Virus record (IMG/VR): IMGVR_UViG_3300025759_000061
Location: 54,834-118,833 of that record
Source of the DNA: a virus
Reading direction: 5' to 3' (one strand)
Length of the DNA stretch: 64,000 nucleotides
Made by a program: the position numbers and the translations under genes. The notes under the pieces are model-generated. The model worked only from the letters and a program-made list of their open reading frames with translations, was not told the origin of the DNA and did not search any database. Positions 1 through 64,000 of this stretch are shown one piece after another; position 1 is the first letter of the stretch; each line of letters opens with the position of its first letter.

Positions 1-102
1 CCAGATGGACACACCAAAGACGAAGTAACCGATGCTGCATGTTCATATCTGGATGATATGTATGAGACATACGGTATCCTGAATTATCCGGGAGATGACT
101 GA
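1..102 (+). CDS. 3' end of an unrecognised gene
   Basis: An open frame enters from the left edge and stops with TGA. Only 33 residues are visible, acidic and ending LNYPGDD. The stop shares its last base with the ATG of the next gene (TGATG), so the two are probably translationally coupled. No family can be named from so short a tail. Confidence 0.6.
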   Translation, partial: PDGHTKDEVTDAACSYLDDMYETYGILNYPGDD

Positions 103-293
103 TGAGGATCAAGTATGGGATTGAAACCAATGTGGGTAATCACCATCTGATGTTGACTAACAGAGGTTGGAGTCGAAAAACCGATGGGTTGTTTTTGACA
201 AGGTTCAAATGGATTGCCGAAAACATCCACAAGAACATGTCCAAAAAGGTTTCATGTGAATTGAAGATCATGGAGATTATTGAAAATGAATGA
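102..293 (+). CDS. Small unknown protein
   Basis: This 63-residue basic protein has no recognisable domain, signal peptide or membrane segment. Its ATG overlaps the stop of the gene before it, and its end overlaps the next start by 14 bases, as in a tightly packed phage operon. No function is proposed. Confidence 0.6.
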   Translation: MRIKYGIETNVGNHHLMLTNRGWSRKTDGLFLTRFKWIAENIHKNMSKKVSCELKIMEIIENE

Positions 294-591
294 AGCTAAA
301 TTCGACACCTATCATATGCTGGAACTGAGAGAGAAATTTGCCGGGAAGGTCTGGTGCTTTGTTCCGGTAATCAGTTCAAAATATGCAATATGTCATCTTG
401 GAATTGCCATTGCAAATGAGCCGGGATATTCCCCGGTTCCGATAAGTTGGTGTAACTCAGAGGATTATGTAGAGGTCTCTGAGATTGCTGATGACCTGAA
501 CAAGGTCCAGCTTCGTTTGGGTGAGGATGAAGCCATGAGGATTGAAGTTTCAACCCATGTAGCTCAACGGGAAAAGAATGAAGCTGCTTAA
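280..591 (+). CDS. Unknown protein, 103 aa
   Basis: This soluble mixed alpha/beta protein has a hydrophobic N-terminal half (WCFVPVISSKYA) and an acidic C-terminal half. It overlaps both neighbours by about 14 bases and lies in a run of five co-directional small genes (1-1359). I do not recognise the family. Confidence 0.6.
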   Translation: MKMNEAKFDTYHMLELREKFAGKVWCFVPVISSKYAICHLGIAIANEPGYSPVPISWCNSEDYVEVSEIADDLNKVQLRLGEDEAMRIEVSTHVAQREKNEAA

Positions 592-763
592 GACAGATTG
601 GATGTATTATCCAGCAAAGAGTTTCAGGGGTGGAAAATACAAAATCCACCTCTTGGAAAAGCAACCGGGTGTTTGGAAGCAACGGTTTGAATATGGCTCC
701 GGTCATGTGACAGAGTGGTGTGCTTCCGGTAAGCCCAATGAAAATAGAATGGAGTTCATATAA
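578..763 (+). CDS. Small basic unknown protein
   Basis: This 61-residue protein is rich in Lys, Arg, Trp and Tyr. It starts inside the end of the preceding gene and ends in TAATG, which gives the next gene its ATG. Membership of this coupled operon is the main support that it is real. No function is proposed. Confidence 0.55.
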   Translation: MKLLKTDWMYYPAKSFRGGKYKIHLLEKQPGVWKQRFEYGSGHVTEWCASGKPNENRMEFI

Positions 764-1359
764 TGGTTAAATCACGATTTCTGAAAAGCTTTGCCATTGG
801 TCTGGGTTTGTTGATGACCACTTTTGCCAGTGTCGGTGCAGAAGGTGTGCCAACATTTCACAACGAGAGCCATGGTGCTTTTGATGTTGTTGGTTACTGG
901 GGTACTACAACCAAACAGCCAACATGCCAGATCAATACACACTATGCTGATAAGAGCTATGTGAGTTTCGTCAAGAACGTTATTGATGCTGAGTTCTGGA
1001 TTGAAATCAATAACAAGGAATGGGATTTCACTGGTGGTGGTATTGGGTTTGAGTTTACAACCGATGTTGAATTCTACAACTATGACAAGACGTTGGTTCA
1101 CACAATCCAGAGTGCTCCGTCTATCATAGCCACAAAAGATACTGTGCAACTCCGGAAGATGAATGATTGGAACGAAAAAGCACAGGACACTTTCGTAAAC
1201 TTGTTCCAGTCATCATTTTACCTGAATTTCCGGGATGGTGAGAATGTCTTTATGAAGGGTATGAACTTGAAAGGTTCTCGAAAAGCTGCATCCAGCTTGT
1301 GGGATTGTTTGAAAAAATCAACAGATATTATTTTCCCATACCAGACTGGGAATATGTAA
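763..1359 (+). CDS. Exported protein with Sec signal peptide
   Basis: The 198-residue product begins MVKSRFLK, followed by a hydrophobic core (about residues 8-22) and an AxA-type cleavage site after SVGA near residue 26. It should therefore be exported to the periplasm or beyond. The mature part has two cysteines (about 46 and 182) that could form a disulfide. It is the last gene of the 1-1359 operon and is followed by two tRNA genes. The family is unknown; a cell-envelope role such as superinfection exclusion is only a guess. Confidence 0.7.
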   Translation: MVKSRFLKSFAIGLGLLMTTFASVGAEGVPTFHNESHGAFDVVGYWGTTTKQPTCQINTHYADKSYVSFVKNVIDAEFWIEINNKEWDFTGGGIGFEFTTDVEFYNYDKTLVHTIQSAPSIIATKDTVQLRKMNDWNEKAQDTFVNLFQSSFYLNFRDGENVFMKGMNLKGSRKAASSLWDCLKKSTDIIFPYQTGNM

Positions 1360-1364
1360 AGTCA

Positions 1365-1371
1365 CTAAATA
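1365..1371 (+). promoter_or_regulatory. Candidate T4-type late promoter box (CTAAATA)
   Basis: CTAAATA lies 8 bases before tRNA-Ser(UGA), just after the preceding stop codon. The same box recurs before other tRNAs and virion genes in this window. Confidence 0.45.
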
Positions 1372-1378
1372 TAGACAT

Positions 1379-1468
1379 GGAAGATTAATCCGGACGGCTC
1401 CGGGCACTGCCTTGAAAACAGATGGCACCTTTGTAGGGTGTGGGGTTCGACACCTCAGTCTTCCACCA
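1379..1468 (+). tRNA. tRNA-Ser (anticodon UGA), CCA encoded
   Basis: The acceptor GGAAGAT pairs with GTCTTCC, followed by ACCA. The T-arm TGGGG-TTCGACA-CCTCA pairs, and there is a long class II variable region. The anticodon loop CTTGAAA gives UGA, reading UCA and related codons. Position 31-39 is a C.A mismatch and 27-43 is A.A, so the anticodon stem is weak. Confidence 0.8.
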
Positions 1469-1474
1469 AGTTTT

Positions 1475-1561
1475 GGAGAGTAAACTACCAAGGTTGGTAG
1501 GCTGACCTGCTAAGTCAAGTGCACCGAAAGGTGTGGGCTTCGATTGCTCTGCTCTCCACCA
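1475..1561 (+). tRNA. tRNA-Ser (anticodon GCU), CCA encoded
   Basis: The acceptor GGAGAGT pairs with GCTCTCC, then ACCA. There is a 5-bp D-stem (CTACC/GGTAG), an anticodon loop CTGCTAA inside TGAC/GTCA, and a long variable arm (CACC/GGTG). The class II form and the GCU anticodon both support serine (AGC/AGU codons). It sits six bases after tRNA-Ser(UGA). Confidence 0.88.
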
Positions 1562-1580
1562 TTATCATGAGGATTAGATT

Positions 1581-1844
1581 ATGATAGCAAAACACTACAC
1601 AGTTGAACACATGGTATGGGAACATTGGTGGGAAGAAACAGTGGTTACTGGACTCTGCCATATTGAAGTTTTTTATCACGGTGGTGGAAGTTTGAAGCAT
1701 ATTGCTGAAGGTACTTTCACATTTTCTGATGATGGTAGAAATAAATTTCATACAGTGTTTGGTGAGATATCATGTGATACATCAGGTGTGAGTGGTATTC
1801 ATTTGCTTCGTGTTGGGAGTTTTGCTAATGACCAAGAAGCTTAA
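1581..1844 (+). CDS. Unknown protein, 87 aa
   Basis: The start is preceded by GAGGATT with good spacing. The product is rich in His, Trp and Tyr (MVWEHWWEE) and may form a small beta-rich soluble fold. It is the first gene after the two Ser tRNAs and overlaps the next gene by 17 bases. No family is recognised. Confidence 0.6.
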   Translation: MIAKHYTVEHMVWEHWWEETVVTGLCHIEVFYHGGGSLKHIAEGTFTFSDDGRNKFHTVFGEISCDTSGVSGIHLLRVGSFANDQEA

Positions 1845-2073
1845 GACATTTGGGTGGGGTGATGGTCGGAAAGAGTGGATAGTTGCAGCCACTACAAAGA
1901 AGAGTGCTGCCGAATCCTTCGGGATAACGATGCATGAGTTTCGGAACTATGCCAGTGAAACTGGTAATGATGCTGAAATTGAGTTAGCCACGTCTGAGCC
2001 GGGTAAGGTTTTCAGATCACCAATTTGCCTATTCAAAGGTAAAGAATACAACTCACGATTCGATAAAGAATAA
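1828..2073 (+). CDS. Unknown protein, 81 aa
   Basis: I chose the ATG at 1828 (MTKKLKTFGW) because it has a GGGAG upstream; an earlier in-frame start would lie deep inside the neighbour. The protein is soluble, with a KKSAAESFGIT segment that could be a helix. No domain is recognised. Confidence 0.6.
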   Translation: MTKKLKTFGWGDGRKEWIVAATTKKSAAESFGITMHEFRNYASETGNDAEIELATSEPGKVFRSPICLFKGKEYNSRFDKE

Positions 2074-2085
2074 GGTCAAGGAAAA

Positions 2086-2958
2086 ATGCTCCCTTTCAAA
2101 AAATGGAATTCTCTACAAGAGGCCCGTGCCTCTGATGATGTTCTATATCATGCTACCAGTGAGTATGTTGTAATCCAGATACTAAAATCGAATTCGTTCA
2201 AGCTAGTTCCAGACATTGCAGTTGGTGCAGATGCTGGGCTTGGTAATAGCTCCAAACGTAAAATCTGGTATCTAAGCACAACACGTCATAAGCTTGGGGG
2301 TTACCACAAAGATAATACATGGGGGGTCATGCTGAATCTTGATGGCAACAGAATATCACATAACAACAAGATTGTGGCTGTTGATTATTGGGGGGCCAGT
2401 TTTGCAGCCGTGGACAGGTCAAAAATGGAAGCAGAAGATAGAGTGCTTTCAGCCAAACCAGAATTAAAACCGGCAACAAAATTCATCAGGTCTATACATG
2501 TCTTGCCTAAATCGAACTGGGTTTCTGATGATCATGAGAAGCAGAGACTCCGTGACATTATGATGTTAGCAAAGAAAAAAGGTATTCCTCTTTTTCATTA
2601 TGACGACAGAGAAAATTGGTTGGTACAAAAAAATCCAATTAAGTTGGATATGAACGATTTGAAAAAGCAAGATAAATCGATTAATACCTCTACTAGACTT
2701 GGAAGAAAAGATAAGGGTATTGGTGGCTTGATGGAATTGTTAGTTGCACCTAAGACCACTAAGAACTTTTCTGACTATGCTAAAAAATGGTTGGATAGAA
2801 TGAAATATTATGCACATGATTACGAGACTCAGATGTCTGCCGATTTTCATAATGCAAAAACGTCTGATGAACTGAAAAGACTCATTCAGGTAATGCACAA
2901 AAAGAAGCTGTATTCCCAAAAAGACCTACAAGATTATCTGAAAAAAAAGTGGACGTAA
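2086..2958 (+). CDS. ADP-ribosyltransferase-like protein with capsid-targeting N-terminus
   Basis: The 290-residue protein shows the order of landmarks found in H-Y-E ADP-ribosyltransferase folds: LYHATS with His22, then KIWYLSTTR with Tyr62, then an ExE-like EAED at 115-118. The spacing and the 'YHxTS...IL' pattern are typical of this superfamily; the activity is inferred. It begins MLPFKKWNSLQEA, resembling the T4 capsid-targeting sequence that the prohead protease cuts after (L/I)xE. T4 packages its own ADP-ribosyltransferase (Alt) in the head, so this may be an injected host-modifying enzyme. The C-terminal 120 residues are Lys-rich and helical. Alternative: a non-enzymatic member of the fold. 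Confidence 0.55.
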   Translation: MLPFKKWNSLQEARASDDVLYHATSEYVVIQILKSNSFKLVPDIAVGADAGLGNSSKRKIWYLSTTRHKLGGYHKDNTWGVMLNLDGNRISHNNKIVAVDYWGASFAAVDRSKMEAEDRVLSAKPELKPATKFIRSIHVLPKSNWVSDDHEKQRLRDIMMLAKKKGIPLFHYDDRENWLVQKNPIKLDMNDLKKQDKSINTSTRLGRKDKGIGGLMELLVAPKTTKNFSDYAKKWLDRMKYYAHDYETQMSADFHNAKTSDELKRLIQVMHKKKLYSQKDLQDYLKKKWT

Positions 2959-2963
2959 AATAA

Positions 2964-3052
2964 GGAAGGTAAACCAGCCGGGGTGCTGGCACTGCTTGGA
3001 AAGCAGTTGGTACGGGTAACCGTATGTGGATCGGGACCACTGCCTTCCACCA
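2964..3052 (+). tRNA. tRNA-Ser (anticodon GGA), CCA encoded
   Basis: The acceptor GGAAGGT pairs with GCCTTCC, then ACCA. The D-stem CCAGC/GCTGG has 5 bp. The anticodon stem ACTGC/GCAGT is fully paired around TTGGAAA, giving GGA (UCC/UCU). There is a class II variable arm (ACGG/CCGT). Confidence 0.88.
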
Positions 3053-3062
3053 AAAATAATGC

Positions 3063-3090
3063 TTGACTCCATCCCCTAATCTGCTATTAT
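3063..3090 (+). promoter_or_regulatory. Sigma70-like early promoter
   Basis: TTGACT and TATTAT are separated by 16 bp, followed by a purine-rich leader with GAGAAAGGA before the gene at 3128. Almost the same layout recurs at 11508 and 59824. Confidence 0.75.
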
Positions 3091-3127
3091 CTGTATATAG
3101 AGAGAAAACAGAGAAAGGAAATCAGTC

Positions 3128-3592
3128 ATGAAAGCCACAGTTTATTTCATCCAGTTGTCGGATGCACAGGTTGCCAAGATCAACGGTCCAGTTGGTTGTG
3201 GTGGTGGTTGGGGTGGTGCAGTTGGTCGGACATATTGGAAAGCCCAGAACAAGGGTGAGTATAAGAATGCAGCCCTTCTGGGGATGATCCAGCCAGCAGC
3301 CAAGCTGGAAGCATACGATGCAGAAAATGTGTTTCACATGATCCAGAACCATCAAACTCCATGGACTGCTTCAGAGCACGTTGAAGTTCTCACAGACAAG
3401 CCACGGTCGATGATGGTTGGTGACGTGATCGTCTGGGAAGACGGAACTACTGAGGTTGTTGCCAGATTCGGGTTTGAGAAGTACGAAGGTGACTTCAAAA
3501 AGATGCTGAAGGAACAGTCGGAACTGGGTGCTTACTTCTTCCAGACAACTCTGGATAAAGCCCTTGAATATGTTGAGAAGGAAACTGCTTAA
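3128..3592 (+). CDS. Unknown early protein, 154 aa
   Basis: The gene lies behind a sigma70-like promoter and a GAGAAAGGA ribosome-binding site. The soluble product has a Gly-rich stretch (about residues 22-32) and a beta-rich segment DKPRSMMVGDVIVW typical of small accessory proteins of phages and plasmids. I recognise the style but no characterised family. It is likely expressed early. Confidence 0.7.
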   Translation: MKATVYFIQLSDAQVAKINGPVGCGGGWGGAVGRTYWKAQNKGEYKNAALLGMIQPAAKLEAYDAENVFHMIQNHQTPWTASEHVEVLTDKPRSMMVGDVIVWEDGTTEVVARFGFEKYEGDFKKMLKEQSELGAYFFQTTLDKALEYVEKETA

Positions 3593-3595
3593 CCC

Positions 3596-3623
3596 TTGAC
3601 TCTCCCCATGAATGTGATAATAT
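3596..3623 (+). promoter_or_regulatory. Sigma70-like promoter
   Basis: TTGACT and TAATAT are separated by 16 bp, starting right after the stop of the preceding gene and 30 bases before the ATG at 3654. Confidence 0.7.
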
Positions 3624-3653
3624 GTTCATGGGGGTTGGCAAAGGAGAGAAAAA

Positions 3654-3836
3654 ATGATGAACAATATTCTGCATGGATTTCTGTTGAGTGGTATGCCCAT
3701 CAGCCAGTATTTCCCAGAGACGATGATGTACTGGGGTGTGACCTTTATTGTCATGATGATGGGAACCATGATCTACAATGCCCTGCCAGAGCCTGCACCT
3801 GAGTTTATCCGGATAGAGCCGTATATGGAGTTTTAA
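3654..3836 (+). CDS. Small single-span membrane protein
   Basis: This 60-residue protein has its own promoter and a strong GGAGAG ribosome-binding site. Residues about 25-43 (YWGVTFIVMMMG...) form one likely transmembrane segment, followed by a short Pro/Glu-rich tail. The second Met codon at 3657 could also be the start. The role is unknown; small inner-membrane proteins of this kind are common early products of T4-like phages. Confidence 0.65.
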   Translation: MMNNILHGFLLSGMPISQYFPETMMYWGVTFIVMMMGTMIYNALPEPAPEFIRIEPYMEF

Positions 3837-3839
3837 AAG

Positions 3840-3966
3840 TTTGGGTTCGTCTAATGAATTCTGGGAATGATCACCTAGAATAGGATACCGGTAGTTTTCC
3901 GGAGATGGTAGTACCGATTAGAATTTCTAGATAATTCGAAAGGTTAGCCTTGTGCAGCCACCCAAA
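3840..3966 (+). other. Gene-free stretch with nested inverted repeats (possible structured RNA)
   Basis: TTTGGGT (3840-3846) pairs with ACCCAAA (3960-3966) around a hairpin ATTCTGG...CC-T-AGAAT (3858-3881), a CCGG...CCGG hairpin, and CTAGAA/TTCTAG arms. It runs into the first codons of the gene at 3952. It may be a folded leader; it matches no RNA family that I can recognise. Confidence 0.3.
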
Positions 3967-4158
3967 ACCAATTATGGAGTTTTGATCGTGAGAAAAATAA
4001 CAGCAAAGTGTATGGGAGACTTGTTAGCAAAAGTCTATGAAAAAAACGGCTGGGTTCGTACCGTGGGTGAGAGTCGTACAAAACGAGTTCTGGAATATTA
4101 CGATCTTGCCATGGATCAGAAGAAGAATGTATTTACTGCTATTGAGAAGGGAAGTTGA
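3952..4158 (+). CDS. Small basic unknown protein (GTG start)
   Basis: The frame is open from a GTG at 3952 to the TGA at 4158, and about 68 residues are predicted. A second GTG at 3988 (VRKITAKCMG) is an alternative start. The product is basic with a probable amphipathic helix. It is followed by the next gene after two bases. The start is uncertain because the upstream region is strongly folded. Confidence 0.5.
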   Translation: MQPPKTNYGVLIVRKITAKCMGDLLAKVYEKNGWVRTVGESRTKRVLEYYDLAMDQKKNVFTAIEKGS

Positions 4159-4160
4159 TT

Positions 4161-4610
4161 ATGACACACCTTTACCTTGAACTGGATTCATACACTGAGG
4201 TAACACGGGAACGTGATTACTCTGATGATTATTCCGGTGAAGATACATACACAGATTGGACAATTCAGGGTATCTACTTGGGTAAACCACTGGGTACATC
4301 TGGAAGACAGATACCATATGATTTTGATGTCAGTGTGGGTGACACGGTTTACCTGCTATATTCAATCAATTCCGAAGGTGATAGCTTCTCCCGGAACGAT
4401 GGAGAGCATTTTGAAGACATTCTGGTGTTCAAGACCCTTGAAAAAGCCCAAGCTGCCAAGAAGGTTCTTGAGGGGTTTGATAAATCCGGTAATGATCAGA
4501 TGATAAATCTGACCACCGAATCGGGTGAGACATACAAGTTTTATCCACCATGGTGGGGGTATTTTGAACGACTCGATACTCTTGATATTGAAACCATGAG
4601 TGTGAAATAG
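4161..4610 (+). CDS. Unknown acidic protein, 149 aa
   Basis: I place the start at ATG 4161 (MTHLYLELDSYTEV), just after the stop of the previous gene. The product is acidic and likely all-beta in its first two thirds, with an EKAQAAKKVLEGF helix near residue 100. No family is recognised. Confidence 0.65.
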   Translation: MTHLYLELDSYTEVTRERDYSDDYSGEDTYTDWTIQGIYLGKPLGTSGRQIPYDFDVSVGDTVYLLYSINSEGDSFSRNDGEHFEDILVFKTLEKAQAAKKVLEGFDKSGNDQMINLTTESGETYKFYPPWWGYFERLDTLDIETMSVK

Positions 4611-4653
4611 TATATAACCTATCAACAATGAAAAAGTGAACAGGAATTAAAAA

Positions 4654-5145
4654 ATGAAGAAAATTTTGCTATGCTCCGTTATTGCTACATCTGTATCAAT
4701 TTTTTCAATGACTGCTATTGCTGGTAATTTCAGTGATGGTGTTGATTGCAATCTCAGCCAATCTGTAGAAGATCGTTATTGTAATCCAAGAACAGGAGCC
4801 AATTACGATCTTGGTGGTGGTAATTCCGGTGGGAATGGTAATTCCGGTGGGAATGGTAATTCCGGTGGGAATGGTAATTCCGGTGGGAATGGTAACGGAA
4901 ACGGTAACGGAAACGGTAACGGAAACGGTAATTCCGGTGGGAATGGTAATTCCGGTAATTCCGGTGGTTCAGGTCCCGGTAACGGAAACGGTAATGCCGG
5001 AAATTCTGGAAACGGTGGTGGAAATAACGGTGGTTCAGGTCCCGGTACTGGAAACGGTGGTGGAAACAATGGACAGGGTGCCGGAGCCGGAAACGGTAAC
5101 GGTGGTTCTGGAAACGGTGGTGGAAACGGTAACGGTCGTAAGTAA
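4654..5145 (+). CDS. Secreted Gly/Asn-rich repeat protein
   Basis: The product begins with a clear Sec signal peptide (MKKILLCSVI..., cleavage after TAIA near residue 23). About 30 residues with two cysteines follow, and then a tail of about 110 residues made almost only of Gly, Asn and Ser in GNSGGN and GNGN units, ending in Lys. At DNA level the tail is built from 18-bp and 12-bp repeats. Such tails are extended and disordered. The role is unknown: an envelope-attached or secreted polymer-like protein is the simplest view. Confidence 0.7.
   Translation: MKKILLCSVIATSVSIFSMTAIAGNFSDGVDCNLSQSVEDRYCNPRTGANYDLGGGNSGGNGNSGGNGNSGGNGNSGGNGNGNGNGNGNGNGNSGGNGNSGNSGGSGPGNGNGNAGNSGNGGGNNGGSGPGTGNGGGNNGQGAGAGNGNGGSGNGGGNGNGRK
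4819..4944 (+). repeat. In-frame 18-bp and 12-bp tandem repeats
   Basis: GGTAATTCCGGTGGGAAT occurs four times in tandem from 4819, then GGTAACGGAAAC three times from 4891, and the 18-mer once more. All units keep the reading frame of the secreted Gly/Asn-rich protein. Confidence 0.85.
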
Positions 5146-5157
5146 ATAAACAACAAA

Positions 5158-5233
5158 GTCCCTATAGCCCAATGGCAGAGGCCACAGCTTTAAACCCTGT
5201 TCAGTGTCGGTTCGAATCCGACTAGGGACACCA
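5158..5233 (+). tRNA. tRNA-Leu-like (anticodon UAA by position), CCA encoded
   Basis: The acceptor GTCCCTA pairs with TAGGGAC, then ACCA. The T-arm GTCGG-TTCGAAT-CCGAC is perfect. The standard 7-nt loop TTTAAAC gives UAA (Leu UUA). The 31-39 pair is C.C, so the loop could also be read as 9 nt. The variable region has only 5 nt, unlike normal bacterial tRNA-Leu, so the amino-acid identity is not certain. Confidence 0.7.
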
Positions 5234-5253
5234 CAAACATGAGAGTATGAGTT

Positions 5254-5445
5254 ATGAGCAAATTTCGAATTAAGTCTGAATGGGATTTTGGTTGGGAAGA
5301 TATGATCTTTGATAGCAAGGAAGCTGCCTTGGAACATATGAAACAGGATGAAAATCTCAAGGAATTGTGTGATGATTATCAGATGTCTGTTGATGAAATT
5401 ATGGCCAAAAATCTGATCAGCTTTGTTGAATTGAAAGAGATGTAA
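5254..5445 (+). CDS. Small acidic unknown protein
   Basis: The 63-residue acidic product is mostly helical by composition (EAALEHMKQDENLKEL). The gene lies between a tRNA and a phosphoesterase gene, whose ATG overlaps its stop (TAATG). No domain is recognised. Confidence 0.6.
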   Translation: MSKFRIKSEWDFGWEDMIFDSKEAALEHMKQDENLKELCDDYQMSVDEIMAKNLISFVELKEM

Positions 5446-6101
5446 TGAAGATAGCTATCATAGCAGACCTTCACTGTGAATTCAGTGAGTGGGTCTGGCC
5501 AGATGAAACTGAGTGTGATGTGATCATTAATGCCGGTGATACCCATCCATGGCCACTCCAGAGAGACCTGAAACGGAAGTCTTTTCCAGACAAACCTTAC
5601 ATTGAGGTTTTGGGAAACCATGACTATTATGGGCAACAGGAACTGGCCTATTGTTCTTCTGCATACCGGGTTGATGATACCAAGTTTTTCGGAACAACCC
5701 TCTGGACAGATTTGGACCTTGCCCAGTTTGAACTGGTTAAAAATTCTCTGGCAGATAGCAGACAGATTGTGAACTACACATATGAGAAGATGGGTGAACT
5801 ATTCACCAGAGGGTTGGATGACATATTGAAATCCAATGCTGATGTTATTGTCACTCACCACGGCCCTTCATTCAAATCATGTAGCATAAAATATCAGGGA
5901 TCACCTTTGAATTGTGGATTTTATTCCTCTCTGGATGATTTTATTCTTGACATGGAGAAACCACCCGTGTTATGGGTCCACGGACATACACATGATTCTT
6001 CTGATTACATGATTGGTAAGACAAGAGTCGTGTGTCACCCAAGGGGATATCCCCATGAGGTCAATCACAGAAACTACAAACCGAAAGTGATAGAGATATG
6101 A
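5445..6101 (+). CDS. Calcineurin-like metallophosphoesterase
   Basis: All five metal-site blocks of the family are present in order over 218 residues: DLH (residue 8), GDTH (about 31), GNHD (about 56), VTHHGP (about 138) and HGHTH (about 178). Together they bind two metal ions to hydrolyse a phosphomonoester or phosphodiester. The substrate is unknown; cytoplasmic nucleic acid or nucleotide is likely. A second, unrelated-looking member lies at 16041. The stop overlaps the next small membrane gene by four bases. Confidence 0.88.
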   Translation: MKIAIIADLHCEFSEWVWPDETECDVIINAGDTHPWPLQRDLKRKSFPDKPYIEVLGNHDYYGQQELAYCSSAYRVDDTKFFGTTLWTDLDLAQFELVKNSLADSRQIVNYTYEKMGELFTRGLDDILKSNADVIVTHHGPSFKSCSIKYQGSPLNCGFYSSLDDFILDMEKPPVLWVHGHTHDSSDYMIGKTRVVCHPRGYPHEVNHRNYKPKVIEI

Positions 6102-6235
6102 AAACATTTATGTTGGTTGGGTTGCTTACTGTATCCTTGATACTATATCTTGGTTTGAAGTGGTTATGGGATAATATCGAAGTGAAGGGTGATGACCCCA
6201 AACCACCAATTGGAAAGGAAGATCGTGATAGCTGA
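6098..6235 (+). CDS. Small membrane protein, 45 aa
   Basis: MKTFMLVGLLTVSLILYLG forms one transmembrane helix at the extreme N-terminus, with a polar tail rich in Asp, Lys and Pro facing the cytoplasm or periplasm. The ATG overlaps the stop of the phosphoesterase (ATGA), and the stop overlaps the GTG of the next small membrane gene. Confidence 0.6.
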   Translation: MKTFMLVGLLTVSLILYLGLKWLWDNIEVKGDDPKPPIGKEDRDS

Positions 6236-6350
6236 TTTCACATATCTTCAATGGATATTTGTTACCGTGGGTATTTACGGTGCATATATAGCAATTCGGC
6301 AAATAATTTGGAAACTGGAAAAGAAGGAATATGATAATGAATCCGATTAA
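6225..6350 (+). CDS. Small membrane protein, 41 aa (GTG start)
   Basis: A GTG preceded by GGAAAGGAAG opens a 41-residue frame with one transmembrane helix (about residues 9-27) and a charged C-terminal tail. It overlaps both neighbours, which supports it being translated. It may act with the two adjacent membrane proteins; this is inference from position only. Confidence 0.55.
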   Translation: MIADFTYLQWIFVTVGIYGAYIAIRQIIWKLEKKEYDNESD

Positions 6351-7242
6351 AACAGCACTAGGTGGTATTGTGGGGATGTTTGCATTCCTTGCCGTCATTA
6401 CCGTGGTCTTTGGATCGTGGTATACGATTGATGAAACTGAACGGGGAGTCGTTCTCCGAAATGGAGCATTCCAGACAATTGCAGAACCGGGTCTAGGTTT
6501 CAAGACTCCGTGGATTGAGGATGTGAACGTTATTTCACTCCAGACACTTTCACGAGAGTGGGAGAAGATGCAAGCATACAGCCGGGATCAACAGCCTGCT
6601 GATCTTGTTGTATCCGTCACATACAGGGTTCCACCCGGTGATGTCGAAGAGTTGTATCGTCAGTTCATCAGCATTGATGGGATGACATCACGTTTGCTGG
6701 ATCGTAAGATACCGGAAGTTGTGAAGACCGTGTTTGGTCAGTACACAGCAGTATCAGCCGTCCAGAACCGTGAAGCCATGGGTGCCCGTATTACGGAGCA
6801 AGCAAATGCACGTATTAAGGGTCCGATTGAAATTGTGTCAATCCAGATTGAGAATATTGATTTCTCTGATGCATACGAAGAATCCATCGAGTCACGTATG
6901 AAGGAAGAGGTTGAGGTTGAACGGGTTCGTCAAACAGCAGAACGTCAGAAGATTGAAGCCGAAATCACGGTGATCAAAGCTGATGCTGAAGCCAAAGCTG
7001 TTATTGCCCGTGCCACTGCTGAAGCCGATGCTATCAGACTCCGTGGTGTTGCCGAAGCATCTGCCATTGATGCAAAAGGTAAAGCTATCCAACAGAACCC
7101 ACAAATCGTGGAACTGACAAAAGCTGAAAAGTGGAATGGTGTTACACCAACAACAGTCCTTCCGAATGGTACAATCCCATTCTTGGATGTTGCCAAGCCA
7201 CGTGCTGATGTTATGACACTGGACCGTTTGCTGAAGCAGTAA
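6337..7242 (+). CDS. SPFH / Band 7 (prohibitin-HflC-like) membrane protein
   Basis: The protein has an N-terminal transmembrane segment (about residues 5-24), an SPFH domain (about 25-200; WYTIDETERGVVLRNG is the usual opening), then a long Ala/Glu-rich coiled coil (AEAKAVIARATAEADA). Proteins of this family form ring-shaped membrane scaffolds that can cage proteases such as FtsH. Phage copies occur, but their role is not settled; keeping an envelope protease from degrading phage products is one possibility. I chose ATG 6337 because it has the better spacing from GAAGGA; 6331 is the alternative. A strong terminator follows. Confidence 0.85.
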   Translation: MNPIKTALGGIVGMFAFLAVITVVFGSWYTIDETERGVVLRNGAFQTIAEPGLGFKTPWIEDVNVISLQTLSREWEKMQAYSRDQQPADLVVSVTYRVPPGDVEELYRQFISIDGMTSRLLDRKIPEVVKTVFGQYTAVSAVQNREAMGARITEQANARIKGPIEIVSIQIENIDFSDAYEESIESRMKEEVEVERVRQTAERQKIEAEITVIKADAEAKAVIARATAEADAIRLRGVAEASAIDAKGKAIQQNPQIVELTKAEKWNGVTPTTVLPNGTIPFLDVAKPRADVMTLDRLLKQ

Positions 7243-7262
7243 AATATCTACATGTCAACAAA

Positions 7263-7290
7263 GGGTGGGATTTCGGTCCCACCTTTTTTT
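7263..7290 (+). terminator. Rho-independent terminator
   Basis: The stem GGTGGGA/TCCCACC with loop TTTCGG is followed by seven T. It ends the operon that closes with the SPFH gene. Confidence 0.9.
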
Positions 7291-7296
7291 ATTGCC

Positions 7297-7304
7297 TATA
7301 AATA
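7297..7304 (+). promoter_or_regulatory. T4-type late promoter (TATAAATA)
   Basis: This is an exact match to the T4 late-promoter box. It lies directly behind a terminator and 19 bases before the endolysin start, which fits late expression of lysis genes. Confidence 0.75.
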
Positions 7305-7322
7305 CAGGAAGGGAGTGGTTAG

Positions 7323-7751
7323 ATGTCGGACATAGAGGGTTTTAAGGGGTACTGGGACGTGTTTGAGGCTTCTGAGACACTGGGAGACCCATATCCCCAG
7401 TTAACGGCTGCACAGTGGGCCTTAGAGAGTTCTTGGGGTAAGAGAATGTCAGGGAATAACAACCCGTTTGGCCAGAAGGGCCGGGTTGGTGAGGATGATG
7501 TCACGTTCAGGATGACATGGGAGATTATCGACGGTGAACGGGTTGAACGGGAAGAGCCGTTCATGAACTACCCATCTTTGTATGATGCCATGCTTGACCG
7601 GTACAATAGGTGGATAGTTTTATATAGCCGTGCAGAAAGTGTTGAAGAAGCTATTGACATACTTCTGGAAAACTGGTATGCAACAGATACAGATTACAAA
7701 GAGAAGATTCTTGCAGTGATTGAGACTGCCAAGAAAAACACAGGACCATGA
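7323..7751 (+). CDS. Glucosaminidase-type endolysin (FlgJ / GH73-like)
   Basis: The 142-residue protein is a single domain. AQWALESSWGK (about residues 30-40) carries the catalytic Glu of the family and is followed by SGNNNPFGQKG, the usual second block. A later YATDTDYKEKI matches the C-terminal 'DxxYxxK' helix. It would cut the N-acetylglucosamine linkage of peptidoglycan for host lysis. It has no signal peptide, so it needs a holin (candidates at 41414-42517). A TATAAATA late promoter stands before it. A second, M15-type lysin is at 39413. Confidence 0.82.
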   Translation: MSDIEGFKGYWDVFEASETLGDPYPQLTAAQWALESSWGKRMSGNNNPFGQKGRVGEDDVTFRMTWEIIDGERVEREEPFMNYPSLYDAMLDRYNRWIVLYSRAESVEEAIDILLENWYATDTDYKEKILAVIETAKKNTGP

Positions 7752-7774
7752 ACCAATGAATCATTACCACGAGC

Positions 7775-7805
7775 TTGACAACCTGTAAGTACAATTCCGT
7801 ACTTA
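7775..7805 (+). promoter_or_regulatory. TTGACA box with a 20-bp perfect dyad
   Basis: TTGACA (7775-7780) is followed by TAAGTAC-AATTCC-GTACTTA (7786-7805), a perfect inverted repeat where the spacer and -10 box would lie. It could be an operator over an early promoter for the gene at 7818. The -10 match is weak. Confidence 0.4.
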
Positions 7806-7817
7806 TAGGAGACAGAA

Positions 7818-8105
7818 ATGTCTAAAACATATCGTCGAATGGGTAACTGTGACAGGTGGTATAACCGTCCGTTTACTTATGGTGGTCTTGTCAGAGAAGA
7901 CCCGGAATTTGATGAAAAGCAGAAACGGGAATTCCATAACGACAAGTTGACTCATTCCAGTGGGAACAAGACTTACAAAGCTCTTTGCAAAAAGACTCGT
8001 CGTAGCCGGTGGAGATATGATGCAGCCATGATCATGAAAGATGTGGACCATGACTGGATCGAAACAAAGAAGCTTGAGAAGAAACATATCTGGTCTGTCT
8101 GGTGA
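7818..8105 (+). CDS. Basic unknown protein, 95 aa
   Basis: The product is rich in Arg, Lys, Trp and Tyr, with a KKTRRSRWRYD stretch that could bind nucleic acid. It has an AGGAG ribosome-binding site behind a dyad-containing promoter region. It precedes an HNH nuclease gene by seven bases. No family is recognised. Confidence 0.65.
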   Translation: MSKTYRRMGNCDRWYNRPFTYGGLVREDPEFDEKQKREFHNDKLTHSSGNKTYKALCKKTRRSRWRYDAAMIMKDVDHDWIETKKLEKKHIWSVW

Positions 8106-8112
8106 GTGAGGA

Positions 8113-8712
8113 ATGAATGTGAACCCTTTTGATTTGAAAACATTGGTGTTGAATGCAAACTACCAGCCGGTAGACTTGTTTCCACTGATGGTGATACCAG
8201 TACAGGATGCCGTGGGTAGATGCTACTCCGGTGAGCCGACATGCCGGGTTGAGGTTGAGTATCCAATAGAGATTGCCAACCGGAATGCACGGTGGAGCCT
8301 TAAGTGGCCGTCCATCATTGTCCGATTTAATACCAACATCTATCATAAAGATCACGTTCATATGAACCACACGACTCTGTTCTACAGGGACATGGGGTTA
8401 TGTGCATATTGTTCAAACCATGTTCCCATCCGGAAGGGTACGATTGATCACGTTCAGCCTATCTCAAAGGGTGGTAAGAACGTCTGGACAAACGTTGTCT
8501 GGTCGTGTGGGACTTGTAATGCCAAGAAAGATAACCATCTTCCAAAGGGTGAGTGGACACCACGAAACAGGTTGTGGGTGCCCACATACTGGGACTTGGT
8601 GAGACATTGTAAGAAGTTTCCACTAACGGTTTATGACATTAGGTGGATGGATTATCTTCCGGATTGGGAAGGTGAAATTAGATTATGGGAGAATTATGAT
8701 GTCAGAGGTTGA
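8113..8712 (+). CDS. HNH endonuclease
   Basis: The C-terminal half is an HNH domain with structural zinc cysteines: CAYC, then IDHVQPISKGG with the catalytic His, then NVVWSC and CGTC, ending CNAKKDNHLP. The N-terminal half starts LVLNANYQPV, a pattern common in stand-alone phage and bacterial HNH proteins. It makes DNA nicks or breaks. It may be a free-standing homing nuclease or a packaging or host-DNA nuclease; it interrupts no recognisable gene here. Confidence 0.85.
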   Translation: MNVNPFDLKTLVLNANYQPVDLFPLMVIPVQDAVGRCYSGEPTCRVEVEYPIEIANRNARWSLKWPSIIVRFNTNIYHKDHVHMNHTTLFYRDMGLCAYCSNHVPIRKGTIDHVQPISKGGKNVWTNVVWSCGTCNAKKDNHLPKGEWTPRNRLWVPTYWDLVRHCKKFPLTVYDIRWMDYLPDWEGEIRLWENYDVRG

Positions 8713-9340
8713 TCGTAGAGGTTTCCTTGGTTTGCTGAGTGCTGTTGGTCTTGCACCGGAAGCCCTGAAAAATATTGTTGCAGAGAATAGTGTCAAGACC
8801 TTTGGCAACACAGTTGCTGGTGGTGCTTCTGGTCTTATTCGATCTATGAGTAGCCAAGAAAAAAACAGATTCAATCTCCGGAATCTCATCAGAAACAGCA
8901 AGGAACAGAATAGTGGGTATGAATTTGATGATAGTTACATACATGATCAAGCAGAGAAGATAGTGATTGCACAAAACCCCGGATTATATGAGAAAACATT
9001 TGACAAGTACAAAGATAGTGATATGGACTCTATGAAATCATTCTCATCTTCTGTGAAAGACCATTACAATAGACAAAAAATATTGGAATCCTCAGAGAAG
9101 TTTGAAAGAATGAAGATCACGAAGATGATTGAAATTCTGACTAAAAATGTTAAAAATATCCCATTTCTGAATTTTGACAATCACTCAGCCTATAGTATTA
9201 TCAATTGCTATTATTGTATCAGGGCCAGAAGGCCGGATATTTTTGATGAGGTGGTAGCAGGTAATAAGACACTGCAATTCATCTCAGATTTGAGATACAT
9301 GGATGAAAAGATGTATGACGATAGTAAAGGTGATTTTTGA
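8699..9340 (+). CDS. Unknown protein with twin-arginine-like N-terminus
   Basis: The ATG at 8699 lies inside the end of the HNH gene, with GGAG seven bases upstream. The product starts MSEVDRRGFLGLLSAVGLA, which resembles a Tat signal (RRxFL followed by a hydrophobic stretch). The remaining part of about 190 residues is polar and helical with many Lys, Asp and Ser. If the signal works, a folded protein is sent to the periplasm. The Tat reading is inferred from the N-terminus only. Confidence 0.6.
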   Translation: MSEVDRRGFLGLLSAVGLAPEALKNIVAENSVKTFGNTVAGGASGLIRSMSSQEKNRFNLRNLIRNSKEQNSGYEFDDSYIHDQAEKIVIAQNPGLYEKTFDKYKDSDMDSMKSFSSSVKDHYNRQKILESSEKFERMKITKMIEILTKNVKNIPFLNFDNHSAYSIINCYYCIRARRPDIFDEVVAGNKTLQFISDLRYMDEKMYDDSKGDF

Positions 9341-9342
9341 TA

Positions 9343-9753
9343 ATGAGGAAATATCATAAAGATGGATCATTACCAGAGAGTGGTGAGATTTGGGTCTTTG
9401 GGTCTAATCTTGCTGGTATTCACGGTGCTGGTGCTGCTAAAGTAGCCCGGTTCAAATTCGATGCCAAGATGCACATGGGTGTGGGTCTGACAGGCCATTC
9501 ATATGCAATCCCCACCAAAGATCAGACGGTGATGCATACGTTGCCATCGAATGTTATTGAGGGTTATGTCAATCAGTTCTGCCAATTCACACAATTGGTT
9601 TCTGATGTTACATTGGTTCGGGGGTTCGAACGTTTTTTCGTAACCCGTGTGGGTTGTGGTCTTGCAGGGTTGCCGGATTATGTTATTGCCCCTATGTTTA
9701 AAGAAGCAATGAATTGTTCATTTGCAGAAGAATGGAGAGAATACCTTGAGTAA
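9343..9753 (+). CDS. Macro-like conserved phage protein (A1S_2505-like)
   Basis: The sequence WVFGSNLAGIHGAGAAK near residues 17-33, SYAIPTKD near 62 and VGCGLAGL near 113 are the conserved blocks of a family found in many phages and often annotated 'A1S_2505 phage protein'. The Gly-rich blocks resemble macro-domain loops that bind ADP-ribose-like ligands. That relation is my inference, and no function has been firmly assigned. Confidence 0.7.
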   Translation: MRKYHKDGSLPESGEIWVFGSNLAGIHGAGAAKVARFKFDAKMHMGVGLTGHSYAIPTKDQTVMHTLPSNVIEGYVNQFCQFTQLVSDVTLVRGFERFFVTRVGCGLAGLPDYVIAPMFKEAMNCSFAEEWREYLE

Positions 9754-10021
9754 AATTATGGATGGACTTGTGAAAATTTCTATTGGTACACACTCACGTG
9801 ATTGCCATGATGTCGGGTTTGAGTTCAATGATCAAATGCAGAATTTTGATCATTCAGGGTATGCACCGGATATCTGTGGTGTGTCTGAGTATGGTGATGA
9901 TATGATTTTTTTGGTTGATGTGGAGACTGGTAAGATTCTCAACTGGGATACCAAAAAGATCAAAGAATCACTCCAGAACTGGTATGAAGATAATATAGAT
10001 GGAGATTATGAGGATGAATAA
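9746..10021 (+). CDS. Unknown acidic protein (TTG start)
   Basis: A TTG at 9746 (MSKIMDGLVKIS) has GGAGAG about eight bases upstream and overlaps the previous stop. The ATG at 9758 is the alternative. The product (91 aa) is acidic with beta-strand character and ends in a run of Asp/Glu. No domain is recognised. Confidence 0.55.
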   Translation: MSKIMDGLVKISIGTHSRDCHDVGFEFNDQMQNFDHSGYAPDICGVSEYGDDMIFLVDVETGKILNWDTKKIKESLQNWYEDNIDGDYEDE

Positions 10022-10214
10022 GCAGGTAAAAATGTTTCTGGAATTTGTTCTGGACCTTGGTTTCGGGCTGGGTTGGTTTCTTGCAATCCTGTTTTCCGTG
10101 ATCTGGGGTGAAACTTCTGGTGTGATGAGTATTCTGACCATAATTTACAGTGTTCTTTGGGTTGTCATTGTACCAGATATTTACGTATTAGCACGAAAAA
10201 AGCTTGACACATAA
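10008..10214 (+). CDS. Small two-span membrane protein
   Basis: MRMNKQVKMFLEF is followed by two hydrophobic helices (about residues 10-30 and 37-58) and a basic end (ARKKLDT). It overlaps the previous gene by 14 bases. The next promoter lies across its stop codon. The role is unknown. Confidence 0.6.
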   Translation: MRMNKQVKMFLEFVLDLGFGLGWFLAILFSVIWGETSGVMSILTIIYSVLWVVIVPDIYVLARKKLDT

Positions 10215-10232
10215 GCAATAGTGGTATATATG
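10204..10232 (+). promoter_or_regulatory. Sigma70-like promoter before the Thr tRNA
   Basis: TTGACA and TATATG are separated by 17 bp, and the promoter overlaps the end of the preceding gene. Confidence 0.65.
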
Positions 10233-10240
10233 TTGTGTCA

Positions 10241-10247
10241 CTAAATA
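10241..10247 (+). promoter_or_regulatory. Candidate late promoter box (CTAAATA)
   Basis: CTAAATA lies 13 bases before tRNA-Thr, in the same place as the box before tRNA-Ser(UGA). Confidence 0.4.
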
Positions 10248-10259
10248 AATAGAAACAAT

Positions 10260-10334
10260 GCCAGTGTGGCCGAATGGTAAGGCAACACCTTTGTAACGTG
10301 AAGATTAGGGGTTCGATTCCTCTCACTGGCACCA
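10260..10334 (+). tRNA. tRNA-Thr (anticodon UGU), CCA encoded
   Basis: The acceptor GCCAGTG pairs with CACTGGC, then ACCA. The anticodon loop TTTGTAA gives UGU. The anticodon stem keeps only three Watson-Crick pairs: 31-39 is C.C and 27-43 is A.A. The T-arm is regular (TTCGATT loop). Confidence 0.75.
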
Positions 10335-10354
10335 CAAACATGAAAGTATGAGTT

Positions 10355-10525
10355 ATGGGTGAACAAGTATCAATGAAGAATATGAAGCCGTACCGGACCA
10401 AGAAGCAGAAGCTGGAAGCCAAGAAGAATGCAACCAAGTCCAAGGATGGGACGTTTCGGTCATTCTCTGCTGTTTCTTATCATACGGATAAGTGTGGTCC
10501 ACACCTCTGTGTGTGCCCACGGTAA
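10355..10525 (+). CDS. Small basic protein with C-terminal cysteines
   Basis: The 56-residue frame between two tRNAs is strongly basic in its first half (KPYRTKKQKLEAKK) and ends CGPHLCVCPR, with three cysteines and a histidine that could hold a metal. No family is recognised. The region could be only a tRNA spacer, but the composition looks coding. Confidence 0.5.
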   Translation: MGEQVSMKNMKPYRTKKQKLEAKKNATKSKDGTFRSFSAVSYHTDKCGPHLCVCPR

Positions 10526-10534
10526 AACAATAAC

Positions 10535-10611
10535 GGTCACGTAGCTCAACTGGACAGAGCAAAAAGCTTCTACCTTTTAGGTTGAGGGTTCGAATCCTTC
10601 CGTGATCACCA
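10535..10611 (+). tRNA. tRNA-Arg (anticodon UCU), CCA encoded
   Basis: The acceptor GGTCACG pairs with CGTGATC, then ACCA. The anticodon stem AAAAG/CTTTT is perfect around CTTCTAC, giving UCU (AGA/AGG). The T-arm GAGGG-TTCGAAT-CCTTC pairs. Confidence 0.92.
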
Positions 10612-10616
10612 ATAAC

Positions 10617-10692
10617 GTTGCCGTGCCCGGAATGGTTACGGGCCTGTCTGCAAAGCAGGGATATGTCGGTTCGATTCCGACCGGCAACTCCA
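10617..10692 (+). tRNA. tRNA-Cys (anticodon GCA), CCA encoded
   Basis: The acceptor GTTGCCG pairs with CGGCAAC, then TCCA. The anticodon stem CCTGT/GCAGG encloses CTGCAAA, giving GCA. The T-arm GTCGG-TTCGATT-CCGAC is perfect. Confidence 0.93.
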
Positions 10693-10718
10693 ATCATTAT
10701 AATGATCAGGTGAAATCA

Positions 10719-10964
10719 ATGAAATTTGAAGTTTTCCTAACACCAGACCAAGCCGATGAGGTGACACGTGATAATCTCATGTCAACTATAACATCATCCA
10801 TATCTCTTCTTGGTCATTTTAGTGATGAAGATGATGCAGAGTCCCGTGAATTTGTCTATTATTTCATCAAAACACTTGAGTTTTTCACAACCGAATCAGA
10901 ATGGAATGAGTTCGTTGAGGAAAACAAGGTGAAGGAATATCTTGGTGAGGGGTATAAGCTGTGA
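10719..10964 (+). CDS. Unknown acidic protein, 81 aa
   Basis: The start MKFEVFLTPDQ at 10719 is chosen because it follows the tRNA-Cys end and has AGGTG upstream. The acidic product has a probable helix-rich fold. Its stop overlaps the GTG of the next gene. No family is recognised. Confidence 0.6.
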   Translation: MKFEVFLTPDQADEVTRDNLMSTITSSISLLGHFSDEDDAESREFVYYFIKTLEFFTTESEWNEFVEENKVKEYLGEGYKL

Positions 10965-11125
10965 AAAAGGTGATTAACAGTGACCTACCAGTACCATTGG
11001 GTCAGGATATATACATCAAGCTGTTGGTGATTGCAAAACATCAGGGTGTCTCACCAGAAGAGCTTGCCAGAGCCGTTCTCACGGATTATGTCCTTGATTA
11101 TGAAAGACTGTCTTATGAAGTTTGA
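10961..11125 (+). CDS. Small ribbon-helix-helix-like protein (GTG start)
   Basis: The 54-residue product reads as a strand (residues 3-9) followed by two helices (IYIKLLVIAKHQGV and SPEELARAVLTDYV), the order of a ribbon-helix-helix DNA-binding dimer. The GTG overlaps the previous stop. It may be a phage transcription regulator or a CopG-like antitoxin-type protein; no partner gene is evident. Confidence 0.5.
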   Translation: MKKVINSDLPVPLGQDIYIKLLVIAKHQGVSPEELARAVLTDYVLDYERLSYEV

Positions 11126-11145
11126 TTTTACAGTGGAGTTGAAAG

Positions 11146-11511
11146 ATGTCTCACAATAGACCAGAGCACCCAATGAGTTTCGATGGTAACACAACATATT
11201 GGGATAAGTTCAAGAAAACAGCAGACCCCACCAAACCCATTAAACACAGATACATCATCCACGTGAACCGGCAACACATTGCCAAGAATGCCAAGGATGG
11301 TGGAAACCGTCCAGTGTACACCATCAAGGAGCACATCTCCCCATCCAATATCAAGGTCAGGTATGCCCGTGAGATTGAGATAGATGGTTTCACAAGGTTG
11401 GTATATGATGGGACCCAGTTGAAATGTGGTGCCCGTGCATGGATCGAAACCTCTGGTTCATTAACTCTGATAGATGAGATGACATTCCAAGAAGCCAAAA
11501 ATAGTCCTTGA
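11146..11511 (+). CDS. Unknown protein, 121 aa
   Basis: A soluble, basic protein with a likely beta-rich C-terminal half (residues 60-110). The AAAGATG start has a weak upstream GGAG. It is followed directly by a promoter that overlaps its stop. No family is recognised. Confidence 0.6.
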   Translation: MSHNRPEHPMSFDGNTTYWDKFKKTADPTKPIKHRYIIHVNRQHIAKNAKDGGNRPVYTIKEHISPSNIKVRYAREIEIDGFTRLVYDGTQLKCGARAWIETSGSLTLIDEMTFQEAKNSP

Positions 11512-11535
11512 CTCCAGTCTCCTGTGTGCTATTAT
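11508..11535 (+). promoter_or_regulatory. Sigma70-like early promoter
   Basis: TTGACT and TATTAT are separated by 16 bp, nearly identical to the boxes at 3063 and 59824, and followed by a GAGAAAGAAAGGAAA leader. Confidence 0.75.
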
Positions 11536-11572
11536 CTAGCCATAGGAACTGAGAAAGAAAGGAAAATTTGAT

Positions 11573-12253
11573 ATGGCTCTCGTGAAAAAAGACGGAACTT
11601 TGGAGTTCGTTGGTCGGGTAGTGACCATTTATGGTAATTCCCCTCAGATTATGTCAGACATTTGGGGTAGTGGAATGGTTGCCGAAGTTGTAACAGACTC
11701 TGGACACATCAACAAGGTCCAGTTGGTGACTTGGGACATGGGTTCTGAGTATGCCGACTACGACTATAAAGCCTGTGTTGCTGATCTGGATGAGGATGCA
11801 ATCACCATCTACCGGAACAAGATCACGGAAGACAAGACTGCTGATGTCCGGTGGAAGATCGAAACCTCTGCCAAGGAAATCCGGAAGGGTGACCGGGTTG
11901 AGGTTGCACGGGGTCGGACTTCCAAGGGTGCAATTGGTGTGGTCTTCTGGATTGGTGATGGGACCTACGGTTCAGGGTACTACAACTCAAGAACTGAACC
12001 AAAGTACGGGATTGCCCTCTCTCCTGAGAAAAAGACCATTGAAAAGAATGGTCGGACTTTCGAGACCTATGCAGACGTAGCTTGGGTGTGGGGTCGGAAT
12101 GTTGACAAGCTGGACTGGGAGAGTGAAATCGATTACTCCACGGTTGAGCAGACGGTCAAGGACCATGCAGACTACATGGAAGAGAACATCCGGGAACGGT
12201 ATGCTGATCATGTCTCATACACTGAAAAGCAAAATGCCCGTAAGGTAGCATGA
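11573..12253 (+). CDS. Unknown early protein with KOW-like segment
   Basis: The 226-residue product is expressed from its own early promoter. Residues about 102-125 (IRKGDRVEVARGR and GAIGVVFWIGDG) resemble a KOW/SH3-like barrel that often contacts RNA or ribosomal proteins. The rest is beta-rich and then helical near the C-terminus. The function is unknown, and the KOW resemblance is by eye only. Confidence 0.65.
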   Translation: MALVKKDGTLEFVGRVVTIYGNSPQIMSDIWGSGMVAEVVTDSGHINKVQLVTWDMGSEYADYDYKACVADLDEDAITIYRNKITEDKTADVRWKIETSAKEIRKGDRVEVARGRTSKGAIGVVFWIGDGTYGSGYYNSRTEPKYGIALSPEKKTIEKNGRTFETYADVAWVWGRNVDKLDWESEIDYSTVEQTVKDHADYMEENIRERYADHVSYTEKQNARKVA

Positions 12254-12258
12254 AAGAA

Positions 12259-12292
12259 AAGGGTTGACTCCGGTCAGCCCTTCTGGCATTAT
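12259..12292 (+). promoter_or_regulatory. Hairpin-promoter module, copy 1
   Basis: A 10-bp hairpin AAGGGTTGAC-TCCG-GTCAGCCCTT (cUCCGg tetraloop) contains the -35 box TTGACT; CATTAT follows at 17 bp. It sits just after the stop of one gene and before the next ribosome-binding site, so it may end one mRNA and start another. Confidence 0.7.
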
Positions 12293-12317
12293 GTATGTGT
12301 ATAGAGAAAGGAACTCC

Positions 12318-12482
12318 ATGTACTACATCAAGCAAATTGCAAAAATTCTCAACGTCAATGAAATGGTTGCCCGTAAGGTTTTCGAGAGGATGGTCCTTGA
12401 TTTCTCCGAAGCAAGTCAGGAAGCATTTGAACGTGAAGCCCGGTTCATATATAATCGTTATTTTACCTTCGACAGTCGGTAA
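12318..12482 (+). CDS. Small early protein, 54 aa
   Basis: The start at 12318 is fixed by the leader GAGAAAGGA. The helical product (MYYIKQIAKILNVNEMVARK) might hold a helix-turn-helix but is too short to be sure. It lies between two copies of the hairpin-promoter module. Confidence 0.6.
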   Translation: MYYIKQIAKILNVNEMVARKVFERMVLDFSEASQEAFEREARFIYNRYFTFDSR

Positions 12483-12485
12483 AAA

Positions 12486-12519
12486 AAGGGTTGACTCCGG
12501 TCAGCCCTTCTGGCATTAT
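12486..12519 (+). promoter_or_regulatory. Hairpin-promoter module, copy 2
   Basis: Same as copy 1: AAGGGTTGAC-TCCG-GTCAGCCCTT with TTGACT at 12491 and CATTAT at 12514, 17 bp apart. Confidence 0.7.
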
Positions 12520-12557
12520 GTATGTGTAGAGAGAAAACAGAGAAAAGGAAATCAGAC

Positions 12558-13049
12558 ATGGCCTATATTAGCCAAGACAAAAAGAAAGAGCTTGCCCCCA
12601 ATATCAAAGCCGTACTCAAGAAGTACAACATGAAGGGTTCAATTCGGATTGAACATCATTCCGTCTTGCATGTGAATATCAAGTCCGGTGATCTGGATGT
12701 TATCGGTAACTACCGGAACACCCTTGCTAACCGGGGACATTCTTGGGATGATCATCACCGGAACCGGTGGATCACCAACCCCGATACTTATCATCAGGGG
12801 GTTCATTACCACCTCAATGAGAACTATTCGGGTGAGGTCCTGAACTTCATGGAAGAACTGCTTGCAGCCATGATGGAAGGTAACCACGACAACTCAGACA
12901 GCATGACCGATTATTTTGATGTGGGTTGGTATGCCTACATAAATGTGGGAAATTGGGAAAAGCCATACATCCTGACCGGTGAGCCGGAAGCCAAGAGTGA
13001 ACGGTTGCTGGACCTTGAAGCCCGGTTTTCTGAGAAAGTTGTTGCATAG
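12558..13049 (+). CDS. LPD29-like domain protein
   Basis: The N-terminus (ISQDKKKELAPNIKAVLKKY, then KGSIRIEHHSVLHVNIKSG) matches the opening of the LPD29 domain, a conserved accessory domain of phages and conjugative elements without a proven function. The remainder of the 163 residues is His/Tyr/Trp-rich and ends in a helix. It is expressed from module copy 2. Recognition is by remembered pattern, not by search. Confidence 0.65.
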   Translation: MAYISQDKKKELAPNIKAVLKKYNMKGSIRIEHHSVLHVNIKSGDLDVIGNYRNTLANRGHSWDDHHRNRWITNPDTYHQGVHYHLNENYSGEVLNFMEELLAAMMEGNHDNSDSMTDYFDVGWYAYINVGNWEKPYILTGEPEAKSERLLDLEARFSEKVVA

Positions 13050-13072
13050 GTTGATAAACCCTAGAGGTGACA

Positions 13073-13079
13073 CTAAATA
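13073..13079 (+). promoter_or_regulatory. Candidate late promoter box (CTAAATA)
   Basis: It lies before the Gln tRNA unit, in the context GACACTAAATAATG, as before the Ser and Thr tRNAs. Confidence 0.4.
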
Positions 13080-13082
13080 ATG

Positions 13083-13111
13083 TTGGTGCAGTCCTAAACA
13101 GATTGCACCAA
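13083..13111 (+). terminator. Possible weak terminator or processing hairpin
   Basis: TTGGTGCA and TGCACCAA pair across a 13-nt loop and are followed by an AT-rich stretch without a T run. It may mark the boundary before tRNA-Gln. Confidence 0.35.
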
Positions 13112-13120
13112 TTATATTAT

Positions 13121-13194
13121 TCACCTGTGGTGCAACGGTAGCATCTTTGACTCTGAATCAAAAGATATAGGTTCGAATCCTATCGGGTGATCCA
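13121..13194 (+). tRNA. tRNA-Gln (anticodon CUG), CCA encoded
   Basis: The acceptor TCACCTG pairs with CGGGTGA, then TCCA. The anticodon stem TTTGA/TCAAA is perfect around CTCTGAA, giving CUG (CAG). The T-loop is TTCGAAT. Confidence 0.9.
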
Positions 13195-13209
13195 AACATG
13201 GAATTGATT

Positions 13210-13479
13210 ATGGACTATCTAACAGAGAGTTTTCACAGCCTGAAAGACCGTGGCTTTTTCCATGCACTTGTATGTGTGAGAAAACTGAACAATGAGCAAA
13301 TACAGGTCATGCATATTTGTGGATATTCCACCAAACCGTCTGAGATAGATCGGGCTGCACTGATTGAAGAATTGTCAGAAGACAAAGAGCTTGATATGGT
13401 TGGTGAGGTTTATGGTCTTGATTATTACATGGTTGAGTTTGATATAATGGAAGAACTGAACAATTCCCTTGTCGTCTAA
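13210..13479 (+). CDS. Unknown acidic protein whose 3' end overlaps a tRNA
   Basis: ATG 13210 (MDYLTESF) has GGAA upstream; the ATG at 13198 is the alternative and lies only four bases behind tRNA-Gln(CUG). The 89-residue acidic product has no recognised domain. Its last five codons, including the stop, are also the first 15 bases of tRNA-Gln(UUG), so the two genes share sequence. Confidence 0.6.
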   Translation: MDYLTESFHSLKDRGFFHALVCVRKLNNEQIQVMHICGYSTKPSEIDRAALIEELSEDKELDMVGEVYGLDYYMVEFDIMEELNNSLVV

Positions 13480-13538
13480 TGGTAGGATAATAGCCTTTGA
13501 CTCTATAGATGTTGGTTCGAATCCAGCCGGGGGAGCCA
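13465..13538 (+). tRNA. tRNA-Gln (anticodon UUG), CCA encoded
   Basis: The acceptor TCCCTTG pairs with CGGGGGA, then GCCA. The loop CTTTGAC gives UUG (CAA). The 31-39 pair is a C.U mismatch. The T-arm GTTGG-TTCGAAT-CCAGC pairs. Its 5' end overlaps the upstream coding frame. Confidence 0.85.
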
Positions 13539-13549
13539 TTCTGGATAAT

Positions 13550-13648
13550 ATGATGAAATTCTATAAAAAATATATACCATTCACACCATTTCAACTCTTG
13601 GTTGTTATCGGTGGTCTGTACGGTTATTATGTGTTTTTCACACAATGA
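13550..13648 (+). CDS. Very small membrane protein, 32 aa
   Basis: MMKFYKKYIPFTPF is followed by one hydrophobic helix (QLLVVIGGLYGYYVFF). It starts 11 bases behind tRNA-Gln(UUG). It is short, so the call rests on the clean membrane-protein pattern. Confidence 0.4.
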   Translation: MMKFYKKYIPFTPFQLLVVIGGLYGYYVFFTQ

Positions 13649-13790
13649 TTGCATAGGACCCTTAAGGATCGTTCAGCTTGATCCGGATGTTGATATGTTT
13701 ATTGTGGAATGGTTGCACACAAGCAAGGACCCCATATTCAGTGGATCGAAGTCAGAGGTTTGTGCTTGGTTAAGGATGACAAGAAGATGA
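13629..13790 (+). CDS. Small unknown protein before the J-domain gene
   Basis: The frame ends IFSGSKSEVCAWLRMTRR, a pattern (GSxxEVxxWL) seen at the end of small phage proteins. The TGA overlaps the ATG of the J-domain gene (ATGA), which supports coupling. The start is unclear: ATG 13629 lies within the preceding frame and has no good ribosome-binding site. Confidence 0.4.
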   Translation: MCFSHNDCIGPLRIVQLDPDVDMFIVEWLHTSKDPIFSGSKSEVCAWLRMTRR

Positions 13791-14227
13791 AATGGAATCT
13801 CCAATCAAACTTCACCAAGACGGAATTGAAAACAGAGTACAGGAGACTTTGTAAGGTTCATCATCCGGATCAGGGTGGAACTTCTGAGAATTTCAGACTG
13901 GTGCAGGAAGAATATCAAAGATTGAAACCAAAAGCCAAGGCTGGTGAACGTACCCAGCCGGGAACAGACAATAAAATTTACAGGGTCACAGAAGGTAAAC
14001 CAGATGGTGATGTGACACTATATGTGCCGGGTGTGTTTCTTGAAGAAGGTGGAGTCATCATGCATACATTCACAGAATTTTTTTATGTGGGTATTGATGA
14101 AACTGTACAGAGACTTTCTATACCAAAGGGTGCTGTATCGGGCTGTAGGGCTGCTGTGACGTTCAAAGACAACTCGACGGTAGTCTTTACCATCAGAGAA
14201 GAAATGGCCCCTCAAGGGCCTTACTAG
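13787..14227 (+). CDS. J-domain (DnaJ-like) protein
   Basis: The N-terminal 45 residues form a J-domain: ELKTEYRRLCKVHHPDQGG contains the HPD signature between helices II and III. The rest of the 146 residues is a beta-rich domain without the Gly/Phe or zinc regions of full DnaJ. The HPD motif stimulates Hsp70 ATPase, so the protein may recruit host DnaK, for example in replication or head assembly. The target is unknown. Confidence 0.8.
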   Translation: MKWNLQSNFTKTELKTEYRRLCKVHHPDQGGTSENFRLVQEEYQRLKPKAKAGERTQPGTDNKIYRVTEGKPDGDVTLYVPGVFLEEGGVIMHTFTEFFYVGIDETVQRLSIPKGAVSGCRAAVTFKDNSTVVFTIREEMAPQGPY

Positions 14228-14239
14228 AGGATATGTGAG

Positions 14240-14425
14240 ATGTTGCTATTGAAGAAAAATGAGTGGGTGTGTTTCGAACCACATGAGCTTGCAACTGTGT
14301 GTCTGGCTCTCAAGACATTGATTGGAGATACGAGTGATGAAGCAACAAGAGATGTGAGTAATAATATATGGAAAGCCCTAAGTCCCTTGTTGACGGATGA
14401 TTATGCACAGTTTGGAGTTGAGTGA
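14240..14425 (+). CDS. Small unknown protein, 61 aa
   Basis: The soluble, mostly helical product (ATVCLALKTLIGDTSDEATRD) has a GAGG ribosome-binding site. It lies 12 bases behind the J-domain gene. No family is recognised. Confidence 0.6.
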   Translation: MLLLKKNEWVCFEPHELATVCLALKTLIGDTSDEATRDVSNNIWKALSPLLTDDYAQFGVE

Positions 14426-14432
14426 AAATCAT

Positions 14433-14461
14433 TTGACTCCAACCATTTTTTGTGATACAGG
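14433..14461 (+). promoter_or_regulatory. Possible promoter close to a start codon
   Basis: TTGACT is followed after 17 bp by TACAGG, a poor -10, only seven bases before the ATG at 14469. The transcript would be almost leaderless. Weak evidence. Confidence 0.35.
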
Positions 14462-14468
14462 TGAGTAG

Positions 14469-15038
14469 ATGACAGATATTATTTACATACATGGATTCGG
14501 TTCCAGCCCAAAGTCAAAGAAAGTTGCCATATTGAAGGATCATTTCAATGTAGCAACCCCTACTCTGGGTGTTGAATACGATAAGGTAATGAGAGCCTTA
14601 GAGACTTTCATACTGGATTATATCTATACATATGAAGTTGAACCCATACTCGTTGGAACAAGTATGGGTGGTACTCTTGCCACTATTATGGGTCGTAGAC
14701 ATGGACTGAGTTTTGTTGCATTAAATCCTTCGACACAACCTAGCATCACATTGCAACGTCCTGTGTTCAAGACGTTTGTTCCCGGTTGGACGGATGAAAA
14801 AGCAATGAAGTGGAAACCGTTGGAAGATCAGCTATCCGATGCACTATCTAAACCAGTCGAGTATCCAAGCTGTGTGATGGTCGAGAAGGGTGATGAGGAA
14901 TTGGATTACAGTCTTGCAGTTGCTAAATATAAGGATGCATGTGAAGTTGTTGTGTTGGAAGGTGGTTCACACCGTTTTAATGATGTTGAAGCAGTAATCA
15001 ATAAAATCAAAGAAATAGAGAACACGATAGTGCTATGA
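14469..15038 (+). CDS. Alpha/beta-hydrolase (YqiA / UPF0227-like esterase)
   Basis: The 189-residue protein opens IIYIHGFGSSPKSKK, the oxyanion strand-loop of the family, and has GTSMGG with the nucleophilic Ser near residue 66. A late Asp (GDEELDYS) and His (GGSHRF, about 167) complete the triad. Family members hydrolyse short ester bonds. A phage role is unknown; lipid or acyl-group removal at the envelope is possible. It overlaps the next gene by four bases. Confidence 0.8.
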   Translation: MTDIIYIHGFGSSPKSKKVAILKDHFNVATPTLGVEYDKVMRALETFILDYIYTYEVEPILVGTSMGGTLATIMGRRHGLSFVALNPSTQPSITLQRPVFKTFVPGWTDEKAMKWKPLEDQLSDALSKPVEYPSCVMVEKGDEELDYSLAVAKYKDACEVVVLEGGSHRFNDVEAVINKIKEIENTIVL

Positions 15039-15622
15039 AAACATTCAAAGAACATCTTATAACAGAACGTTATGTTAATCTGATAGCCAAAGATAAGAGA
15101 AAAGAGGAATATGCCGATCAGATTTATGATCTGTTACAAAAGGCATATGCCAAGATTGGTGGTATACACGGCAACGGCTTCAAAAGTCGTGAAGATATGA
15201 TTAAAAATATTCCTTTCTGGAAATTTGAAGTCAAAGACAACAAAATTCTAGCCGTTATTATGTACAAGGATAAAGGTGGCCGTAAAAGTGTTGCAGTAGC
15301 TACCAACGGCACACCAGCAGGCAAGGTCAGTTTGGCTCGTATGATGAGAGATGATGTGATGCAAGGTAGATCATATTCAGAAAAATCTGGTGCAGCATTA
15401 GGTTTTATTAAGAAAAACCTCAGTCCGGACGTATTTGATGCTACTGTCATGTCATATAAGGATGCACAAAAAATACTTGATGATCCTATCCGGCCAGCAC
15501 CAAAGGATGATGAAGAGTATAAACGGCACCCTGAGTTGAGAGGCCGTCTATATCAGAGAGAAATTGGTGGTGCTTGGCATACGAAAGCATTGTTAGGTGA
15601 AGTTGGCAAGAGCATAAAATAG
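15035..15622 (+). CDS. Capsid-targeted internal protein candidate, acetyltransferase-like
   Basis: The N-terminus MKTFKEHLITER closely follows the T4 capsid-targeting sequence, and ITE fits the (I/L)xE cleavage rule of the prohead protease. The mature part (195 aa in total) has alternating helices and strands (WKFEVKDNKILAVIMYKDK) that look like a GNAT acyltransferase core, but I do not see a clear acetyl-CoA loop. It is probably packaged in the head and injected. Function unknown. Confidence 0.6.
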   Translation: MKTFKEHLITERYVNLIAKDKRKEEYADQIYDLLQKAYAKIGGIHGNGFKSREDMIKNIPFWKFEVKDNKILAVIMYKDKGGRKSVAVATNGTPAGKVSLARMMRDDVMQGRSYSEKSGAALGFIKKNLSPDVFDATVMSYKDAQKILDDPIRPAPKDDEEYKRHPELRGRLYQREIGGAWHTKALLGEVGKSIK

Positions 15623-15628
15623 TGAAAT

Positions 15629-15705
15629 GCCCGTGTAGCCCAATTGGCAGAGGCAACAGATTCAAACCCTGTTCAGTGTTGGTTCAAGTCCAACCACGGG
15701 CACCA
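15629..15705 (+). tRNA. tRNA-Leu-like (anticodon CAA by position), CCA encoded
   Basis: The acceptor GCCCGTG pairs with CACGGGC, then ACCA. The T-arm is GTTGG-TTCAAGT-CCAAC. The 7-nt loop TTCAAAC gives CAA (Leu UUG), with an A.C mismatch at 31-39. It shares body sequence and the short variable loop with the Leu(UAA) gene at 5158, so the pair probably arose by duplication. Confidence 0.7.
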
Positions 15706-15726
15706 TTTTTATAGGATGATTAAGTG

Positions 15727-16002
15727 ATGACGGATGAAATTGAAAAAGTATGTGTGACTTGTAAATATTTCAAACCCACTTATTATGACCCAATATGTAC
15801 TAATTACCGAACCAAGAGAATAACCTATGATAAGGTGTATGGAACCAAACATATAGAACGAACAGTGGGTGAAGCTGTTAAGTTGTGTGATCACTGGCAT
15901 TGGGAGCCGAAGACTTTTTACCAAAATCATTCACACCATATAAGTCCAATCATTACTACTGTTGCTTTTCTTCTGCTGTTTGCTTGGTTTATTTGTGTAT
16001 AA
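15727..16002 (+). CDS. Small C-terminally anchored membrane protein with cysteine motif
   Basis: The product begins MTDEIEKVCVTCKYF (CxxC) with further cysteines near residues 26 and 57 that could bind zinc. One transmembrane helix (PIITTVAFLLLFAWFICV) ends the protein. It would be tail-anchored with the metal-binding domain in the cytoplasm. ATG 15727 is preferred over GTG 15724. Confidence 0.6.
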   Translation: MTDEIEKVCVTCKYFKPTYYDPICTNYRTKRITYDKVYGTKHIERTVGEAVKLCDHWHWEPKTFYQNHSHHISPIITTVAFLLLFAWFICV

Positions 16003-16040
16003 AGATGTTGATCGAAACTCTAAGATGGAAATGAAATATA

Positions 16041-16562
16041 ATGACACGTCAGATATGGTTGATAAGTGACACACATCTTGGTCATGAAAATGTCCTGAAC
16101 TTCGAAGATGAATCCGGTGTGAAAATCCGTACAGGGTTCGATCATCTGGATCACATGAACGAAAAGATCATGGACAATCTCAATGACAATGTGAAAACCG
16201 GTGATATCCTCTATCACCTTGGGGATGTGTACTTCTCCAAGATTCGTGCCCAGAAAGCTCTGGGTCACTTCAAAGCACTCCCATTCAAGAAGAGACTCAT
16301 TCTGGGTAACCATGATGATGCCCTTGATCCTAATCTCCATGATATTTTTGGGAAGATCATGCTCTGGAGAATTTTCAAAGAGTTCAACTGTGTGTGCTCA
16401 CACATCCCACTTCGTGAGGAATCGTTCCGGAAGGTGGAATATAATGTCCATGGTCACATCCATGAGAAGGAATCTCCAAGTCCGTTTCATATCAACGTGT
16501 GTGTGGAGAGGACAAACTACATGCCGGTGCCGATTGAAGAGGTTATGAAGGGAAAATTCTGA
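16041..16562 (+). CDS. Calcineurin-like metallophosphoesterase (second copy)
   Basis: The metal-binding blocks are in order over 173 residues: SDTHLGH (residue 9), HLGDVYF (about 60), LGNHDD (about 88), CSHIP (about 117) and VHGHIHEK (about 133). It belongs to a phage and bacterial subfamily of small phosphoesterases. It shares little sequence with the enzyme at 5445 beyond these blocks. The substrate is unknown. TGATG links it to the next gene. Confidence 0.9.
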   Translation: MTRQIWLISDTHLGHENVLNFEDESGVKIRTGFDHLDHMNEKIMDNLNDNVKTGDILYHLGDVYFSKIRAQKALGHFKALPFKKRLILGNHDDALDPNLHDIFGKIMLWRIFKEFNCVCSHIPLREESFRKVEYNVHGHIHEKESPSPFHINVCVERTNYMPVPIEEVMKGKF

Positions 16563-16783
16563 TGGACAAGCAAACTCTTCTGGACCTGTTTATAAAGACC
16601 AGAGAGTGGAGACTTCATTATAGACAGTCTCGTAAGACAGATATTGAAACAGCCTACTGTGCTTGCCGGGAAGCTGCCATAAAGGATTGTATGCTTGCAC
16701 TGGGTATGTTAACCCAAGATGAATCATTGGAAATGGAGAAGCTAAAATGGACGTGGACGGACAAAGTGAAACAGATATGGTAA
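16562..16783 (+). CDS. Small unknown protein, 73 aa
   Basis: Helical and basic; starts in TGATG with the phosphoesterase. It overlaps the following gene by 37 bases, which is more than usual here, so one of the two ends may be inexact. No family is recognised. Confidence 0.55.
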   Translation: MDKQTLLDLFIKTREWRLHYRQSRKTDIETAYCACREAAIKDCMLALGMLTQDESLEMEKLKWTWTDKVKQIW

Positions 16784-17166
16784 CCCATGGATACCTCAAA
16801 GGTGAGTGGTGCCCGAAACCCGGTTATACGGAATTCAAACCTGAACAGGTGTTTAAGCATCTCAAGCAGTGGGCAGACTCCAGTCATCCATATGGAATGG
16901 TGGGAGTCCATGATGCTTCCGGATCACTTTCTCTTGAGAGGATTGCTGTTGCATATTCGAATGTCACCTTCAAGGATGATGTGGTGTATTTTGATGTTAG
17001 GATTCTGGATACAGCAGAGGGTAATATATTGACACACATGCTGAAATTTCATTCGGTGTTGAAATTTGACTATCTCGTGTCTGCTATCGGTACGGTAGAG
17101 GATGATGGGACTCGTAATATTCACACATTCAGGGGTATGAACATTATGCCAAGATTGGATAACTGA
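16747..17166 (+). CDS. Unknown protein, 139 aa
   Basis: GGAGAAGC precedes ATG 16747. The soluble product has a beta-rich middle (residues 60-110) and ends in a basic segment. It lies directly before the SLOG gene with no gap. No family is recognised. Confidence 0.6.
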   Translation: MDVDGQSETDMVTHGYLKGEWCPKPGYTEFKPEQVFKHLKQWADSSHPYGMVGVHDASGSLSLERIAVAYSNVTFKDDVVYFDVRILDTAEGNILTHMLKFHSVLKFDYLVSAIGTVEDDGTRNIHTFRGMNIMPRLDN

Positions 17167-17553
17167 ATGAAGATGAAACTGATAGTGGCAGGTTCCAGAG
17201 TGTTGGATGATATGCTACCCATATTCAGTGATCCAATAGTTGAATGGCTTGATAACAACATCAAACCGGATACTGTTGAGTGTCTGGTGTCTGGCCATGC
17301 CAAAGGTCCCGACAGGATTGGTGAGATATGGGCAAGAAAACACAGCATCCAGATAGTTGAGTTCATCCCGGATTGGGATAAGCACGGCAACAAGGCTGGA
17401 CCATTACGTAACAAGCTGATGGGTGATTATGCAACCCATGGTGTGGTGTTCTGGGATGGTGTGTCCAGAGGCTCACAGCATATGCATACGTACATGTTAA
17501 GCCTGAAGAAGCCATGTATCATAAAACGGGTAAGTGTGGTTGTTGATGCATGA
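17167..17553 (+). CDS. SLOG-family protein (YspA-related)
   Basis: LIVAGSR (residues 4-11), VSGHAKGPDRIGEIWA (about 41-56), then PDWDKHGNKAGPLRN (about 68-82) and FWDGVSRGSQH (about 95-105) are the nucleotide-binding blocks of the YspA/cpYpsA branch of the SLOG superfamily. These Rossmann-like proteins bind nucleotides or nucleotide-derived signals; related SLOG domains act as sensors in several bacterial defence systems. The ligand here is unknown. Confidence 0.8.
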   Translation: MKMKLIVAGSRVLDDMLPIFSDPIVEWLDNNIKPDTVECLVSGHAKGPDRIGEIWARKHSIQIVEFIPDWDKHGNKAGPLRNKLMGDYATHGVVFWDGVSRGSQHMHTYMLSLKKPCIIKRVSVVVDA

Positions 17554-17959
17554 TAAAATACACAACCATAGGGGGATGGGTCCACATGTTATCATACCTG
17601 AACCAGAGTATGAGTATCTGAAGATGTGTTCAAGTAAAGAAATGTTCAAACATAAAACACTTGAACCCTTTTTGAAGGAAGCTGTGTCAGTATGGGCAGG
17701 TTACAATAATCTCCCGGAACGTGATAGTTTTAAGGTTGGGTTGAATAAGAAGAGTGATGATGTTTTTTGGCAATTAACTATGAGAGTTGAAATCAATTCT
17801 AACAGGGTATATTTACCGGATGATAACCTATATAGAAGTTCAGAAAAACTTCGTACACTTGCCGAAGAGCAAGCAACACCTGATAGTGTTTTTGATCCAC
17901 CACCCACAAAGCCGGATAATGTGTTTGATGTTTCCATAAACACTGGTGTGAAGTTGTGA
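17546..17959 (+). CDS. Unknown protein, 137 aa
   Basis: ATG 17546 lies inside the end of the SLOG gene. The soluble product ends in a Pro/Asp-rich segment with two PDxVFD copies (SVFDPPPTKPDNVFD). No domain is recognised. Confidence 0.55.
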   Translation: MHDKIHNHRGMGPHVIIPEPEYEYLKMCSSKEMFKHKTLEPFLKEAVSVWAGYNNLPERDSFKVGLNKKSDDVFWQLTMRVEINSNRVYLPDDNLYRSSEKLRTLAEEQATPDSVFDPPPTKPDNVFDVSINTGVKL

Positions 17960-17963
17960 TGCC

Positions 17964-17970
17964 CTAAATA
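17964..17970 (+). promoter_or_regulatory. Candidate late promoter box (CTAAATA)
   Basis: CTAAATA stands 33 bases before the RelA/SpoT-like gene, a candidate packaged protein, which fits late expression. An AT-rich dyad (ATATAT around AAAACG) follows it. Confidence 0.5.
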
Positions 17971-18002
17971 TATAAAACGTATATATTTCAGGGTAATTGA
18001 AA

Positions 18003-18776
18003 ATGCTACACAGTTTCAAGACATATAATTTCCTCAGAAAACTTGAAGAGGCCGTTGAATCTCCAGCATTAAAGAGTTTGAAGGGTAGTAAAGACCCATC
18101 AAAACTGGAAAAAGCATACAATGATATGATTCCGTTCTTCAAAAAGATTGAAGGTTTGCTGAAAAAGGCAATCAAAGGGTCTGTCCCAAAAAGAAAACTT
18201 GGCAACATAAGAGTGTATACCAACATCAAGCCATTGGAATCATTCAAAGATAAAGTTCTGAACCGTGGTAAAAATCCTGCTGAGATTGGTGATTTGGTCC
18301 GTGGTGCCGTGCTGTTTGATGATCAATCTGATGCTGAAGAGTTTGTTAAACGTCTGACCCGTCGAGAAGGTTCGAAGGTGGTTGAAGTTGACAGGAAAAC
18401 AAAAGCCGGTAAGGACCCTGTGTATGGTTATTATGGTGGAATACATATAGACATGCAGTTTGATGGTCTCACAACAGAGCTTCAGGTCATGACCAAACGT
18501 CTGTGGAAATTCAAGGCCGTGGCTCATAAAATTTACACAGCTACTCGTAGTAATAAGGGTGGTCCTGATGTTTCAACTCAAATGCAATCACAAAACGTAT
18601 TCAAACATGGCAACAAGCCAAGCTATAAAGGTGGCCATAGAAGCAGACAGTATGAAGGGTATATTGTCGAAGATAACAGCCTGACTGACGGTTGTGTCAT
18701 CGTAGAGGGTATTTCGTTTGCCATAGAAGAGCTTGAAGATTTTGGAAACTGGAAAGAGGTTGATATATTTGCTTAA
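18003..18776 (+). CDS. RelA/SpoT-like domain protein with capsid-targeting N-terminus
   Basis: The start MLHSFKTYNFLRKLEEA resembles the other capsid-targeting leaders in this window and has an LEE cleavage-like site. Residues about 95-190 show the RelA/SpoT nucleotidyltransferase fold: IGDLVRGAVLFDD, then GYYGGIHIDMQF, then TELQVMT. Enzymes of this fold make or mimic (p)ppGpp or other pyrophosphorylated nucleotides. I cannot confirm all catalytic residues by eye. A packaged, injected alarmone-type or NTP-modifying enzyme is the inferred role. Confidence 0.65.
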   Translation: MLHSFKTYNFLRKLEEAVESPALKSLKGSKDPSKLEKAYNDMIPFFKKIEGLLKKAIKGSVPKRKLGNIRVYTNIKPLESFKDKVLNRGKNPAEIGDLVRGAVLFDDQSDAEEFVKRLTRREGSKVVEVDRKTKAGKDPVYGYYGGIHIDMQFDGLTTELQVMTKRLWKFKAVAHKIYTATRSNKGGPDVSTQMQSQNVFKHGNKPSYKGGHRSRQYEGYIVEDNSLTDGCVIVEGISFAIEELEDFGNWKEVDIFA

Positions 18777-18791
18777 AATACCATATTGTCA

Positions 18792-18820
18792 TTGACAGAG
18801 GTTTGTTAGTATGCTATGAA
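18792..18820 (+). promoter_or_regulatory. Sigma70-like promoter overlapping a start codon
   Basis: TTGACA and TATGAA are separated by 17 bp. The -10 covers the ATG at 18816, so a transcript from here would begin near the second Met codon (18831). Confidence 0.4.
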
Positions 18821-19205
18821 ATATGTAGAGATGAGAAAAGAGTTTGACATAGAAGGTGTTGGTTTTGAGGTTAATATCTCAAACACTGGAGATGTAAATT
18901 TCCATCCAATCTCTGGTATGACGGAGAAGGGAAGCTTGCCTTTCCATTTCCTGTTTGAGGATGATCCAATCTTCTCAGACATAAATCTGTTCAGGAATCC
19001 AATAAAGATATTTCTCAAGGTTGGTGATATCATTCTGGATTGGGTTAAGATCAACAAGCCATATACCTTTGCCTTCAACAGTTCAACGAATAGGAAGAAT
19101 AAGGTTTACGGTTATTTTGCTAAGAAGCTGGGGAAGAAGCTGCCAAACTACAACATGGTAGAGCATCCAGTCGGTACGTTCAGGTTTTACAGGATAAATG
19201 ACTGA
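18816..19205 (+). CDS. Unknown protein, 129 aa
   Basis: A beta-rich basic product, start at 18816 or 18831 (MRKEFDIEG) depending on the promoter. The C-terminal part is Lys-rich with several Tyr/Phe. TGATG couples it to the kinase gene. No family is recognised. Confidence 0.55.
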   Translation: MKYVEMRKEFDIEGVGFEVNISNTGDVNFHPISGMTEKGSLPFHFLFEDDPIFSDINLFRNPIKIFLKVGDIILDWVKINKPYTFAFNSSTNRKNKVYGYFAKKLGKKLPNYNMVEHPVGTFRFYRIND

Positions 19206-19741
19206 TGACAAATCAAACAAGTCCGGATCAGAGTAAAGCTTTCATCATGTGTGTTGGATTACCCGGTACTGGTAAGACCACATTCTGTATGAATATGGTG
19301 GAAAAGTTCAAAATAGACATGCAGCCGTGTGTCTATGCATCATCAGATCATTATATCGAAAAGTTCACCAAGAGGTTTAACCAACCCTATGTGGACGTGT
19401 ATCCAAAATTCATAAAGGATGCAGAGAATTTCATGATGGGGGATATCAGGTGTGCCGTTATAGGTGGTATTCCAATCATCCATGATGGTTTGAATATCAC
19501 GGTAGAACGAAGAAGAGATATTCTTGATGCCATTCCGGCAGGTTATCATAAAATTGCACTACTGTTCGATGTTCCATTTGATCAAACCGATCAGTGGGCA
19601 CACAGAGTGGTGAATCATAAGTTTAAACCTCTTAGTCAAAAGACTCTGGGTGAACTGCAATCTATGTATGTGGAGCCGGTTGTCGAAGAGGGTTTTGATC
19701 ACGTTGTTGATGTTGCACATTCAGTTAGGATTATGAAATGA
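19205..19741 (+). CDS. P-loop kinase (AAA_33 / polynucleotide-kinase-like)
   Basis: The Walker A motif GLPGTGKTT lies at residues 18-26, followed by a DHYIEKF segment and an HDGLNITVERR segment (about 98-108), which is the arrangement in T4 PseT-type and zeta-toxin-type small kinases. It would phosphorylate a small molecule or a nucleic-acid 5' end using ATP. There is no C-terminal phosphatase domain as in T4 PseT. The substrate is unknown. Confidence 0.75.
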   Translation: MTNQTSPDQSKAFIMCVGLPGTGKTTFCMNMVEKFKIDMQPCVYASSDHYIEKFTKRFNQPYVDVYPKFIKDAENFMMGDIRCAVIGGIPIIHDGLNITVERRRDILDAIPAGYHKIALLFDVPFDQTDQWAHRVVNHKFKPLSQKTLGELQSMYVEPVVEEGFDHVVDVAHSVRIMK

Positions 19742-20079
19742 GATTATATGTAGTGAAAAAGGGGACCACTGGTATATTGTTGACACATAATGGTGAGAGA
19801 GTGTTGATAAATACCTGTGAGTTCAATAATGAGCAGGTTCTGGATGAGACGGATGTTCTCGACAGTCCGTCCATGGAACAGCTTGGAACCTCAAAAGAGA
19901 TTGACGATCCAGACTTCTCCATTGTTCGTGAATTTGCCAAGCATGGTTATTATGTGTTTCAAAAGTGGGCTGGTGATGGCTCAAAGAAGAACGTAAACAG
20001 GATGGTTGTTGTGGTGCTGCAAAACGATGTGAAGACCGTCATGGAAGATAGCATAGAGGAAGATGACCATAATGCCTAA
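19738..20079 (+). CDS. Unknown acidic protein, 113 aa
   Basis: The gene overlaps the kinase gene by four bases. The acidic, soluble product starts RLYVVKKGTTG with several strands, so a small beta fold is likely. No family is recognised. Confidence 0.6.
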   Translation: MRLYVVKKGTTGILLTHNGERVLINTCEFNNEQVLDETDVLDSPSMEQLGTSKEIDDPDFSIVREFAKHGYYVFQKWAGDGSKKNVNRMVVVVLQNDVKTVMEDSIEEDDHNA

Positions 20080-20332
20080 CAGTAACACTAATAATATGCT
20101 CACACTTGAAAAACCGTTTCCAGTGAACGATATGAAAGAATTAATCATCATAAACAACTCAAAGGTTTATGATGGGTTCACCGTGCAAGGTCCAAATTCT
20201 GCCTATGGAAAGATCGTGATGGAGATGAAAGTCTTCAATGATGAGCATCTGATTCCAGTTGTTTTGTATCAGGAGAAGACTTCTTCTGTTATTGTGACCT
20301 CACAGGAATATATGAATAACAGGTTCAATTGA
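20063..20332 (+). CDS. Unknown protein, 89 aa
   Basis: The start may be 20063 or 20072; both overlap the preceding gene. The soluble alpha/beta product has no recognised domain. It is followed after one base by the next ATG. Confidence 0.55.
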   Translation: MTIMPNSNTNNMLTLEKPFPVNDMKELIIINNSKVYDGFTVQGPNSAYGKIVMEMKVFNDEHLIPVVLYQEKTSSVIVTSQEYMNNRFN

Positions 20333-20333
20333 C

Positions 20334-20543
20334 ATGTCCTTCATCAGAAATTTTCACAAGCATAGAAAAATGTACCATAACCAGACCTTGGGTGAAGCTT
20401 TCTGTAACTATCACTGGCATGGGCCACTCCATCCAACACAGCAAAAACTATTTGATGAAAAAGATGATGACAAGGCTCGTAAACTGATCATAAAATACTA
20501 TATTGAAATGGACCGTGAATTTGATGGAGAAGTCTATGACTAA
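20334..20543 (+). CDS. Small basic unknown protein, 69 aa
   Basis: The product is rich in His, Lys and Tyr (NYHWHGPLHPTQQKLF), with a Lys/Asp-rich helical end. Its stop overlaps the SpeD-like gene by eight bases. No family is recognised. Confidence 0.6.
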   Translation: MSFIRNFHKHRKMYHNQTLGEAFCNYHWHGPLHPTQQKLFDEKDDDKARKLIIKYYIEMDREFDGEVYD

Positions 20544-20922
20544 GCTTTTAAAACATGAGCATCTTTTGATATCTGCTCATGTTAATCGACCACCGGTTGA
20601 TGGCCAACAGGAAGAATTGAAAAACTGGATTATCGGTCTTGTTAATCTTATAGGCATGAACATTCTGGCTGGACCAATTGTAGCATATGTTGACAAAGCC
20701 GGGAACCGTGGTCTCACGGCAGTTACAATCATTGAAACATCACACATAGCAATACATATATGGGATGAGCCTGAACCGGCTCTGATACAGCTTGATGTTT
20801 ATTCATGTGATGAGCTTGACCCATCACTGGTTATTGAACATCTTGCATTGTTTGATATTGTTGATATTGAGTTTAAATTCCTAGACAGGGAAAATGGTTT
20901 TGTGGAGAAGAAACTGAAATGA
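20536..20922 (+). CDS. SpeD-like pyruvoyl enzyme (S-adenosylmethionine decarboxylase family)
   Basis: The 128-residue product matches prokaryotic SpeD: a central IIETSHIAIHIWDE (residues 65-78) holds Ser69, the expected self-cleavage residue that becomes the pyruvoyl group, and LDVYSC (about 86-91) gives the conserved Cys. The residue before Ser is Thr, not the Glu of classical ESH sites, a variant I associate with phage-type members. SpeD makes decarboxylated SAM for spermidine; some homologues have become ornithine or arginine decarboxylases. Polyamines could neutralise packaged DNA. Confidence 0.75.
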   Translation: MTKLLKHEHLLISAHVNRPPVDGQQEELKNWIIGLVNLIGMNILAGPIVAYVDKAGNRGLTAVTIIETSHIAIHIWDEPEPALIQLDVYSCDELDPSLVIEHLALFDIVDIEFKFLDRENGFVEKKLK

Positions 20923-21110
20923 CAAAAATACTTGAGACTGAATTTAAGCAGAGGGCTTATGATGGCAAATGGGAACGGATCAGCAAGATCATGGACCATG
21001 ACAACTCATATTCGTATGAGACCGACTCAGGACAGAAAATCACTCTGATCCCTGAGAAGTGGGTCACTACTGGGGTATTCGATTTCCTTTGTGAAGCCAA
21101 AGGTTACTGA
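20919..21110 (+). CDS. Small unknown protein, 63 aa
   Basis: The gene overlaps the SpeD-like stop by four bases (ATGA). The product is soluble and Tyr/Trp-rich, with no recognised domain. Confidence 0.55.
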   Translation: MTKILETEFKQRAYDGKWERISKIMDHDNSYSYETDSGQKITLIPEKWVTTGVFDFLCEAKGY

Positions 21111-21146
21111 AATTAAGAAAATCAAAACCATGAAGGATAATGAAAA

Positions 21147-21497
21147 ATGGAACTGAGTAAATCATTTACAAATAAGAACGTCAAGCTCGTTAAGCTTAAT
21201 TATGGTGAGGAAGTGATTGGCTTCACGGATGGGGTGGCAGAGGATGGCTCTATAACCCTTGAGAAGATCATCAGGGTGGTAGTCATGCCCGGTAACCGTG
21301 CAACTGGTGCACAGCCTTCTATTGGCTTTGCAGACTTTGTTCCATGGGTGAAGGAAGAACGTATGACCTTCAAGGAAAAAGATATCATGCTTCTGCTCAC
21401 TCCGAAGGATGAGATTGTGAAGGAATACAAGGCTATGTTCTCTGGTATTATCACACCAGATTCCCAAACAATTAAGTTGCCCGGTCTTGGCTCCTAG
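21147..21497 (+). CDS. LSm-like conserved phage protein
   Basis: KLVKLNYGEEVIGFTDG followed by GSITLEKIIRVVV has the strand order of a small Sm/LSm barrel (about residues 14-50). T4-like marine phages carry a similar gene near the replication cluster. If the fold is right it may bind RNA like Hfq. The assignment is by pattern only. The polymerase gene follows after 14 bases. Confidence 0.55.
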   Translation: MELSKSFTNKNVKLVKLNYGEEVIGFTDGVAEDGSITLEKIIRVVVMPGNRATGAQPSIGFADFVPWVKEERMTFKEKDIMLLLTPKDEIVKEYKAMFSGIITPDSQTIKLPGLGS

Positions 21498-21511
21498 CCT
21501 ATATACCACAC

Positions 21512-21643
21512 ATGACCAAAAACTTTTACACCAATGTACGTCAGTACAAGGGACACATTCTTTATAGGGGTGTCCACTTTGATGAGAATGGTAAGCCAAA
21601 ACGGGTCGTGAAAAGATCAAATATGAGCCTACCATATATTTGA
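21512..21643 (+). pseudogene. 43: DNA polymerase gp43, N-terminal fragment (frame 1 of 3)
   Basis: MTKNFYTNVRQYKGHILYRG and DENGKPK align by eye with the first 35 residues of T4 gp43 (MKEFYISIETVG..., DENGKER). After the AAAA run at 21598-21601 the homologous frame continues as TGREKIKYEPTIYLK, one base back; T4 reads TREVEYLPTMF there. The frame itself stops at 21643. One missing A (true sequence AAAAA) or a -1 slip on AAAA would join it to the next fragment. I mark it as broken because the frame as given is interrupted. Confidence 0.75.
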
Positions 21644-23064
21644 AGAGTAAAGAAGTGACCGGCTTGACCAATATTGATGGCAAGCCGGTTATACCTGTCA
21701 AGCCCGGTGATATATGGGACGTTTGGAAATACATCAAACAGTACAAGGACGTTGAGGGTTTTGACGTATATGGAAACCTGAAACATGAATATTCTTATAT
21801 CTATGAGAATTACCCTGACATGGTGCCATATGACAAGAAGTTCATTCTTGTTGTAAACCTTGACATTGAGGTCATGTCTGAAAATGGATTTCCAGACCCA
21901 TGGGAGTGCACGGAAGAAATGACGGCAATCTCCATGACGTTTAATGATGACAAGATCATCGTGTTAGGTCATGACAAGTTTGGACTGATGCCGGATGGTT
22001 ACAAGACAGACCGTAAAAATCTCAAATACATAGAATGTGAATCTGAAGAGCATCTGTTGAGGATGTTCCTTGAAATCTGGATCAAGAACTGGCCAGATGT
22101 TATCACCGGCTGGAATTCACTGATGTTCGATATGCCATATATCGTCAACCGGATCGGTAAGATTCTTGGTGAGTCCTACATAGACATGTTGTCACCTTGG
22201 GGTGTTGTGGAGTATCAGGAACGTGTGAACGTGGAATGGAATACCCGTGATAAGTTCTATAGCATTTATGGGGTTGACCAGATCGATTACATGCTGGCAT
22301 ATAAGAAGTTTGCACCAAGCTCCAAACAGCAGGAAAATCTAAAGCTGGACACGGTTGGGTTCAATGAGTTGGGGATGTCGAAGCTGGACTATTCAGAAGT
22401 CAAGAATCTCCACTCATTGTACAAGATAGATTACCAGAAATATCTTGACTACAACGTAAGAGATATTGATATCGTATCTGGTCTTGACCGGAAGCTGAGT
22501 CTGTTTGACCTGATGTTTGCACTGGCATATACGGCCAAGGTAAACTATGAAGATGTGTTTGCACAGGTTAGGATGTGGGATGCCATTATGACCAATCACC
22601 TTATGTCAAAGGGTGTTGTGGTTAATCCCATGAAAGATAGTTCAAAGGATTCACGTTACAAGGGTGCCTATGTGAAGCCGGTTCTGGTTGGTATGCATGA
22701 TTATGTTGCATCATTTGACTTGGACGGCCTGTATCCCCATTTGATGATGGGTTATAATATTTCACCTGAGACGTTCATTCCTGTTGAAAATTATAATGAC
22801 CAGATGAAAGAGTTTTCACGTGAGAACCCGATCATAACACCAGACAAATTAGTGAATAGGGAATTCGATCTGTCAACACTATATCCATGGAAGGTTAACC
22901 TGACCCCAAATGGTGAGTTTTTCAGCACCAACAATGAAAGCTTTCTTGGTGAGGTGATGAGAATTCTCTATGATGATCGGAAGAAATATAAGAGTATGAT
23001 GATCGAAGAATTGAAGATGCTTGAGAGTATCAAGGCTGAGAAGGTCAGAAGAGGGTTGGAATGA
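21640..23064 (+). CDS. 43: DNA polymerase gp43, exonuclease and first palm part
   Basis: This part of family B polymerase carries the 3'-5' exonuclease blocks (NLDIEV near residue 70 of the frame, then GWNSLMFDMPYIVNR) and polymerase motif A as DLDGLYPHLM. It ends at EKVRRGLE within the fingers region. The homologous frame extends upstream to about 21602, so the TTG at 21640 is probably not the true start; see the N-terminal fragment. The stop overlaps the next ATG (ATGA), so this is a two-gene polymerase, as known for gene 43A/43B of some Aeromonas T4-like phages. Confidence 0.9.
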   Translation: MKSKEVTGLTNIDGKPVIPVKPGDIWDVWKYIKQYKDVEGFDVYGNLKHEYSYIYENYPDMVPYDKKFILVVNLDIEVMSENGFPDPWECTEEMTAISMTFNDDKIIVLGHDKFGLMPDGYKTDRKNLKYIECESEEHLLRMFLEIWIKNWPDVITGWNSLMFDMPYIVNRIGKILGESYIDMLSPWGVVEYQERVNVEWNTRDKFYSIYGVDQIDYMLAYKKFAPSSKQQENLKLDTVGFNELGMSKLDYSEVKNLHSLYKIDYQKYLDYNVRDIDIVSGLDRKLSLFDLMFALAYTAKVNYEDVFAQVRMWDAIMTNHLMSKGVVVNPMKDSSKDSRYKGAYVKPVLVGMHDYVASFDLDGLYPHLMMGYNISPETFIPVENYNDQMKEFSRENPIITPDKLVNREFDLSTLYPWKVNLTPNGEFFSTNNESFLGEVMRILYDDRKKYKSMMIEELKMLESIKAEKVRRGLE

Positions 23065-24161
23065 ATCTCGAATCCCTTAGTGATGCTGAGTTGTTGAAGC
23101 TTGAAGAGACCACAAACAATCTGGCAACCACATACAACAATCTCCAATTAGCCAAGAAGGTTACATTGAATAGTGCATACGGTGCTCTGGGTAACCGGTT
23201 CTATAGGTGGTTTGATGTACGTCTGGCTTCTGCTATTACTGGTGCTGGTGAACTGGCCATCAAGTGGATCATCAAGGATATGAACAAGTTCATGAATGAT
23301 TATGTGGGCACAAAGGATGAGGATTACATTATTGCAGCAGACACGGACTCCATGTATATCCATCTGGAAAAAGTGTTGAAGAAGGACCTACAGGATATAA
23401 CAGACAAAAATGTTCTTCTGGACCATATGAACAAATTCTGTGACGAAACGATTCAACCGGTTATCAACAAGTCGTTTGAAAACCTGTCGAAATATATGAA
23501 TTCATTCGAACAGAAGATGGTGATGAAACGTGAGGTTCTGGCTGATCGTGGGATATGGACAGCCAAGAAGAACTATGTTCTGAACGTCATGGATGATGAG
23601 GGTGTCAGACTTAACGAACCAAAGATCAAGATCAAGGGTTTGGCTGTTATCAAATCGTCAACGGCTCCAGCCTGTAAGGATAGCATCAAGGAAGCCATCA
23701 GGTTGATGATGACGGCTGATAATGATGCCATGATACGGTTCATCAAGAAATTCAAAAAAGAGTATGATCAGAGACCCTATGATGAACTGGCAGACATATC
23801 ATCAGTGAACGGCCTTGAGAAATACCATGATAATAGGACCATATGGGGTAAGAAGTGTCCGAAACACACAAAGGGTGCACTGATCTATAACCACCTATTG
23901 AAAAAGCATGGCCTTGAGAACACATATGAAGCCATAAAGGATGGTGAGAAGATCAAGTACATCCACTTGAAGGAACCGAATCCATATGGATTTGAGATTA
24001 TTTCATTCCATGACCGGATACCTGAAGAGTTTGGGTTGGAAGAATATGTGGATTACACTCTCCAATTTCACAAAACATTCTTGAAAAAACTCAAGATCAT
24101 CACGGATGCAATAGGGTGGCAACATGAAAAATCGTCTGATATTAAAAGCTTATTGGAGTAA
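23061..24161 (+). CDS. 43: DNA polymerase gp43, fingers, palm and thumb part
   Basis: The 366-residue part carries motif B (KKVTLNSAYGALG, about residues 34-46), motif C as AADTDSMY (about 94-101) and the thumb with a C-terminus (SSDIKSLLE) similar to the clamp-binding tail of gp43. It must assemble with the 43A part to form an active enzyme. No mobile element remains at the junction; the split is a clean four-base overlap. The catalytic aspartates are intact. Confidence 0.92.
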   Translation: MNLESLSDAELLKLEETTNNLATTYNNLQLAKKVTLNSAYGALGNRFYRWFDVRLASAITGAGELAIKWIIKDMNKFMNDYVGTKDEDYIIAADTDSMYIHLEKVLKKDLQDITDKNVLLDHMNKFCDETIQPVINKSFENLSKYMNSFEQKMVMKREVLADRGIWTAKKNYVLNVMDDEGVRLNEPKIKIKGLAVIKSSTAPACKDSIKEAIRLMMTADNDAMIRFIKKFKKEYDQRPYDELADISSVNGLEKYHDNRTIWGKKCPKHTKGALIYNHLLKKHGLENTYEAIKDGEKIKYIHLKEPNPYGFEIISFHDRIPEEFGLEEYVDYTLQFHKTFLKKLKIITDAIGWQHEKSSDIKSLLE

Positions 24162-24163
24162 TT

Positions 24164-24694
24164 ATGGGTAAACGATCTGATTTCAAGAGGAATGCACGGG
24201 ACAAGTATGACACACCATATTCATGTGTTGTGCCACTCATACCACATCTGAAATATACCAACTATATTGAGCCGTGTGCCGGTAAGGGTTGGCTTATGGA
24301 CCATCTTGAAAAGCATGGTATGAACTGTGTGATGGCCAGTGATATTGAGCCGGAACGTGATGACATTTATGAGGCTGATTATCTGGCATATACATTATGT
24401 GCTTCCCATTCATATGGGGCCGACTGTTTCATCACCAACCCACCATGGGACCGGAAGATTCTTCATCCAATGATCTTGGCTCTTTCAGAAATCAAACCCA
24501 CATGGTTGTTGTTTGATACAGACTGGATGCACACCAAGCAGGCTATTCCATACTTGGAGTATTGTGAGAAGATCGTGTCGGTTGGCCGGGTGTGTTGGAT
24601 GCCGGAAACGAAACAGACTGGTAAAGACAATGTGGCTTGGTATCTTTTCCAGAAGAACACATCAGGCCCAACAAAATTCTTTGGAAGGACTTGA
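24164..24694 (+). CDS. DNA N6-adenine methyltransferase-like protein
   Basis: YIEPCAGKGWLMDHL (about residues 32-46) is the SAM-binding loop, ASDIEPE the second strand, and CFITNPPWDRK (about 86-96) the NPPW catalytic motif. It would methylate adenine N6 in DNA, or possibly another amino group. The gene sits two bases behind the polymerase, which suggests expression with replication genes and a role in protecting phage DNA. Confidence 0.8.
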   Translation: MGKRSDFKRNARDKYDTPYSCVVPLIPHLKYTNYIEPCAGKGWLMDHLEKHGMNCVMASDIEPERDDIYEADYLAYTLCASHSYGADCFITNPPWDRKILHPMILALSEIKPTWLLFDTDWMHTKQAIPYLEYCEKIVSVGRVCWMPETKQTGKDNVAWYLFQKNTSGPTKFFGRT

Positions 24695-24698
24695 TACA

Positions 24699-25046
24699 AT
24701 GGAACCGACAAAAACACGGTGGGGTTACTGGCAGGAGCTTCTTGTTGAAGAAGGCTTCAGGGTCAAGAAGCTGGTTATCAATTCAGAGAAGCACATATCT
24801 CTCCAGTACCACAACCACCGGGCAGAGTGCTGGTCCATTATATCAGGCTCTGGTGAACTAAAGATAATTGAGGATGGTGCTGAATATATGATGTTCGTCA
24901 CAGAACTGGACGTTGTGACGATCCACCGTGGGTGTATTCACAAAGTCACATGTGTGTCTGAGGAACCTCTAGTAATTATTGAAACACAGGTCGGACATAT
25001 ATGTACAGAAGAGGATATTGTCAGGCTTGAATCAATTGAAGAATAA
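24699..25046 (+). CDS. Cupin (mannose-6-phosphate isomerase type II-like)
   Basis: The 115-residue single cupin domain has EKHISLQYHNHRAECWSI and GELKIIEDG with the metal-binding His/Glu set, then IHRGCIHKV. It resembles the C-terminal cupin of bifunctional GDP-mannose pyrophosphorylase/phosphomannose isomerase, common as a stand-alone gene in T4-like marine phages. The exact sugar substrate is not known. ATG 24699 is chosen because it follows the methylase stop closely. Confidence 0.75.
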   Translation: MEPTKTRWGYWQELLVEEGFRVKKLVINSEKHISLQYHNHRAECWSIISGSGELKIIEDGAEYMMFVTELDVVTIHRGCIHKVTCVSEEPLVIIETQVGHICTEEDIVRLESIEE

Positions 25047-25111
25047 GCTTGACAAGACACATAAATTGTGAGATTGTAGATAGATACAACACTTGAATAG
25101 AGACAGGTAAC

Positions 25112-26221
25112 ATGAAAAATAAAGACCTTTTGGCAAAACTCAAGAAGAACAGCACCATCAAGGATACGGCTATTCTTTCAGATTCAAAAATCTATGGCAA
25201 GAAAGATATGATTGCCACAATGTGTCCTATGATCAATCTGGCATTGTCTGCACGGCTTGACGGGGGTTTGACACCCGGCCACACAATGATTGCCGGTCCT
25301 TCCAAACACTTCAAGAGCATGTTTGCTCTTATGATGGCTGGTGCATATCTGGATAAGTATGAAGATGCCATCCTGCTATTTTACGACTCAGAATTTGGAA
25401 CACCGGAAGAGTATTTCAAGATATTCAACATTGACACATCTCGTGTCATCCACACACCAATTACTGACATTGAAATGCTGAGAACCGATATGGCCAATCA
25501 GCTTCACACACTTGAACGTGGTGATAAAGTGGTTATTGTCATTGACTCAATCGGCAATCTTGCTTCTGGCAAGGAAGTTGCTGATGCTTTGTCGGGTTCT
25601 GATAAAGCCGATATGACACGGGCCAAGGTGATGAAGTCATTGTTCCGGATCGTAACACCACACCTGACCATCAAAGACATTCCTCTGATCACAGTCAACC
25701 ACTCATACAAAACCATGGAAATGTTCTCCAAGGATGTTGTAGCTGGTGGTACTGGTGCATACTATTCTGCTGATAATGTATGGATCATTGGTCGTAGACA
25801 GAACAAGAATAAAGCATCCGATAAAGAAATTGCCGGTTGGGATTTCGTGATCGTTGTGGATAAGTCTCGTTATGTTCGTGAGAAGGCCAAAATTCCCATC
25901 ACCGTGACGTTTGAACGGGGTATCAACAAATACTCAGGGTTGTTCGATCTTGGTCTGGAAATGGGGGTTGTTCAGAAAGCTGAGAAACGAATCAACAAAC
26001 AGGATGCTTTTGAGTTTATCGATTCAGATGGGGTTGTGATATCTGAACCCATGAATATGATTGAAGCTCGTGAATCTGATGTATGGGAAAAGCTTCTGGC
26101 AGATAAAAATTTCAAAAGCCTTGTCGAAGAGATGTATTCTATTGGATCGAAGGAACAGATACTGTTTCTTGATGAGGATGTTGATTTGTCAAATGAGGTG
26201 ATTGAAAATGAAGACATATGA
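25112..26221 (+). CDS. uvsX: UvsX RecA-like recombinase
   Basis: The Walker A motif GPSKHFKS (residues 62-69) is the UvsX variant (T4 GPSKSFKS). Walker B VIVIDSIGNLASG lies near 137-150, and an HSYKTMEMFSK segment with GGTGAYYSAD forms the DNA-binding loop region. Length (369 aa) is close to T4 UvsX (391). It catalyses strand exchange for recombination-dependent replication and repair. A purine-rich leader precedes the ATG. Confidence 0.95.
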   Translation: MKNKDLLAKLKKNSTIKDTAILSDSKIYGKKDMIATMCPMINLALSARLDGGLTPGHTMIAGPSKHFKSMFALMMAGAYLDKYEDAILLFYDSEFGTPEEYFKIFNIDTSRVIHTPITDIEMLRTDMANQLHTLERGDKVVIVIDSIGNLASGKEVADALSGSDKADMTRAKVMKSLFRIVTPHLTIKDIPLITVNHSYKTMEMFSKDVVAGGTGAYYSADNVWIIGRRQNKNKASDKEIAGWDFVIVVDKSRYVREKAKIPITVTFERGINKYSGLFDLGLEMGVVQKAEKRINKQDAFEFIDSDGVVISEPMNMIEARESDVWEKLLADKNFKSLVEEMYSIGSKEQILFLDEDVDLSNEVIENEDI

Positions 26222-26486
26222 TGAGGAAACCCTCTCAATAGCCATCTCTGAAACAGCACACTCATGGAAGCAACGTTGTTACAACATATGTGCTGCCATA
26301 GGTGTTGATATTGGGGAGTATGAGCTAAGTGATGAGCTTGGTGATTACAAGGATGCACTGGCAAACTTCTATGCTGATCCGGAAGTTTATGACAAGGTGA
26401 GTGATGCAATATCACCAGCCCAAGTGGATCGTGGTAATATAGCAAAAAACGTTCTTGAAAAACATATGGATAAATCGGAGTCATAA
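26208..26486 (+). CDS. Unknown acidic protein, 92 aa
   Basis: ATG 26208 lies within the 3' end of uvsX. The acidic helical product (MKTYDEETLSIAISE) lies between uvsX and the dCMP deaminase. No family is recognised. Confidence 0.6.
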   Translation: MKTYDEETLSIAISETAHSWKQRCYNICAAIGVDIGEYELSDELGDYKDALANFYADPEVYDKVSDAISPAQVDRGNIAKNVLEKHMDKSES

Positions 26487-26487
26487 G

Positions 26488-27174
26488 ATGAAATGTTATT
26501 GTGTAGAATGTCGGAAGGCACGGCTAGAAGCATTTGGTTTTGCAAAAGCAAGTGTAGAAGAAGAGGTTGAAGAGCTTAGAACATATCTGGATTCTGATAC
26601 CAAGATTCAAAGACCACCTTCCCCATATCTGGAGAAAGCATTAAAGAAAATGTATTTTCCAGACCCAATCCAGTCTGAGCATTTTCAAGAGTGGGATGAG
26701 TATTACATGGCCATGGCCTATATGACGGCTATGAGGTCCAAGGACAACTCAACATGGATTGGAGCCGTGATAGTGGGTCCTGATGGAGAAATCCGTTCCA
26801 CGGGCTACAATGGCTTTCCTAGAGGGGTTAAATACACGGAAGAACGTCTTCAAAGACCAGTGAAGTATGACTTCACAGAACATGGAGAAAGAAATGCTAT
26901 CTATAATGCAGCACGGGCTGGTGTCTCAACGAATGGTTGTACTCTATACACACATGGCCTTCCTTGTTTTGATTGTGCTAGAGCAGTTATTCAATCAGGC
27001 ATAAAGCAGGTTGTTGGCACCAAACACGGCCTTGTAGAATCATATAGTGAGAGTGAAGCCGGAAGAAAGGCTATGCTTGATGAAGCTGGAATTGTGTTCA
27101 GGGAAATGGATTACAACCCATCCGGTAAGAAAATTGTGTCAAAAGTCAGTGGAGAGTATCACGGTAATGATTAA
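26488..27174 (+). CDS. cd: dCMP deaminase
   Basis: The catalytic zinc site is clear: HGERNA (HxE, about residue 133) and LPCFDC (PCxxC, about 162). The N-terminal MKCYCVECRK adds a CxxC that may bind a second zinc, followed by a helical extension of about 60 residues that T4 Cd lacks. It converts dCMP to dUMP, which feeds ThyX (44100) for dTMP. ATG 26488 follows the previous stop by one base. Confidence 0.9.
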   Translation: MKCYCVECRKARLEAFGFAKASVEEEVEELRTYLDSDTKIQRPPSPYLEKALKKMYFPDPIQSEHFQEWDEYYMAMAYMTAMRSKDNSTWIGAVIVGPDGEIRSTGYNGFPRGVKYTEERLQRPVKYDFTEHGERNAIYNAARAGVSTNGCTLYTHGLPCFDCARAVIQSGIKQVVGTKHGLVESYSESEAGRKAMLDEAGIVFREMDYNPSGKKIVSKVSGEYHGND

Positions 27175-27442
27175 ATATACATGTTTTGAAGTGCCAATTG
27201 TTGGTGAGGTTGCCACATTTTATGAATTCAAAGAGAGTCCATGGTATGGAATCAAGTTTTATTTCACCAACATTAAACCTGAAAACCCTGACGATATGAA
27301 AAATCTGAAAGGTAGTGTCAAGTTGAAATTCTCATATGTCGTTCTGGATGATCAGGGTAGGGGTGATCTGGAAAACAATGAAGAACTGGACAGACAGGTT
27401 GGTGTTGTTCTGCAAGATTTGATGACTATAGATGAAGATTGA
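27167..27442 (+). CDS. Unknown protein, 91 aa
   Basis: ATG 27167 overlaps the deaminase stop. The beta-rich product (MIKYTCFEVPIVGE) is acidic at its end. No family is recognised. It overlaps the next gene by 11 bases. Confidence 0.6.
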   Translation: MIKYTCFEVPIVGEVATFYEFKESPWYGIKFYFTNIKPENPDDMKNLKGSVKLKFSYVVLDDQGRGDLENNEELDRQVGVVLQDLMTIDED

Positions 27443-27740
27443 CCCAGACCTTATCAATGCCTTCTTTGAATTTGGTGGGTCCATCGTCATAGTTATGTCA
27501 ATCCTACAAGTGTATAGGGATAAGATGGTCCGTGGTGTTTCATGGGTCATGCTGGCATTCTTCACCACATGGGGTGGGTGGAACCTGTATTTCTATCCAC
27601 ATGTGGGTGCAATATGGTCATTCTATGCTGGGATATTGTTATTCATCACAAACTTCATATATGTGTCACTCATAGTATTTTACATCCGGAAAGAGAAGTA
27701 TGAGAATCGAGCAGAAAATACTCCAAGGTCTGATACATGA
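27432..27740 (+). CDS. Three-span membrane protein
   Basis: Three hydrophobic helices (about residues 9-28, 38-55 and 61-86) are followed by a basic tail. The pattern with FFTTWGGWNLYFYPHVGAIWSF recalls small phage membrane proteins related to PQ-loop or SemiSWEET repeats, but this is a loose impression. It overlaps the helicase gene by 41 bases. Confidence 0.6.
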   Translation: MKIDPDLINAFFEFGGSIVIVMSILQVYRDKMVRGVSWVMLAFFTTWGGWNLYFYPHVGAIWSFYAGILLFITNFIYVSLIVFYIRKEKYENRAENTPRSDT

Positions 27741-29115
27741 TAATGATTTCACCACCAAGGCTATCCCCCATCTGAAACCAGAATACTTTTCCGAAAATAC
27801 AGACCAGCTTCTCTTCACTCTAGTATCCGGATTCATCGACAAATACGATGAATTACCTAAGATAGACAGTCTGAGAGTCGAGCTAGGTCAGTTGGCTGGA
27901 ATAAGTAATGACGATGAGCATGAAATCCAGCAGACCATAGACGAAATAGAAAAGCTTTCAACCGATTTCAACAGGGATTGGTTGATCGATTCCACTGAGT
28001 CTTTCTGTAAGGAACGGGCACTATATCTGGCCATGACCAAATCAATCTCCGTCATGAACGGGGATGAGAAGGATGTGGGGACCGGTTCCATCCCAGATAT
28101 CCTCTCTGAGGCTCTGGCCATCACGTTTGATGATCGTATCGGTTTGGACTATCTGGAAGACTGGGAAGACCGGTTTGACTATTACCACCAGACATTCAAC
28201 AAGATTCCATTCGACCTTGAGATGTTCAACAAGATCACAAAGAATGGTGTGATCAAGAAAACTATGAATCTGGTCATGGGTCCGTCCGGTGGTGGTAAGT
28301 CTATCCTGTTCTGTCATCTGGCTGCTGCATACATGAACATGGGTCACAATGTCCTGTACATATCCATGGAAATGTCTGGTGAGGAAATCCAGAGACGTAT
28401 CGATGCCAATCTGTTCAATGTGGATATAGGCAAGGTTGAGAATATATCCAAAGAGGTGTTTGCCAAGAAGGTGGACACACTCAAGAGCAAGATCAAGGGA
28501 AAGCTGATCGTCGAACAGTTTCCAACATCTGAAGCCAATGTGAATCACTTCAAGGCTCTGATGAAGGACCTCAAACTGAAACGTGGGTTCGTGCCTGATG
28601 TGGTGATCATTGACTATCTCAACATCTGTTCATCTGCCCGTATCAAGATGGGTGGTTCGATCAATTCATATACCTATGTGTTGAAGATTGCCGAAGAGGT
28701 ACGATCACTGGCACAAAAAGAAGATGTTATCATGTGGACAGGAACACAGACAAACCGTGAGGGGTATAAGTCTACTGATCCGGGTGCTGAGAACGTGGCT
28801 GAATCATTTGGCTTGATGTACACAACGGATTTCTTCATTGCACTGGTGCCCACTGAAGAGCTTGAAGAGCTTGGGCAGATCATGGTCAAACAGATCAAGA
28901 ACCGATATAATGCCGTTGACAACCCCAGACGATTCTGTATTGGGCTTGACAAGGCCAAGATGAGGTTTTATGATCTGGAAGATTCAGCACAGGAAGATAT
29001 CATTGATAATGAAACTGGTGAAATAACAAGGGGTCCAGCAAACAGACCGGTAAAAGCATTACGTGATGATGATAAACCCATCATGGATGACAGGTTTGGG
29101 GACTTCATGTTTTAA
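27700..29115 (+). CDS. 41: Replicative DNA helicase gp41 (DnaB-like)
   Basis: The N-terminal helical domain (residues 1-150) is followed by the RecA-like motor: Walker A GPSGGGKS (194-201), Walker B VVIIDYLN (about 303-310), and the sensor TGTQTNREG with an arginine-finger region. Length (471 aa) matches T4 gp41 (475). It unwinds DNA at the fork with primase gp61 (42592). Its last 11 bases overlap the end of the convergent minus-strand gene. Confidence 0.95.
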   Translation: MRIEQKILQGLIHDNDFTTKAIPHLKPEYFSENTDQLLFTLVSGFIDKYDELPKIDSLRVELGQLAGISNDDEHEIQQTIDEIEKLSTDFNRDWLIDSTESFCKERALYLAMTKSISVMNGDEKDVGTGSIPDILSEALAITFDDRIGLDYLEDWEDRFDYYHQTFNKIPFDLEMFNKITKNGVIKKTMNLVMGPSGGGKSILFCHLAAAYMNMGHNVLYISMEMSGEEIQRRIDANLFNVDIGKVENISKEVFAKKVDTLKSKIKGKLIVEQFPTSEANVNHFKALMKDLKLKRGFVPDVVIIDYLNICSSARIKMGGSINSYTYVLKIAEEVRSLAQKEDVIMWTGTQTNREGYKSTDPGAENVAESFGLMYTTDFFIALVPTEELEELGQIMVKQIKNRYNAVDNPRRFCIGLDKAKMRFYDLEDSAQEDIIDNETGEITRGPANRPVKALRDDDKPIMDDRFGDFMF

Positions 29116-29728
29116 AGAAGGTTCTTTTATCATACTCTTTTTTGAGTATACCACGATTTGGTATTCTGTTCATGTCTGGAACATTATCAGAAAACTGTCC
29201 AACTTTGAATTTTGTTTCAGGACTCTGAACTTCACGTGGCACACCAAGGCAACTGTATTTTACCACCTTCCAGACATATATGGTATCACCCACGGATGCT
29301 TCAGTTGGTATTGTATGAATGATCTGAAATCTTTTTGGGTCTGCCGATTTGTTATACCCAAATGGTTCGGGTTGAGGAATGATCTGAATAACCAAACCGT
29401 CAGTGGTTCTTACCCTACCTTCCATTCTTGCACCGGTTGCCTTACAGAAGAGAAGAGAGGTCCATGGTTTAATTGATCTGCTTTCAAGCACGAATGGTGA
29501 GTTTATGGGAACAATATCTCTGGGAACGGTCAGAGAACGTATTATGAGAGGGTCTGCAACAGCAACAACATGAAACCACAATGCAGCAATTCCTATAATA
29601 CTCCATTTTATAATAGATTCGAGATATGGGACAGTTCTAACTGTTGCCTGAATATCTTTAAGCACACATACTAGGCATATATGATTTTCTCTTAGTTTTC
29701 CATGACCTTCGGTGCATATGTATTTCAA
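29105..29728 (-). CDS. Membrane-anchored protein on the minus strand
   Basis: Reading the opposite way to all neighbours but one, this 207-residue product has one transmembrane helix (about residues 39-60, IIKWSIIGIAALWFHVVAVA), a short N-terminal part with four cysteines (CTEGHG, CLVC), and a large C-terminal domain that is probably periplasmic. TGA/ATG overlap (ATGA) shows coupling to the other minus-strand gene. The family is unknown. A constitutive or exclusion role is speculative. Confidence 0.65.
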   Translation of the reverse strand: MKYICTEGHGKLRENHICLVCVLKDIQATVRTVPYLESIIKWSIIGIAALWFHVVAVADPLIIRSLTVPRDIVPINSPFVLESRSIKPWTSLLFCKATGARMEGRVRTTDGLVIQIIPQPEPFGYNKSADPKRFQIIHTIPTEASVGDTIYVWKVVKYSCLGVPREVQSPETKFKVGQFSDNVPDMNRIPNRGILKKEYDKRTFFKT

Positions 29729-30033
29729 TTTCCCGTTACCTTTTTGACAGTTTCAGATATGACCCTCACCCACAATTCATATATTCCATACAGTGTAGCA
29801 GACACGGCAAGGAATAATGTTGCTGTGTCTCGTGCACTTTTTTTCAACCATATGTAATTACGTTCTTTTTGGGCCATTTCACTGATAAGGTCCAAATCAT
29901 TCAACAATTTGAAGATTTCATCCTCATACTCTATCAATGTGATGAATTTTAACAACTTTTCATCACTATCGAGTGAATTGGCAAGTCGTCTTACAGTGTC
30001 ATACTGTTTTTCTGTAAGTTTTGGGGATGCCAT
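29725..30033 (-). CDS. Small membrane protein on the minus strand
   Basis: The 102-residue product has a helical, charged N-terminal 70 residues and one hydrophobic helix near residues 70-90 (DTATLFLAVSATLYGIYELWV). It is the first gene of the two-gene minus-strand operon. I see no convincing promoter upstream on that strand. The family is unknown. Confidence 0.65.
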   Translation of the reverse strand: MASPKLTEKQYDTVRRLANSLDSDEKLLKFITLIEYEDEIFKLLNDLDLISEMAQKERNYIWLKKSARDTATLFLAVSATLYGIYELWVRVISETVKKVTGN

Positions 30034-30045
30034 GTGATTTGTCTC

Positions 30046-30074
30046 TTGACTCTACTGATGGGTGCAGGTATATT
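30046..30074 (+). promoter_or_regulatory. Sigma70-like early promoter
   Basis: TTGACT and TATATT are separated by 17 bp and lead to a GAGAGAAAAGGAAAT leader and the gene at 30113. Confidence 0.7.
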
Positions 30075-30112
30075 TAGGTCATAGAGTGATTAGAGAGAAA
30101 AGGAAATAAGAC

Positions 30113-30394
30113 ATGACAGCTTATGTGGTTTACAACTTGGAAACAACCTACTTGGTCAAAGCCAAGTCCGGAAGAACACACTTTGAAAGTAAGGGTGCTG
30201 CTACCCGTGCCAAGAACGAAGCAGAACGGAAAGAGCCTGAGTATGGGTTTGGTATTACTGATGTGAAGAACTTCTACAACAACATTGAACTGACCGTGAC
30301 CCGTTACAATGCCCTGACCGGTGCTCCCTTCGAAGAGACGGTAAACACCCCATACTACTGCTCACCATCGTCAGAACATTACCACTGCTCGTAA
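30113..30394 (+). CDS. Small early protein, 93 aa
   Basis: Own promoter and strong ribosome-binding site. The product starts as a strand-helix pair (TAYVVYNLETTYLVKAK) with a Lys/Glu-rich helix and ends in a Cys/His/Ser-rich tail (YYCSPSSEHYHCS). No family is recognised. A hairpin follows immediately. Confidence 0.65.
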   Translation: MTAYVVYNLETTYLVKAKSGRTHFESKGAATRAKNEAERKEPEYGFGITDVKNFYNNIELTVTRYNALTGAPFEETVNTPYYCSPSSEHYHCS

Positions 30395-30400
30395 CAGGGG

Positions 30401-30426
30401 TGGGGACTCCGGTCCCCATGGCTTTT
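30401..30426 (+). terminator. Probable terminator hairpin
   Basis: TGGGGAC-TCCG-GTCCCCA (cUCCGg tetraloop) is followed by a short T run (TGGCTTTT). Confidence 0.6.
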
Positions 30427-30443
30427 AAGAAAGAGAAACATAG

Positions 30444-31040
30444 ATGGATAACAGAGTCATTTTAACAGACTGTGACGGGGTACTCCTGAACTGGGAGTAT
30501 TCCTTCTATATCTGGATGGAACGTTTTGGATTCAAACCGGTGGTTGATGATCCGGGAATGTTCTATGATGCCGGTCATGTGCTTGGTATCGAAAAGCCTG
30601 ATCTGATCAAGTACATCAGACAGTTTAACGAGTCTGCTGCAATAGGGTTTCTTCCACCATTCAGGGATGCCATGGAGTACGTCAAAAAGCTCCATAGAGA
30701 GCATGGTTACGTGTTTCATGTGATAACATCCCTCTCAACAGATAAAGCTGCTGGTGAGCTTCGTAAGAGGAACCTGTGTAAGTTATTTGGTGATACAGTG
30801 TTCGATGATTACATCTTTCTGGACACTGGAGCCGATAAACATGAGGCATTAGCTAAATACCAAGACAAGGACTATTATTTCATTGAAGATAAGCCGGAAA
30901 ATGCATTGCTTGCATACGACTATGGTCTGAAGGGTGTTCTGGTGGAGCATGGACACAACATGCATATCACAGACATTCCAGTATTCAAGAACTGGAAGAG
31001 CATCTATAAACATATAACGAAAGATAATGAATATGGATAA
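30444..31040 (+). CDS. HAD-superfamily hydrolase
   Basis: The nucleophile motif DCDGVLLNW (Asp at residue 9) opens the protein; ITSLST (about 97) is motif II, a Lys-containing GADKHEAL (about 132) motif III and FIEDKPENA (about 147) motif IV. The 198-residue length fits small phage phosphatases. The substrate may be a nucleotide (5'-nucleotidase-like) but this is inference. Confidence 0.8.
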   Translation: MDNRVILTDCDGVLLNWEYSFYIWMERFGFKPVVDDPGMFYDAGHVLGIEKPDLIKYIRQFNESAAIGFLPPFRDAMEYVKKLHREHGYVFHVITSLSTDKAAGELRKRNLCKLFGDTVFDDYIFLDTGADKHEALAKYQDKDYYFIEDKPENALLAYDYGLKGVLVEHGHNMHITDIPVFKNWKSIYKHITKDNEYG

Positions 31041-31251
31041 TTTTGTAATAATTGCTATCATAATATCTGGTGGTGCACTACTTTACTGGTTGGGTTATAA
31101 TAGAGCAATTCAAACAAGAACCGATGATATGGAAAAATTTCTGGATGGTATGATCGATGATGGTATCGTTGAACGAGAAGAAGTGATTAAACACTTGCAA
31201 AAAGTTAGGGAAGCACTTGAACAAGAAGACTCCACGGAAGCAAAATCCTAG
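31027..31251 (+). CDS. Small single-span membrane protein
   Basis: Residues 4-22 (NFVIIAIIISGGALLYWLG) form one transmembrane helix, followed by a charged helical tail. The start overlaps the HAD gene. No family is recognised. Confidence 0.6.
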   Translation: MNMDNFVIIAIIISGGALLYWLGYNRAIQTRTDDMEKFLDGMIDDGIVEREEVIKHLQKVREALEQEDSTEAKS

Positions 31252-31414
31252 AGACTATGATAAAGCTGCTGAAGAAGCTATAAAAAAGATGCTCGACAGA
31301 AGATCACAGATTTTCTTGGAAGAGGCCGTTGGTATGGCTCTTGACCAACTGGGGGGATCAGAAACCAAGAAAATTCTCCTGAGTTATGTCGAACTCGTTG
31401 AAGAGTTTAGATAA
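31217..31414 (+). CDS. Small helical protein, 65 aa (TTG start)
   Basis: A TTG at 31217 with AGGGA upstream opens a basic helical product (DYDKAAEEAIKKMLDRR). The start codon is rare and the overlap with the previous gene is 35 bases, so the exact start is uncertain. Confidence 0.5.
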   Translation: MNKKTPRKQNPRDYDKAAEEAIKKMLDRRSQIFLEEAVGMALDQLGGSETKKILLSYVELVEEFR

Positions 31415-31437
31415 TACACCCTAAAAGCCAAAGACTT

Positions 31438-31444
31438 CTAAATA
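31438..31444 (+). promoter_or_regulatory. Candidate late promoter box (CTAAATA)
   Basis: It lies 40 bases before the large internal virion protein gene at 31484 and opens the virion region. Confidence 0.55.
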
Positions 31445-31483
31445 CTGGATATAGTGATAATATCCAGTAGGGAAGAGGTCAAA

Positions 31484-33925
31484 ATGGCTAAAAAACTTTC
31501 ATATTTTACAAAACCACCATTGGTGGAAGAAGTCCGTATTGAAGAAACCTTCGATATGGATGATTTCCTGTTGTATGAAAAGTCAATGTTCCCAAATATG
31601 ATCAGGGATATAAAGGATAAGGTTATGGGTCGTAGAGGCCCAGAGGTTATGTCAAAGGCCCTGTTTGATTATGTCAAGCTGATCGACAAGACATCAAAAG
31701 GTCCAGCAACAAGCAGAACATCAAACGGTTCTATCAAGGTTAACACCAAGAGCAGACATGCCGTTTCCATAGCCAACCTTTATCACCTTCCCCCACGTAA
31801 ATTCATAGAATTCCTCAACAAATCCCTGAAACAGCAGGGGTTTACAGATTACATCGTGGAATCTCTTGATGAAGATATCTTCATGATGAACGAAGCTGTA
31901 GCTCCAATGGTCAACGATGCCAAGAGAGTTTTCTGCACAACCAACATCAAAGAGAAGCAGGCACTTGTCTCCACCATGGTCGATGAGTATGCCGAAGAGC
32001 ATATGAAAGGCTCTCTCAAGGCCCATGTGGAGAATATGGCAGACCCTGAGACCCTGAACAAGGTTGCATATAACCTGATGTTCAGAAGCAATGAACCACT
32101 GATAAATTGTGGTCTGGCTGAAGAAATCCTTTACGAAATGCCGACTGTTTCAGACAGTGATATGAGAGAAGTCCTGACAGACCTGTCCAGAAAATGGGCT
32201 GCTAAAGGTGTCAATTTCGACTTCTCCAAACACTTCAAGGAACGTGTGAATGATGCAAGAAATTCAAACCAGCCTATCTCAGTGGATGATCTGAAGACAT
32301 TTTTCGACAAGATTTATGAAAAGATGGGTACGAAGATCGGTAAAATCCGTATGAGACCCGGTGAAGACATGGAAGGTGTGTTCAGTTTCCGTGCCAAGAG
32401 TCTCCATGTTCCATTTGTTATCCGTTATGAGAAAGACAACGGTAAGGGTCTTGTACTGCTTGCCCAGTCTATCATCCGGAAGAAGAAGTTTGCACTTGGT
32501 AGAATGGGTGGAAAGCACTTTGTCGTGGAAGATTTCGACAACGGTATCACAATGCAGCTTGGCAACACCGACAAGATCACAGAAGACCATGGTGCCGGGT
32601 TCATGGGGACATCTGACCTGACCAAGAAATACATGAATGCCACACCGGGACAGGATGAGAACGGGGAATGGAAGATTGCCTATAATGATTATGAGGAAGA
32701 ATGGGCTGAGTTTGATGGTAATCCGGGTGTTCACACAGACAACAAAGAAAAGAAGAAGATGACCATGAAGACACTCAAGCAGAAGATCACCGAAGCTAAC
32801 GTCAGGGGTAGATCACCACGTAGTGTTGGTTTGAAGGTTGGTGCTGATGGAGTGTTAGATGGTGGAACAGTCAGACCTGTGAGTAAGACCAGAACCCGTG
32901 GCAACATGGGTCGGAAGAATGATCCTGCACGTTCAAAGAAGGTTGATGATGGCTCCACAAGAACACAGGTTAATAGGGCTGCAAAATCCAATCCAAGGCA
33001 ACCACGGGTGAACTCGACTGCAAAAGGTGGCCAGCCAACTGATAGTGTCCAGTCTCGTACATCAAGATCAAACAACACAACCGTAGCCAAGGCCCGTGAG
33101 AGAATTGCAAGACGGCAGGAGAGACAGGCTGCTTCAAAAGCTCGTTCTGCTGGTGTTAAGCTAAAACCAACAACAGGTGGTAGAGACAGTCCGGAAACCA
33201 ACAATACTGCAACTAAACCACAGGCAGGACCGGCAAGGAATCCAAGGTTCAGACAGGTTGGCCAGAAAACCAATCCACGGGCTGCTACAGCACCAAGCAC
33301 TGTTAGAACACGTGGCAATATAGGTCGGAAGACTGACCCGGCTCGTGCTGTTGGTAAGCCAACAACTGGCAGAGACAGTCCTGAGACCAATAACACTGCA
33401 ACTAAACCTAAAGTCTCAAGACAGCAGGCCCAGAAGAGAAATGGTGCTACAGCTAAAACCACAACAAAATTGGCTCAAGCAACAAGTGTGGGATCAAATT
33501 CGAAGAGACCGGATCGTGCTAGACCCGGTGCTACAGCTAAAACTACAACAAAATTGGCTCAAGCAACCATGGTTGGCTCAAATTCAAGAAGAACAGGTGC
33601 CCAAGGGCAGGGAAATCAGGTAAATAGAGCTAGGAAGGCTGGGGATCAACATCCACCGTCTGTTGGGGTGGCTAAAAAGCCGGGTGATCAACATCCAGTC
33701 AACAAGCCAAGCATTGCTAATGCACCAAAGCCAAGAAGCAAGCCAGCAGTGCCGAAGCCAGCAGTGGCAAAGAGAACAACAACCATCTCCAAGCAGAAGC
33801 CTAAGTCTGGTGGGCAGACCACATACAAAGCCAATTACAAAGGTGGACAAGGCCAAAAGGCTGTTTCACTGAGTCGAATTAACCAAAACACAAGAACCAG
33901 AGCACCAAAGGACAGAGTACGATGA
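31484..33925 (+). CDS. Large internal virion protein candidate with basic repeat tail
   Basis: ATG 31484 has GGAAGAGG upstream. Residues 1-430 look folded. Residues about 240-330 (KHFKERVNDARNSNQP, then VPFVIRYEKD and IIRKKKF) match a domain I remember from structural proteins of T4-like marine phages. The remaining part of about 380 residues is a disordered basic tail with internal repeats: RTRGNxGRKxDPAR twice, GRDSPETNNTATKP twice, GATAKTTTKLAQAT twice. Such a tail could bind DNA inside the head. The family is not named; the virion role is inferred from domain and neighbourhood. Confidence 0.7.
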   Translation: MAKKLSYFTKPPLVEEVRIEETFDMDDFLLYEKSMFPNMIRDIKDKVMGRRGPEVMSKALFDYVKLIDKTSKGPATSRTSNGSIKVNTKSRHAVSIANLYHLPPRKFIEFLNKSLKQQGFTDYIVESLDEDIFMMNEAVAPMVNDAKRVFCTTNIKEKQALVSTMVDEYAEEHMKGSLKAHVENMADPETLNKVAYNLMFRSNEPLINCGLAEEILYEMPTVSDSDMREVLTDLSRKWAAKGVNFDFSKHFKERVNDARNSNQPISVDDLKTFFDKIYEKMGTKIGKIRMRPGEDMEGVFSFRAKSLHVPFVIRYEKDNGKGLVLLAQSIIRKKKFALGRMGGKHFVVEDFDNGITMQLGNTDKITEDHGAGFMGTSDLTKKYMNATPGQDENGEWKIAYNDYEEEWAEFDGNPGVHTDNKEKKKMTMKTLKQKITEANVRGRSPRSVGLKVGADGVLDGGTVRPVSKTRTRGNMGRKNDPARSKKVDDGSTRTQVNRAAKSNPRQPRVNSTAKGGQPTDSVQSRTSRSNNTTVAKARERIARRQERQAASKARSAGVKLKPTTGGRDSPETNNTATKPQAGPARNPRFRQVGQKTNPRAATAPSTVRTRGNIGRKTDPARAVGKPTTGRDSPETNNTATKPKVSRQQAQKRNGATAKTTTKLAQATSVGSNSKRPDRARPGATAKTTTKLAQATMVGSNSRRTGAQGQGNQVNRARKAGDQHPPSVGVAKKPGDQHPVNKPSIANAPKPRSKPAVPKPAVAKRTTTISKQKPKSGGQTTYKANYKGGQGQKAVSLSRINQNTRTRAPKDRVR
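33443..33567 (+). repeat. Direct DNA repeat, two copies of about 41 bp
   Basis: GGTGCTACAGCTAAAAC... occurs at 33443 and 33527, 84 bp apart and in frame; the copies differ at one or two bases. It encodes GATAKTTTKLAQAT in the basic tail. Confidence 0.75.
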
Positions 33926-36039
33926 GAAATCATTACAACCAATTCAGAACAGATGACAAACTGACTGAGGCAACACGTAAAATCTATAATGGAACACGTG
34001 ATGATCAGACAGATCAGTTTACCATGACTGAGGAAGCTCTCACAGAGATGTCCGGTAAGGTCAAGGGTGATTTCACACCGGCTATGCTAAAACAGCTTAA
34101 GAGTGGCTTTGCAGCTATCAAGAGCCTGAAGCCGGGTACAGAGCACCACAAGAAGCTTGTAGGGATGCTGAACACACTTGACAAGAAGCAGATGGCTGCA
34201 CTGGCTGATGCTGAAATCAAGTGGGTGTCTGATATTGCCGGTGCTCGTTTGAATGAAAATGCAGACAGTCTCGTGTCCAGAGCATCTGCTGCCATGACTT
34301 CAATGACCAAGGTTGGATTCGGGAGCACTGCACCTAAAGTATCCGGAATGTCCCCATCAGGGCCGTTTGGAATGATCAGTGAAGGTAAGAAAGATTCGTG
34401 GAAAAACATGGATATGTCACACATGTCACCTAAAGCTGGTAAGAAAGCTTGGGCTAAAACTGAGAAAAAGGGACTTAAACGTGATCAGCAGGATGAAGCA
34501 TATAATAAGGATGCTGTTGATAAAGAAATCAAGAAAGATACACGTATCAAAGGTAAAGAAGCCAAGAAAATTCATGGTCTTTTGAAGGGTTGGAGAGGTT
34601 CCAAGAAATCTGTTGATGAAGGTAAGGGTGATGAGCCACGTTCAGATTACAAGTCCGGTTCTGATGACAAACAGAGCAACAGTGCCCGTTGGAGAGCAGA
34701 ACAACGTCTGAAGAGACGTGACCAGCAGGATGAAGAAGAGCAGATTGATGAAAAATGGGATGCTGATCGTGTCCGTGATGAATTCGACAGTAACATGAAT
34801 CTGACTGTTGCACAGCTTGCCAGAATGGCTGGTATGTCAACACAAGAAGTCAAAAAGATTCTGATGTCAGAGTCTGATCTTTATGAAATGAAGATGACCC
34901 ATAATGATGCTAAAAAACTCTATAAACAGGGTAAAATTGATGCTGCTTGGAAAAAGGCCCAAGAAGATGAAGGTCTTGATAAGAACATGACCAAAGAAAA
35001 ATGGTTGAAGTGGATGGGTAGTCTGAATGAATCCAAGTCTGCATCCGGCTATGAAATCTACCACAAAGATTATTCCACTGCCGTCCAACATGCTATCAAA
35101 CAGGCTGAGAAGCAGGGTTATGAAGTTGATATGGAAGATGTTTCAGACAAGATTGCATCCGGACCACGTAAGCCATCTGAGGGGAAGACAAACTCTTTCC
35201 ACATCAAGGTGACCAAGAATGGTAAGCCAGTCAACAAGACTCTGAACATGCAGGTATTCAACACTGGCAGAAAGTATGAACTCAATATGTATGTTGAGGA
35301 AGCTGGCCAGATTGATGAAAGTGATGACAGAGCAACAGTGCTTTGGAATAAAGTTTTTGATGATTTAGACTCAAAATTTAAGACCTTTGATGGTAAAAAA
35401 ATGCAACATCATCAAAAAATTTCTAAGTACCTACAACAACAAAGAATTCCTCAAAATGTAGCCACATCTGTTGTTTTGGATTATTCAGATTATCGTATGA
35501 ATATTAAGAGTAAGGATGAGGCAATTAAAACTATTGTACAAAACCATCCACCTAAAAAAGTGAACGAAGAGCAGATTGCTGAGATTGCACCACTGGTTGC
35601 TGCTGGTGCCCGTGCACTGACACGTTATGCAGTCACAAAGGCTGTTGAAAAGGGTGCTGAGAAGATCAAGTCCAAGATGCAGTCTGAGGAAGATGATGAC
35701 GAAAAGGTTAAGAAGTCAAAGTCCGACAAGGATGTCGTGGACGTTTCCGATGATGATGTTGTTGATACATCACCAGTGGACAAAGACGACAAGACCAAGA
35801 AGAAGAGTGAAGTCAACGAACTGTCATCAGCTAAACTTAGAGCATATAAAGACGAAGCTGATAAAAGCAGTGATCATAAGAGATATAAAGGTTCTGAATT
35901 AGCCCGTAAGAAGCTTGGTAAGGGTAAAAAAGCAATTGAGCCAGAAAAAGTCAGAGTATATGCTAAAGAAGAAAATGAAAGTTTTGCAGATCGTTTTACT
36001 GCTAAATACTATAATAGAACCGTAAAGGGAGAAGAATAA
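33922..36039 (+). CDS. Mosaic virion/prohead protein
   Basis: The 705-residue product overlaps the previous gene by four bases. It is a chain of short modules: a helical N-terminus, a segment DADRVRDEFDSNMNLTVAQL (about 275), an AKKLYKQGKIDAAWK module (about 330), and GYEIYHKDYSTAVQHA to KYELNMYVE (about 375-460), which recurs in T4-like marine phages. A C-terminal NELSSAKLRAYKDEA repeat also occurs in the 36809 gene. The many acidic (L/I/V)xE sites between modules look like prohead-protease targets. A scaffold or internal-head role is inferred. Confidence 0.65.
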   Translation: MRNHYNQFRTDDKLTEATRKIYNGTRDDQTDQFTMTEEALTEMSGKVKGDFTPAMLKQLKSGFAAIKSLKPGTEHHKKLVGMLNTLDKKQMAALADAEIKWVSDIAGARLNENADSLVSRASAAMTSMTKVGFGSTAPKVSGMSPSGPFGMISEGKKDSWKNMDMSHMSPKAGKKAWAKTEKKGLKRDQQDEAYNKDAVDKEIKKDTRIKGKEAKKIHGLLKGWRGSKKSVDEGKGDEPRSDYKSGSDDKQSNSARWRAEQRLKRRDQQDEEEQIDEKWDADRVRDEFDSNMNLTVAQLARMAGMSTQEVKKILMSESDLYEMKMTHNDAKKLYKQGKIDAAWKKAQEDEGLDKNMTKEKWLKWMGSLNESKSASGYEIYHKDYSTAVQHAIKQAEKQGYEVDMEDVSDKIASGPRKPSEGKTNSFHIKVTKNGKPVNKTLNMQVFNTGRKYELNMYVEEAGQIDESDDRATVLWNKVFDDLDSKFKTFDGKKMQHHQKISKYLQQQRIPQNVATSVVLDYSDYRMNIKSKDEAIKTIVQNHPPKKVNEEQIAEIAPLVAAGARALTRYAVTKAVEKGAEKIKSKMQSEEDDDEKVKKSKSDKDVVDVSDDDVVDTSPVDKDDKTKKKSEVNELSSAKLRAYKDEADKSSDHKRYKGSELARKKLGKGKKAIEPEKVRVYAKEENESFADRFTAKYYNRTVKGEE

Positions 36040-36377
36040 TGCCACTCTGGGGTAACATAGACAGGGCTAATAATAGTCCTAAACAGGTAGTTATGCAAGT
36101 AAATCAAGCATATACGGCCAATAATTATGCTGGACTTTACAACAACGTCACAACTGGTGCCAGTATAGCTGGTGCTAATGTTGGTGTGTTTGGTGTGTCA
36201 GCAACAGAAGTTGCCAACACATCTTCAGAATCGGTTGCACATGCAGGCTGGACTTTGAGAACAGAAGGAACTGGTGGTCGTGCCGGTCGTGTTCATCATG
36301 AAGTTCTGGTAGCTATGTCATCCATGACTGGTGATGCAGCAGGCAATACGGATAATACAGTATTCCCCGGAGTCTAA
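36039..36377 (+). CDS. Conserved virion-associated protein (Ala/Gly/Thr-rich)
   Basis: The start MPLWGNIDRANNSPKQV and the end GWTLRTEGTGGRAGRVHHEVLVAM are familiar from a conserved structural-region protein of T4-like marine phages without an assigned function. The 112 residues have no charged helix and are rich in Ala, Gly, Thr and Val, as in decoration or neck-associated proteins. TAATG joins it to the previous gene. Confidence 0.7.
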   Translation: MPLWGNIDRANNSPKQVVMQVNQAYTANNYAGLYNNVTTGASIAGANVGVFGVSATEVANTSSESVAHAGWTLRTEGTGGRAGRVHHEVLVAMSSMTGDAAGNTDNTVFPGV

Positions 36378-36380
36378 TCC

Positions 36381-36809
36381 ATGAATACGTTTAAGCAATA
36401 TCTTGCTGAAATCAAGATTGCCCGACACAATATGCCACAGGTTAATACCGGTGATATAGAAGATATGCTGAAATGGGTTGCAGCTAAAGGGATCGTTATT
36501 TCCAAAGGGAGTATCGATCCCAAAAAGCTGATTCCAATTCAGGATATCCACAAAAAAGCTGTTAAGGCAATCGTCAAATCTAAAGCACCGGCTGCAATGA
36601 ACAAACCATTGTTGATTTCCGGTGATAATCATCTGTTGGATGGACATCACCGGTATGCTGCTGCCATTGAACTAAACCGGAAGGTGAAGTTTATCCGGAT
36701 CAACCTGCCTGTTTTGAAGGCACTTGATGCTTTGAAAAAGTTTCCGAAGACAGAATTCCGTGCAAAGGGAGCTATCTCCGGTGCAAAACATTATAAGGAA
36801 CTTCAATAA
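36381..36809 (+). CDS. ParB/sulfiredoxin-like protein with capsid-targeting N-terminus
   Basis: MNTFKQYLAE matches the T4 capsid-targeting sequence with an LAE cleavage site. The body has LLISGDNHLLDGHHRYAAAIEL (about residues 74-95): the DGHHRYAA block is the signature of ParB-N/sulfiredoxin folds, which include nucleases and nucleotide-hydrolysing enzymes. The length is 142 aa. An injected nuclease or NTPase is inferred; the catalytic activity is not shown by the sequence alone. Confidence 0.65.
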   Translation: MNTFKQYLAEIKIARHNMPQVNTGDIEDMLKWVAAKGIVISKGSIDPKKLIPIQDIHKKAVKAIVKSKAPAAMNKPLLISGDNHLLDGHHRYAAAIELNRKVKFIRINLPVLKALDALKKFPKTEFRAKGAISGAKHYKELQ

Positions 36810-38335
36810 TGAAATCATTCAGACAGTACATAAAAGAAGATGTTGATCTTATGCCAGCATCCACCACGGATGACCTGCAACCGGATAATGTTGGGCAGAT
36901 TGCTAACATAAACATCATGCTCAAGAGAGTTTCAAACGACATATACAAGAACCCGTATGAGGCTCTTCAACGTCTGAGACAACAGCTTGCATATTACTCA
37001 ATCCATCTCCCAAAATTCATATTCACCAATCCAACATCAGGTGAAACAGCCTTTGAGGTCCAGCAATTCGGTGGACCCATTGGTATGGATACCACTGGTC
37101 GTGTCAAGACAGAGGCCGATCCAGCCAGCATGTTCATTTACTTCTCATGGAATGTAAACGATGAGGGTATGTATGAGATTGATGCTGAGTTGATGGATGA
37201 AGACAATCTTGAAGGTATTCTGGGTGGTCAGGAAGAAGATGCAGACGATGCCAATGCACTTGCATACCGTCAGGCAGACAACATCATGGGTGAGGAAACT
37301 CTTGATGAAGAACAGATTGATGAAATCTCAAAAAAGAAACGTGATGAGTATGGTGAGAAGGCCGGAAAGTCTTGGCAGAAAGCACAGGATGACTATCATG
37401 GTAATCAGACCGGTGGATATCTGAAGAAGAAGGCTGGACAGACTCTCAACAAGAGAGAACGTGGTTTTGCATCACTCAAAAAACGTCTTCAAAAAGAAGA
37501 AGACCTAGACGAAGGTCTGTTTGACCGGTTCAAGTCCAAGGAAAAGAAGCCAACAAGAGGAATAAAGAGTAATTCATCTGGTGCTACTGGTGGAAAGTGG
37601 AGAGCCAATTTTGAGTGGGGTGAGCTAGACAACAACGAAAACAAGTCTATCCTGAAGAAGGGCAGAGCCAACCTGATTGCACACTACGGTTACGGTTTCA
37701 CTTTGAAGGATGGTAATAAATCACTGGGTGATGGTCACTGGAGATATTCCAAGGGCTTCACATTCGAAGATGGTCCACTCAAGGGTAAGACCTTCCCAAC
37801 ACCTGAGAAGGTTCTGGCTGCTGTTTCAAACATCAGGGAAGAACTTATTGATGAGAATGCTGCACGATTGGCTTGGGCTGTTGCAAACACAGATGCTGGT
37901 AAAGCTGTTGGTAAACGATTTATTCAATCAAAAGCACGTGGCATTAAAGGGTTGGCACAAAAGAGTCTACCTCTTGGGCCAAAGATTAACGAACTTTCCC
38001 CAACCACATACAAATCATACAAGGACAGAGCTTCCGGTGAGAAGAGAACTCTCGACTGGGTTGGTGATGATGAGGATGAAGCCACACGGAGAAAAAAGGC
38101 CAACCGTACACGTGGTATAAAACAAGCAAAGTCCAAGACAAATATCAATGAACTGTCACCAGACAAACTACAACGTTATGCTGCTGCTGCTCATAATGAC
38201 AAGTATCACAACCAGCAATTAAAGAAGTACAGTACCAAAAAAGAGTTTAGAGATGAAGCTGATAGTGTTATAAATAAAAGAGACCGTGGGCTTAAACAAG
38301 CACGTAAGAAGCTTGGACTAAACAAAGAGCAATAA
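36809..38335 (+). CDS. Mosaic internal/prohead protein with three tandem-like repeats
   Basis: The start MKSFRQYIKED is capsid-targeting-like with an IKE site. Three copies of a 60-75 residue repeat follow, each opening (N/D)E(L/I)S and ending in a basic KR.RG...A.KKL helix: about residues 170-230 (DEISKKKRDEYGEKAG), about 395-445 (NELSPTTYKSYKDRASG) and about 447-508 (NELSPDKLQRYAAAAH). Between them a module with GKWRANFEWGEL (about 260-345) is inserted. Acidic (L/I)xE linkers suggest proteolytic maturation in the prohead. Function unknown. Confidence 0.65.
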   Translation: MKSFRQYIKEDVDLMPASTTDDLQPDNVGQIANINIMLKRVSNDIYKNPYEALQRLRQQLAYYSIHLPKFIFTNPTSGETAFEVQQFGGPIGMDTTGRVKTEADPASMFIYFSWNVNDEGMYEIDAELMDEDNLEGILGGQEEDADDANALAYRQADNIMGEETLDEEQIDEISKKKRDEYGEKAGKSWQKAQDDYHGNQTGGYLKKKAGQTLNKRERGFASLKKRLQKEEDLDEGLFDRFKSKEKKPTRGIKSNSSGATGGKWRANFEWGELDNNENKSILKKGRANLIAHYGYGFTLKDGNKSLGDGHWRYSKGFTFEDGPLKGKTFPTPEKVLAAVSNIREELIDENAARLAWAVANTDAGKAVGKRFIQSKARGIKGLAQKSLPLGPKINELSPTTYKSYKDRASGEKRTLDWVGDDEDEATRRKKANRTRGIKQAKSKTNINELSPDKLQRYAAAAHNDKYHNQQLKKYSTKKEFRDEADSVINKRDRGLKQARKKLGLNKEQ

Positions 38336-38341
38336 GAAGAA

Positions 38342-38743
38342 ATGAGTAGTCTAGTGTATGATTTGAATGAGAAGAACTTTATGATTTATGCAATGAAGCA
38401 TTATGATTCACCCCATTGCACTTTGAGTGAGTTTGATGAAGACCTGAAGAGGGTCAAGTGGATCAAAAGGCTTATTGGCAGGTATGAAACAACAGGGGAG
38501 TTGAAAGAACGGATGATACTTAATCATATCACTGTTCTTTCAAACGTTTTCGGGGCCGACTTCACTACGAGACTCCTGTTATTCAAGTTGGATCAGGAAC
38601 GGTATCCAATCATCAAGGCTTTTCTTCTATATCTCCAATACCTACCAAGAGAACAGGTCGTAAGGTACATTGATGGGAATACCGTGAATCTGAAAGACAT
38701 CACGATGAACCAACAAGTGGTGGACAGACTGAGGATAATCTGA
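38342..38743 (+). CDS. Conserved T4-like phage protein, 133 aa
   Basis: The pattern LSEFDEDLKRVKWIKRL, GELKERMILNHI and VLSNVFGADFTTRLLLFKL is one I know from T4-like marine phages, where the family has no assigned function. It is all-helical. It lies in the virion block and is followed by the next start without a gap (TGATGG). Confidence 0.7.
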   Translation: MSSLVYDLNEKNFMIYAMKHYDSPHCTLSEFDEDLKRVKWIKRLIGRYETTGELKERMILNHITVLSNVFGADFTTRLLLFKLDQERYPIIKAFLLYLQYLPREQVVRYIDGNTVNLKDITMNQQVVDRLRII

Positions 38744-39153
38744 TGGACAAGAAAAAGAACAATGTTGCCAAGGACCTACGTACACCCAAGTACCGTAAGA
38801 GAGTCGTGGCATTAAAGAACAAGAGGCTTCCCCGTAAGGAAAAGCATAAGGCAATGGCTGAAGATGCACCAGCCAATGCAACTGGTCCAGCCGTCCCCGG
38901 TACAGGTGACACGGGTGAGGTTTTCGTCAAGAAGAAGAAGTTTGCTGGCAAGACCTGTTTTGAAGTGAACGGTGACACATACCACAAGTGCCTACAAGGC
39001 AAGAAGCAATACAAGCACTGGAAGTCATATGTGGGTGAGTGTGATACTGGCAAGGCTATCCGTGAGTATGCATACAAGAACCGGGATGAACCAATCATCG
39101 TTCAGGATGAACGTACCGGGGCTATGACATACATCAAGTATGGCAAGAAGTAA
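38743..39153 (+). CDS. Basic virion-region protein with EDAPANATG motif
   Basis: The first 35 residues are very basic (LRTPKYRKRVVALKNKRL). A linker EDAPANATGPAVPGTGD follows, of a type often seen in phage virion-region proteins, and then a domain with CFEVNGDTYHKC. The two cysteines may pair. The protein is 136 aa; function unknown. Confidence 0.6.
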   Translation: MDKKKNNVAKDLRTPKYRKRVVALKNKRLPRKEKHKAMAEDAPANATGPAVPGTGDTGEVFVKKKKFAGKTCFEVNGDTYHKCLQGKKQYKHWKSYVGECDTGKAIREYAYKNRDEPIIVQDERTGAMTYIKYGKK

Positions 39154-39416
39154 TGAAGACGTTTAGGGAGTTTATGAGTGAATCATTATCGTTTGGTCAA
39201 AAGAGTGGTAACTGGGTATTGATCAGATCACCCAATGGTGATTGGGAAATTGAAGGTTGGTATAAATCTAAAGCTGATGCCGTTTGGTCTGCACAGTCAT
39301 GGTCAGATACCCAAGACAGACCAAAAAAATCTGCCGGGTATGGATATGAACTAAACAATGGTAAATGGTTGGTAATCAAAAAATCAGACATGGAGAAGGC
39401 TGGATTCGTAAAATGA
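39153..39416 (+). CDS. Small capsid-targeted protein candidate
   Basis: MKTFREFMSES is close to the T4 capsid-targeting sequence (MSE as cleavage site). The remaining about 75 residues are rich in Trp, Tyr and Lys and likely form a compact beta sheet (WVLIRSPNGDWEIEGWY). It overlaps the lysin gene by four bases. Probably packaged and injected; function unknown. Confidence 0.6.
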   Translation: MKTFREFMSESLSFGQKSGNWVLIRSPNGDWEIEGWYKSKADAVWSAQSWSDTQDRPKKSAGYGYELNNGKWLVIKKSDMEKAGFVK

Positions 39417-40120
39417 CCAGAATAGACAAACGATATCAAAAACACATGGCCGATCTTGGACTCTATCAGGGAAATATTGATGGACTCTATGGTCCTATGT
39501 CGAAACAATCTGTCATCATGTTCCAGAGAATGTCTGGTCTGGTAACAGACGGCAAGGTTGGATCGAAGACCAAGGCCAAGTTTGAAGAGTCTCTGAGAAC
39601 TTCACCAGATGATAATGTTCACAACCCAACCATTGAGACCAAGCCATATTCAGTATGGCCCAAAGAACGTATGTCTGACCTACGGTCATTCTATGGCCGG
39701 GTGGGACAAAACCAGACACAGATACAGATGCCATACAAGCTCAAACTGGCTTGGGACACAAAGGTGGTGCTAAGTAAGATAACATGCCATGAGAAGGTCT
39801 CCAAGAGCCTTCAGGGTATATTTGAACAGATAGCATCCGACTACACACCAGAAGAACGGGCTGAACATGGCTTCGATCTGTTTGGTGGGTGCCTGAACGT
39901 CCGTAAGATTAGGGGTGGTAACCGTTGGTCCACACATGCATGGGGTATTGCAATCGACATGGACCCAGCTAGGAACGGCCTGAGAACCAAGTGGAAAGAT
40001 GCACACTTCTCTCATCCGGATTGTGCAAAGTTTGTACAGGCTTTCAGAGATGAAGGCTGGTATTCACTTGGCATGGAAAGAAACTATGATCCGATGCATT
40101 TCCAAGCTTGTTACAGGTAA
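39413..40120 (+). CDS. Endolysin: peptidoglycan-binding domain plus M15 peptidase
   Basis: Residues 1-60 form a peptidoglycan-binding repeat (GLYQGNIDGLYGPMSKQSV, then VTDGKVGSKT). Residues about 105-235 form an M15 (VanY/D-Ala-D-Ala carboxypeptidase-like) domain with RWSTHAWGIAIDMDP (His and Asp zinc ligands) and DPMHFQ near the end (third ligand). It would cleave peptide bonds of the cell wall. It lies just before the structural and holin genes, so it may be the main lysin; the enzyme at 7323 cuts the glycan strand. Confidence 0.85.
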   Translation: MTRIDKRYQKHMADLGLYQGNIDGLYGPMSKQSVIMFQRMSGLVTDGKVGSKTKAKFEESLRTSPDDNVHNPTIETKPYSVWPKERMSDLRSFYGRVGQNQTQIQMPYKLKLAWDTKVVLSKITCHEKVSKSLQGIFEQIASDYTPEERAEHGFDLFGGCLNVRKIRGGNRWSTHAWGIAIDMDPARNGLRTKWKDAHFSHPDCAKFVQAFRDEGWYSLGMERNYDPMHFQACYR

Positions 40121-40126
40121 AAACAG

Positions 40127-41413
40127 ATGGCAACATTTAGAATAGATAGCAACATAGCAGACCCAAACAACCACACAACATCGTATGAAGTGTTTATGTT
40201 AGCAGATTCAACAGGTAATGTTGTTTCTCTTTCAAGTACATCAGCATCCGAAAATTCCTCAACAAATACCGTTATTGGTATCAATGAGAACAATTCTTCC
40301 ACCACCCCATTAGCAAACAATGCAACATTTACCGGTGAGTGGGAAGATGTGGGTGTATATGATTCTGTGACAGTTGCCATTGCCACGGATCAGAATGGTT
40401 ATTATAGTGTTCAGTTTTCTCCAGATGGAGTGAACCAAGACTCAACTCTGACCCGATACCATAGAACAAATCGTATCAATGCACCACATAAATTCACAAT
40501 CACCAGACGTTATTGTAGAGTTGTTTTCACTAACGATAATGACAGTGGTTCAGCACAGTCTTATTTTAGACTGCAAACTATGTTCAGTAACGATAGGTCG
40601 GCTTTGAATGCACCACTGGATGCAGTGCTTGCACAGGATTATGATGCTGAAGCTGTTAGACCAACCGATTATAAATATGAAGTTGCTTTAGGATTGAGAC
40701 AAGGCCAACAGACTTGGAATAAGTGGGGTTATAATAGCACTGTCCCAAATAGCACCGTTGAATCTACAGTATGGACTGAAGGTGGAAGACTGGTTCCATT
40801 GACCGGGGCAAACACAATTAATATCAGATCATCAAGTGCATCTGATAACGTGTCACAAACAGGTGCACAATCAATTATCATATATGGTAATGATGCTAAT
40901 AATAAGGCAACATTGGAAGTTGTTCAACTTAATGGAACATCCAATGTAAGCACTGTAAATGAATATGTCGGTATCAACCGTATGGCTATTTATCTGGCAG
41001 GTTCATCCGGTCTTAACACTGGTAATATTACAGCAACAGCAGTAACAGCCGGGACCAGACAAGGTATTATTCCTGCCGGTGAGGGTTCAACACAGCAGGC
41101 ATTCTTTTTCGTTCAGAGAGACCACACTGCTCTTGTTGACTGGTTGTGGATCAATGTAAGTAAGCAAGCTGGTAAAAACCCAATTGTTACATTGAAAATG
41201 TGGGTAAAATCACTTGTCTCTGGTGCACGATATGAGGTGTTCAGGGCAATTATTGATACTACTGTTGAAAACGTTGTTGAACTCAAACCATCACAACCAT
41301 TTGTTGTGGGTGAAGAATCATTATTGGAATTGACAGCAACATCTGATAAAGACGATACGGTTGTAAGTGCACGATTCAGTCTTATTGAAACGAGACTGGT
41401 AGAAAGTACCTAA
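40127..41413 (+). CDS. Virion structural protein (beta-rich, conserved in tailed phages)
   Basis: The 428-residue product has a pattern I know from phage structural proteins: FTGEWEDVGVYDSVTVAI, then VQFSPDG, RYCRVVFTND and YFRLQTMF, followed by a beta-rich C-terminal part (GINRMAIYLAGSSG). It has no signal peptide. It is probably a baseplate, neck or fibre-associated component; which one is not clear. Confidence 0.75.
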   Translation: MATFRIDSNIADPNNHTTSYEVFMLADSTGNVVSLSSTSASENSSTNTVIGINENNSSTTPLANNATFTGEWEDVGVYDSVTVAIATDQNGYYSVQFSPDGVNQDSTLTRYHRTNRINAPHKFTITRRYCRVVFTNDNDSGSAQSYFRLQTMFSNDRSALNAPLDAVLAQDYDAEAVRPTDYKYEVALGLRQGQQTWNKWGYNSTVPNSTVESTVWTEGGRLVPLTGANTINIRSSSASDNVSQTGAQSIIIYGNDANNKATLEVVQLNGTSNVSTVNEYVGINRMAIYLAGSSGLNTGNITATAVTAGTRQGIIPAGEGSTQQAFFFVQRDHTALVDWLWINVSKQAGKNPIVTLKMWVKSLVSGARYEVFRAIIDTTVENVVELKPSQPFVVGEESLLELTATSDKDDTVVSARFSLIETRLVEST

Positions 41414-41821
41414 ATGTCTATAGAGACACCACCGGAAGGCTTCCAGAAGGAACTTGAACCGGGTAAAGAACCAAACGAAATACCGAAACCAACACGGAGT
41501 CGTAATTTCAGAAGACGGTCCACCATATCAGACAGTAACAGGGTCTGGACACTGGTTGAAACGAGTCCATTGGAAGACAGTAGGCTGAAACGGTGGTGGA
41601 GACCGTTCATGGCATGGCAATACATATTGGTGTGCCTGTTTGATTTCATCATAGCACCAATCCTGACAATGGTTTTCTTTCAGGGCAACGAGACAAGCTA
41701 TGTACAATGGGTTCCACTAACCATACAAAATGGTGGGTTGTATCATTTGTCCATGGGGGCAATCATGGGTATTTACACATGGTCCCGTGGCCAAGAGAAA
41801 ATGTCACATATAGAGAAGTAA
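41414..41821 (+). CDS. Holin-like membrane protein (paired with the 3-TM holin)
   Basis: Residues about 1-55 are charged and disordered. RWWRPFMAWQYILVCLFDFIIAPIL (two halves) and GGLYHLSMGAIMGIYTWSRG hold two transmembrane helices; the second carries the conserved 'GGLYHLSMGAI' block of phage holin-associated proteins. Position between a lysin and the 3-TM holin supports a lysis role. It may be a holin partner or antiholin. Confidence 0.7.
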   Translation: MSIETPPEGFQKELEPGKEPNEIPKPTRSRNFRRRSTISDSNRVWTLVETSPLEDSRLKRWWRPFMAWQYILVCLFDFIIAPILTMVFFQGNETSYVQWVPLTIQNGGLYHLSMGAIMGIYTWSRGQEKMSHIEK

Positions 41822-41822
41822 A

Positions 41823-42368
41823 ATGATTACACTATTAGCAACAATTTTGGGGGCACTATCATCAGTATTACCCCAACTGGTAGAGATGTTCGATAGAAAG
41901 AACAGACTGGAGCATGAACGTGATATGGTTAAGCTACGGATGGAAGCTGCTGCTGCTGGCATTCAACTTCAGATCAGGCTTGAAGATGCTAGGGCTGATG
42001 CAAAGGAAGGAGATTCACTTCGAACTCATGATAGCTCTCTTGGGGGTGGCAAGTTTATTGAATCACTCAGAGCTTCTGTTCGGCCTGTCATTACCTACCT
42101 TTTCTTCTTTGTTTTCGTTGTTGTCAAAGGCACTGCTTTAGTGATAATGACACAAGGTGGAGCACCATTCCAAGAAGCCATCATCCTGATATGGGATTTG
42201 GAGACAATATCCATTTTCGGTGCTATCATGGGGTTCTGGTTTGGATCACGTGTCATGCAGAAGATCAGGGACAACAACAGCTATGAAGTGATCACCAATG
42301 ATCACGTGTTCATAAATAGACCAGCAACGGGTGGTAACAGACCACTCACAGTATCTAACAAGAGGTAA
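41823..42368 (+). CDS. Holin of the GTA 3-TM family
   Basis: An N-terminal hydrophobic segment (residues 1-18), a coiled charged helix (FDRKNRLEHERDMVKLRMEA), then LRASVRPVITYLFFFVFVVVKG and a final membrane helix ending GFWFGSRVMQ. This order (SVRP before the second membrane span, FWFGSR in the third) is the pattern of the GTA_holin_3TM family of alphaproteobacterial gene-transfer agents and phages. It would open the inner membrane for the endolysins. Confidence 0.8.
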   Translation: MITLLATILGALSSVLPQLVEMFDRKNRLEHERDMVKLRMEAAAAGIQLQIRLEDARADAKEGDSLRTHDSSLGGGKFIESLRASVRPVITYLFFFVFVVVKGTALVIMTQGGAPFQEAIILIWDLETISIFGAIMGFWFGSRVMQKIRDNNSYEVITNDHVFINRPATGGNRPLTVSNKR

Positions 42369-42373
42369 AAAAG

Positions 42374-42517
42374 ATGGATTTTCTAGGATTTTCGGTTAAC
42401 TCAGCATCATGGTTTGCTGCTGGACTGTGTGTAGGTTGGTTTCTCCTGCCTGCACCTAAATGGGTTGTGGCTATGTGGGGCAAGGTGTTTGGTTCCAACG
42501 ACGAACCAACAGCCTAA
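42374..42517 (+). CDS. Small membrane protein in the lysis cassette, 47 aa
   Basis: MDFLGFSVNSASWFAAGLCVGWFLLP has one trans-membrane helix, and the rest is a short amphipathic tail (KWVVAMWGKVFG). AAAAAAG is the only upstream purine stretch. It lies five bases after the holin stop. An accessory lysis role is inferred from position. Confidence 0.6.
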   Translation: MDFLGFSVNSASWFAAGLCVGWFLLPAPKWVVAMWGKVFGSNDEPTA

Positions 42518-42535
42518 AAATAATAATTTGACACA

Positions 42536-42591
42536 TTGACTTCTGGGGGCTACTCTTCCATATTGGAAACAGTCCCCAGAGGTTTTTTTTT
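42536..42591 (+). terminator. Terminator with an embedded promoter before primase
   Basis: CTTCTGGGG (42540-42548) pairs with CCCCAGAGG (42574-42582), followed by nine T. Within it TTGACT (42536) and CATATT (42559) are 17 bp apart. The AGAGG of the 3' arm is also the only ribosome-binding site for primase at 42592, nine bases away. Confidence 0.7.
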
Positions 42592-43599
42592 ATGGCAAAT
42601 GATATAATTGAAACCAAGTACCTGAATATAATATCAGGCAGCTTGAAGCTATTCAAGCAAAAAGATTCCAAGACATGGAATTTCAGATGCCCATTGTGTG
42701 GTGATTCAAAAAAGGATAAGCTCAAGACCCGTGCCTATTTCTATAGGAAGGGACAGGGTGTACGATTCTTTTGCCACAATTGCCGGGAAGGTTACTGGTT
42801 CAAGGATTTTCTCAAGAAATACAACCGGTCTGTTTATGATGAATTCATGCTCGAAATCTTCACACCCAGAAAGAAGCAAGTGGTTTCAAATGCTGATGAT
42901 TTCAAGGTCGTGCTACCAAAACCAAAGCTGAAAATCAGGTTGCCGAAACTGTCTGATCTACCAAAAGATCATATGGCAGTCGAGTATTTCACGATAAGGA
43001 AAATACCAAATAAATTTTTGGACATGTTGTATTATGCAGAGGACTTCAAAGCCTTTGTAGATGACTTCTGGCCAGAGAATGGGAAGAAATTAATTGAGGA
43101 TGAACAACGGCTTATCATCCCTTTCAATGAGAAAAATGGTGACGTTGTAGGGGTGCAAGGCCGGTCTTTCTCGAAAACGGGTATCAGATATATAACAATA
43201 AAGCCTGATGCTGAATCCATCAAGGCTTTTGGATCAGACAAGGTTGATTATGACCTGCCAGTGAGAATTTTGGAAGGCCCTATTGATTCTATGTTTGTGA
43301 ATAATGCCGTTGCTATGATGGACTGCTCATTATACAAAGCTTCAGAGATACTGGATATCCCCGAAAAGAACGTCATAGACATATACGATAACGACTATCG
43401 TAATACTGAAGTTGTCTCTCAGATCAGACGTTCTGTTGCCCGTGACCACAAAATTGTCATATGGCCAGATGAGGTTTCTGAGTATAAGGACGTTAATGAT
43501 ATGGTCATGGCTGGATTTGATATTGAAAAACTGATTCGAAACAACACATATTCAGGACTACAAGCAAAATTGGAATTAGGGAAGTGGATGAAGATATGA
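42592..43599 (+). CDS. 61: DNA primase gp61
   Basis: The zinc-binding domain has CPLCGDSKKDK and FFCHNCREG (about residues 35-66). The catalytic Toprim part follows with the invariant EGPID (about 223) and DNDYRNTE (about 264). The length (335 aa) matches T4 gp61 (342). It makes RNA primers with gp41 helicase. Translation may be limited when the terminator hairpin forms. Confidence 0.92.
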   Translation: MANDIIETKYLNIISGSLKLFKQKDSKTWNFRCPLCGDSKKDKLKTRAYFYRKGQGVRFFCHNCREGYWFKDFLKKYNRSVYDEFMLEIFTPRKKQVVSNADDFKVVLPKPKLKIRLPKLSDLPKDHMAVEYFTIRKIPNKFLDMLYYAEDFKAFVDDFWPENGKKLIEDEQRLIIPFNEKNGDVVGVQGRSFSKTGIRYITIKPDAESIKAFGSDKVDYDLPVRILEGPIDSMFVNNAVAMMDCSLYKASEILDIPEKNVIDIYDNDYRNTEVVSQIRRSVARDHKIVIWPDEVSEYKDVNDMVMAGFDIEKLIRNNTYSGLQAKLELGKWMKI

Positions 43600-43832
43600 G
43601 TGGAGTTGTTTGCCCATATTGTGCATTTGAACACATACCATATGGTGATGAATATGAATTCTGGGAGCCGGATACCGGGTTTGAATTTGACTGTCCAAAA
43701 TGTGACAAACCATATCAAGTTGGGGTTCATACTGAAATAGCTTGGCATACTGAAGAACTGTTGGAACCATCAGCTTTTGGGAATGAAGATGAATTGTCAA
43801 AGACAAAATTTGTGAGGGTTGATAATGAGTAG
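43596..43832 (+). CDS. Small zinc-ribbon protein
   Basis: ATG overlaps the primase stop (ATGA). CPYC (residue 6) and CPKC (about 34) in a 78-residue acidic protein form a zinc ribbon. The rest is a Glu/Phe-rich linker. Zn-ribbons of this type are frequent in this genome (47326, 48373). The role is unknown; nucleic-acid or protein binding is possible. Confidence 0.65.
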   Translation: MSGVVCPYCAFEHIPYGDEYEFWEPDTGFEFDCPKCDKPYQVGVHTEIAWHTEELLEPSAFGNEDELSKTKFVRVDNE

Positions 43833-44103
43833 ATATTTTGGAAGGCACACCACAAAAGATACTGTTCATGATCAAATGAGCATCTATCTTGAAGACACCT
43901 TCGTGGTACAGGCTGTGAGAGAGAAGATCAAACGAGATAGAATTGTACCGAAAAGTGCACACTATAATGTATGGAAACATCTTGATCATGTGATCTGTAC
44001 TGTAACACCATTGGATGTGGCAATGAGAAATGAGAATCGTTTTATGGCCTCAACCAAAAACCAACTTGAATTTTTCAAAAACAACAGGAAGAAAATGAAA
44101 TGA
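43825..44103 (+). CDS. Unknown basic protein, 92 aa
   Basis: ATG 43825 overlaps the previous stop. The helical basic product ends FFKNNRKKMK, which may bind nucleic acid. It overlaps thyX by four bases. No family is recognised. Confidence 0.6.
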   Translation: MSRYFGRHTTKDTVHDQMSIYLEDTFVVQAVREKIKRDRIVPKSAHYNVWKHLDHVICTVTPLDVAMRNENRFMASTKNQLEFFKNNRKKMK

Positions 44104-44759
44104 ACGTGAAAGTAGTGGCAGTCACCCAACCGGTGAACATAGACGGTGTTGATACGGCAGAAGAGTTTGTGGCATATTGTGCACGGGTATCAAACCCATC
44201 AAATCAATTGAACAATGACACAGCAGACAAGCTGTTGGCATATCTGATCAACAACAAGCACTGGTCCCCTTTTGAGATGGTCCATATGGCTATTGAAATC
44301 AAAACGACTCGTGATATTGGGAGACAAATCCTACGTCACAGGTCGTTTTCGTTTCAGGAATTCTCACAAAGATATGCACGGATCAATATTGCCGACATGG
44401 TGACCCGTGAAGCCAGACTCCAAGACCCAAAGAACAGACAGAATTCTGTTGATGTGGATGATGAATTTCTGGAACACCAGTGGCAGGAATATCAAAACCT
44501 TGTGAGTGAACGTATTATCGAAGCCTATGAATGGGCACTGGATAATGGTGTGGCCAAGGAACAGGCAAGAGCCGTACTGCCTGAAGGAATGACACCATCC
44601 ACGATGTACATGTCGGGGACTCTCAGATCATGGATTCATTATTGTGCTCTACGTATGGGTAACGGCACCCAGAAAGAACATAGAGAGATTGCAGAACAAT
44701 GCTGGAATGGTATATGTGAACATTTTCCGTCTATATCAGGACTCACTTCAAACAATTAA
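44100..44759 (+). CDS. thyX: Flavin-dependent thymidylate synthase ThyX
   Basis: The ThyX signature RHRSFSFQEFSQRY (about residues 79-92) is intact. HWSPFEMVHMAIEI and a C-terminal segment with Arg/His (SWIHYCALRMGNGTQKEHREIA) complete the fold. The length (219 aa) is normal. It makes dTMP from dUMP using FAD, NADPH and methylene-tetrahydrofolate. It works after the dCMP deaminase and beside NrdJ. Confidence 0.95.
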   Translation: MNVKVVAVTQPVNIDGVDTAEEFVAYCARVSNPSNQLNNDTADKLLAYLINNKHWSPFEMVHMAIEIKTTRDIGRQILRHRSFSFQEFSQRYARINIADMVTREARLQDPKNRQNSVDVDDEFLEHQWQEYQNLVSERIIEAYEWALDNGVAKEQARAVLPEGMTPSTMYMSGTLRSWIHYCALRMGNGTQKEHREIAEQCWNGICEHFPSISGLTSNN

Positions 44760-44786
44760 CAAACAAGTAATAAGGACAAACGTAGG

Positions 44787-46703
44787 ATGTGTAACAGTTT
44801 ACCCACCCAGTATCAACAATTTATTCACCTTTCAAGGTATTCAAGATGGCTCACGGAGAAAAACAGACGTGAAACCTACCCAGAGACTGTTGGAAGGTAT
44901 TTTGATTTCTTCAAGGATCACTTGAAGGATAACAATAAATTCAATCTATCTAAAACAGTCAGGGAAGAGCTTGAGCAGGCTGTACTGGATTTGAGCATCA
45001 TGCCATCCATGAGATGTCTTATGACGGCTGGTGATGCCTTAAAACGTGAGAACGTGGCTGGTTATAACTGTGCTTACACTGCTATAGATAATCCCCGTGC
45101 ATTTGATGAAATCCTATACATCCTGATGAACGGGACCGGGGTTGGATTCTCTGTTGAGTCCAAGCACGTCAACAAGTTGCCGGAAGTTGCAGAGGATTTC
45201 CACCACTCAGATACTACAATCGTAGTGGCCGACTCCAAGCTGGGTTGGGCAAAATCTCTCAAAGAACTGATTCACCTTCTATACAGTGGTCAGATTCCAA
45301 AGACAGATGTTTCAAAGGTCCGGAAGGCTGGATCGATTCTGAAAACTTTCGGTGGCCGTGCATCTGGTCCAGAACCCCTCATTGCATTATTTGAGTTCTG
45401 TATTGATACATTCCAGAATTCTGCTGGACGTAAACTGACCACGTTGGAATGTCATGACATCGTTTGTAAGATTGCTGATATCGTTGTTGTTGGTGGTGTT
45501 CGACGTTCTGCACTAATTTCCCTCTCTGATCTGTTTGATGATCGTCTGAGAAGTGCCAAGTCAGGTGAATGGTACTTCACACAAAAGCAAAGAATGCTTG
45601 CAAACAATTCCTATGTGGTAGAGGGTAAAGTTGATATCGGTATTTTCATGAAGGAATGGACATCGTTGTATGAGTCCAAGTCCGGTGAACGTGGTATCTT
45701 CTCACGTGCTGCATCCCAGAAAAAGGTTGCAGAGAATGGCCGTAGAGACCCTGAATGGGATTTTGGTACAAACCCATGCTCAGAAATCATTCTACGGTCT
45801 GGTGAGTTCTGTAACCTCTCTGAAGTGGTAATCAGACCAGAAGACACGGAAGAGACACTTGCAGAGAAGGTCCGGAAGGCCACGATCCTTGGAACCTTCC
45901 AGTCAACCCTCACAAATTTCAAATACCTCTCCAAGAAATGGAAGAACAATTGTGATGAAGAACGGTTGCTGGGTGTGTCCATGACCGGTATCATGGATAA
46001 TACTCTAACCAACGGTTCAACCGGACTGGCTGAACTGGGAAGCCTGCTACACAGACTGAAGCAGGTTGCAATCGACACCAACAAGGAATGGGCTGAAAAG
46101 CTTGGTATTCCACAATCCAAGGCAGTCACTTGTGTGAAGCCGTCTGGTACAGTATCACAAATGGTTCTGTCATCGTCTGGTATCCATCCATCGTTTGCAC
46201 CATTTTATGTCCGGACAGTCCGGAATGACAACAAAGACCCTGTTACCAAGTTCATGAAGGATCAGGGATTCATCGTGGAAGAGGATGTAACCAAGCCAGA
46301 TACCACGTCTGTTTTCTCATTCCCGATCAAGGCTCCAGCAGACAGTGTGTTCAAAAATGACAGGACGGCTATTGAACAGTTATCCCTATGGCTTACATAT
46401 CATAGATACTGGTGTGAACACAAACCCTCTATCACTGTGTATGTGAAAGAAGATGAATGGATGAAGGTTGGATCATGGGTATATGAGCATCTGGATGAAA
46501 TGTCTGGTGTGTCATTCCTGCCACACTCTGATCACGTCTATAAGCAAGCACCATACCAAGAGATTAGTGAAGAGGAATATGAAGAGTTGTTGAAACTGAC
46601 TCCACAAAATGTGGATTGGGCTAAGATGGCCGATTACGAAAAAGAAGATCACACTGTTGCATCACAGGAATTGGCTTGTGTTGCTGGTGGATGTGAAATC
46701 TAA
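44787..46703 (+). CDS. nrdJ: Class II (B12-dependent) ribonucleoside-triphosphate reductase
   Basis: The product (638 aa) matches the monomeric class II enzyme: RYSRWLTEKNRRETYPETVGRY opens the fold, a GTGVGFSV substrate loop follows, NPCSEI holds the active cysteine, and the protein ends CVAGGCEI with a C-terminal redox cysteine pair. The sequence has no glutamate-metal or glycyl-radical features of class I or III. It makes dNTPs using adenosylcobalamin, so it does not need oxygen but does need host B12. A structured RNA follows the stop. Confidence 0.92.
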   Translation: MCNSLPTQYQQFIHLSRYSRWLTEKNRRETYPETVGRYFDFFKDHLKDNNKFNLSKTVREELEQAVLDLSIMPSMRCLMTAGDALKRENVAGYNCAYTAIDNPRAFDEILYILMNGTGVGFSVESKHVNKLPEVAEDFHHSDTTIVVADSKLGWAKSLKELIHLLYSGQIPKTDVSKVRKAGSILKTFGGRASGPEPLIALFEFCIDTFQNSAGRKLTTLECHDIVCKIADIVVVGGVRRSALISLSDLFDDRLRSAKSGEWYFTQKQRMLANNSYVVEGKVDIGIFMKEWTSLYESKSGERGIFSRAASQKKVAENGRRDPEWDFGTNPCSEIILRSGEFCNLSEVVIRPEDTEETLAEKVRKATILGTFQSTLTNFKYLSKKWKNNCDEERLLGVSMTGIMDNTLTNGSTGLAELGSLLHRLKQVAIDTNKEWAEKLGIPQSKAVTCVKPSGTVSQMVLSSSGIHPSFAPFYVRTVRNDNKDPVTKFMKDQGFIVEEDVTKPDTTSVFSFPIKAPADSVFKNDRTAIEQLSLWLTYHRYWCEHKPSITVYVKEDEWMKVGSWVYEHLDEMSGVSFLPHSDHVYKQAPYQEISEEEYEELLKLTPQNVDWAKMADYEKEDHTVASQELACVAGGCEI

Positions 46704-46707
46704 GAGC

Positions 46708-46796
46708 TAACCCTTTTCGGACTCCTTGATCTGGGTCCCCGTGCCGTGGACAGATTTACAAAACGGCTTATATCGTTTGTCCACCGAAAAGGGTTA
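46708..46796 (+). ncRNA. Candidate three-way-junction RNA after nrdJ
   Basis: TAACCCTTTTCGG (46708-46720) pairs perfectly with CCGAAAAGGGTTA (46784-46796), 13 bp. Inside it, GGACTC/GGGTCC (719-724/733-738) with loop CTTGATCT forms one arm, and GTGGACA.../TGTCCAC with an inner AAACG/CGTTT forms a second. No T run follows, so it is not a plain terminator. The region lies between nrdJ and the gene at 46856. No known family is recognised; a 3' UTR stability or regulatory element is possible. Confidence 0.5.
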
Positions 46797-46855
46797 TTCA
46801 TGCTATGGACGTGTAATATAGGCAATACGGCACACTTATTAAAGAGGATGTGATA

Positions 46856-47326
46856 ATGACTACTGTTGAAATGAAAGTATCTGAAGTGAAGGGCAAGCTT
46901 GAACTGATCTTCAATGAACGTGATAAATTCATTGAAGATCAGAAGCAAGCCTTCATGGATGAACACAGGGGCAAAGAGATGTATCTTGGGGTTGAATACA
47001 AAAAGACAAAATCTTTTTTAGGTAAAGAAACAACAGAACATGAAGAAATATACGGGAAACCTACAGAAGAACAGCTTGAAAACTTTTGGATTGCAGGTTT
47101 ACCATGGAAGTATAACCGTCACATAATATCCACCCCTTACACACCATATTTGTATGCTTTGAAGTATGGTTCCTTTTACTATGACAAAATCTCAGCACTG
47201 TGGGATACTGTGCAGGGTTTAACACCCTCAAGAAAATTACAGGTTGATGTTGGAGATATTGAAGCTATCAACCATCTGATGAGAAGTGTTGAGTCAAGAC
47301 AGAGAGAAAGAAAAGAGAAAACATAA
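46856..47326 (+). CDS. Unknown protein, 156 aa
   Basis: ATG 46856 has AGAGGATG upstream. A helical Lys/Glu-rich N-terminal part (residues 1-55) is followed by a Tyr/Trp-rich part (IAGLPWKYNRHI). It ends in a basic helix (ESRQRERKEKT). TAATG joins it to the next gene. No family is recognised. Confidence 0.6.
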   Translation: MTTVEMKVSEVKGKLELIFNERDKFIEDQKQAFMDEHRGKEMYLGVEYKKTKSFLGKETTEHEEIYGKPTEEQLENFWIAGLPWKYNRHIISTPYTPYLYALKYGSFYYDKISALWDTVQGLTPSRKLQVDVGDIEAINHLMRSVESRQRERKEKT

Positions 47327-47712
47327 TGTCTGGTGGATATCTATATGGAGAAAAAGAGCCGTATGAGCACTGCCCATATTGTGGACACATATGCAGTGCC
47401 GACTATGTGGACATAGGTGTAGGGATGCAGCAGTGTGGACCATTTCATTGTGTCTCCTGTCATGCCTCTGAGATAGGCCCATATGATGATTCAAGACCCT
47501 TGAGTGTTGCAGAAGAGAAGACTGGGTGGTATGCACCTGAGAGTGAACCGGGATCATCTGCAAACGTGTTGAATGGTGAACATGTGCATCATGAACATAT
47601 GAAAGAAGTTTACCAGAGATTCTTTGAAGGTAATGAGAAGTGGTTAGACAAGAAGTTTGTTGAAGAGTGGTGGCAGTGGCAAAAGAAAAGAAAGAAGATA
47701 TATAATGTGTGA
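47326..47712 (+). CDS. Zinc-ribbon protein, 128 aa
   Basis: CPYCGHICSADY (about residues 16-27) and CGPFHCVSCHASEI (about 37-50) form a Cys4 zinc site. The C-terminal half is helical and basic (WWQWQKKRKKI) with a His-rich linker. Similar phage proteins have no assigned function. It overlaps the next gene by eight bases. Confidence 0.7.
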   Translation: MSGGYLYGEKEPYEHCPYCGHICSADYVDIGVGMQQCGPFHCVSCHASEIGPYDDSRPLSVAEEKTGWYAPESEPGSSANVLNGEHVHHEHMKEVYQRFFEGNEKWLDKKFVEEWWQWQKKRKKIYNV

Positions 47713-48163
47713 TGATATGGGAAACTTGCCCGGTCTTGATGCTCTTGTGCTTGCACTATCTAAAGAGATCGAAGAAAACCCGGTGAAGAATATTGAAGAA
47801 ACTGATATCAAGATCAAGAAGCAGTTTTTTGGTAAACCTATAAACGGGTTTGATTCCAAAATCGGGGACGTGGTGTCTATCAGGCCGGTGGGTGAGAGAT
47901 ACAAAGACAAGACCTTTCTTGGATTCTACATGGGTGATGTTTGTGTTGATGCCCACATTGTGTATGAAGTGAAGACAGAAACAATCATTGTACATGCACA
48001 CAACAACCCGGCAATCTTTGTTCCGGAACTGAACGAAATCATAATGGGTTATGAATCGTGGTGGGGTGGAATCAACTCAGTGGATGACTTGAAGCAGATC
48101 ACAGATGATGATATCAAGAATGTGTGGTATATGAAAGCCCTGAAAGCCTTTGCCGATGTTTAG
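47705..48163 (+). CDS. Unknown acidic protein, 152 aa
   Basis: ATG 47705 lies within the end of the Zn-ribbon gene. A helical acidic N-terminal part (residues 1-45) precedes a beta-rich part with GDVVSIRPVGERYKDKTFLG. No family is recognised. It overlaps the next gene by eight bases. Confidence 0.6.
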   Translation: MCDDMGNLPGLDALVLALSKEIEENPVKNIEETDIKIKKQFFGKPINGFDSKIGDVVSIRPVGERYKDKTFLGFYMGDVCVDAHIVYEVKTETIIVHAHNNPAIFVPELNEIIMGYESWWGGINSVDDLKQITDDDIKNVWYMKALKAFADV

Positions 48164-48383
48164 TTTGTTGGAAAAATTCCTCATATATATGGGTATATAC
48201 AGACAACCCGGTGAACACAGAAAGCTCACCCGTAACGATTACGGGTTCTGTGACTATTGCAGTAATGGAAATTACAGGACAATGAACGATTGTTCTTGGT
48301 ATGATGAGACCGGTGTGGATAGGTATGAAGACTATCCTTTTGGAATAAACAAACCACCATGTGAGACAAAATATGAAGAATGA
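48156..48383 (+). CDS. Small Cys/Tyr-rich protein
   Basis: MFSLLEKFLIYMGIYRQPG is followed by a part with four cysteines (FCDYC, DCSW, PPCETK) that could bind zinc. The length is 75 aa. No family is recognised. It overlaps the following gene by 11 bases. Confidence 0.6.
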   Translation: MFSLLEKFLIYMGIYRQPGEHRKLTRNDYGFCDYCSNGNYRTMNDCSWYDETGVDRYEDYPFGINKPPCETKYEE

Positions 48384-48570
48384 AAATGAAACAGTAAGCT
48401 ATCTGCACGGTAAGTGCCCACATTGTAAGGGAGAGACCAATCTTGAGAGTGTGGGACTCTTGGAGTGTATAGAAGAGGTTCTGATGAAATGTCCCAGATG
48501 TCACAAAACATACGTTGTAAAAATATATAGAGACATTACATATAGGTCAATGAAACTAGAGGATTCATAA
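48373..48570 (+). CDS. Small zinc-ribbon protein, 65 aa
   Basis: CPHCKG (about residue 16) and CPRCHKTY (about 41) make a classic zinc ribbon. Start ATG 48373 is preferred; GTG 48361 is the alternative. The C-terminus is basic and beta-rich. Its role is unknown; single zinc ribbons of phages often bind RNA polymerase or nucleic acid. Confidence 0.65.
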   Translation: MKNENETVSYLHGKCPHCKGETNLESVGLLECIEEVLMKCPRCHKTYVVKIYRDITYRSMKLEDS

Positions 48571-48571
48571 A

Positions 48572-48796
48572 ATGAAAACAGAATCACTCACAGGAATCGG
48601 TGATCTTCAGAGAGCCGTGGCTAAACAGGAAACTCCAACAGTAAAGGTGCTAGAGATGGAACATGCAATTCAAGAGAAATATGAGAAGGCATTGAGTGAT
48701 CTGAAGGCTGGGTTGATCACAGAGAGTGAATTCTCTTTGGTCGAAGCTGAGTTCAGAGACTTTAAGGCAAGTGATAGAAAAATTTTGAATGGGTAA
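48572..48796 (+). CDS. Small helical coiled-coil protein, 74 aa
   Basis: The product is nearly all helix with a heptad-like middle (HAIQEKYEKALSDLKAGL). It starts one base after the previous stop. No family is recognised. Confidence 0.6.
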   Translation: MKTESLTGIGDLQRAVAKQETPTVKVLEMEHAIQEKYEKALSDLKAGLITESEFSLVEAEFRDFKASDRKILNG

Positions 48797-49028
48797 GGTT
48801 ATGAGAAAAATTCAAGAACATGTATTCGGTGATGAGAGTATTACAGTCCGGGATGGTTGCTGGAACTGTAAATACTGGTTATCTCCAAAATGCCAGAAGT
48901 TTCCCAGACATGAGATAACCCAATATGATCACTGGTGCTGGCAATTTGAAGAGAAGGTGAATGAGGATGGTGAGTTGATGGTTACACGTGATGCATCAAA
49001 ATGGTTTCCATTTGATATCAAGCTTTAA
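48789..49028 (+). CDS. Small Cys/Trp-rich protein, 79 aa
   Basis: CWNCKYW (about residue 24) and CQKF with WCWQF (about 35-52) suggest a small metal-binding fold. Start at 48789 or the Met codon at 48801. No family is recognised. Confidence 0.6.
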   Translation: MGKVMRKIQEHVFGDESITVRDGCWNCKYWLSPKCQKFPRHEITQYDHWCWQFEEKVNEDGELMVTRDASKWFPFDIKL

Positions 49029-49040
49029 AGGATGATAAAA

Positions 49041-49235
49041 ATGAAACATAGTACAATGAAAATATGGGCAGTGTTGGGAGCTTTTCTTACTCTTGTATAT
49101 ATTTTGTTTGCAATAAACATGGGTGGGGTGATTGCTTTTTACATGACAGTAGCTCCAATTATCTTAGCAATATGCATAATGACTTCTGTTGTGGTATACC
49201 TTGTCCTCTTGGAAATATTCGATCCAGACTTGTAG
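49041..49235 (+). CDS. Two-span small membrane protein
   Basis: ATG 49041 is chosen because AAAGG lies at proper distance; ATG 49032 touches the AAAGG. Two hydrophobic helices (about residues 6-26 and 33-58) fill the 64-residue product. No family is recognised. Confidence 0.6.
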   Translation: MKHSTMKIWAVLGAFLTLVYILFAINMGGVIAFYMTVAPIILAICIMTSVVVYLVLLEIFDPDL

Positions 49236-49243
49236 GAAGGTCA

Positions 49244-49251
49244 CATAAATA
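49244..49251 (+). promoter_or_regulatory. Candidate late promoter box (CATAAATA)
   Basis: It lies 23 bases before the GIY-YIG gene and closely resembles the TATAAATA box at 7297. Confidence 0.5.
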
Positions 49252-49274
49252 CTCCCAGATAATGGAGTATGAAT

Positions 49275-49679
49275 ATGACTACCACACCTTGGATTTACAA
49301 CAAAGAACCCCTGACAGAAATCCCCGAAGGCTATTATGGATTTGTCTACCTGATCACCAATAACGTCACCCATAAGAAATACGTAGGTCGGAAATTCTTC
49401 TATGTGAGCAAGACCCGGCAAGTGAAGCTGAAGAAGAAGAAATACAAAGCTGAGTCTGATTGGCAAGACTATTACGGATCGAACAAGACGATACAGGAAG
49501 AGGTTGCCAGACTTGGGAAGGGTGCTTTCCATAGGGAAATACTTCACCTATGTAAGACGAAGGGTACGGCAAATTATTATGAAGCCAGTGAGATATTCAA
49601 ACGTGATGCAATTCTCAAAGAAGAGTATTATAATGATTGGATGCATGTGAAAGTTAGCAAGAGCCATGTCAAAGAGTAA
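49275..49679 (+). CDS. GIY-YIG-like endonuclease
   Basis: GFVYLITN (residue 22) and KYVGRKFF (about 36) are the GIY and YIG strands. A Lys-rich segment with ESDWQDYYGSN (about 62) follows, and then GAFHREILHLC and NYYEASEIF with the catalytic-type Glu. This is the T4-like stand-alone Seg-type family, often site-specific homing nucleases. It may cut DNA in competing phages. ATG 49275 has GGAG at the right distance. Confidence 0.8.
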   Translation: MTTTPWIYNKEPLTEIPEGYYGFVYLITNNVTHKKYVGRKFFYVSKTRQVKLKKKKYKAESDWQDYYGSNKTIQEEVARLGKGAFHREILHLCKTKGTANYYEASEIFKRDAILKEEYYNDWMHVKVSKSHVKE

Positions 49680-49902
49680 ATTTATATTAATTAAACATGC
49701 TGATGCTGCATCACCAGACCATATGAGATGGTTGTATGATGTATATATCAATGTTGAATTTGTGTCTGAAGTATTAGACCCATACACAGACAGTGGGGGA
49801 AATAACTGGTGCACGATTCGTATGTCCAACAATAGGGAATATAAGGTCCCTCACCATATTGATCATGTCATGAAGTGGATTATGGGAAATGACGAAAAAT
49901 AA
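49666..49902 (+). CDS. Unknown protein, 78 aa
   Basis: The gene overlaps the GIY-YIG gene by 14 bases. The beta-rich product (KFILIKHADAAS, EYKVPHHIDHVMKWI) has several His. No family is recognised. Confidence 0.55.
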   Translation: MSKSKFILIKHADAASPDHMRWLYDVYINVEFVSEVLDPYTDSGGNNWCTIRMSNNREYKVPHHIDHVMKWIMGNDEK

Positions 49903-50176
49903 ACAAATTCCCTATTATATCAGGACCAGTGATGTTGTCAATTTCATTGAAGGATTGAACTATACAAGAAGCTCTGAATGGGGGGAAATGGGGAAGACTG
50001 AGTGGTTAATGTTTTTCAGTATGGGTGATCCTGATATAGAGTATCATAAATTTATCCGGCTGCTTGATGGTTTCAGTAATCATAAAATGGCTAGAGGTTG
50101 TGATAAAGTTCCAAGAATGTTGCATGATTGGGCACGGAAACATAAGTATAGGAAATCTGAAAATGTCGAAGATTGA
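49889..50176 (+). CDS. Unknown basic protein, 95 aa
   Basis: The gene overlaps the previous one by 14 bases. The product has a helical C-terminal part (VPRMLHDWARKHKYRKS). No family is recognised. Confidence 0.55.
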   Translation: MTKNKQIPYYIRTSDVVNFIEGLNYTRSSEWGEMGKTEWLMFFSMGDPDIEYHKFIRLLDGFSNHKMARGCDKVPRMLHDWARKHKYRKSENVED

Positions 50177-50363
50177 AGAATCACAAAAAGAATCACAAGA
50201 AGAATTACTCAAAAAAGACTTAAGGATACAAGCCACTATCATTAAGGCTTTATTGGTAGAACATGGTCACAAATACAGTGTAGAAGATTTGGAATATTTT
50301 GCAAAAGAATTGGAAGATATTTTAAGTGATCTTGGTGTGGAAAGCATAACAGATATGCAATAA
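50163..50363 (+). CDS. Small helical protein, 66 aa
   Basis: ATG 50163 lies in the end of the previous gene. The Glu/Lys-rich helices (SQKESQEELLKKDLRIQ) look like a small coiled-coil protein. No family is recognised. Confidence 0.55.
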   Translation: MSKIEESQKESQEELLKKDLRIQATIIKALLVEHGHKYSVEDLEYFAKELEDILSDLGVESITDMQ

Positions 50364-50391
50364 GGTGGATTGAGTTTTGTGCAGTGCAGCA

Positions 50392-50398
50392 ATAAATA
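50392..50398 (+). promoter_or_regulatory. Candidate late promoter box (ATAAATA)
   Basis: It lies 49 bases before the small gene at 50447, in the context AATAAATACAGG, which closely resembles the box before the endolysin at 7297. Confidence 0.5.
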
Positions 50399-50446
50399 CA
50401 GGAGAAGTCGTGGAATCATCCATGGCTTTTTTTGTGGAGAATTCCA

Positions 50447-50611
50447 ATGTCTGCTTTGCTAAACTTTTTCAATGGCTTTGACCTATTCGGTGAAGGTCCA
50501 ATGACTCGTATGATGAGAACCGAATACCGTAGAGATTACGAACATGCCGTCGAAAACAAATTCATGTCGGAAGCCCATGCCAAAGCTTTCATAAATCGTG
50601 TCAATATGTAA
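50447..50611 (+). CDS. Small unknown protein, 54 aa
   Basis: GTGGAGA lies before the ATG. The product MSALLNFFNGFDLFGEG has an aromatic N-terminus and a charged helical end (RTEYRRDYEHAVENKF). It is preceded by a late-type box. No family is recognised. Confidence 0.55.
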   Translation: MSALLNFFNGFDLFGEGPMTRMMRTEYRRDYEHAVENKFMSEAHAKAFINRVNM

Positions 50612-50619
50612 ATTAAAGG

Positions 50620-50648
50620 TTGACACAGCCCACCAACTCATGTATATG
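50620..50648 (+). promoter_or_regulatory. Sigma70-like promoter
   Basis: TTGACA and TATATG are separated by 17 bp. The ATG at 50659 is only about ten bases beyond the -10, so the mRNA could be leaderless. Confidence 0.5.
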
Positions 50649-50658
50649 GTGTTCTATT

Positions 50659-50880
50659 ATGACAAATTTGAAATATGAAGATACCCTCACTGAGGAAGAA
50701 AAAACCTACTATGACATGTGCATGAAGCATGATTTCATGTATGAAATGTCTGAAGACATGTCATGGTATAGGCACGGTGCAGAGACATACAAACGGTTGT
50801 ATGCATACGGTAAAGAACACCTCTCACCTGACCGGGCTGAAGAAATTCTGGAATGGGTAAAATGGAAGAAGTACGGATGA
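50659..50880 (+). CDS. Small acidic protein, 73 aa
   Basis: The acidic, Met/Tyr-rich helical product (YDMCMKHDFMYEMSEDMSW) has no clear ribosome-binding site, and a promoter lies just before it. It overlaps the glutaredoxin gene by four bases. No family is recognised. Confidence 0.55.
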   Translation: MTNLKYEDTLTEEEKTYYDMCMKHDFMYEMSEDMSWYRHGAETYKRLYAYGKEHLSPDRAEEILEWVKWKKYG

Positions 50881-51161
50881 TTAAACCTGAGTTTATTGAA
50901 CCTCTGTTGGTGTTGACAAAATCTGATTGCTCGTGGTGTGACAAGGCCAAGGCATTGTTGGATGAGAAAGGTATCAAGTACACTACCATATCCATTAACG
51001 GTGATGTGGGTGCTTGGAAATCCTTTCTACAGTGGAAGGGTATTGAGAAGCCTACCATGCCCATGATTTTTTCAAAATGGGGTAATGGAGACATCCATCT
51101 GATTGGTGGATATGATTCTCTCGAAAAACTATTCAAGTTCCAAGAAAATTACTGGCCATAG
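50877..51161 (+). CDS. Glutaredoxin
   Basis: CSWC (residues 19-22) in LVLTKSDCSWCDKAKALL is the redox site, KPTMPMIF the cis-Pro loop and GGYDSLEKLF the C-terminal helix. The length (94 aa) is normal. T4-like phages use glutaredoxin/thioredoxin to reduce ribonucleotide reductase; NrdJ here has a C-terminal redox cysteine pair that needs a reductant, so the two may work together. Confidence 0.9.
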   Translation: MIKPEFIEPLLVLTKSDCSWCDKAKALLDEKGIKYTTISINGDVGAWKSFLQWKGIEKPTMPMIFSKWGNGDIHLIGGYDSLEKLFKFQENYWP

Positions 51162-51174
51162 GAGATTATGAACA

Positions 51175-51273
51175 TTGCCACATCCACATAAGAACAGACC
51201 ACCAAAGGGCCGAAGAAAGATCGGCTCCAAGAAGAGACGTGCAAGAGCTAAGAGAAAATTCTCCAAGAAATAA
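51175..51273 (+). CDS. Very small basic protein, 32 aa (TTG start)
   Basis: A TTG at 51175 with AGGAG ten bases before it opens MPHPHKNRPPKGRRKIGS, followed by KKRRARAKRKFSKK. More than half the residues are Arg or Lys. I know very similar small Lys/Arg proteins from T4-like marine phages, with no known function; RNA or DNA binding is likely. It is too short for usual gene finders. Confidence 0.6.
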   Translation: MPHPHKNRPPKGRRKIGSKKRRARAKRKFSKK

Positions 51274-51319
51274 TTTACTCTAAGTCTTTATTATAGAACA
51301 CTTTTTTCAATGAGTCTAC

Positions 51320-51383
51320 CAACCTATGGTTGTAGTTTTACAACCTATGGTTTATTGACTTTTGAAATGTGGTCCTATATAAT
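51320..51383 (+). promoter_or_regulatory. Consensus sigma70 promoter with two upstream operator-like repeats
   Basis: CAACCTATGGTTG (51320-51332) and CAACCTATGGTTT (51341-51353) are short dyads with centres 21 bp apart, two helical turns. TTGACT (51355) and a perfect TATAAT (51378) follow at 17 bp. The pair sits where an activator or repressor dimer would bind. It drives the gene at 51414. Confidence 0.7.
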
Positions 51384-51413
51384 GGTGATAAGAAAATCAC
51401 ATGAAAGAAGACA

Positions 51414-52484
51414 ATGAAAAAACGGACAGTTGATAGAGACACGTTTGGTTCAGAGCCGATTCTTGAATCGTATCCCGATGGTGTTGACATCACCAATGCC
51501 TATAATTGGTACAACTATATGCATGGTTCCAAAAAATCATTGGACCATGTTGTAGAATTCATGAAGAATAGTGATTATCCGGATGATGAAGTCCAACAGG
51601 TTGCCAACCTCAATTACAAATCGATGATCACACTAGGTGTGTCGGTTGGTTGGATTGCTAGGATAATGACCAACGGAACTGAGCTACCATTTGAGATGGT
51701 CAACAAGGTTTCTGAAGGTATCAACCACCTGCTCGAAATCAGTCATGACATCCCAACCCGAAAACGGAAATCCCCTCAAGTATCAACCCTCATGAAATCG
51801 TATCAGTATATTGATATGCTGGATGATCAGAAGGATGATGATCTTGAGAACAAGGTCAAGAAACCCAACATATATGGATGGTTGGTTGAACATGGTGTTA
51901 AGGGTCCAGTAGCCGTCCACGTCATGGAGCATTACAAAAAGGTGCTGGAAGAAATTGACGGTGCTCTTAACAAGACACACAAGGATTTGGTTGAAGCATA
52001 TCACTGCTACTCGAAAGCAGAATTGAAATATATGTCCGTATGGTTCAACACTCTGATTGCTGCTTGTGACAAGCTGATCAAAGGATCGACACGGAAACGT
52101 AAGAAGAAGGTCAAGACAGCCAGACAGCAAACAATTGCCGTCCAGTATCAGAAGGATGATCCTAAATACAAAGTGGTCTCTGTTGAGCCTGTAAAGCTCG
52201 TGGGAGCCTCTGAAGTATGGTTGTTCAATACCCGGTACAAGAAGCTTACTGTCCTCTATACGGGGACAAGGGACGGGTTCACAGTCAAGGGAACCACGGT
52301 ATATGGGTTTGATCCGGATAAGTCGATCACAAAGATCGTAAGGAAACCGGAAGTCATTCTCAAACGGGTATGGGATGGTGGTAGCATAATTCGTAATAAG
52401 ATCATGAAGGAACTGAAGACTAAAGAGCAGAAAGCAGTGGGTCGAATCAATTCCGACACACTCCTAGTTAGGATAATCAAATGA
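51414..52484 (+). CDS. Conserved T4-like phage protein, 356 aa
   Basis: The C-terminal half (QYQKDDPKYKVVSVEPVKLVGASEVWLFNTRYKKL in its parts, then VKGTTVYGFDPDKS) is a pattern I know from large hypothetical proteins of T4-like marine phages. The N-terminal half is helical (NWYNYMHGSKKSLDHV). It lies behind a consensus promoter with operator-like repeats, so it is strongly and perhaps specifically regulated. No function is known. Confidence 0.7.
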   Translation: MKKRTVDRDTFGSEPILESYPDGVDITNAYNWYNYMHGSKKSLDHVVEFMKNSDYPDDEVQQVANLNYKSMITLGVSVGWIARIMTNGTELPFEMVNKVSEGINHLLEISHDIPTRKRKSPQVSTLMKSYQYIDMLDDQKDDDLENKVKKPNIYGWLVEHGVKGPVAVHVMEHYKKVLEEIDGALNKTHKDLVEAYHCYSKAELKYMSVWFNTLIAACDKLIKGSTRKRKKKVKTARQQTIAVQYQKDDPKYKVVSVEPVKLVGASEVWLFNTRYKKLTVLYTGTRDGFTVKGTTVYGFDPDKSITKIVRKPEVILKRVWDGGSIIRNKIMKELKTKEQKAVGRINSDTLLVRIIK

Positions 52485-52849
52485 GTGCTAACAACATAGT
52501 GAAATTTCCTGAGAAGAATGTTTTCCGTCAGGTTCCTGATGAGCAGGTTCATCAGGCTATGTTAAACAGTATCAAAGTCAATGTTGAAAATATCGTTGAT
52601 GATATAGGCAGTGAGTTGATTGAGCATATGAAAAGCTATGATATTGATGATGAGAAAACATTCCTGTTCATGTATGATATCATCAGGTCCATGGCCTACA
52701 AGAAATTTGGTATCTATCACCATCTCCACCCCTTCCTTGACAAGCACGTCAAACTGTTCCCCATGAAAGACACCCCTAACCTTACAGTTGAATCTAAATT
52801 CCCGGATATATATGATGACATCCCAAGTGACATAGAGCCTGACACTTGA
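52481..52849 (+). CDS. Unknown acidic protein, 122 aa
   Basis: The gene overlaps the previous stop by four bases (ATGA). The helical acidic product (NVENIVDDIGSELIEHM) ends in Asp/Pro-rich residues. A similar gene follows the previous family in T4-like marine phages as far as I remember. No function is known. Confidence 0.6.
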   Translation: MSANNIVKFPEKNVFRQVPDEQVHQAMLNSIKVNVENIVDDIGSELIEHMKSYDIDDEKTFLFMYDIIRSMAYKKFGIYHHLHPFLDKHVKLFPMKDTPNLTVESKFPDIYDDIPSDIEPDT

Positions 52850-52902
52850 ATTGAACACAGATAAACCGTACATAATGATGAATAATAAAAAGGTATGGAA
52901 CA

Positions 52903-53727
52903 ATGATTCTTGTAGATTTTGCACAATCGGTGATTGCCACGGTGTTTGCCGAAGACACCACTGATGAGTTGGTGGTTGAACGAAAAGTTTTTGAGGCTCT
53001 GAAAGGCTACAAGAACAGGTTTTCAGAATATGGTGATATGGTGATTTGCTGTGATGGTAAGGACTTATGGAGAAAGAAGGAATTCATCTACTACAAGGCC
53101 AACCGGAAAGCCCATAAGAAAGAATCTAAGCATGACTGGGTGCTGATATATGGTTTGATCAAAAAGATCACAGAAGCTCTCAAGGAATATTCACCCTACA
53201 AGGTTATCTATCTGAAAGAGGCTGAAGCTGATGATATCATAGCAACCCTTGTGAGATATGTTAATCTGGAAAACTCCATTATCATATCAACAGACAAGGA
53301 TTTTATGCAGCTTCAGACTTATGATAGTGTGTCTCAATATTGTCCAAGGACCAAACAGTTTATGGTTATAGACAATCCGAAGCATTATCTGATGGAGAAA
53401 ATCATTCGGGGTGATCAGTCGGACGGTATACCTAATATCAAGAGTCCAGACAATTCGTTCCTGATAGAGAAGAGACAGAAGTCTATCCTGTCCAAGAATC
53501 TGGTGAACTGGGTAAACATGAAACCAGAGGAATTTTGTGACGATGAGATGCTAAAGAAATTTGAACGTAATAAGATGCTGATGGATTTTGAATACATCCC
53601 ATCTGACCTAAGTATCAGTATCATGAAGGAATTCAATAATGCAAAGGTCTCAAAGAGAACCGATCTGATGAATTATTTCATGTCCAGAAGACAAAAAGAA
53701 CTTGTAGAACAGATTGGAGAATTTTAA
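52903..53727 (+). CDS. rnh: RNase H (T4 Rnh-type 5'-3' exonuclease)
   Basis: The FEN-family metal-site acidic residues appear in order: ICCDGKDLWR (about residue 47), EAEADDIIA (about 106), STDKDFMQL (about 127) and GDQSDGIPNI (about 168). The length (274 aa) is a little shorter than T4 Rnh (305). It removes RNA primers and short DNA at lagging-strand ends. TAATG joins it to the following gene. Confidence 0.92.
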   Translation: MILVDFAQSVIATVFAEDTTDELVVERKVFEALKGYKNRFSEYGDMVICCDGKDLWRKKEFIYYKANRKAHKKESKHDWVLIYGLIKKITEALKEYSPYKVIYLKEAEADDIIATLVRYVNLENSIIISTDKDFMQLQTYDSVSQYCPRTKQFMVIDNPKHYLMEKIIRGDQSDGIPNIKSPDNSFLIEKRQKSILSKNLVNWVNMKPEEFCDDEMLKKFERNKMLMDFEYIPSDLSISIMKEFNNAKVSKRTDLMNYFMSRRQKELVEQIGEF

Positions 53728-54200
53728 TGAAGAATGTATATGAGGTCATGGATGAATTCCTCAAGGCCACAAACAAGGAAGAACGTATTCAGGTTCTCCG
53801 TAGAAACCACACAGGCCCGTTTGAGTCGTTTCTGGTGGGTGTGTTCCACCCGGCTATCCAGTTCCCTGAAGCCCTAAAGAAGGTGGAGTTCAAACGTGAT
53901 GACATTCCAGCAGGGATGGCATATGTCAATTTCCAATCGGAAGCCAGACGTATGTATCTGTATGTGAAGGATCACAAAAATGCACCACACGGTTTAACCG
54001 ATGAGAGACGTGTAGTGTTGTTCACACAGATGCTTGAAGGAATGGAGCCTAGAGAGGGTGACATGATGATGAGATTGGTGAACAAGGACTTGAAAATTCC
54101 TTACCTGACACCAAAATTGGTTGAAGAAGCATACCCACACGTTGACCTTGGTCTTAAGAAAGCAGAACCAGAGGTTGAAGAGTTTCCAGCAACATCCTAA
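53727..54200 (+). CDS. DUF6433-like protein next to RNase H
   Basis: The start VMDEFLKATNKEERIQVLRRN and the motifs SFLVGVFHPAIQF and ERRVVLFTQMLEGM match a T4-superfamily conserved protein found near rnh or dsbA. No function is known. The C-terminal tail is Glu/Pro-rich. Assignment to DUF6433 is from memory. Confidence 0.7.
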   Translation: MKNVYEVMDEFLKATNKEERIQVLRRNHTGPFESFLVGVFHPAIQFPEALKKVEFKRDDIPAGMAYVNFQSEARRMYLYVKDHKNAPHGLTDERRVVLFTQMLEGMEPREGDMMMRLVNKDLKIPYLTPKLVEEAYPHVDLGLKKAEPEVEEFPATS

Positions 54201-54214
54201 AAGGAGATTATATT

Positions 54215-54664
54215 ATGAGATGGATTGCACTTGCTATTGCAGGCTTGGTTTTTTTGACTTCCGGATACAGTAATTCGGGTGAAATGGTTCGGTATTTTGC
54301 TGAATGGCAATGGTGGTTGACCATGTGGATTCATCTTCCATTAGGTATCGTTGTTTTGCTATTTGTGACTGCTGGTCTCAGTGTAGCTGGTGCAGCCGGT
54401 GGTGATAAAGTTGGTCATATGGGTCTGGGTGCCCTGCTTGGTGGACTTTCAGGGTTTACAATAAGTTCTATTATGGTTTCAATATCCGTGATCATGGGAT
54501 TGCTGGAAGCACATTTGCTATTCACAGCATTCAAGGACTCCACGTCCATTCATCAGTTCGATCAGAACTACATGATAATGTATGTCGTTGTGCTTCTGCT
54601 AAATATAGTGAGATCAACTCTGTTGAGTTTGAATAACAGAAATAGCAGACAGGAGCCAAAATGA
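54215..54664 (+). CDS. Four-span membrane protein
   Basis: Hydrophobic segments at about residues 3-19, 33-60, 68-100 and 110-135 with a basic end (NNRNSRQEPK). An N-terminal signal-like segment is followed by FAEWQWWLTMW. AGGAG is the ribosome-binding site. It overlaps the next gene by four bases. No family is recognised. Confidence 0.65.
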   Translation: MRWIALAIAGLVFLTSGYSNSGEMVRYFAEWQWWLTMWIHLPLGIVVLLFVTAGLSVAGAAGGDKVGHMGLGALLGGLSGFTISSIMVSISVIMGLLEAHLLFTAFKDSTSIHQFDQNYMIMYVVVLLLNIVRSTLLSLNNRNSRQEPK

Positions 54665-54828
54665 ACGTATATGTTGTCACAGGTTACAAAAAAGGGTTCA
54701 CTAGAAAATCCGGGTGGGATATGAAATCCATCCGGACTTTTCGGACTGAAAGAAAAGCCAAGATGGCCAAAGAAGCCGACTATGATGGGTATGATGACAT
54801 AACCATTGAAACCGTCAGACTCGAATAG
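54661..54828 (+). CDS. Small basic protein, 55 aa
   Basis: The ATG overlaps the previous stop (ATGA). The product MNVYVVTGYKKGFTRK has a beta hairpin followed by RTERKAKMAKEAD and a short strand. It resembles the 30113 product in style. No family is recognised. Confidence 0.6.
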   Translation: MNVYVVTGYKKGFTRKSGWDMKSIRTFRTERKAKMAKEADYDGYDDITIETVRLE

Positions 54829-54839
54829 AAAATTAGTTG

Positions 54840-54868
54840 TTGACACACAACCCTTTCACATGTTATAA
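54840..54868 (+). promoter_or_regulatory. Sigma70-like promoter
   Basis: TTGACA and TTATAA are separated by 17 bp and precede the GAAAGGA ribosome-binding site of the gene at 54901. Confidence 0.7.
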
Positions 54869-54900
54869 GACAATTAATAACGTGAATGAAAGGATTCCAA

Positions 54901-55308
54901 ATGACAGATTCCCCAACAGAAAAAACTCTGGAACAGGGTGTAGCTGAATATTGTATCCTGATGCAGAAAAGCTACATCCAGACATATGATGGTATGTCTG
55001 AGAAGAGACCAGAAAATGCACACTATTACAAAGCCCAGATCAAAGACTACTGTGATGGTATGATCATTGAGCCAACCCAGAAATACATCAAGATTTGGAA
55101 TGGTGAGATTGATGATAGGGGTAATCCCAAGAAACGGTCAATTGCTGCCTTTGTGGTGAGAGCCAACAATGTTAAAACAACCAAAGGTGGGTTTTTTAAG
55201 GTTGGTGACATTCTGAAACCAGCCAGCACAGCAGGACCAGCACGGAACTTTGCACGGGGTAATGTGCTCAACAAAATGCCAACCGGTGTTAGATGGACAG
55301 GAGCCTGA
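54901..55308 (+). CDS. Unknown protein, 135 aa
   Basis: Start 54901 (MTDSPTEKTLEQG) is fixed by GAAAGGATT upstream. A helical N-terminal half precedes a beta-rich, basic C-terminal half (AFVVRANNVKTTKGGFFKVGDILKPAS). The latter resembles a family of conserved phage proteins without known function. Confidence 0.65.
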   Translation: MTDSPTEKTLEQGVAEYCILMQKSYIQTYDGMSEKRPENAHYYKAQIKDYCDGMIIEPTQKYIKIWNGEIDDRGNPKKRSIAAFVVRANNVKTTKGGFFKVGDILKPASTAGPARNFARGNVLNKMPTGVRWTGA

Positions 55309-55312
55309 TATA

Positions 55313-55918
55313 ATGATTAAACCAAACCTTTTTTGCTTCATAGGTGGTAACAAGCTTTCAATATCTTGTCAGTCAATGCCAGACAGTTATCTGGTTGATG
55401 AGTATGCTGAAGTTGTTGATGTCTTGATGAACTATGTCAAGGGTGATATCAAAAGCATGAAACCAGTGGATTATTGGATTAAACAGAATATTCTTAATGC
55501 CAATTTTCTGATCAGGTATCTGAATGCCATGCATTATGAACTGGAAAATATTCGGAAATCACCTCTCAAAATCTCTGATGTTCAATTATATATGAAGGGT
55601 AAGATTGACATGCATTTTGGTAGCCAAGTACGTGCCGATATGCCCGACATGCCAAATCCTGATATGATAGAGCAGGAGTATATGAGCAAGTCAGTTAGGG
55701 ATGCCTTTCACAAAAAATTCATGGAACAGGTTAAGAAGGATGTCATAAGTGATCCAGAAGCTTTGACATACACCACCAGAGCAGTTTATGAGCCGGTATT
55801 GTCTGCAATAGCAGACCATAAGAAGCCGTATGAGTGGAACCACACCAACTTCAGGAAACATTATGATGATTTCCGGACCAGCCTTTGGAATGAAGACGGT
55901 GCCTTATCCACTAAATAG
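55313..55918 (+). CDS. Unknown protein, 201 aa
   Basis: ATG 55313 (MIKPNLFCFIGG) follows the previous stop by four bases. The product is helical with many Met and Asp, including an internal RADMPDMPNPDM stretch. Its stop codon lies in a CTAAATAG sequence. No family is recognised. Confidence 0.6.
   Translation: MIKPNLFCFIGGNKLSISCQSMPDSYLVDEYAEVVDVLMNYVKGDIKSMKPVDYWIKQNILNANFLIRYLNAMHYELENIRKSPLKISDVQLYMKGKIDMHFGSQVRADMPDMPNPDMIEQEYMSKSVRDAFHKKFMEQVKKDVISDPEALTYTTRAVYEPVLSAIADHKKPYEWNHTNFRKHYDDFRTSLWNEDGALSTK
55911..55917 (+). promoter_or_regulatory. Candidate late promoter box (CTAAATA)
   Basis: It overlaps the stop of the upstream gene and lies 31 bases before the gene at 55948. Confidence 0.4.
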
Positions 55919-55947
55919 ATCAGTATCATAAACCATGAAGGTGAAAC

Positions 55948-56208
55948 ATGCCGATCTATTCATTCGAAAACAAGAAGACCGGGGTTCAGTACAATCTGAA
56001 CCTCTCCATGTCTGAAAGAGAGACATATATCAAGGAACATCCAGAGGTTGAACAAATCTTCACTTCCCTAAATATAGGTGACCCAGTAAGTCTGGGTGTA
56101 ACCAAACCGGACCTAGCATTCCGGCAAGATATTATGGGTAAGGTGAAGGAAGCTCATCCAAGAGGAAACAACCTTGAACGAAGATACGTGGTCCCACGGG
56201 GAGTATAA
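55948..56208 (+). CDS. FmdB-like small protein lacking cysteines
   Basis: MPIYSFENKKTGVQYNLNLS followed by MSERETYIKEHPEV matches the N-terminal pattern of FmdB-type small zinc-ribbon proteins (MPxYxFxxxxxG), but the four cysteines are missing. The C-terminus is basic (NNLERRYVVPRGV). T4-like phages often carry such a gene near the structural or phoH genes. A terminator follows. Confidence 0.6.
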   Translation: MPIYSFENKKTGVQYNLNLSMSERETYIKEHPEVEQIFTSLNIGDPVSLGVTKPDLAFRQDIMGKVKEAHPRGNNLERRYVVPRGV

Positions 56209-56238
56209 GTCAACAAGTAATTTTTAGTATCGTCTGAA

Positions 56239-56268
56239 GGTCATCCACTATTGTGGGTGGCCTTTTTT
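56239..56268 (+). terminator. Rho-independent terminator
   Basis: GGTCATCCAC pairs with GTGGGTGGCC (10 bp with G.U pairs) across a TATT loop and is followed by six T. Confidence 0.88.
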
Positions 56269-56303
56269 CGTTTATAGCCAACCAAAGGAAAGAAACACCA
56301 ACC

Positions 56304-56987
56304 ATGGCCAAAAGAAACAAACCCAAGCAGCATTTTGAAATGTCCCATATAAGCCCCATGAACGACAATCAAAAGAGAGCTATGCAATCATACCGTTCAG
56401 GTCTTAATGTGGTCCTACACGGCTTTGCAGGAACGGGAAAGACATATCTATCGTTGTATTTGGCATTGGAAGAGTTGATAACCAAGAAATCCTTTGAGTT
56501 TGATAAGGTGATCATCGTGAGAAGTGTTGTGGCCAGCCGGGACATGGGATTTCTACCCGGTTCAATACGTGAGAAATCACGGATATTTGAAGAGCCGTAT
56601 AAACAGATTGCTGATGATCTCTTTGGGAGAGGTGATGGCTATGAAGTCCTGAAGATGAAGAAGATGGTGGAGTTTACCACCACGTCATATCTGAGAGGTA
56701 TGACATTCGAAAGGGCCATAGTGATTGTTGATGAAATCCAGAACATGACATTCTCTGAACTGGATACTGTCATAACCCGGATGGGTGACACATCCAGAAT
56801 CATATTCTCTGGTGATTTCAGGCAAACTGACTTAAAAAAGTCAGAAGAGTTGTCTGGGGTGAAACAGTTTCTAAATATAACTAAGAGGATGAAGAATTTT
56901 GAGTATGTTGAATTCACCAAGGAAGACATTGTAAGGTCCGGGTTGGTGAAGGATTACATCATTACAAAAACTGAAATGTCAGGATGA
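56304..56987 (+). CDS. phoH: PhoH-like ATPase
   Basis: The Walker A motif GFAGTGKT (residues 40-47) and Walker B motif IVIVDEIQNM (about 145-154) are typical of PhoH. A conserved RSVVASRDMGFLPG (about 78-91) and RIIFSGDFRQTD (about 170-181) complete the fold. Phage PhoH is widespread and probably has RNA helicase or nuclease-linked ATPase activity; its role is unsettled. ATG 56304 lies 35 bases after the terminator. Confidence 0.9.
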   Translation: MAKRNKPKQHFEMSHISPMNDNQKRAMQSYRSGLNVVLHGFAGTGKTYLSLYLALEELITKKSFEFDKVIIVRSVVASRDMGFLPGSIREKSRIFEEPYKQIADDLFGRGDGYEVLKMKKMVEFTTTSYLRGMTFERAIVIVDEIQNMTFSELDTVITRMGDTSRIIFSGDFRQTDLKKSEELSGVKQFLNITKRMKNFEYVEFTKEDIVRSGLVKDYIITKTEMSG

Positions 56988-56990
56988 TAC

Positions 56991-57638
56991 GTGTTAAAGA
57001 AGCAAACACTTGATGTGAGATACGACAAGGGTTTCAGGGAATACCAGTTGCCTACGGGTGACTGGGTTCCATCTGTCACCACCATTTTAGGACAGACAAA
57101 GCCAGAATCGGCAAAGGCTGGTCTGGAGAACTGGAGAAAAAGGGTTGGTGATGAGGAAGCCGATAGGATAACCAAAAGAGCCGGTAGCAATGGTGAGAAG
57201 CTACACACAGCTTGTGAGAATTATCTGAAATATGAGGACGTTGAATTTGAAGACGATCCCTTCACCAAATCTTTGTTCATGAATATAAGACCGGTTCTGG
57301 ACAGGATAACACCTTTCACCCAAGAAGTTCAATTGTGGTCAACACGACTCAAGACGGCTGGACGGGTTGATGTTATCGGATTGTTTGACGTTGATATGTC
57401 AATTATCGATTTCAAGAATTCCAGAAAGATGAAGAAACGGGAATGGATTGATGACTATTTCATCCAAGCCACAACCTATTCATTGATGTATTATGAGATG
57501 ACAGGGTGCTTTGTAAAGAACATCGTCATCCCTATGACTTCGTTGGAAGAGAACTACACCAAGATTTTCAAAGGTCAGGTGTTGGACTACAAGGATGAAG
57601 CCATAAAAAGAATCACTAGCTGGAAAGAACCACCATGA
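56991..57638 (+). CDS. PD-(D/E)XK nuclease (Cas4/RecB-like)
   Basis: A GTG start follows the PhoH stop by three bases. SVTTILGQTKP near residue 25, RAGSNGEKLHTACENYL (His-containing helix), GRVDVIGLFDVDMSIIDFKNS (catalytic D...DxK-type block, about 125-144) and FIQATTYSLMYYEMTG (QxxxY motif) define the Cas4/RecB branch. It would cut or resect DNA, perhaps in recombination with UvsX. The exact substrate is unknown. Confidence 0.8.
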   Translation: MLKKQTLDVRYDKGFREYQLPTGDWVPSVTTILGQTKPESAKAGLENWRKRVGDEEADRITKRAGSNGEKLHTACENYLKYEDVEFEDDPFTKSLFMNIRPVLDRITPFTQEVQLWSTRLKTAGRVDVIGLFDVDMSIIDFKNSRKMKKREWIDDYFIQATTYSLMYYEMTGCFVKNIVIPMTSLEENYTKIFKGQVLDYKDEAIKRITSWKEPP

Positions 57639-58585
57639 AAAACGTTTTCATCACATTCTCACTAACCGTCATGATCATGATATTTGGAACACTGTACCTG
57701 TTGAACGAAAATACAGTGGAGTCTCTTGTCAAAAGGAATGTCAACTCTGTTTATCTCGTAGAGAGTGAAAGTATCAATAAAGAAGGTAAGAAGGGTGTTG
57801 GAATGGGCACGGGGTTCCTTTTCAATAAGGAATATGTTGTGACTAATGCCCACGTTGTTGGGAATGCAAAGGTTGTCACCTTGATTAGTAAAGATGGGAA
57901 GAAAATCCGGGTGCCGGTTGTTGCTACGGATGTAGATGCAGATGTTGCAGTGGTCCGGTTGGTTGGTGAGAATGCTAAAAATCCCCCCAGAGTTCTGAGA
58001 TTTTGCAGACGTGATGAGATTGTACTGGGTGAGGATGTAATTGGTATCGGACACCCATGGGGTTTGATCTGGACGATCACACGTGGTATTGTGTCCGGTT
58101 ATGACAGGTTTGCCGGATCAGGACGATCCGTACCATTGGTCCAGACCGACACGAAAATCCTTCAGGGTAATTCTGGTGGTCCATTGATATCCGTAAAAAA
58201 CGATTGTGTTGTAGCCATGAATACAATGGTGAATGTTGCTGATCAGACAAAAGGCAGATTCGGCAACATCCCATTCTCTATTGATGGTGATTATCTCAGA
58301 ACCCGTATCCATGACCTGATCAAACATAAGAAGATTAAGAACCTGATTCTTGGAATCCAGTTCGATAGTGACAAGGGTTTGTATGTCAAGGTGGTTGTGC
58401 CGTTCAGTCTGGCAAGTAAAATAGACATGAGGATCGGTGATATCATCCATTCTATCAATGGTAAGCCGTTGACAGACGTGATGGTGTTGAAATCCACCCT
58501 GTATAAAATCAGGCAGGATGAGAAATTTATCGTTACAGTTCAAAGGGATGGAAAAAAATTGAACATTTTTGGAAAAAACTCTTGA
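57635..58585 (+). CDS. Membrane-anchored HtrA/DegS-like serine protease
   Basis: One N-terminal transmembrane helix (residues 5-23) puts the rest in the periplasm. A trypsin-like domain has the full triad: TNAHVVG (His73), DADVAVVRL (Asp103) and QGNSGGPLI (Ser180). Residues about 230-310 form a PDZ domain (LILGIQFDSDKGLYVKVV, DIIHSINGKPL). The architecture is that of DegS, which cuts the anti-sigma factor RseA. A phage DegS-like enzyme is unusual. It might tune the envelope stress response or remove surface proteins. It overlaps the nuclease gene by four bases. Confidence 0.9.
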   Translation: MKNVFITFSLTVMIMIFGTLYLLNENTVESLVKRNVNSVYLVESESINKEGKKGVGMGTGFLFNKEYVVTNAHVVGNAKVVTLISKDGKKIRVPVVATDVDADVAVVRLVGENAKNPPRVLRFCRRDEIVLGEDVIGIGHPWGLIWTITRGIVSGYDRFAGSGRSVPLVQTDTKILQGNSGGPLISVKNDCVVAMNTMVNVADQTKGRFGNIPFSIDGDYLRTRIHDLIKHKKIKNLILGIQFDSDKGLYVKVVVPFSLASKIDMRIGDIIHSINGKPLTDVMVLKSTLYKIRQDEKFIVTVQRDGKKLNIFGKNS

Positions 58586-58610
58586 CTCTTTGAGAATGTT
58601 CAGGTAGAAC
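58582..58610 (+). promoter_or_regulatory. Sigma70-like promoter for the non-coding transcript
   Basis: TTGACT and TAGAAC are separated by 17 bp; the box overlaps the stop of the HtrA-like gene. No open frame with a start follows for over 400 bases, but three RNA structures do. Confidence 0.55.
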
Positions 58611-58637
58611 TGTAATCAAGAAAGAAGGAAAGAACAA

Positions 58638-58775
58638 ATCAAGTGCTTTGATGGGTTATGGGGTTTGGCCCCCGTCGATAACCACCACCGTGAAGTTCCT
58701 TGTGGTTAAGTGAACAAAACAGTGATCAGATGGCCCGGAAGTCGAGAGCCGGGGTAGCCTTTCAAAGCACTTGAT
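58638..58775 (+). ncRNA. Structured RNA closed by a 14-bp helix
   Basis: ATCAAGTGCTTTGA (58638-58651) pairs perfectly with TCAAAGCACTTGAT (58762-58775). Inside there are three hairpins: GGTTAT-GGGG...CCCC-GTCG-ATAACC (58654-58683), ACCAC...GTGGT (58684-58706) with UUCCUU in its loop, and CCCGG...CCGGG (58734-58753). No protein frame runs through it. No RNA family that I know fits; compare 4.5S, 6S and tmRNA, all rejected. It may be the body of a regulatory RNA. Confidence 0.65.
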
Positions 58776-58786
58776 AAAGAATTTAT

Positions 58787-58876
58787 GGTTGTGGTCGTTT
58801 AATGGAAGACAGTTGATGATTATCTAATCCTTTCTCTAATCATCAAAAGATGTTGGTTCGACTCCAACACACAACC
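58787..58876 (+). ncRNA. tRNA-like element with a 10-bp anticodon-arm hairpin
   Basis: The T-arm GTTGG-TTCGACT-CCAAC (58852-58868) is perfect. The D-arm GTTT-AATGGA-AGAC pairs. The acceptor GTTGTG pairs with CACAAC, with an extra G-C pair at the end (G-1:C73-like). Where the anticodon arm should be, TTGATGATTA (58813-58822) pairs with TAATCATCAA (58837-58846) around a 14-nt loop TCTAATCCTTTCTC. No normal 7-nt anticodon loop exists and no CCA in the usual place, so it cannot act as a decoding tRNA. The loop ends in UCCUUUCUC, the complement of GAGAAAGGA. Confidence 0.65.
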
Positions 58877-58887
58877 AACCCTATTAG

Positions 58888-58919
58888 CTAGAGGTATTTT
58901 CTGTCCTTTCTCCCTCTAG
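58888..58919 (+). ncRNA. Hairpin with a second UCCUUUCUC loop
   Basis: CTAGAGG (58888-58894) pairs with CCTCTAG (58913-58919). The 18-nt loop ends in TCCTTTCTC (58904-58912), the same 9-mer, in the same position next to the 3' stem, as in the tRNA-like element. A terminator follows nine bases later. Confidence 0.7.
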
Positions 58920-58927
58920 GAAACTTG

Positions 58928-58964
58928 ACACCCCTTGGATTAATTTCCATAGGGGTGTTTTTTT
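58928..58964 (+). terminator. Strong rho-independent terminator
   Basis: ACACCCC pairs with GGGGTGT, with inner GG/CC pairs, and is followed by seven T. It ends the non-coding transcript. Confidence 0.9.
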
Positions 58965-58965
58965 G

Positions 58966-58993
58966 TTGACACCAATCTCAGATATGCTATTGT
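58966..58993 (+). promoter_or_regulatory. Sigma70-like early promoter
   Basis: TTGACA and TATTGT are separated by 16 bp and start directly behind the terminator T run. It leads to GAGGAAAGGA and the gene at 59020. Confidence 0.7.
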
Positions 58994-59019
58994 GTAGACA
59001 TAAGAGGAAAGGACACATT

Positions 59020-59199
59020 ATGGATTTCAAATTTTACATTGAGCATCATGGAGCAGTAGACCTGTTTTCCCGTGAGGGTTTCAACGAAAAGGAAGCTGCC
59101 CGTGCATATGCATCCGGTCTGGTATCCAGTCTGGAAGATGGTGACTTCATCAAGTTTGTTGAAGCTGATGAGTTTTATGACAAGAATGAGTATGTGTAA
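59020..59199 (+). CDS. Small early protein, 59 aa
   Basis: ATG 59020 has AGAGGAAAGGA upstream. The acidic product has FYIEHHGAVDLFSREGF and a helix (EKEAARAYASGLVSSL). It is the first gene of the early cassette (59.0-63.8 kb). No family is recognised. Confidence 0.65.
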   Translation: MDFKFYIEHHGAVDLFSREGFNEKEAARAYASGLVSSLEDGDFIKFVEADEFYDKNEYV

Positions 59200-59217
59200 C
59201 TAGAAAGGAAACAAGTT

Positions 59218-59496
59218 ATGATACTGAACAAGCCAATTATCCGTGTTGAGCCTGCCGATGGTACAGATGGTCTATCCCGGTTCTACACGAGCCTGAAACC
59301 TGCACTGAAGTATGCAGTCCAACAGGTCCGGAAGGGTGTTGATGGTCCTGACTATGGGTCACAAGCCTATGTGTCGAGTACGGATATTGACTTCAAGTCC
59401 CTGAACGTGTTCCGGAACATTGGTTCTTCCAAAGTGATAGCCGACTATCACAAGGATGATGGAACTATCGGTTACTATGATCTGGGAGACCTGTAA
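59218..59496 (+). CDS. Small early protein, 92 aa
   Basis: AGAAAGGAAAC precedes the ATG. The mixed alpha/beta product (PIIRVEPADGTDGLSRFY) has no recognised domain. It is co-transcribed with 59020. Confidence 0.65.
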   Translation: MILNKPIIRVEPADGTDGLSRFYTSLKPALKYAVQQVRKGVDGPDYGSQAYVSSTDIDFKSLNVFRNIGSSKVIADYHKDDGTIGYYDLGDL

Positions 59497-59497
59497 G

Positions 59498-59827
59498 ATG
59501 TGTGAAGTTCTGACATTTGAAGAGTTTGCTACCCAACGTGGTCTTGCACCATCATGGGGTGATGCCGGTCTCCATTCAGGTGCTGCACATGTGCCGAAAA
59601 GATCACGGAAACGTCATCTCCAACTGGTAGCAGAAAAAGATGCTGCACTGCAACGTGCCCGTGACCTGTTGAGGGATGTTTATGCTGGTCGGGTGGAACA
59701 AGGTTTGATCAAACCACCAAGCCACTACCAGAGAATCCGAAAGACTGCCATGGGTCATCAGGATAATGAATCTGTCCAAGCTGCCCGTAAAATCCTCTTG
59801 AAAACATATGGTGAAGAAATCACTTGA
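59498..59827 (+). CDS. Small basic early protein, 109 aa
   Basis: ATG 59498 follows the previous stop by one base. The basic, mostly helical product (KRSRKRHLQLVAEKDAALQRARDLL) may bind nucleic acid. No family is recognised. The next promoter overlaps its stop. Confidence 0.6.
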   Translation: MCEVLTFEEFATQRGLAPSWGDAGLHSGAAHVPKRSRKRHLQLVAEKDAALQRARDLLRDVYAGRVEQGLIKPPSHYQRIRKTAMGHQDNESVQAARKILLKTYGEEIT

Positions 59828-59851
59828 CTCCATGTCTCCATGTGCTATTAT
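59824..59851 (+). promoter_or_regulatory. Sigma70-like early promoter
   Basis: TTGACT and TATTAT are separated by 16 bp, nearly the same as those at 3063 and 11508, overlapping the preceding stop codon (TGA in TTGACT). Confidence 0.75.
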
Positions 59852-59890
59852 CTAGTTATAAGAGAGAAACAGAGAGAAAGGAACTAAGAA

Positions 59891-60271
59891 ATGGGTATGA
59901 AATTTGAAGAGTATCAAATAGTACATGGAATTGACCTGAAACAGGGTTGGGTAGCAACCAATGCACACAAGCCAGTGAAGATCAACAAGAACACTAAAGA
60001 TAAGTATGAACTGTGGGTTGATGGTGATTATAAAGCCCAGTATGATACATTTGACATAGCAACCCGGTATGCAGAAGCACAGGTTTCCTTCCACACACCA
60101 TACCAGAACCCAGTCAAACCCGACACAGTGGAACTGACTGCTTGGGATGTTGCAGCACTGGAACACTCTGTTAACGTAGCCATCGAAGCCGGAAGCATCC
60201 ACCGGGAAAGTGGTGAAGCCCTGCTGAAAAAGTTCAAGGGTGCCTTTGGTGTGACCCTCAAATATTCGTGA
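59891..60271 (+). CDS. Early protein, 126 aa
   Basis: GAGAAAGGA is the ribosome-binding site. The product has a beta-rich first half (KYELWVDGDYKAQYDTF) and a helical second half. No family is recognised. Confidence 0.65.
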   Translation: MGMKFEEYQIVHGIDLKQGWVATNAHKPVKINKNTKDKYELWVDGDYKAQYDTFDIATRYAEAQVSFHTPYQNPVKPDTVELTAWDVAALEHSVNVAIEAGSIHRESGEALLKKFKGAFGVTLKYS

Positions 60272-60275
60272 AAGA

Positions 60276-60309
60276 AAGGGTTGACTCCGGTCAGCCCTTC
60301 TGGCATTAT
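60276..60309 (+). promoter_or_regulatory. Hairpin-promoter module, copy 3
   Basis: AAGGGTTGAC-TCCG-GTCAGCCCTT with TTGACT at 60281 and CATTAT at 60304, 17 bp apart. Confidence 0.7.
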
Positions 60310-60345
60310 ATGGGTATAGAGAGAAACACGAGAAAGGAACTCCCC

Positions 60346-60615
60346 ATGAAGAATTTGGTCCCACCGGTAGTTAACATGAACGGTAACAGCAAAAGTGATC
60401 TGGTCAATCAGATCATGAACATTGCCAACCAGTTGGAAGATGCTGTTGGTGCTCTCTACAGCACGGACATTTACCACGGTCGGAATTTCCAGACCTGCCA
60501 CAATTCGGAAGAAGTTCGGGATGCTGCCATTGCTGCCTTGGGTGAACGGATTGAAGCCTTGCAGGAGATGAAGATGGATTTTGTCCGGATGGGTATGGAA
60601 GTCTCCGGACATTGA
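60346..60615 (+). CDS. Early protein, 89 aa
   Basis: The GAGAAAGGA site fixes ATG 60346 (MKNLVPPVVNMNGN). The remaining part is helical (DLVNQIMNIANQLEDAVGAL). No family is recognised. Confidence 0.65.
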   Translation: MKNLVPPVVNMNGNSKSDLVNQIMNIANQLEDAVGALYSTDIYHGRNFQTCHNSEEVRDAAIAALGERIEALQEMKMDFVRMGMEVSGH

Positions 60616-60620
60616 AAATT

Positions 60621-60654
60621 AGGGGTTGACTCCGGTCAGCCCTTCTGGCATTCT
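60621..60654 (+). promoter_or_regulatory. Hairpin-promoter module, copy 4
   Basis: AGGGGTTGAC-TCCG-GTCAGCCCTT with TTGACT at 60626 and CATTCT (a weaker -10) at 60649. Confidence 0.65.
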
Positions 60655-60692
60655 CTGGGTATAGAGAGAAGCAAGAGAAAGGAAACGAGACG

Positions 60693-60941
60693 ATGACGAA
60701 ACTTTCACCCAACCAGATTGAGACCATGAAAACTCTTTCCAACCATGTTGGTGAAGAAGTTTGGGTTCTCACCAGCCAAGCCACTGCCAATGTTCCTAGT
60801 AGCTTCGTTCGTAAAGCAGTGACCACAACCAAAAAACCCACTCTTGCAGGTCTGGAAAAAAAGGGTTACATTAAAATCGTATCCACATACTGGAAGGGTG
60901 CAACAATCAAAATATTGAAAGGGTATGATGATGACATTTAA
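60693..60941 (+). CDS. Small winged-helix-like early protein
   Basis: The 82-residue product has three helices and a final strand pair (PTLAGLEKKGYIKIVSTYWKG), the order of a winged helix-turn-helix domain. It may regulate transcription or bind DNA. The reading is by pattern only. The GAGAAAGGA site precedes it. Confidence 0.55.
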   Translation: MTKLSPNQIETMKTLSNHVGEEVWVLTSQATANVPSSFVRKAVTTTKKPTLAGLEKKGYIKIVSTYWKGATIKILKGYDDDI

Positions 60942-60958
60942 CCAATGGAATGAAAATT

Positions 60959-60992
60959 AGGGGTTGACATGAGTCGGCCCTTCTGGCATTAT
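60959..60992 (+). promoter_or_regulatory. Hairpin-promoter module, copy 5 (variant)
   Basis: AGGGGTTGAC-ATGA-GTCGGCCCTT with TTGACA at 60964 and CATTAT at 60987. The right arm changes A to G but still pairs as G.U, as expected for an RNA helix. Confidence 0.65.
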
Positions 60993-61031
60993 GTATGTGT
61001 AGTCAGAAAACAGAGAGAAAGGAACTCCAAA

Positions 61032-61211
61032 ATGACTTTTACAGAAGCCCTTCAGATTATCCATGACGAATATGGTCAGGACACTTTGGTTGCACTCGAA
61101 AACATCCAGCATGATCTGGATGATGATGGAGACGGTTGGGTGGGAACCGAAGTCCGGGAAGCCTATGATGTTGCCATGGGTGGTTTCCGGAACTTGTTTG
61201 CTCCAGCCTGA
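61032..61211 (+). CDS. Small acidic early protein, 59 aa
   Basis: The helical acidic product includes DLDDDGDGWVGTEVREAY, which resembles an EF-hand loop but lacks the usual Glu at position 12. GAGAAAGGA precedes it. No family is assigned. Confidence 0.6.
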   Translation: MTFTEALQIIHDEYGQDTLVALENIQHDLDDDGDGWVGTEVREAYDVAMGGFRNLFAPA

Positions 61212-61217
61212 AAAGAA

Positions 61218-61251
61218 AAGGGTTGACTTCGGTCAGCCCTTGTGGCACTCT
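61218..61251 (+). promoter_or_regulatory. Hairpin-promoter module, copy 6
   Basis: AAGGGTTGAC-TTCG-GTCAGCCCTT has a cUUCGg tetraloop. TTGACT at 61223 and CACTCT at 61246 (a weaker -10). Confidence 0.65.
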
Positions 61252-61288
61252 CTGGTCATAAGAGAGAAACACGAAGAAAGGAAACCAA

Positions 61289-61465
61289 ATGTTCAAGATT
61301 GAATTTGATACCGGAAACGATGCTTTTCAGGATGGTCTGGGTGATCTGGAGATTGCTCGTATCCTCTCACACCTCAAGAACAACATTCTAAATGGTATCA
61401 CTGAGGGTGGTGTCTACGATATGAACGGTAACAAGGTTGGAACCTACGAATGGGAGCAGTCATGA
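61289..61465 (+). CDS. Small early protein, 58 aa (FKIEFDTGNDAF type)
   Basis: MFKIEFDTGNDAF opens a family of small phage and plasmid proteins that I recognise by its IARILSHLKNNI and DMNGNKVGTYE blocks; no function is known. GAAAGGA precedes it. It ends in ATGA with the next gene. Confidence 0.65.
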   Translation: MFKIEFDTGNDAFQDGLGDLEIARILSHLKNNILNGITEGGVYDMNGNKVGTYEWEQS

Positions 61466-61626
61466 GTAAGATTGAAGAGAAGAAGAACAAACGTATACAC
61501 GAAAATCCCGGATTGTACGGGTATCGTGAAGGGATTGGTCCGGAAGAGATTGATCAGTTTGAAGCAGAGTTGGATAAACTCTATGGTCCTGCTGAAACCA
61601 TCACACTCACGAAGAGGTTCAAATGA
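61462..61626 (+). CDS. Small early protein, 54 aa
   Basis: ATGA overlaps with both neighbours (61462 and 61623). The charged product (MSKIEEKKNKRIHENPG) is mostly helical. It is too short for common gene finders, but the double overlap supports it. Confidence 0.55.
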   Translation: MSKIEEKKNKRIHENPGLYGYREGIGPEEIDQFEAELDKLYGPAETITLTKRFK

Positions 61627-61847
61627 GCAAATTCAACTGGGATGATGTTGTGTACAAAGACCCACGTGGGAAGAACAACACAACTTTCGTTGTAACCCAT
61701 AGGGACATAACCGGTATGGTTGGTCCACAAGACAAATACTCCATGTGGGTTCTCGACAAGGGTAGTAAGGTCTTGGACGATCTTGGATCACACATCTCAA
61801 TTGATGGTGCAAAAGCATTTGCAGAACACAGGGGTCTTGTAGGATGA
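61623..61847 (+). CDS. Small early protein, 74 aa
   Basis: The basic beta-rich product (NWDDVVYKDPRGKNNTTFVV) is coupled to both neighbours by ATGA overlaps. No family is recognised. Confidence 0.6.
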   Translation: MSKFNWDDVVYKDPRGKNNTTFVVTHRDITGMVGPQDKYSMWVLDKGSKVLDDLGSHISIDGAKAFAEHRGLVG

Positions 61848-62086
61848 AACCACTGGATGACACAAAAGCCGACCGGAACAAGAGGATTCTTGAACAGGTC
61901 CGGAAACTCACACTTGGTGATGTCCGTGAACATCTGGAAAATGTTGATGGACTCATGTGGATTGAAGTCAACATTCTTGATCCAATCAATGTGAGCCGGA
62001 AGTTTGCAGAAGATGCAGAAGACATCATGTTCAGGGAAATTGATGAGTTGTCAATTGAACAAACCCTGAAAGGTTTTATGGGTTGA
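61844..62086 (+). CDS. Small early protein, 80 aa
   Basis: The helical product (RILEQVRKLTLGDVREHLENV) is the last gene of the 61289-62086 operon. Its TGA is part of the -35 box of the next module. No family is recognised. Confidence 0.6.
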   Translation: MKPLDDTKADRNKRILEQVRKLTLGDVREHLENVDGLMWIEVNILDPINVSRKFAEDAEDIMFREIDELSIEQTLKGFMG

Positions 62087-62111
62087 CTCCGGTCAGCCCT
62101 TGTGGCATTCT
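62079..62111 (+). promoter_or_regulatory. Hairpin-promoter module, copy 7
   Basis: GGGTTGAC-TCCG-GTCAGCCC with TTGACT at 62083 and CATTCT at 62106. It contains the stop codon of the upstream gene. Confidence 0.6.
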
Positions 62112-62149
62112 CTGGGTATAGAGAGAAACACGAAGAAAGGAATATGAAA

Positions 62150-62485
62150 ATGGGATATGGTTTGACTGTAAAAGCTGATGAGACTCTGGGACTGATCCAG
62201 AAGAATTTCTCAGCCGGTGATGGTTCTTCAAACAGCATCAAGTTTCCAAACGGATTGACTGGGTTCTTTGAAGTGAGCCGGAAGGATCAGCCAGATGGTG
62301 GGGTTGCCGGAACCGTGCAACGTCAGTTGAATGCCAAGGAAAAATCCTACTGGGAAGCCCGTAACGTTGAAGTGACAGACACTATGGTGGTGCCTGCCGG
62401 GTCGTTCAAGATCAATGGTGATGGTAAGGTCATCCGGTTTGCCGGTCTGCCAGTTGCCAAGATCAACAAGGAGCTTGGAGCATGA
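62150..62485 (+). CDS. Early protein, 111 aa
   Basis: ATG 62150 (MGYGLTVKADET) is preferred for spacing to AAAGGA; 62144 is the alternative. The product has a beta-rich fold with VPAGSFKINGDGKVIRF near the end. It overlaps the next gene by four bases. No family is recognised. Confidence 0.6.
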   Translation: MGYGLTVKADETLGLIQKNFSAGDGSSNSIKFPNGLTGFFEVSRKDQPDGGVAGTVQRQLNAKEKSYWEARNVEVTDTMVVPAGSFKINGDGKVIRFAGLPVAKINKELGA

Positions 62486-62811
62486 CATTACGTTCACAAC
62501 CGGGAACAGAAAACAACAAAGTCAAGATTGGTGGGAAGACCACCCTTCATGGTGATCCAAAAATCAAACCTGAGAAACCATACACCATTATCGGTTTTCC
62601 CGGTGGTGATGTTGAAATCTCACGGACCAGTGATAACAAATACTGGATTCATGTACGGGTGGAACAGGGGAGTGAACTGTTTCAAAATGGTGTTATTCTG
62701 GATGCCCGTGTAGATGCCAAGGGACGGTATACGGAAATCAATGATGTTCTCCGTACAGAACTGGACAAAGGTGATATTGATCACATTGCATTCTTGGTAG
62801 GTGAAGCATGA
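62482..62811 (+). CDS. Early protein, 109 aa
   Basis: Overlap of four bases on both sides (ATGA). The beta-rich product (YTIIGFPGGDVEISRTSDN) has no recognised domain. Confidence 0.6.
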   Translation: MTLRSQPGTENNKVKIGGKTTLHGDPKIKPEKPYTIIGFPGGDVEISRTSDNKYWIHVRVEQGSELFQNGVILDARVDAKGRYTEINDVLRTELDKGDIDHIAFLVGEA

Positions 62812-63536
62812 TACCCGTCAACACCACGATCAGTTTGATGCACGGAACTTCATCAGCCAACACAGCCTCTATCATAAATGAAGGTATCCAACCACGTAAG
62901 GGTTTGGGTAACTGGTATAGAGCTTATCAGAACCCTTCTGACAGCCGTTTCACATATCTGACCAATAACCGTGCATCTGCTGATCTTTATGCCATCAGGG
63001 CTGCTCTTATCGACGGGAGTAAGTGTTCCATCGTGGAAGTCACCACGGATGATGAACCACTCTATCCGGATGAGAACTTTTTCAACAAAACCGGGCTTTA
63101 TGACAAAGCCGATGCAAAGAAGATGCAGTCACGGATCAAGAGAAACAAACGAAGGTGGGTGGAGTGCCTTGAAAAAAGAGGTTTGGTGACACATCTTGGT
63201 GGGGTCCCACGTGAGAAAATAGTGAAACATGAAGAGTATGATGTCACAGAGTCACTGTTCTACTTTTTCCTGAAGCCGTTTCCGGATCACGAGAGGGATA
63301 TTGACCGGTTTGATTACGTATTCAATGCTTGGTTACATATAGAACAGAACCGGTATTTCAAAGATGTTATCTTTCCTTACTTCGGAGACTTCAAAGAGAT
63401 GATCAAAAATCTAACCATAGTCACTGTTGAAGAAGGAATAGAATTTCGTTTTGGAAAGAATTTCCGAGAAATATTTTTGGACGAAACATATGAAGAGTAT
63501 TATGAAAGGAACTGTCTTGAAAAATCCAGCCACTAA
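62808..63536 (+). CDS. ADP-ribosyltransferase-fold protein (second copy)
   Basis: LMHGTSSANTASIINEGIQP (His12), then SRFTYLTNNRASADLYAIRA (Tyr50) and a strand SIVEVTTDDEPLYPDENFF (about 74-92) show the order of H-Y-x ART folds as in Tpt1, DarT or PARP-like proteins. No third-strand Glu is clearly at its place, so enzymatic activity is uncertain. It ends the early cassette. It is not similar in detail to the ART-like protein at 2086 and lacks a capsid-targeting leader, so it would act early from synthesis. Confidence 0.6.
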   Translation: MIPVNTTISLMHGTSSANTASIINEGIQPRKGLGNWYRAYQNPSDSRFTYLTNNRASADLYAIRAALIDGSKCSIVEVTTDDEPLYPDENFFNKTGLYDKADAKKMQSRIKRNKRRWVECLEKRGLVTHLGGVPREKIVKHEEYDVTESLFYFFLKPFPDHERDIDRFDYVFNAWLHIEQNRYFKDVIFPYFGDFKEMIKNLTIVTVEEGIEFRFGKNFREIFLDETYEEYYERNCLEKSSH

Positions 63537-63762
63537 ACCATCTTCCGAAATGAACGATTTCACCAACTATGTCATTAAAAACAAAGGTTGTTTTGTCAGA
63601 GTCCGATGTGGTTTCTGGGTAAGACCGGAATTTGAAGCTGCTGAAGACGATACATGTTCCGATGGTTTTGTGACCGATTGTGGTAATTATCGTTGGAATA
63701 TGGATGGAACCTCTGTCACGGGTCGTGATTATGACATGATGGAAGTTGAAAAAAGTTCTTGA
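63502..63762 (+). CDS. Small protein, 86 aa, with three cysteines
   Basis: ATG 63502 (MKGTVLKNPATK) lies inside the preceding gene's end. The body has CFVRVRCGFWVRPEF and EDDTCSDGFVTDCGN, with cysteine spacing that may hold a metal. No family is recognised. Confidence 0.55.
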   Translation: MKGTVLKNPATKPSSEMNDFTNYVIKNKGCFVRVRCGFWVRPEFEAAEDDTCSDGFVTDCGNYRWNMDGTSVTGRDYDMMEVEKSS

Positions 63763-63787
63763 CATTCGTTCAGAGAAGTGCCATAAA
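63759..63787 (+). promoter_or_regulatory. Sigma70-like promoter overlapping a CATAAATA box
   Basis: TTGACA (63759) and CATAAA (63782) are separated by 17 bp; the latter is also part of CATAAATA, the late-type box. Confidence 0.5.
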
Positions 63788-63968
63788 TAGTCTTGTTAAC
63801 GTTGAAGGAAACAAAAAGCACTTAAGACTGGGGGGCAGTACCCCACATCTCCACCATGAGCACATTGAAGTGTTGGCTGTAGAACAAAGCACTCTCGATG
63901 TTAGACAGTTTTGTAAAATGACTGATGTGCTCTTGATGGGGATGAAACAGGATCGATTAGGTGAGTAA
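63759..63968 (+). CDS. Last gene of the window, start uncertain
   Basis: The frame ending HHEHIEVLAVEQSTLDVRQF and MKQDRLGE looks coding, but the only long start (TTG 63759) coincides with a promoter -35. A shorter start behind GAAGGAAAC (about 63802) would fit the promoter but no ATG or GTG is there. A GGGG-GGCAGTA-CCCC hairpin (about 63830-63845) lies within. I give the longest frame. Confidence 0.4.
   Translation: MTFVQRSAINSLVNVEGNKKHLRLGGSTPHLHHEHIEVLAVEQSTLDVRQFCKMTDVLLMGMKQDRLGE
63782..63789 (+). promoter_or_regulatory. Candidate late promoter box (CATAAATA)
   Basis: Same sequence as the box at 49244. It lies in the leader of the last gene. Confidence 0.4.
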
Positions 63969-64000
63969 TGAGTAACTGGAGTTAACTGGTTGGCCGACTG

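Follow-up and report, generated by a model that had tools for sequence, protein, structure and literature searches.

Anti-Shine-Dalgarno (anti-SD) small RNAs are already known in bacteria. Among the described systems, the alpha-r14 sRNAs are one of those closest to the locus treated here. In the available part of their description, these RNAs carry three identical anti-SD motifs, CCUCCUCCC, in unpaired regions, and reporters show silencing of ribosome-binding sites; in NfeR1 of S. meliloti, several hairpins with identical anti-SD loops silence translation (PMC10746234). The open-licence literature yielded neither a tRNA-like scaffold with anti-SD loops nor a report of a phage aiming an anti-SD RNA at its own early genes.

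The window analysed here is a stretch of 64,000 nucleotides (G000:C1:54834-118833) from a 118,833-base virus record, and wherever the two were compared it matches a 161,858-base IMG/VR record (G001) exactly. Matches to phage families were obtained for its baseplate, tail, scaffold and terminase proteins, and among the terminase relatives listed the best are T4-like cyanophages at ~50% identity. The phage is T4-like, and its host is probably alphaproteobacterial, as suggested by a permuted tmRNA (130.4 bits, alphaproteobacterial type) and by ribosome-binding sites matching the alphaproteobacterial 16S tail. The 434 nt that separate a serine protease gene, with its stop at 58585, from the next start at 59020 combine two anti-SD loops, a tRNA-like fold, excess complementarity to early leaders and flanking promoter-like and terminator-like signals; the features are summarized in Table 1. 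A reading of the sequence alone had proposed a non-coding antisense transcript here, and this observation largely holds and is partly confirmed. Its claim that the region has no start-bearing frame is not strict: the + strand frames of at least 20 aa inside the gap have 21 and 24 aa and begin with TTG, a frame opening with TTG at 58963 extends into gene 59020, and frames on the - strand reach 48 aa. The coordinates it gave are otherwise correct.

The likeness of this candidate transcript, the window RNA, to alpha-r14 lies in a single anti-SD motif that recurs in several loops whose stems differ (TTGATGATTA and CTAGAGG in the window RNA), and it holds with loop 2 open, in an alternative fold only. 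Whereas alpha-r14 RNAs are bacterial, 123 nt long and built of three hairpins with CCUCCUCCC, the window RNA belongs to a phage, has ~345 nt and two loops with UCCUUUCUC, and contains a tRNA-like core, a feature not described for alpha-r14 in the available part of the source (PMC10746234). The three hairpins each with CCUCCUCCC that mark alpha-r14 in that part of the source are absent from the window RNA; the proposed kinship stands as a matter of design and falls as a matter of membership.

Table 1. Features of the window RNA and of the sites with which its loops may pair.
Feature	Position	Strand	Basis
Promoter-like signal: TTGACT, 15 nt, GG, TAGAAC (spacer 17)	58582..58610	+	promoter list, scoring
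Likely 5' leader, purine-rich, AAGAAAGAAGGAAAG	58617..58637	+	promoter spacing, fold
Domain A, 14-bp closing stem (58638-58651/58762-58775), branched interior	58638..58775	+	folds
tRNA-like core	58787..58877	+	RF00005 34.6 bits, cut-off 29
Core acceptor stem, 7 bp	58787-58793/58870-58876	+	fold
Core D arm	58797-58800/58807-58810	+	Rfam alignment
Arm replacing the anticodon arm, 10 bp (58813-58822/58837-58846)	58813..58846	+	fold
Loop 1, 14 nt, TCTAATCCTTTCTC	58823-58836	+	fold
Anti-SD 9-mer UCCUUUCUC in loop 1	58828..58836	+	motif search, shuffles, pairing
Core T arm, loop TTCGACT	58852-58856/58864-58868	+	fold
Hairpin 2, CTAGAGG/CCTCTAG, 7 bp, 9-mer in loop 2 at 58904-58912	58888..58919	+	motif search, fold
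Intrinsic terminator-like hairpin and U run	58927..58965	+	-20.5 kcal/mol
Early-class promoter of gene 59020, directly after the terminator	58966..58993	+	promoter list, scoring
Leader of gene 59020 (GGAAAGGACA..ATG)	59007..59022	+	pairing energies
GAGAAAGGA ribosome-binding site of gene 59891	59874..59882	+	motif search
Further GAGAAAGGA sites	3111, 12304, 60330, 60675, 61015	+	motif search

Flanking signals and fold of the RNA

The promoter seen in the sequence is a promoter-like signal that resembles the early promoters of the phage, though weakly. It scores 8.2, compared with 14.7-22.1 at the 19 training sites, and ranks 54 among 160,512 positions, 19 of those ranked higher being training sites. 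Its -35 element overlaps the protease stop codon, and its spacing suggests a transcription start at 58617. The strong terminator is confirmed as a strong terminator-like hairpin with a U run, absent from the list of a consensus terminator scan. Since the strong, full early-class promoter of gene 59020 follows this terminator, transcription of that gene does not have to come from the window RNA.

The segment 58615-58965 (351 nt) folds at -119.3 kcal/mol, compared with -89.7 for shuffled sequences (z -5.4; 0/100 as low). The tRNA-like fold noted at the outset is borne out by RF00005 at E 1.6e-5 in a 601-base search, while the faster whole-window Rfam scan did not list it. The core shares the acceptor, D and T arms of tRNA, including the phage's tRNA-Gln, and differs in that a canonical anticodon arm (5-bp stem, 7-nt loop) is replaced by the longer arm with its anti-SD loop and in that its 3' end is followed by AACC, without CCA. 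ARAGORN calls no tRNA at the core by default and, with a lowered threshold, forces a tRNA-Asn(att) on it. A model of the core, run on the phage's own record with E up to 0.1, matches only two tRNA-Gln genes besides the core itself. With these two genes as its best own relatives and with D and T loops retained, in a phage that has 26 ARAGORN tRNAs (all 26 printed with a CCA end), the core might be a tRNA that has decayed or been remodelled, or might serve as a decoy for enzymes that bind or cut tRNAs, and in either case not act as an antisense RNA. This is highly doubtful, as a perfect 10-bp arm and a 9-mer common to the next hairpin are not expected from decay, and both the CCA and the anticodon loop are missing.

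Two other known RNAs resemble parts of the locus. The arrangement of a tRNA-like end joined to a longer helix recalls tmRNA; at the window RNA there is no Rfam tmRNA match and no call by ARAGORN -m, and a permuted tmRNA of the phage's own lies at 63795. A weak match to suhB/mmgR (RF00519) at 58892-58971 covers hairpin 2 and the terminator, with CUCCCU, and membership was rejected at 21.3 bits against a cut-off of 41.

Both copies of the 9-mer lie on the + strand where the sequence-only reading had placed them. In 20,000 shuffles that keep the dinucleotide content of the RNA, UCCUUUCUC never appears twice, and one or more copies appear in 0.3%; TCCTTTCT occurs four times on the + strand in 160.8 kb of the phage, two of these within the RNA. 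The loop 1 copy is predicted to be 91% unpaired and to have no partner within the RNA. Loop 2 was also described as a hairpin loop, which is correct for the position of the 9-mer; it is open only if 58888-58919 forms, and the full-length fold favours another pairing. The 5' tract GAAGGA (58624-58629) is predicted to pair with 58904-58909, and AGAA (58631-58634) with 58899-58902, so that the minimum-energy full-length fold masks loop 2 and forcing hairpin 2 costs 3.8 kcal/mol. Folding with the 5' tract removed leaves loop 2 94% open. Masking by the 5' tract may thus make loop 2 conditional. A third loop, proposed at 58689-58701 with UUCCUU, was not borne out, as UUCCUU is paired in the folds and ~1% unpaired.

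The masking also bears on a structural or processing RNA, in which the pyrimidine loops contact the RNA itself or a protein and complementarity to ribosome sites is a by-product. Such a role would agree with the 3.8 kcal/mol by which the 5' tract pairing is better than the local hairpin and with early leaders that are purine-rich in general. It is nonetheless rather improbable, because loop 1 has the same 9-mer yet no internal partner, and shuffles that preserve dinucleotides never give the 9-mer twice.

Complementarity of the loops to the leaders of the phage

Eight of the nine letters of UCCUUUCUC equal the end of the 16S tail (...CACCUCCUUUCU), the common part being UCCUUUCU. This tail was confirmed in the 16S gene of an alphaproteobacterial genome, and a 16-mer of the 16S tail is present in 7/41 genomes from the same class as a Devosia MAG. 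Because the loops have the same sense as the tail, they cannot pair with 16S rRNA, which removes the option that the RNA binds ribosomes in this way; instead, judging from the sequence, the loops would compete with 16S rRNA for ribosome-binding sites. All six genes named in the sequence-only reading as carrying the complement of the 9-mer (3128, 12318, 59891, 60346, 60693 and 61032) do have GAGAAAGGA at a distance suited to ribosome binding. Across the phage sequence examined, such sites on the + strand number 11, and a search for UCCUUUCUC with its complement sites gave 8 matches in the window compared with 1.0 expected. A common promoter and the leader type ATAGAGAGAAACAGAGAAAGGA unite the early leaders as a class.

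Excess of complementarity over shuffled loops was examined on 239 genes called by a simple rule, of which 20 were marked with an early-type promoter and 219 were others. Genes 12318 and 61032 were given other starts by this rule, so they are absent from the 239-leader test and included in a separate comparison of 12 leaders. The mean pairing of loop 1 is -9.81 kcal/mol with early leaders and -5.99 with the others, and shuffled versions of loop 1 are as low in 2/100 cases for early leaders, 18/100 for the rest and 7/100 for all leaders. For loop 2 the means are -11.6 (early) and -7.7 kcal/mol (rest), with shuffled versions as low in 8/100, 4/100 and 2/100 cases for early, remaining and all leaders, respectively. 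From these counts, loop 1 is selective for early leaders, whereas loop 2 fits leaders generally; the expected excess is thus found for loop 1 and is less specific for loop 2. The plain 16S tail has a milder preference for early leaders (8/100 shuffles), as expected for ribosome-binding sites.

At least 8 contiguous nucleotides complementary to a loop, counting a few adjacent stem bases, are found in 13/20 early leaders and 13/219 others. In those 26 leaders, the longest match of loop 1 is 11 nt when restricted to the loop and 12 nt when one stem base is included, compared with at most 8 for the 16S tail. On the six window leaders with GAGAAAGGA, loop 1 is ~2.5 kcal/mol better than the 16S tail. 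The predicted pairing is nevertheless broad, since the anti-SD motif is near-generic for the genes of this phage.

The 12-leader comparison also bears on a role in cis. Gene 59020 is next to the window RNA, and its leader is the strongest of the 12 partners of loop 2 (-14.7 kcal/mol, nearly equalled by 3128 at -14.6), with 9 matched nt. The RNA could therefore be a leader or attenuator of this gene, with loops that sequester its ribosome-binding site and a terminator that is read through conditionally. Such a leader is unlikely, as the strong terminator and U run, followed by a full early-class promoter, stand between the RNA and gene 59020, and loop 1 suits 6 of the remaining 11 leaders better (-12.9 to -13.3 kcal/mol) than it suits that of 59020 (-10.3). 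Action in trans is favoured because the RNA has promoter-like and terminator-like signals of its own and the strong promoter of the next gene lies right behind the terminator.

Relatives of the RNA and tRNA-like elements in primase leaders

No homolog of the window RNA beyond the same virus was found by blastn among 50,697 phage records, and none was found in plasmids. Relatives of the virus were collected as 7 other loci by helicase and as 80 loci kept from at least 600 by capsid protein, and the records of 46 of these 87 loci were scanned. On these 46 other virus records, mostly fragments, the window models R1 and R2 gave nothing except one R1 match (E 0.02), which was put down to chance as it lies within a reading frame read by eye as a recombination endonuclease; R2 found no relative of domain A there. 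R2 also found no relative in 289 genomes from the same class as a Devosia MAG, under stricter filters that ran without a positive control, and a pattern of loop and T arm found no homolog in 385 genomes. Searches by the neighbouring protease and by an early-promoter pattern returned the same virus only, as did a D-loop pattern among the matches listed; blastn and nhmmer add only generic tRNA likeness. The twin 9-mer pattern gave 115 stretches, and among the 105 distinct places folded, the twin 9-mer and a tRNA-like core occur together in the same virus only. Four other twin 9-mer places with a T-arm-like stretch nearby were taken for chance. In bacterial genomes there were 10 pattern matches, one an ordinary tRNA-Leu, and none was read as such an element. 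As most of the scanned virus records are fragments, the missing homologs do not disprove conservation. The lack of homologs and the weak promoter would also fit an RNA that is not expressed or arose by chance, which is very improbable against the fold (z -5.4), the Rfam tRNA score, the shuffle test and the terminator-like hairpin.

Similar elements are found in other phages. A pattern consisting of the anti-SD 9-mer, 10-32 nt and a T-loop motif gave 29 stretches over IMG/VR, of which 9 or 10 are tRNA-like by eye with the 9-mer in an arm replacing the anticodon arm (L350/L363/L367/L372 with one sequence, L356, L364, L371, L373 and L374; L369 is doubtful). The remaining stretches comprise one from the same virus, three ordinary tRNAs by ARAGORN (L353, L357, L368) and 15 taken for chance. 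L350, L356 and L374 directly precede the same gene, which encodes a 736-aa protein with a DUF3987 domain. The nearest named relatives of this protein are annotated as DNA primase and belong mostly to actinobacterial phages (Molivia, 37% identity); 161 records of primase relatives include 68 from Gordonia, 36 from Microbacterium and 15 from Arthrobacter, and also Stenotrophomonas and Serratia. Given these relatives and WhiB-like genes seen by eye, the phages with such primase leaders probably infect actinobacteria.

Retrieval of 77 loci of the DUF3987 primase gene showed a T arm in 75/77 leaders compared with 25/604 control stretches. By the rule applied, the 58 distinct leaders divide into 44 with an anti-SD tRNA-like element (8 of these also with a real tRNA), 6 with a real tRNA only and 8 with neither, and 6 of these last 8 show a T arm outside any tRNA. 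Among the 45 distinct element sequences, CTCCTTT is in the loop of 36, compared with a mean of 1.9 and a maximum of 7 after shuffling. Among named phages, the leader of Molivia has, by eye, a tRNA-Gly and a tRNA of undetermined type without an anti-SD loop, Nonagon has no match to model R3, and in Jojan60 the R3 match (22.3 bits) lies over an annotated tRNA-Leu. Rfam, tried on 8 loci, gave no match at the cut-off for the element, and we know of no established name for it.

The primase-leader element is a real structured RNA. Alignment A4 covers 36/45 elements, near-duplicates and elements with a longer arm being omitted (L381, L391, L405, L408, L409, L430, L440, L443 and L449). Inspection by eye shows the acceptor to be wrongly assigned in some elements (e.g. 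L387, L401, L407, L411 and L435), and A4 is independent of this assignment. In A4, 91.7% of cells pair compared with 69.0% after shuffling, 170 cells are changed on both sides compared with 53.6, and the covariation score is 0.696 compared with 0.267, each at 0/500 shuffles. Changes on both sides are seen at 16/18 pairs, a count that is not unusual by itself (78/500 shuffles). Versions with slid partners, in which relatedness is kept, stay at or below 45% of cells paired and a covariation score of 0.155.

The loops were also compared with the ribosome-binding sites of their own genes in a swap test. Two of 47 distinct elements, of a second, non-anti-SD kind (L404, L443), were excluded first, and 28 of the 45 served as representatives. 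The complement between own loop and own site averages 7.25 nt, compared with 6.56 for swapped partners (0/10,000 permutations as high). On energy the effect is weak, at -11.6 compared with -10.9 (290/10,000 permutations), with 16 of the 28 representatives better than the swapped average, 2 equal and 10 worse. Examples of loop and site are CTTCTTCTCC with GGAGAAGAAG (L412, L422) and TCTCCTTTT with AAAAGGAGA (L414). Together with the covariation, the swap test suggests that the element's probable pairing partner is its own gene's site.

The window RNA shares with this family a tRNA-like core with a hairpin in place of the anticodon arm, an anti-SD (16S-tail) sequence in the loop of that hairpin, which in loop 1 of the window RNA includes UCCUUUCU, and the absence of CCA. 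The primase-leader element differs in lying in cis just before one gene, in having no D stem and in its shorter arm. In the primase leaders, 16-247 nt separate the end of the element from the start of the primase gene, and several have a long hairpin in this interval, a position that lends the cis leader described above some support; at the window RNA, what lies between is a terminator and a promoter belonging to the next gene. Membership of the window core in the family was rejected, as R3 gives no match at 58787-58877; with E up to 10, its six matches in the window are five at tRNA genes and one at 58864-58964 (13.7 bits, E 0.11). Conversely, R1 run on 55 loci matches L364 (26.7 bits) and L371 (24.0 bits), neither of them before a primase gene, which represents tRNA likeness only because L413, an ARAGORN tRNA-Asn, scores higher (28.7 bits). 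The window RNA and the primase-leader elements are thus of the same design and not of one family, and the design was perhaps reached independently.

Possible role in the phage and wider meaning

The chances are about even that the window RNA is an early, trans-acting anti-SD RNA on a tRNA-like scaffold. The phage would make it as a separate early transcript of ~345 nt (58617-58962), in which the tRNA-like core and hairpin 2 would present two copies of UCCUUUCUC, most of the 3' tail of 16S rRNA. The loops would pair over ~9-11 nt with GAGAAAGGA-type sites of genes with early promoters, and ribosome loading on these genes would be blocked or tuned, with repression and its timing as the presumed outcome. 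The core may have evolved from a tRNA gene, tRNA-Gln being nearest; that it serves as a stable scaffold, or as a processing signal and handle for tRNA-processing enzymes, is a guess. The antisense regulator first proposed for this region is in part supported, by the complementarity to early leaders, the shuffle test and the independent phage family, and has lost ribosome binding and the third loop.

Several observations run against action in trans, namely the weak promoter, the masked loop 2, a loop 2 that is not clearly early-specific, and the lack of a homolog beyond the same virus. The element of the nearest analog family, moreover, sits in cis.

A broader and more tentative possibility is that phages have repeatedly turned tRNA genes into anti-SD RNAs, keeping the elbow and exchanging the anticodon arm for a hairpin with the 16S tail. 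Under it, the products would form an RNA class of their own, possibly switched by tRNA enzymes: a cis element before primase genes, whose loop changes together with the site of its gene, and here a free RNA with twin loops aimed at early mRNAs. In genome annotation, such elements could be mistaken for unusual tRNAs. The family in other phages, backed by covariation, opens the principle to reporter assays and hints that phage tRNA genes may be raw material for the control of translation.

tRNA-like elements upstream of primase genes

Strong covariation is seen in the tRNA-like elements with anti-Shine-Dalgarno (anti-SD) loops that precede the primase genes of other phages (loci L375-L451, in which the primase gene starts at position 1501, except at 1120 in L396 and L397 and at 639 in L423). 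An Rfam scan of eight loci gave no match at cut-off for these elements. Two of the loci (L404 and L443) carry a second tRNA-like kind upstream of the primase gene, GGGCCTG...CAGGTCC, which has no anti-SD loop.

In named phages, the 'tRNA (undet)' annotated in Arthrobacter phage Molivia is preceded by a hairpin, TGAGCA...TGCTCA, that is also found upstream of tRNA-like elements in IMG/VR loci (e.g. L396). Immediately upstream of the DNA primase gene of Stenotrophomonas virus Jojan60 (L454, ~1004-1091) lies a short stretch that resembles, by eye, the tRNA-like end of tmRNA (GGTTTCGACGG ... GGTTCGATTCC ... CCACCA) and is too short for a tag frame.

The same design before other genes

The gene downstream of the elements in L364 and L371 is zinc-ribbon-like as judged by eye, and the gene context of the L373 element differs from both.

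Locations of the features
Feature	Location	Remarks
tRNA-like elements with anti-SD loops	L375-L451	<=330 nt upstream of phage primase gene start
'tRNA (undet)' (annotation)	L452 890-962, Arthrobacter phage Molivia	between SSB and primase genes
tRNA-like anti-SD design, non-primase gene context	L364 ~997-1079	
tRNA-like anti-SD design, non-primase gene context	L371 5061-5143	- strand
tRNA-like anti-SD design, non-primase gene context	L373 344-435	43.4 bits with R3, the covariance model built from primase-leader elements
Permuted tmRNA, alphaproteobacterial type	window 63795-64000, on into L131 11104-11466	Rfam models
Trypsin-like (DegQ/DegS-like) serine protease, phage-carried	window 57635-58585	
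Early promoter and leader module	window 12264, 12491, 60281, 60626, 61223, 62083 and others	

Other features of the window

The phage-encoded permuted tmRNA scores 130.4 bits with RF01849 and 102.4 bits with RF04321. After it come ~500 nt of noncoding, structured-looking sequence (by eye), for which no Rfam model reaches cut-off. The serine protease probably has an N-terminal membrane segment, as read by eye from its sequence. An IMG/VR pattern search found the exact form of the early promoter and leader module in no other record; the module, TTGACTCCGGTCAGCCCTTCTGGCATTAT...TATAGAGAGAAAC..GAGAAAGGA, is highly conserved and recurs upstream of many small genes.
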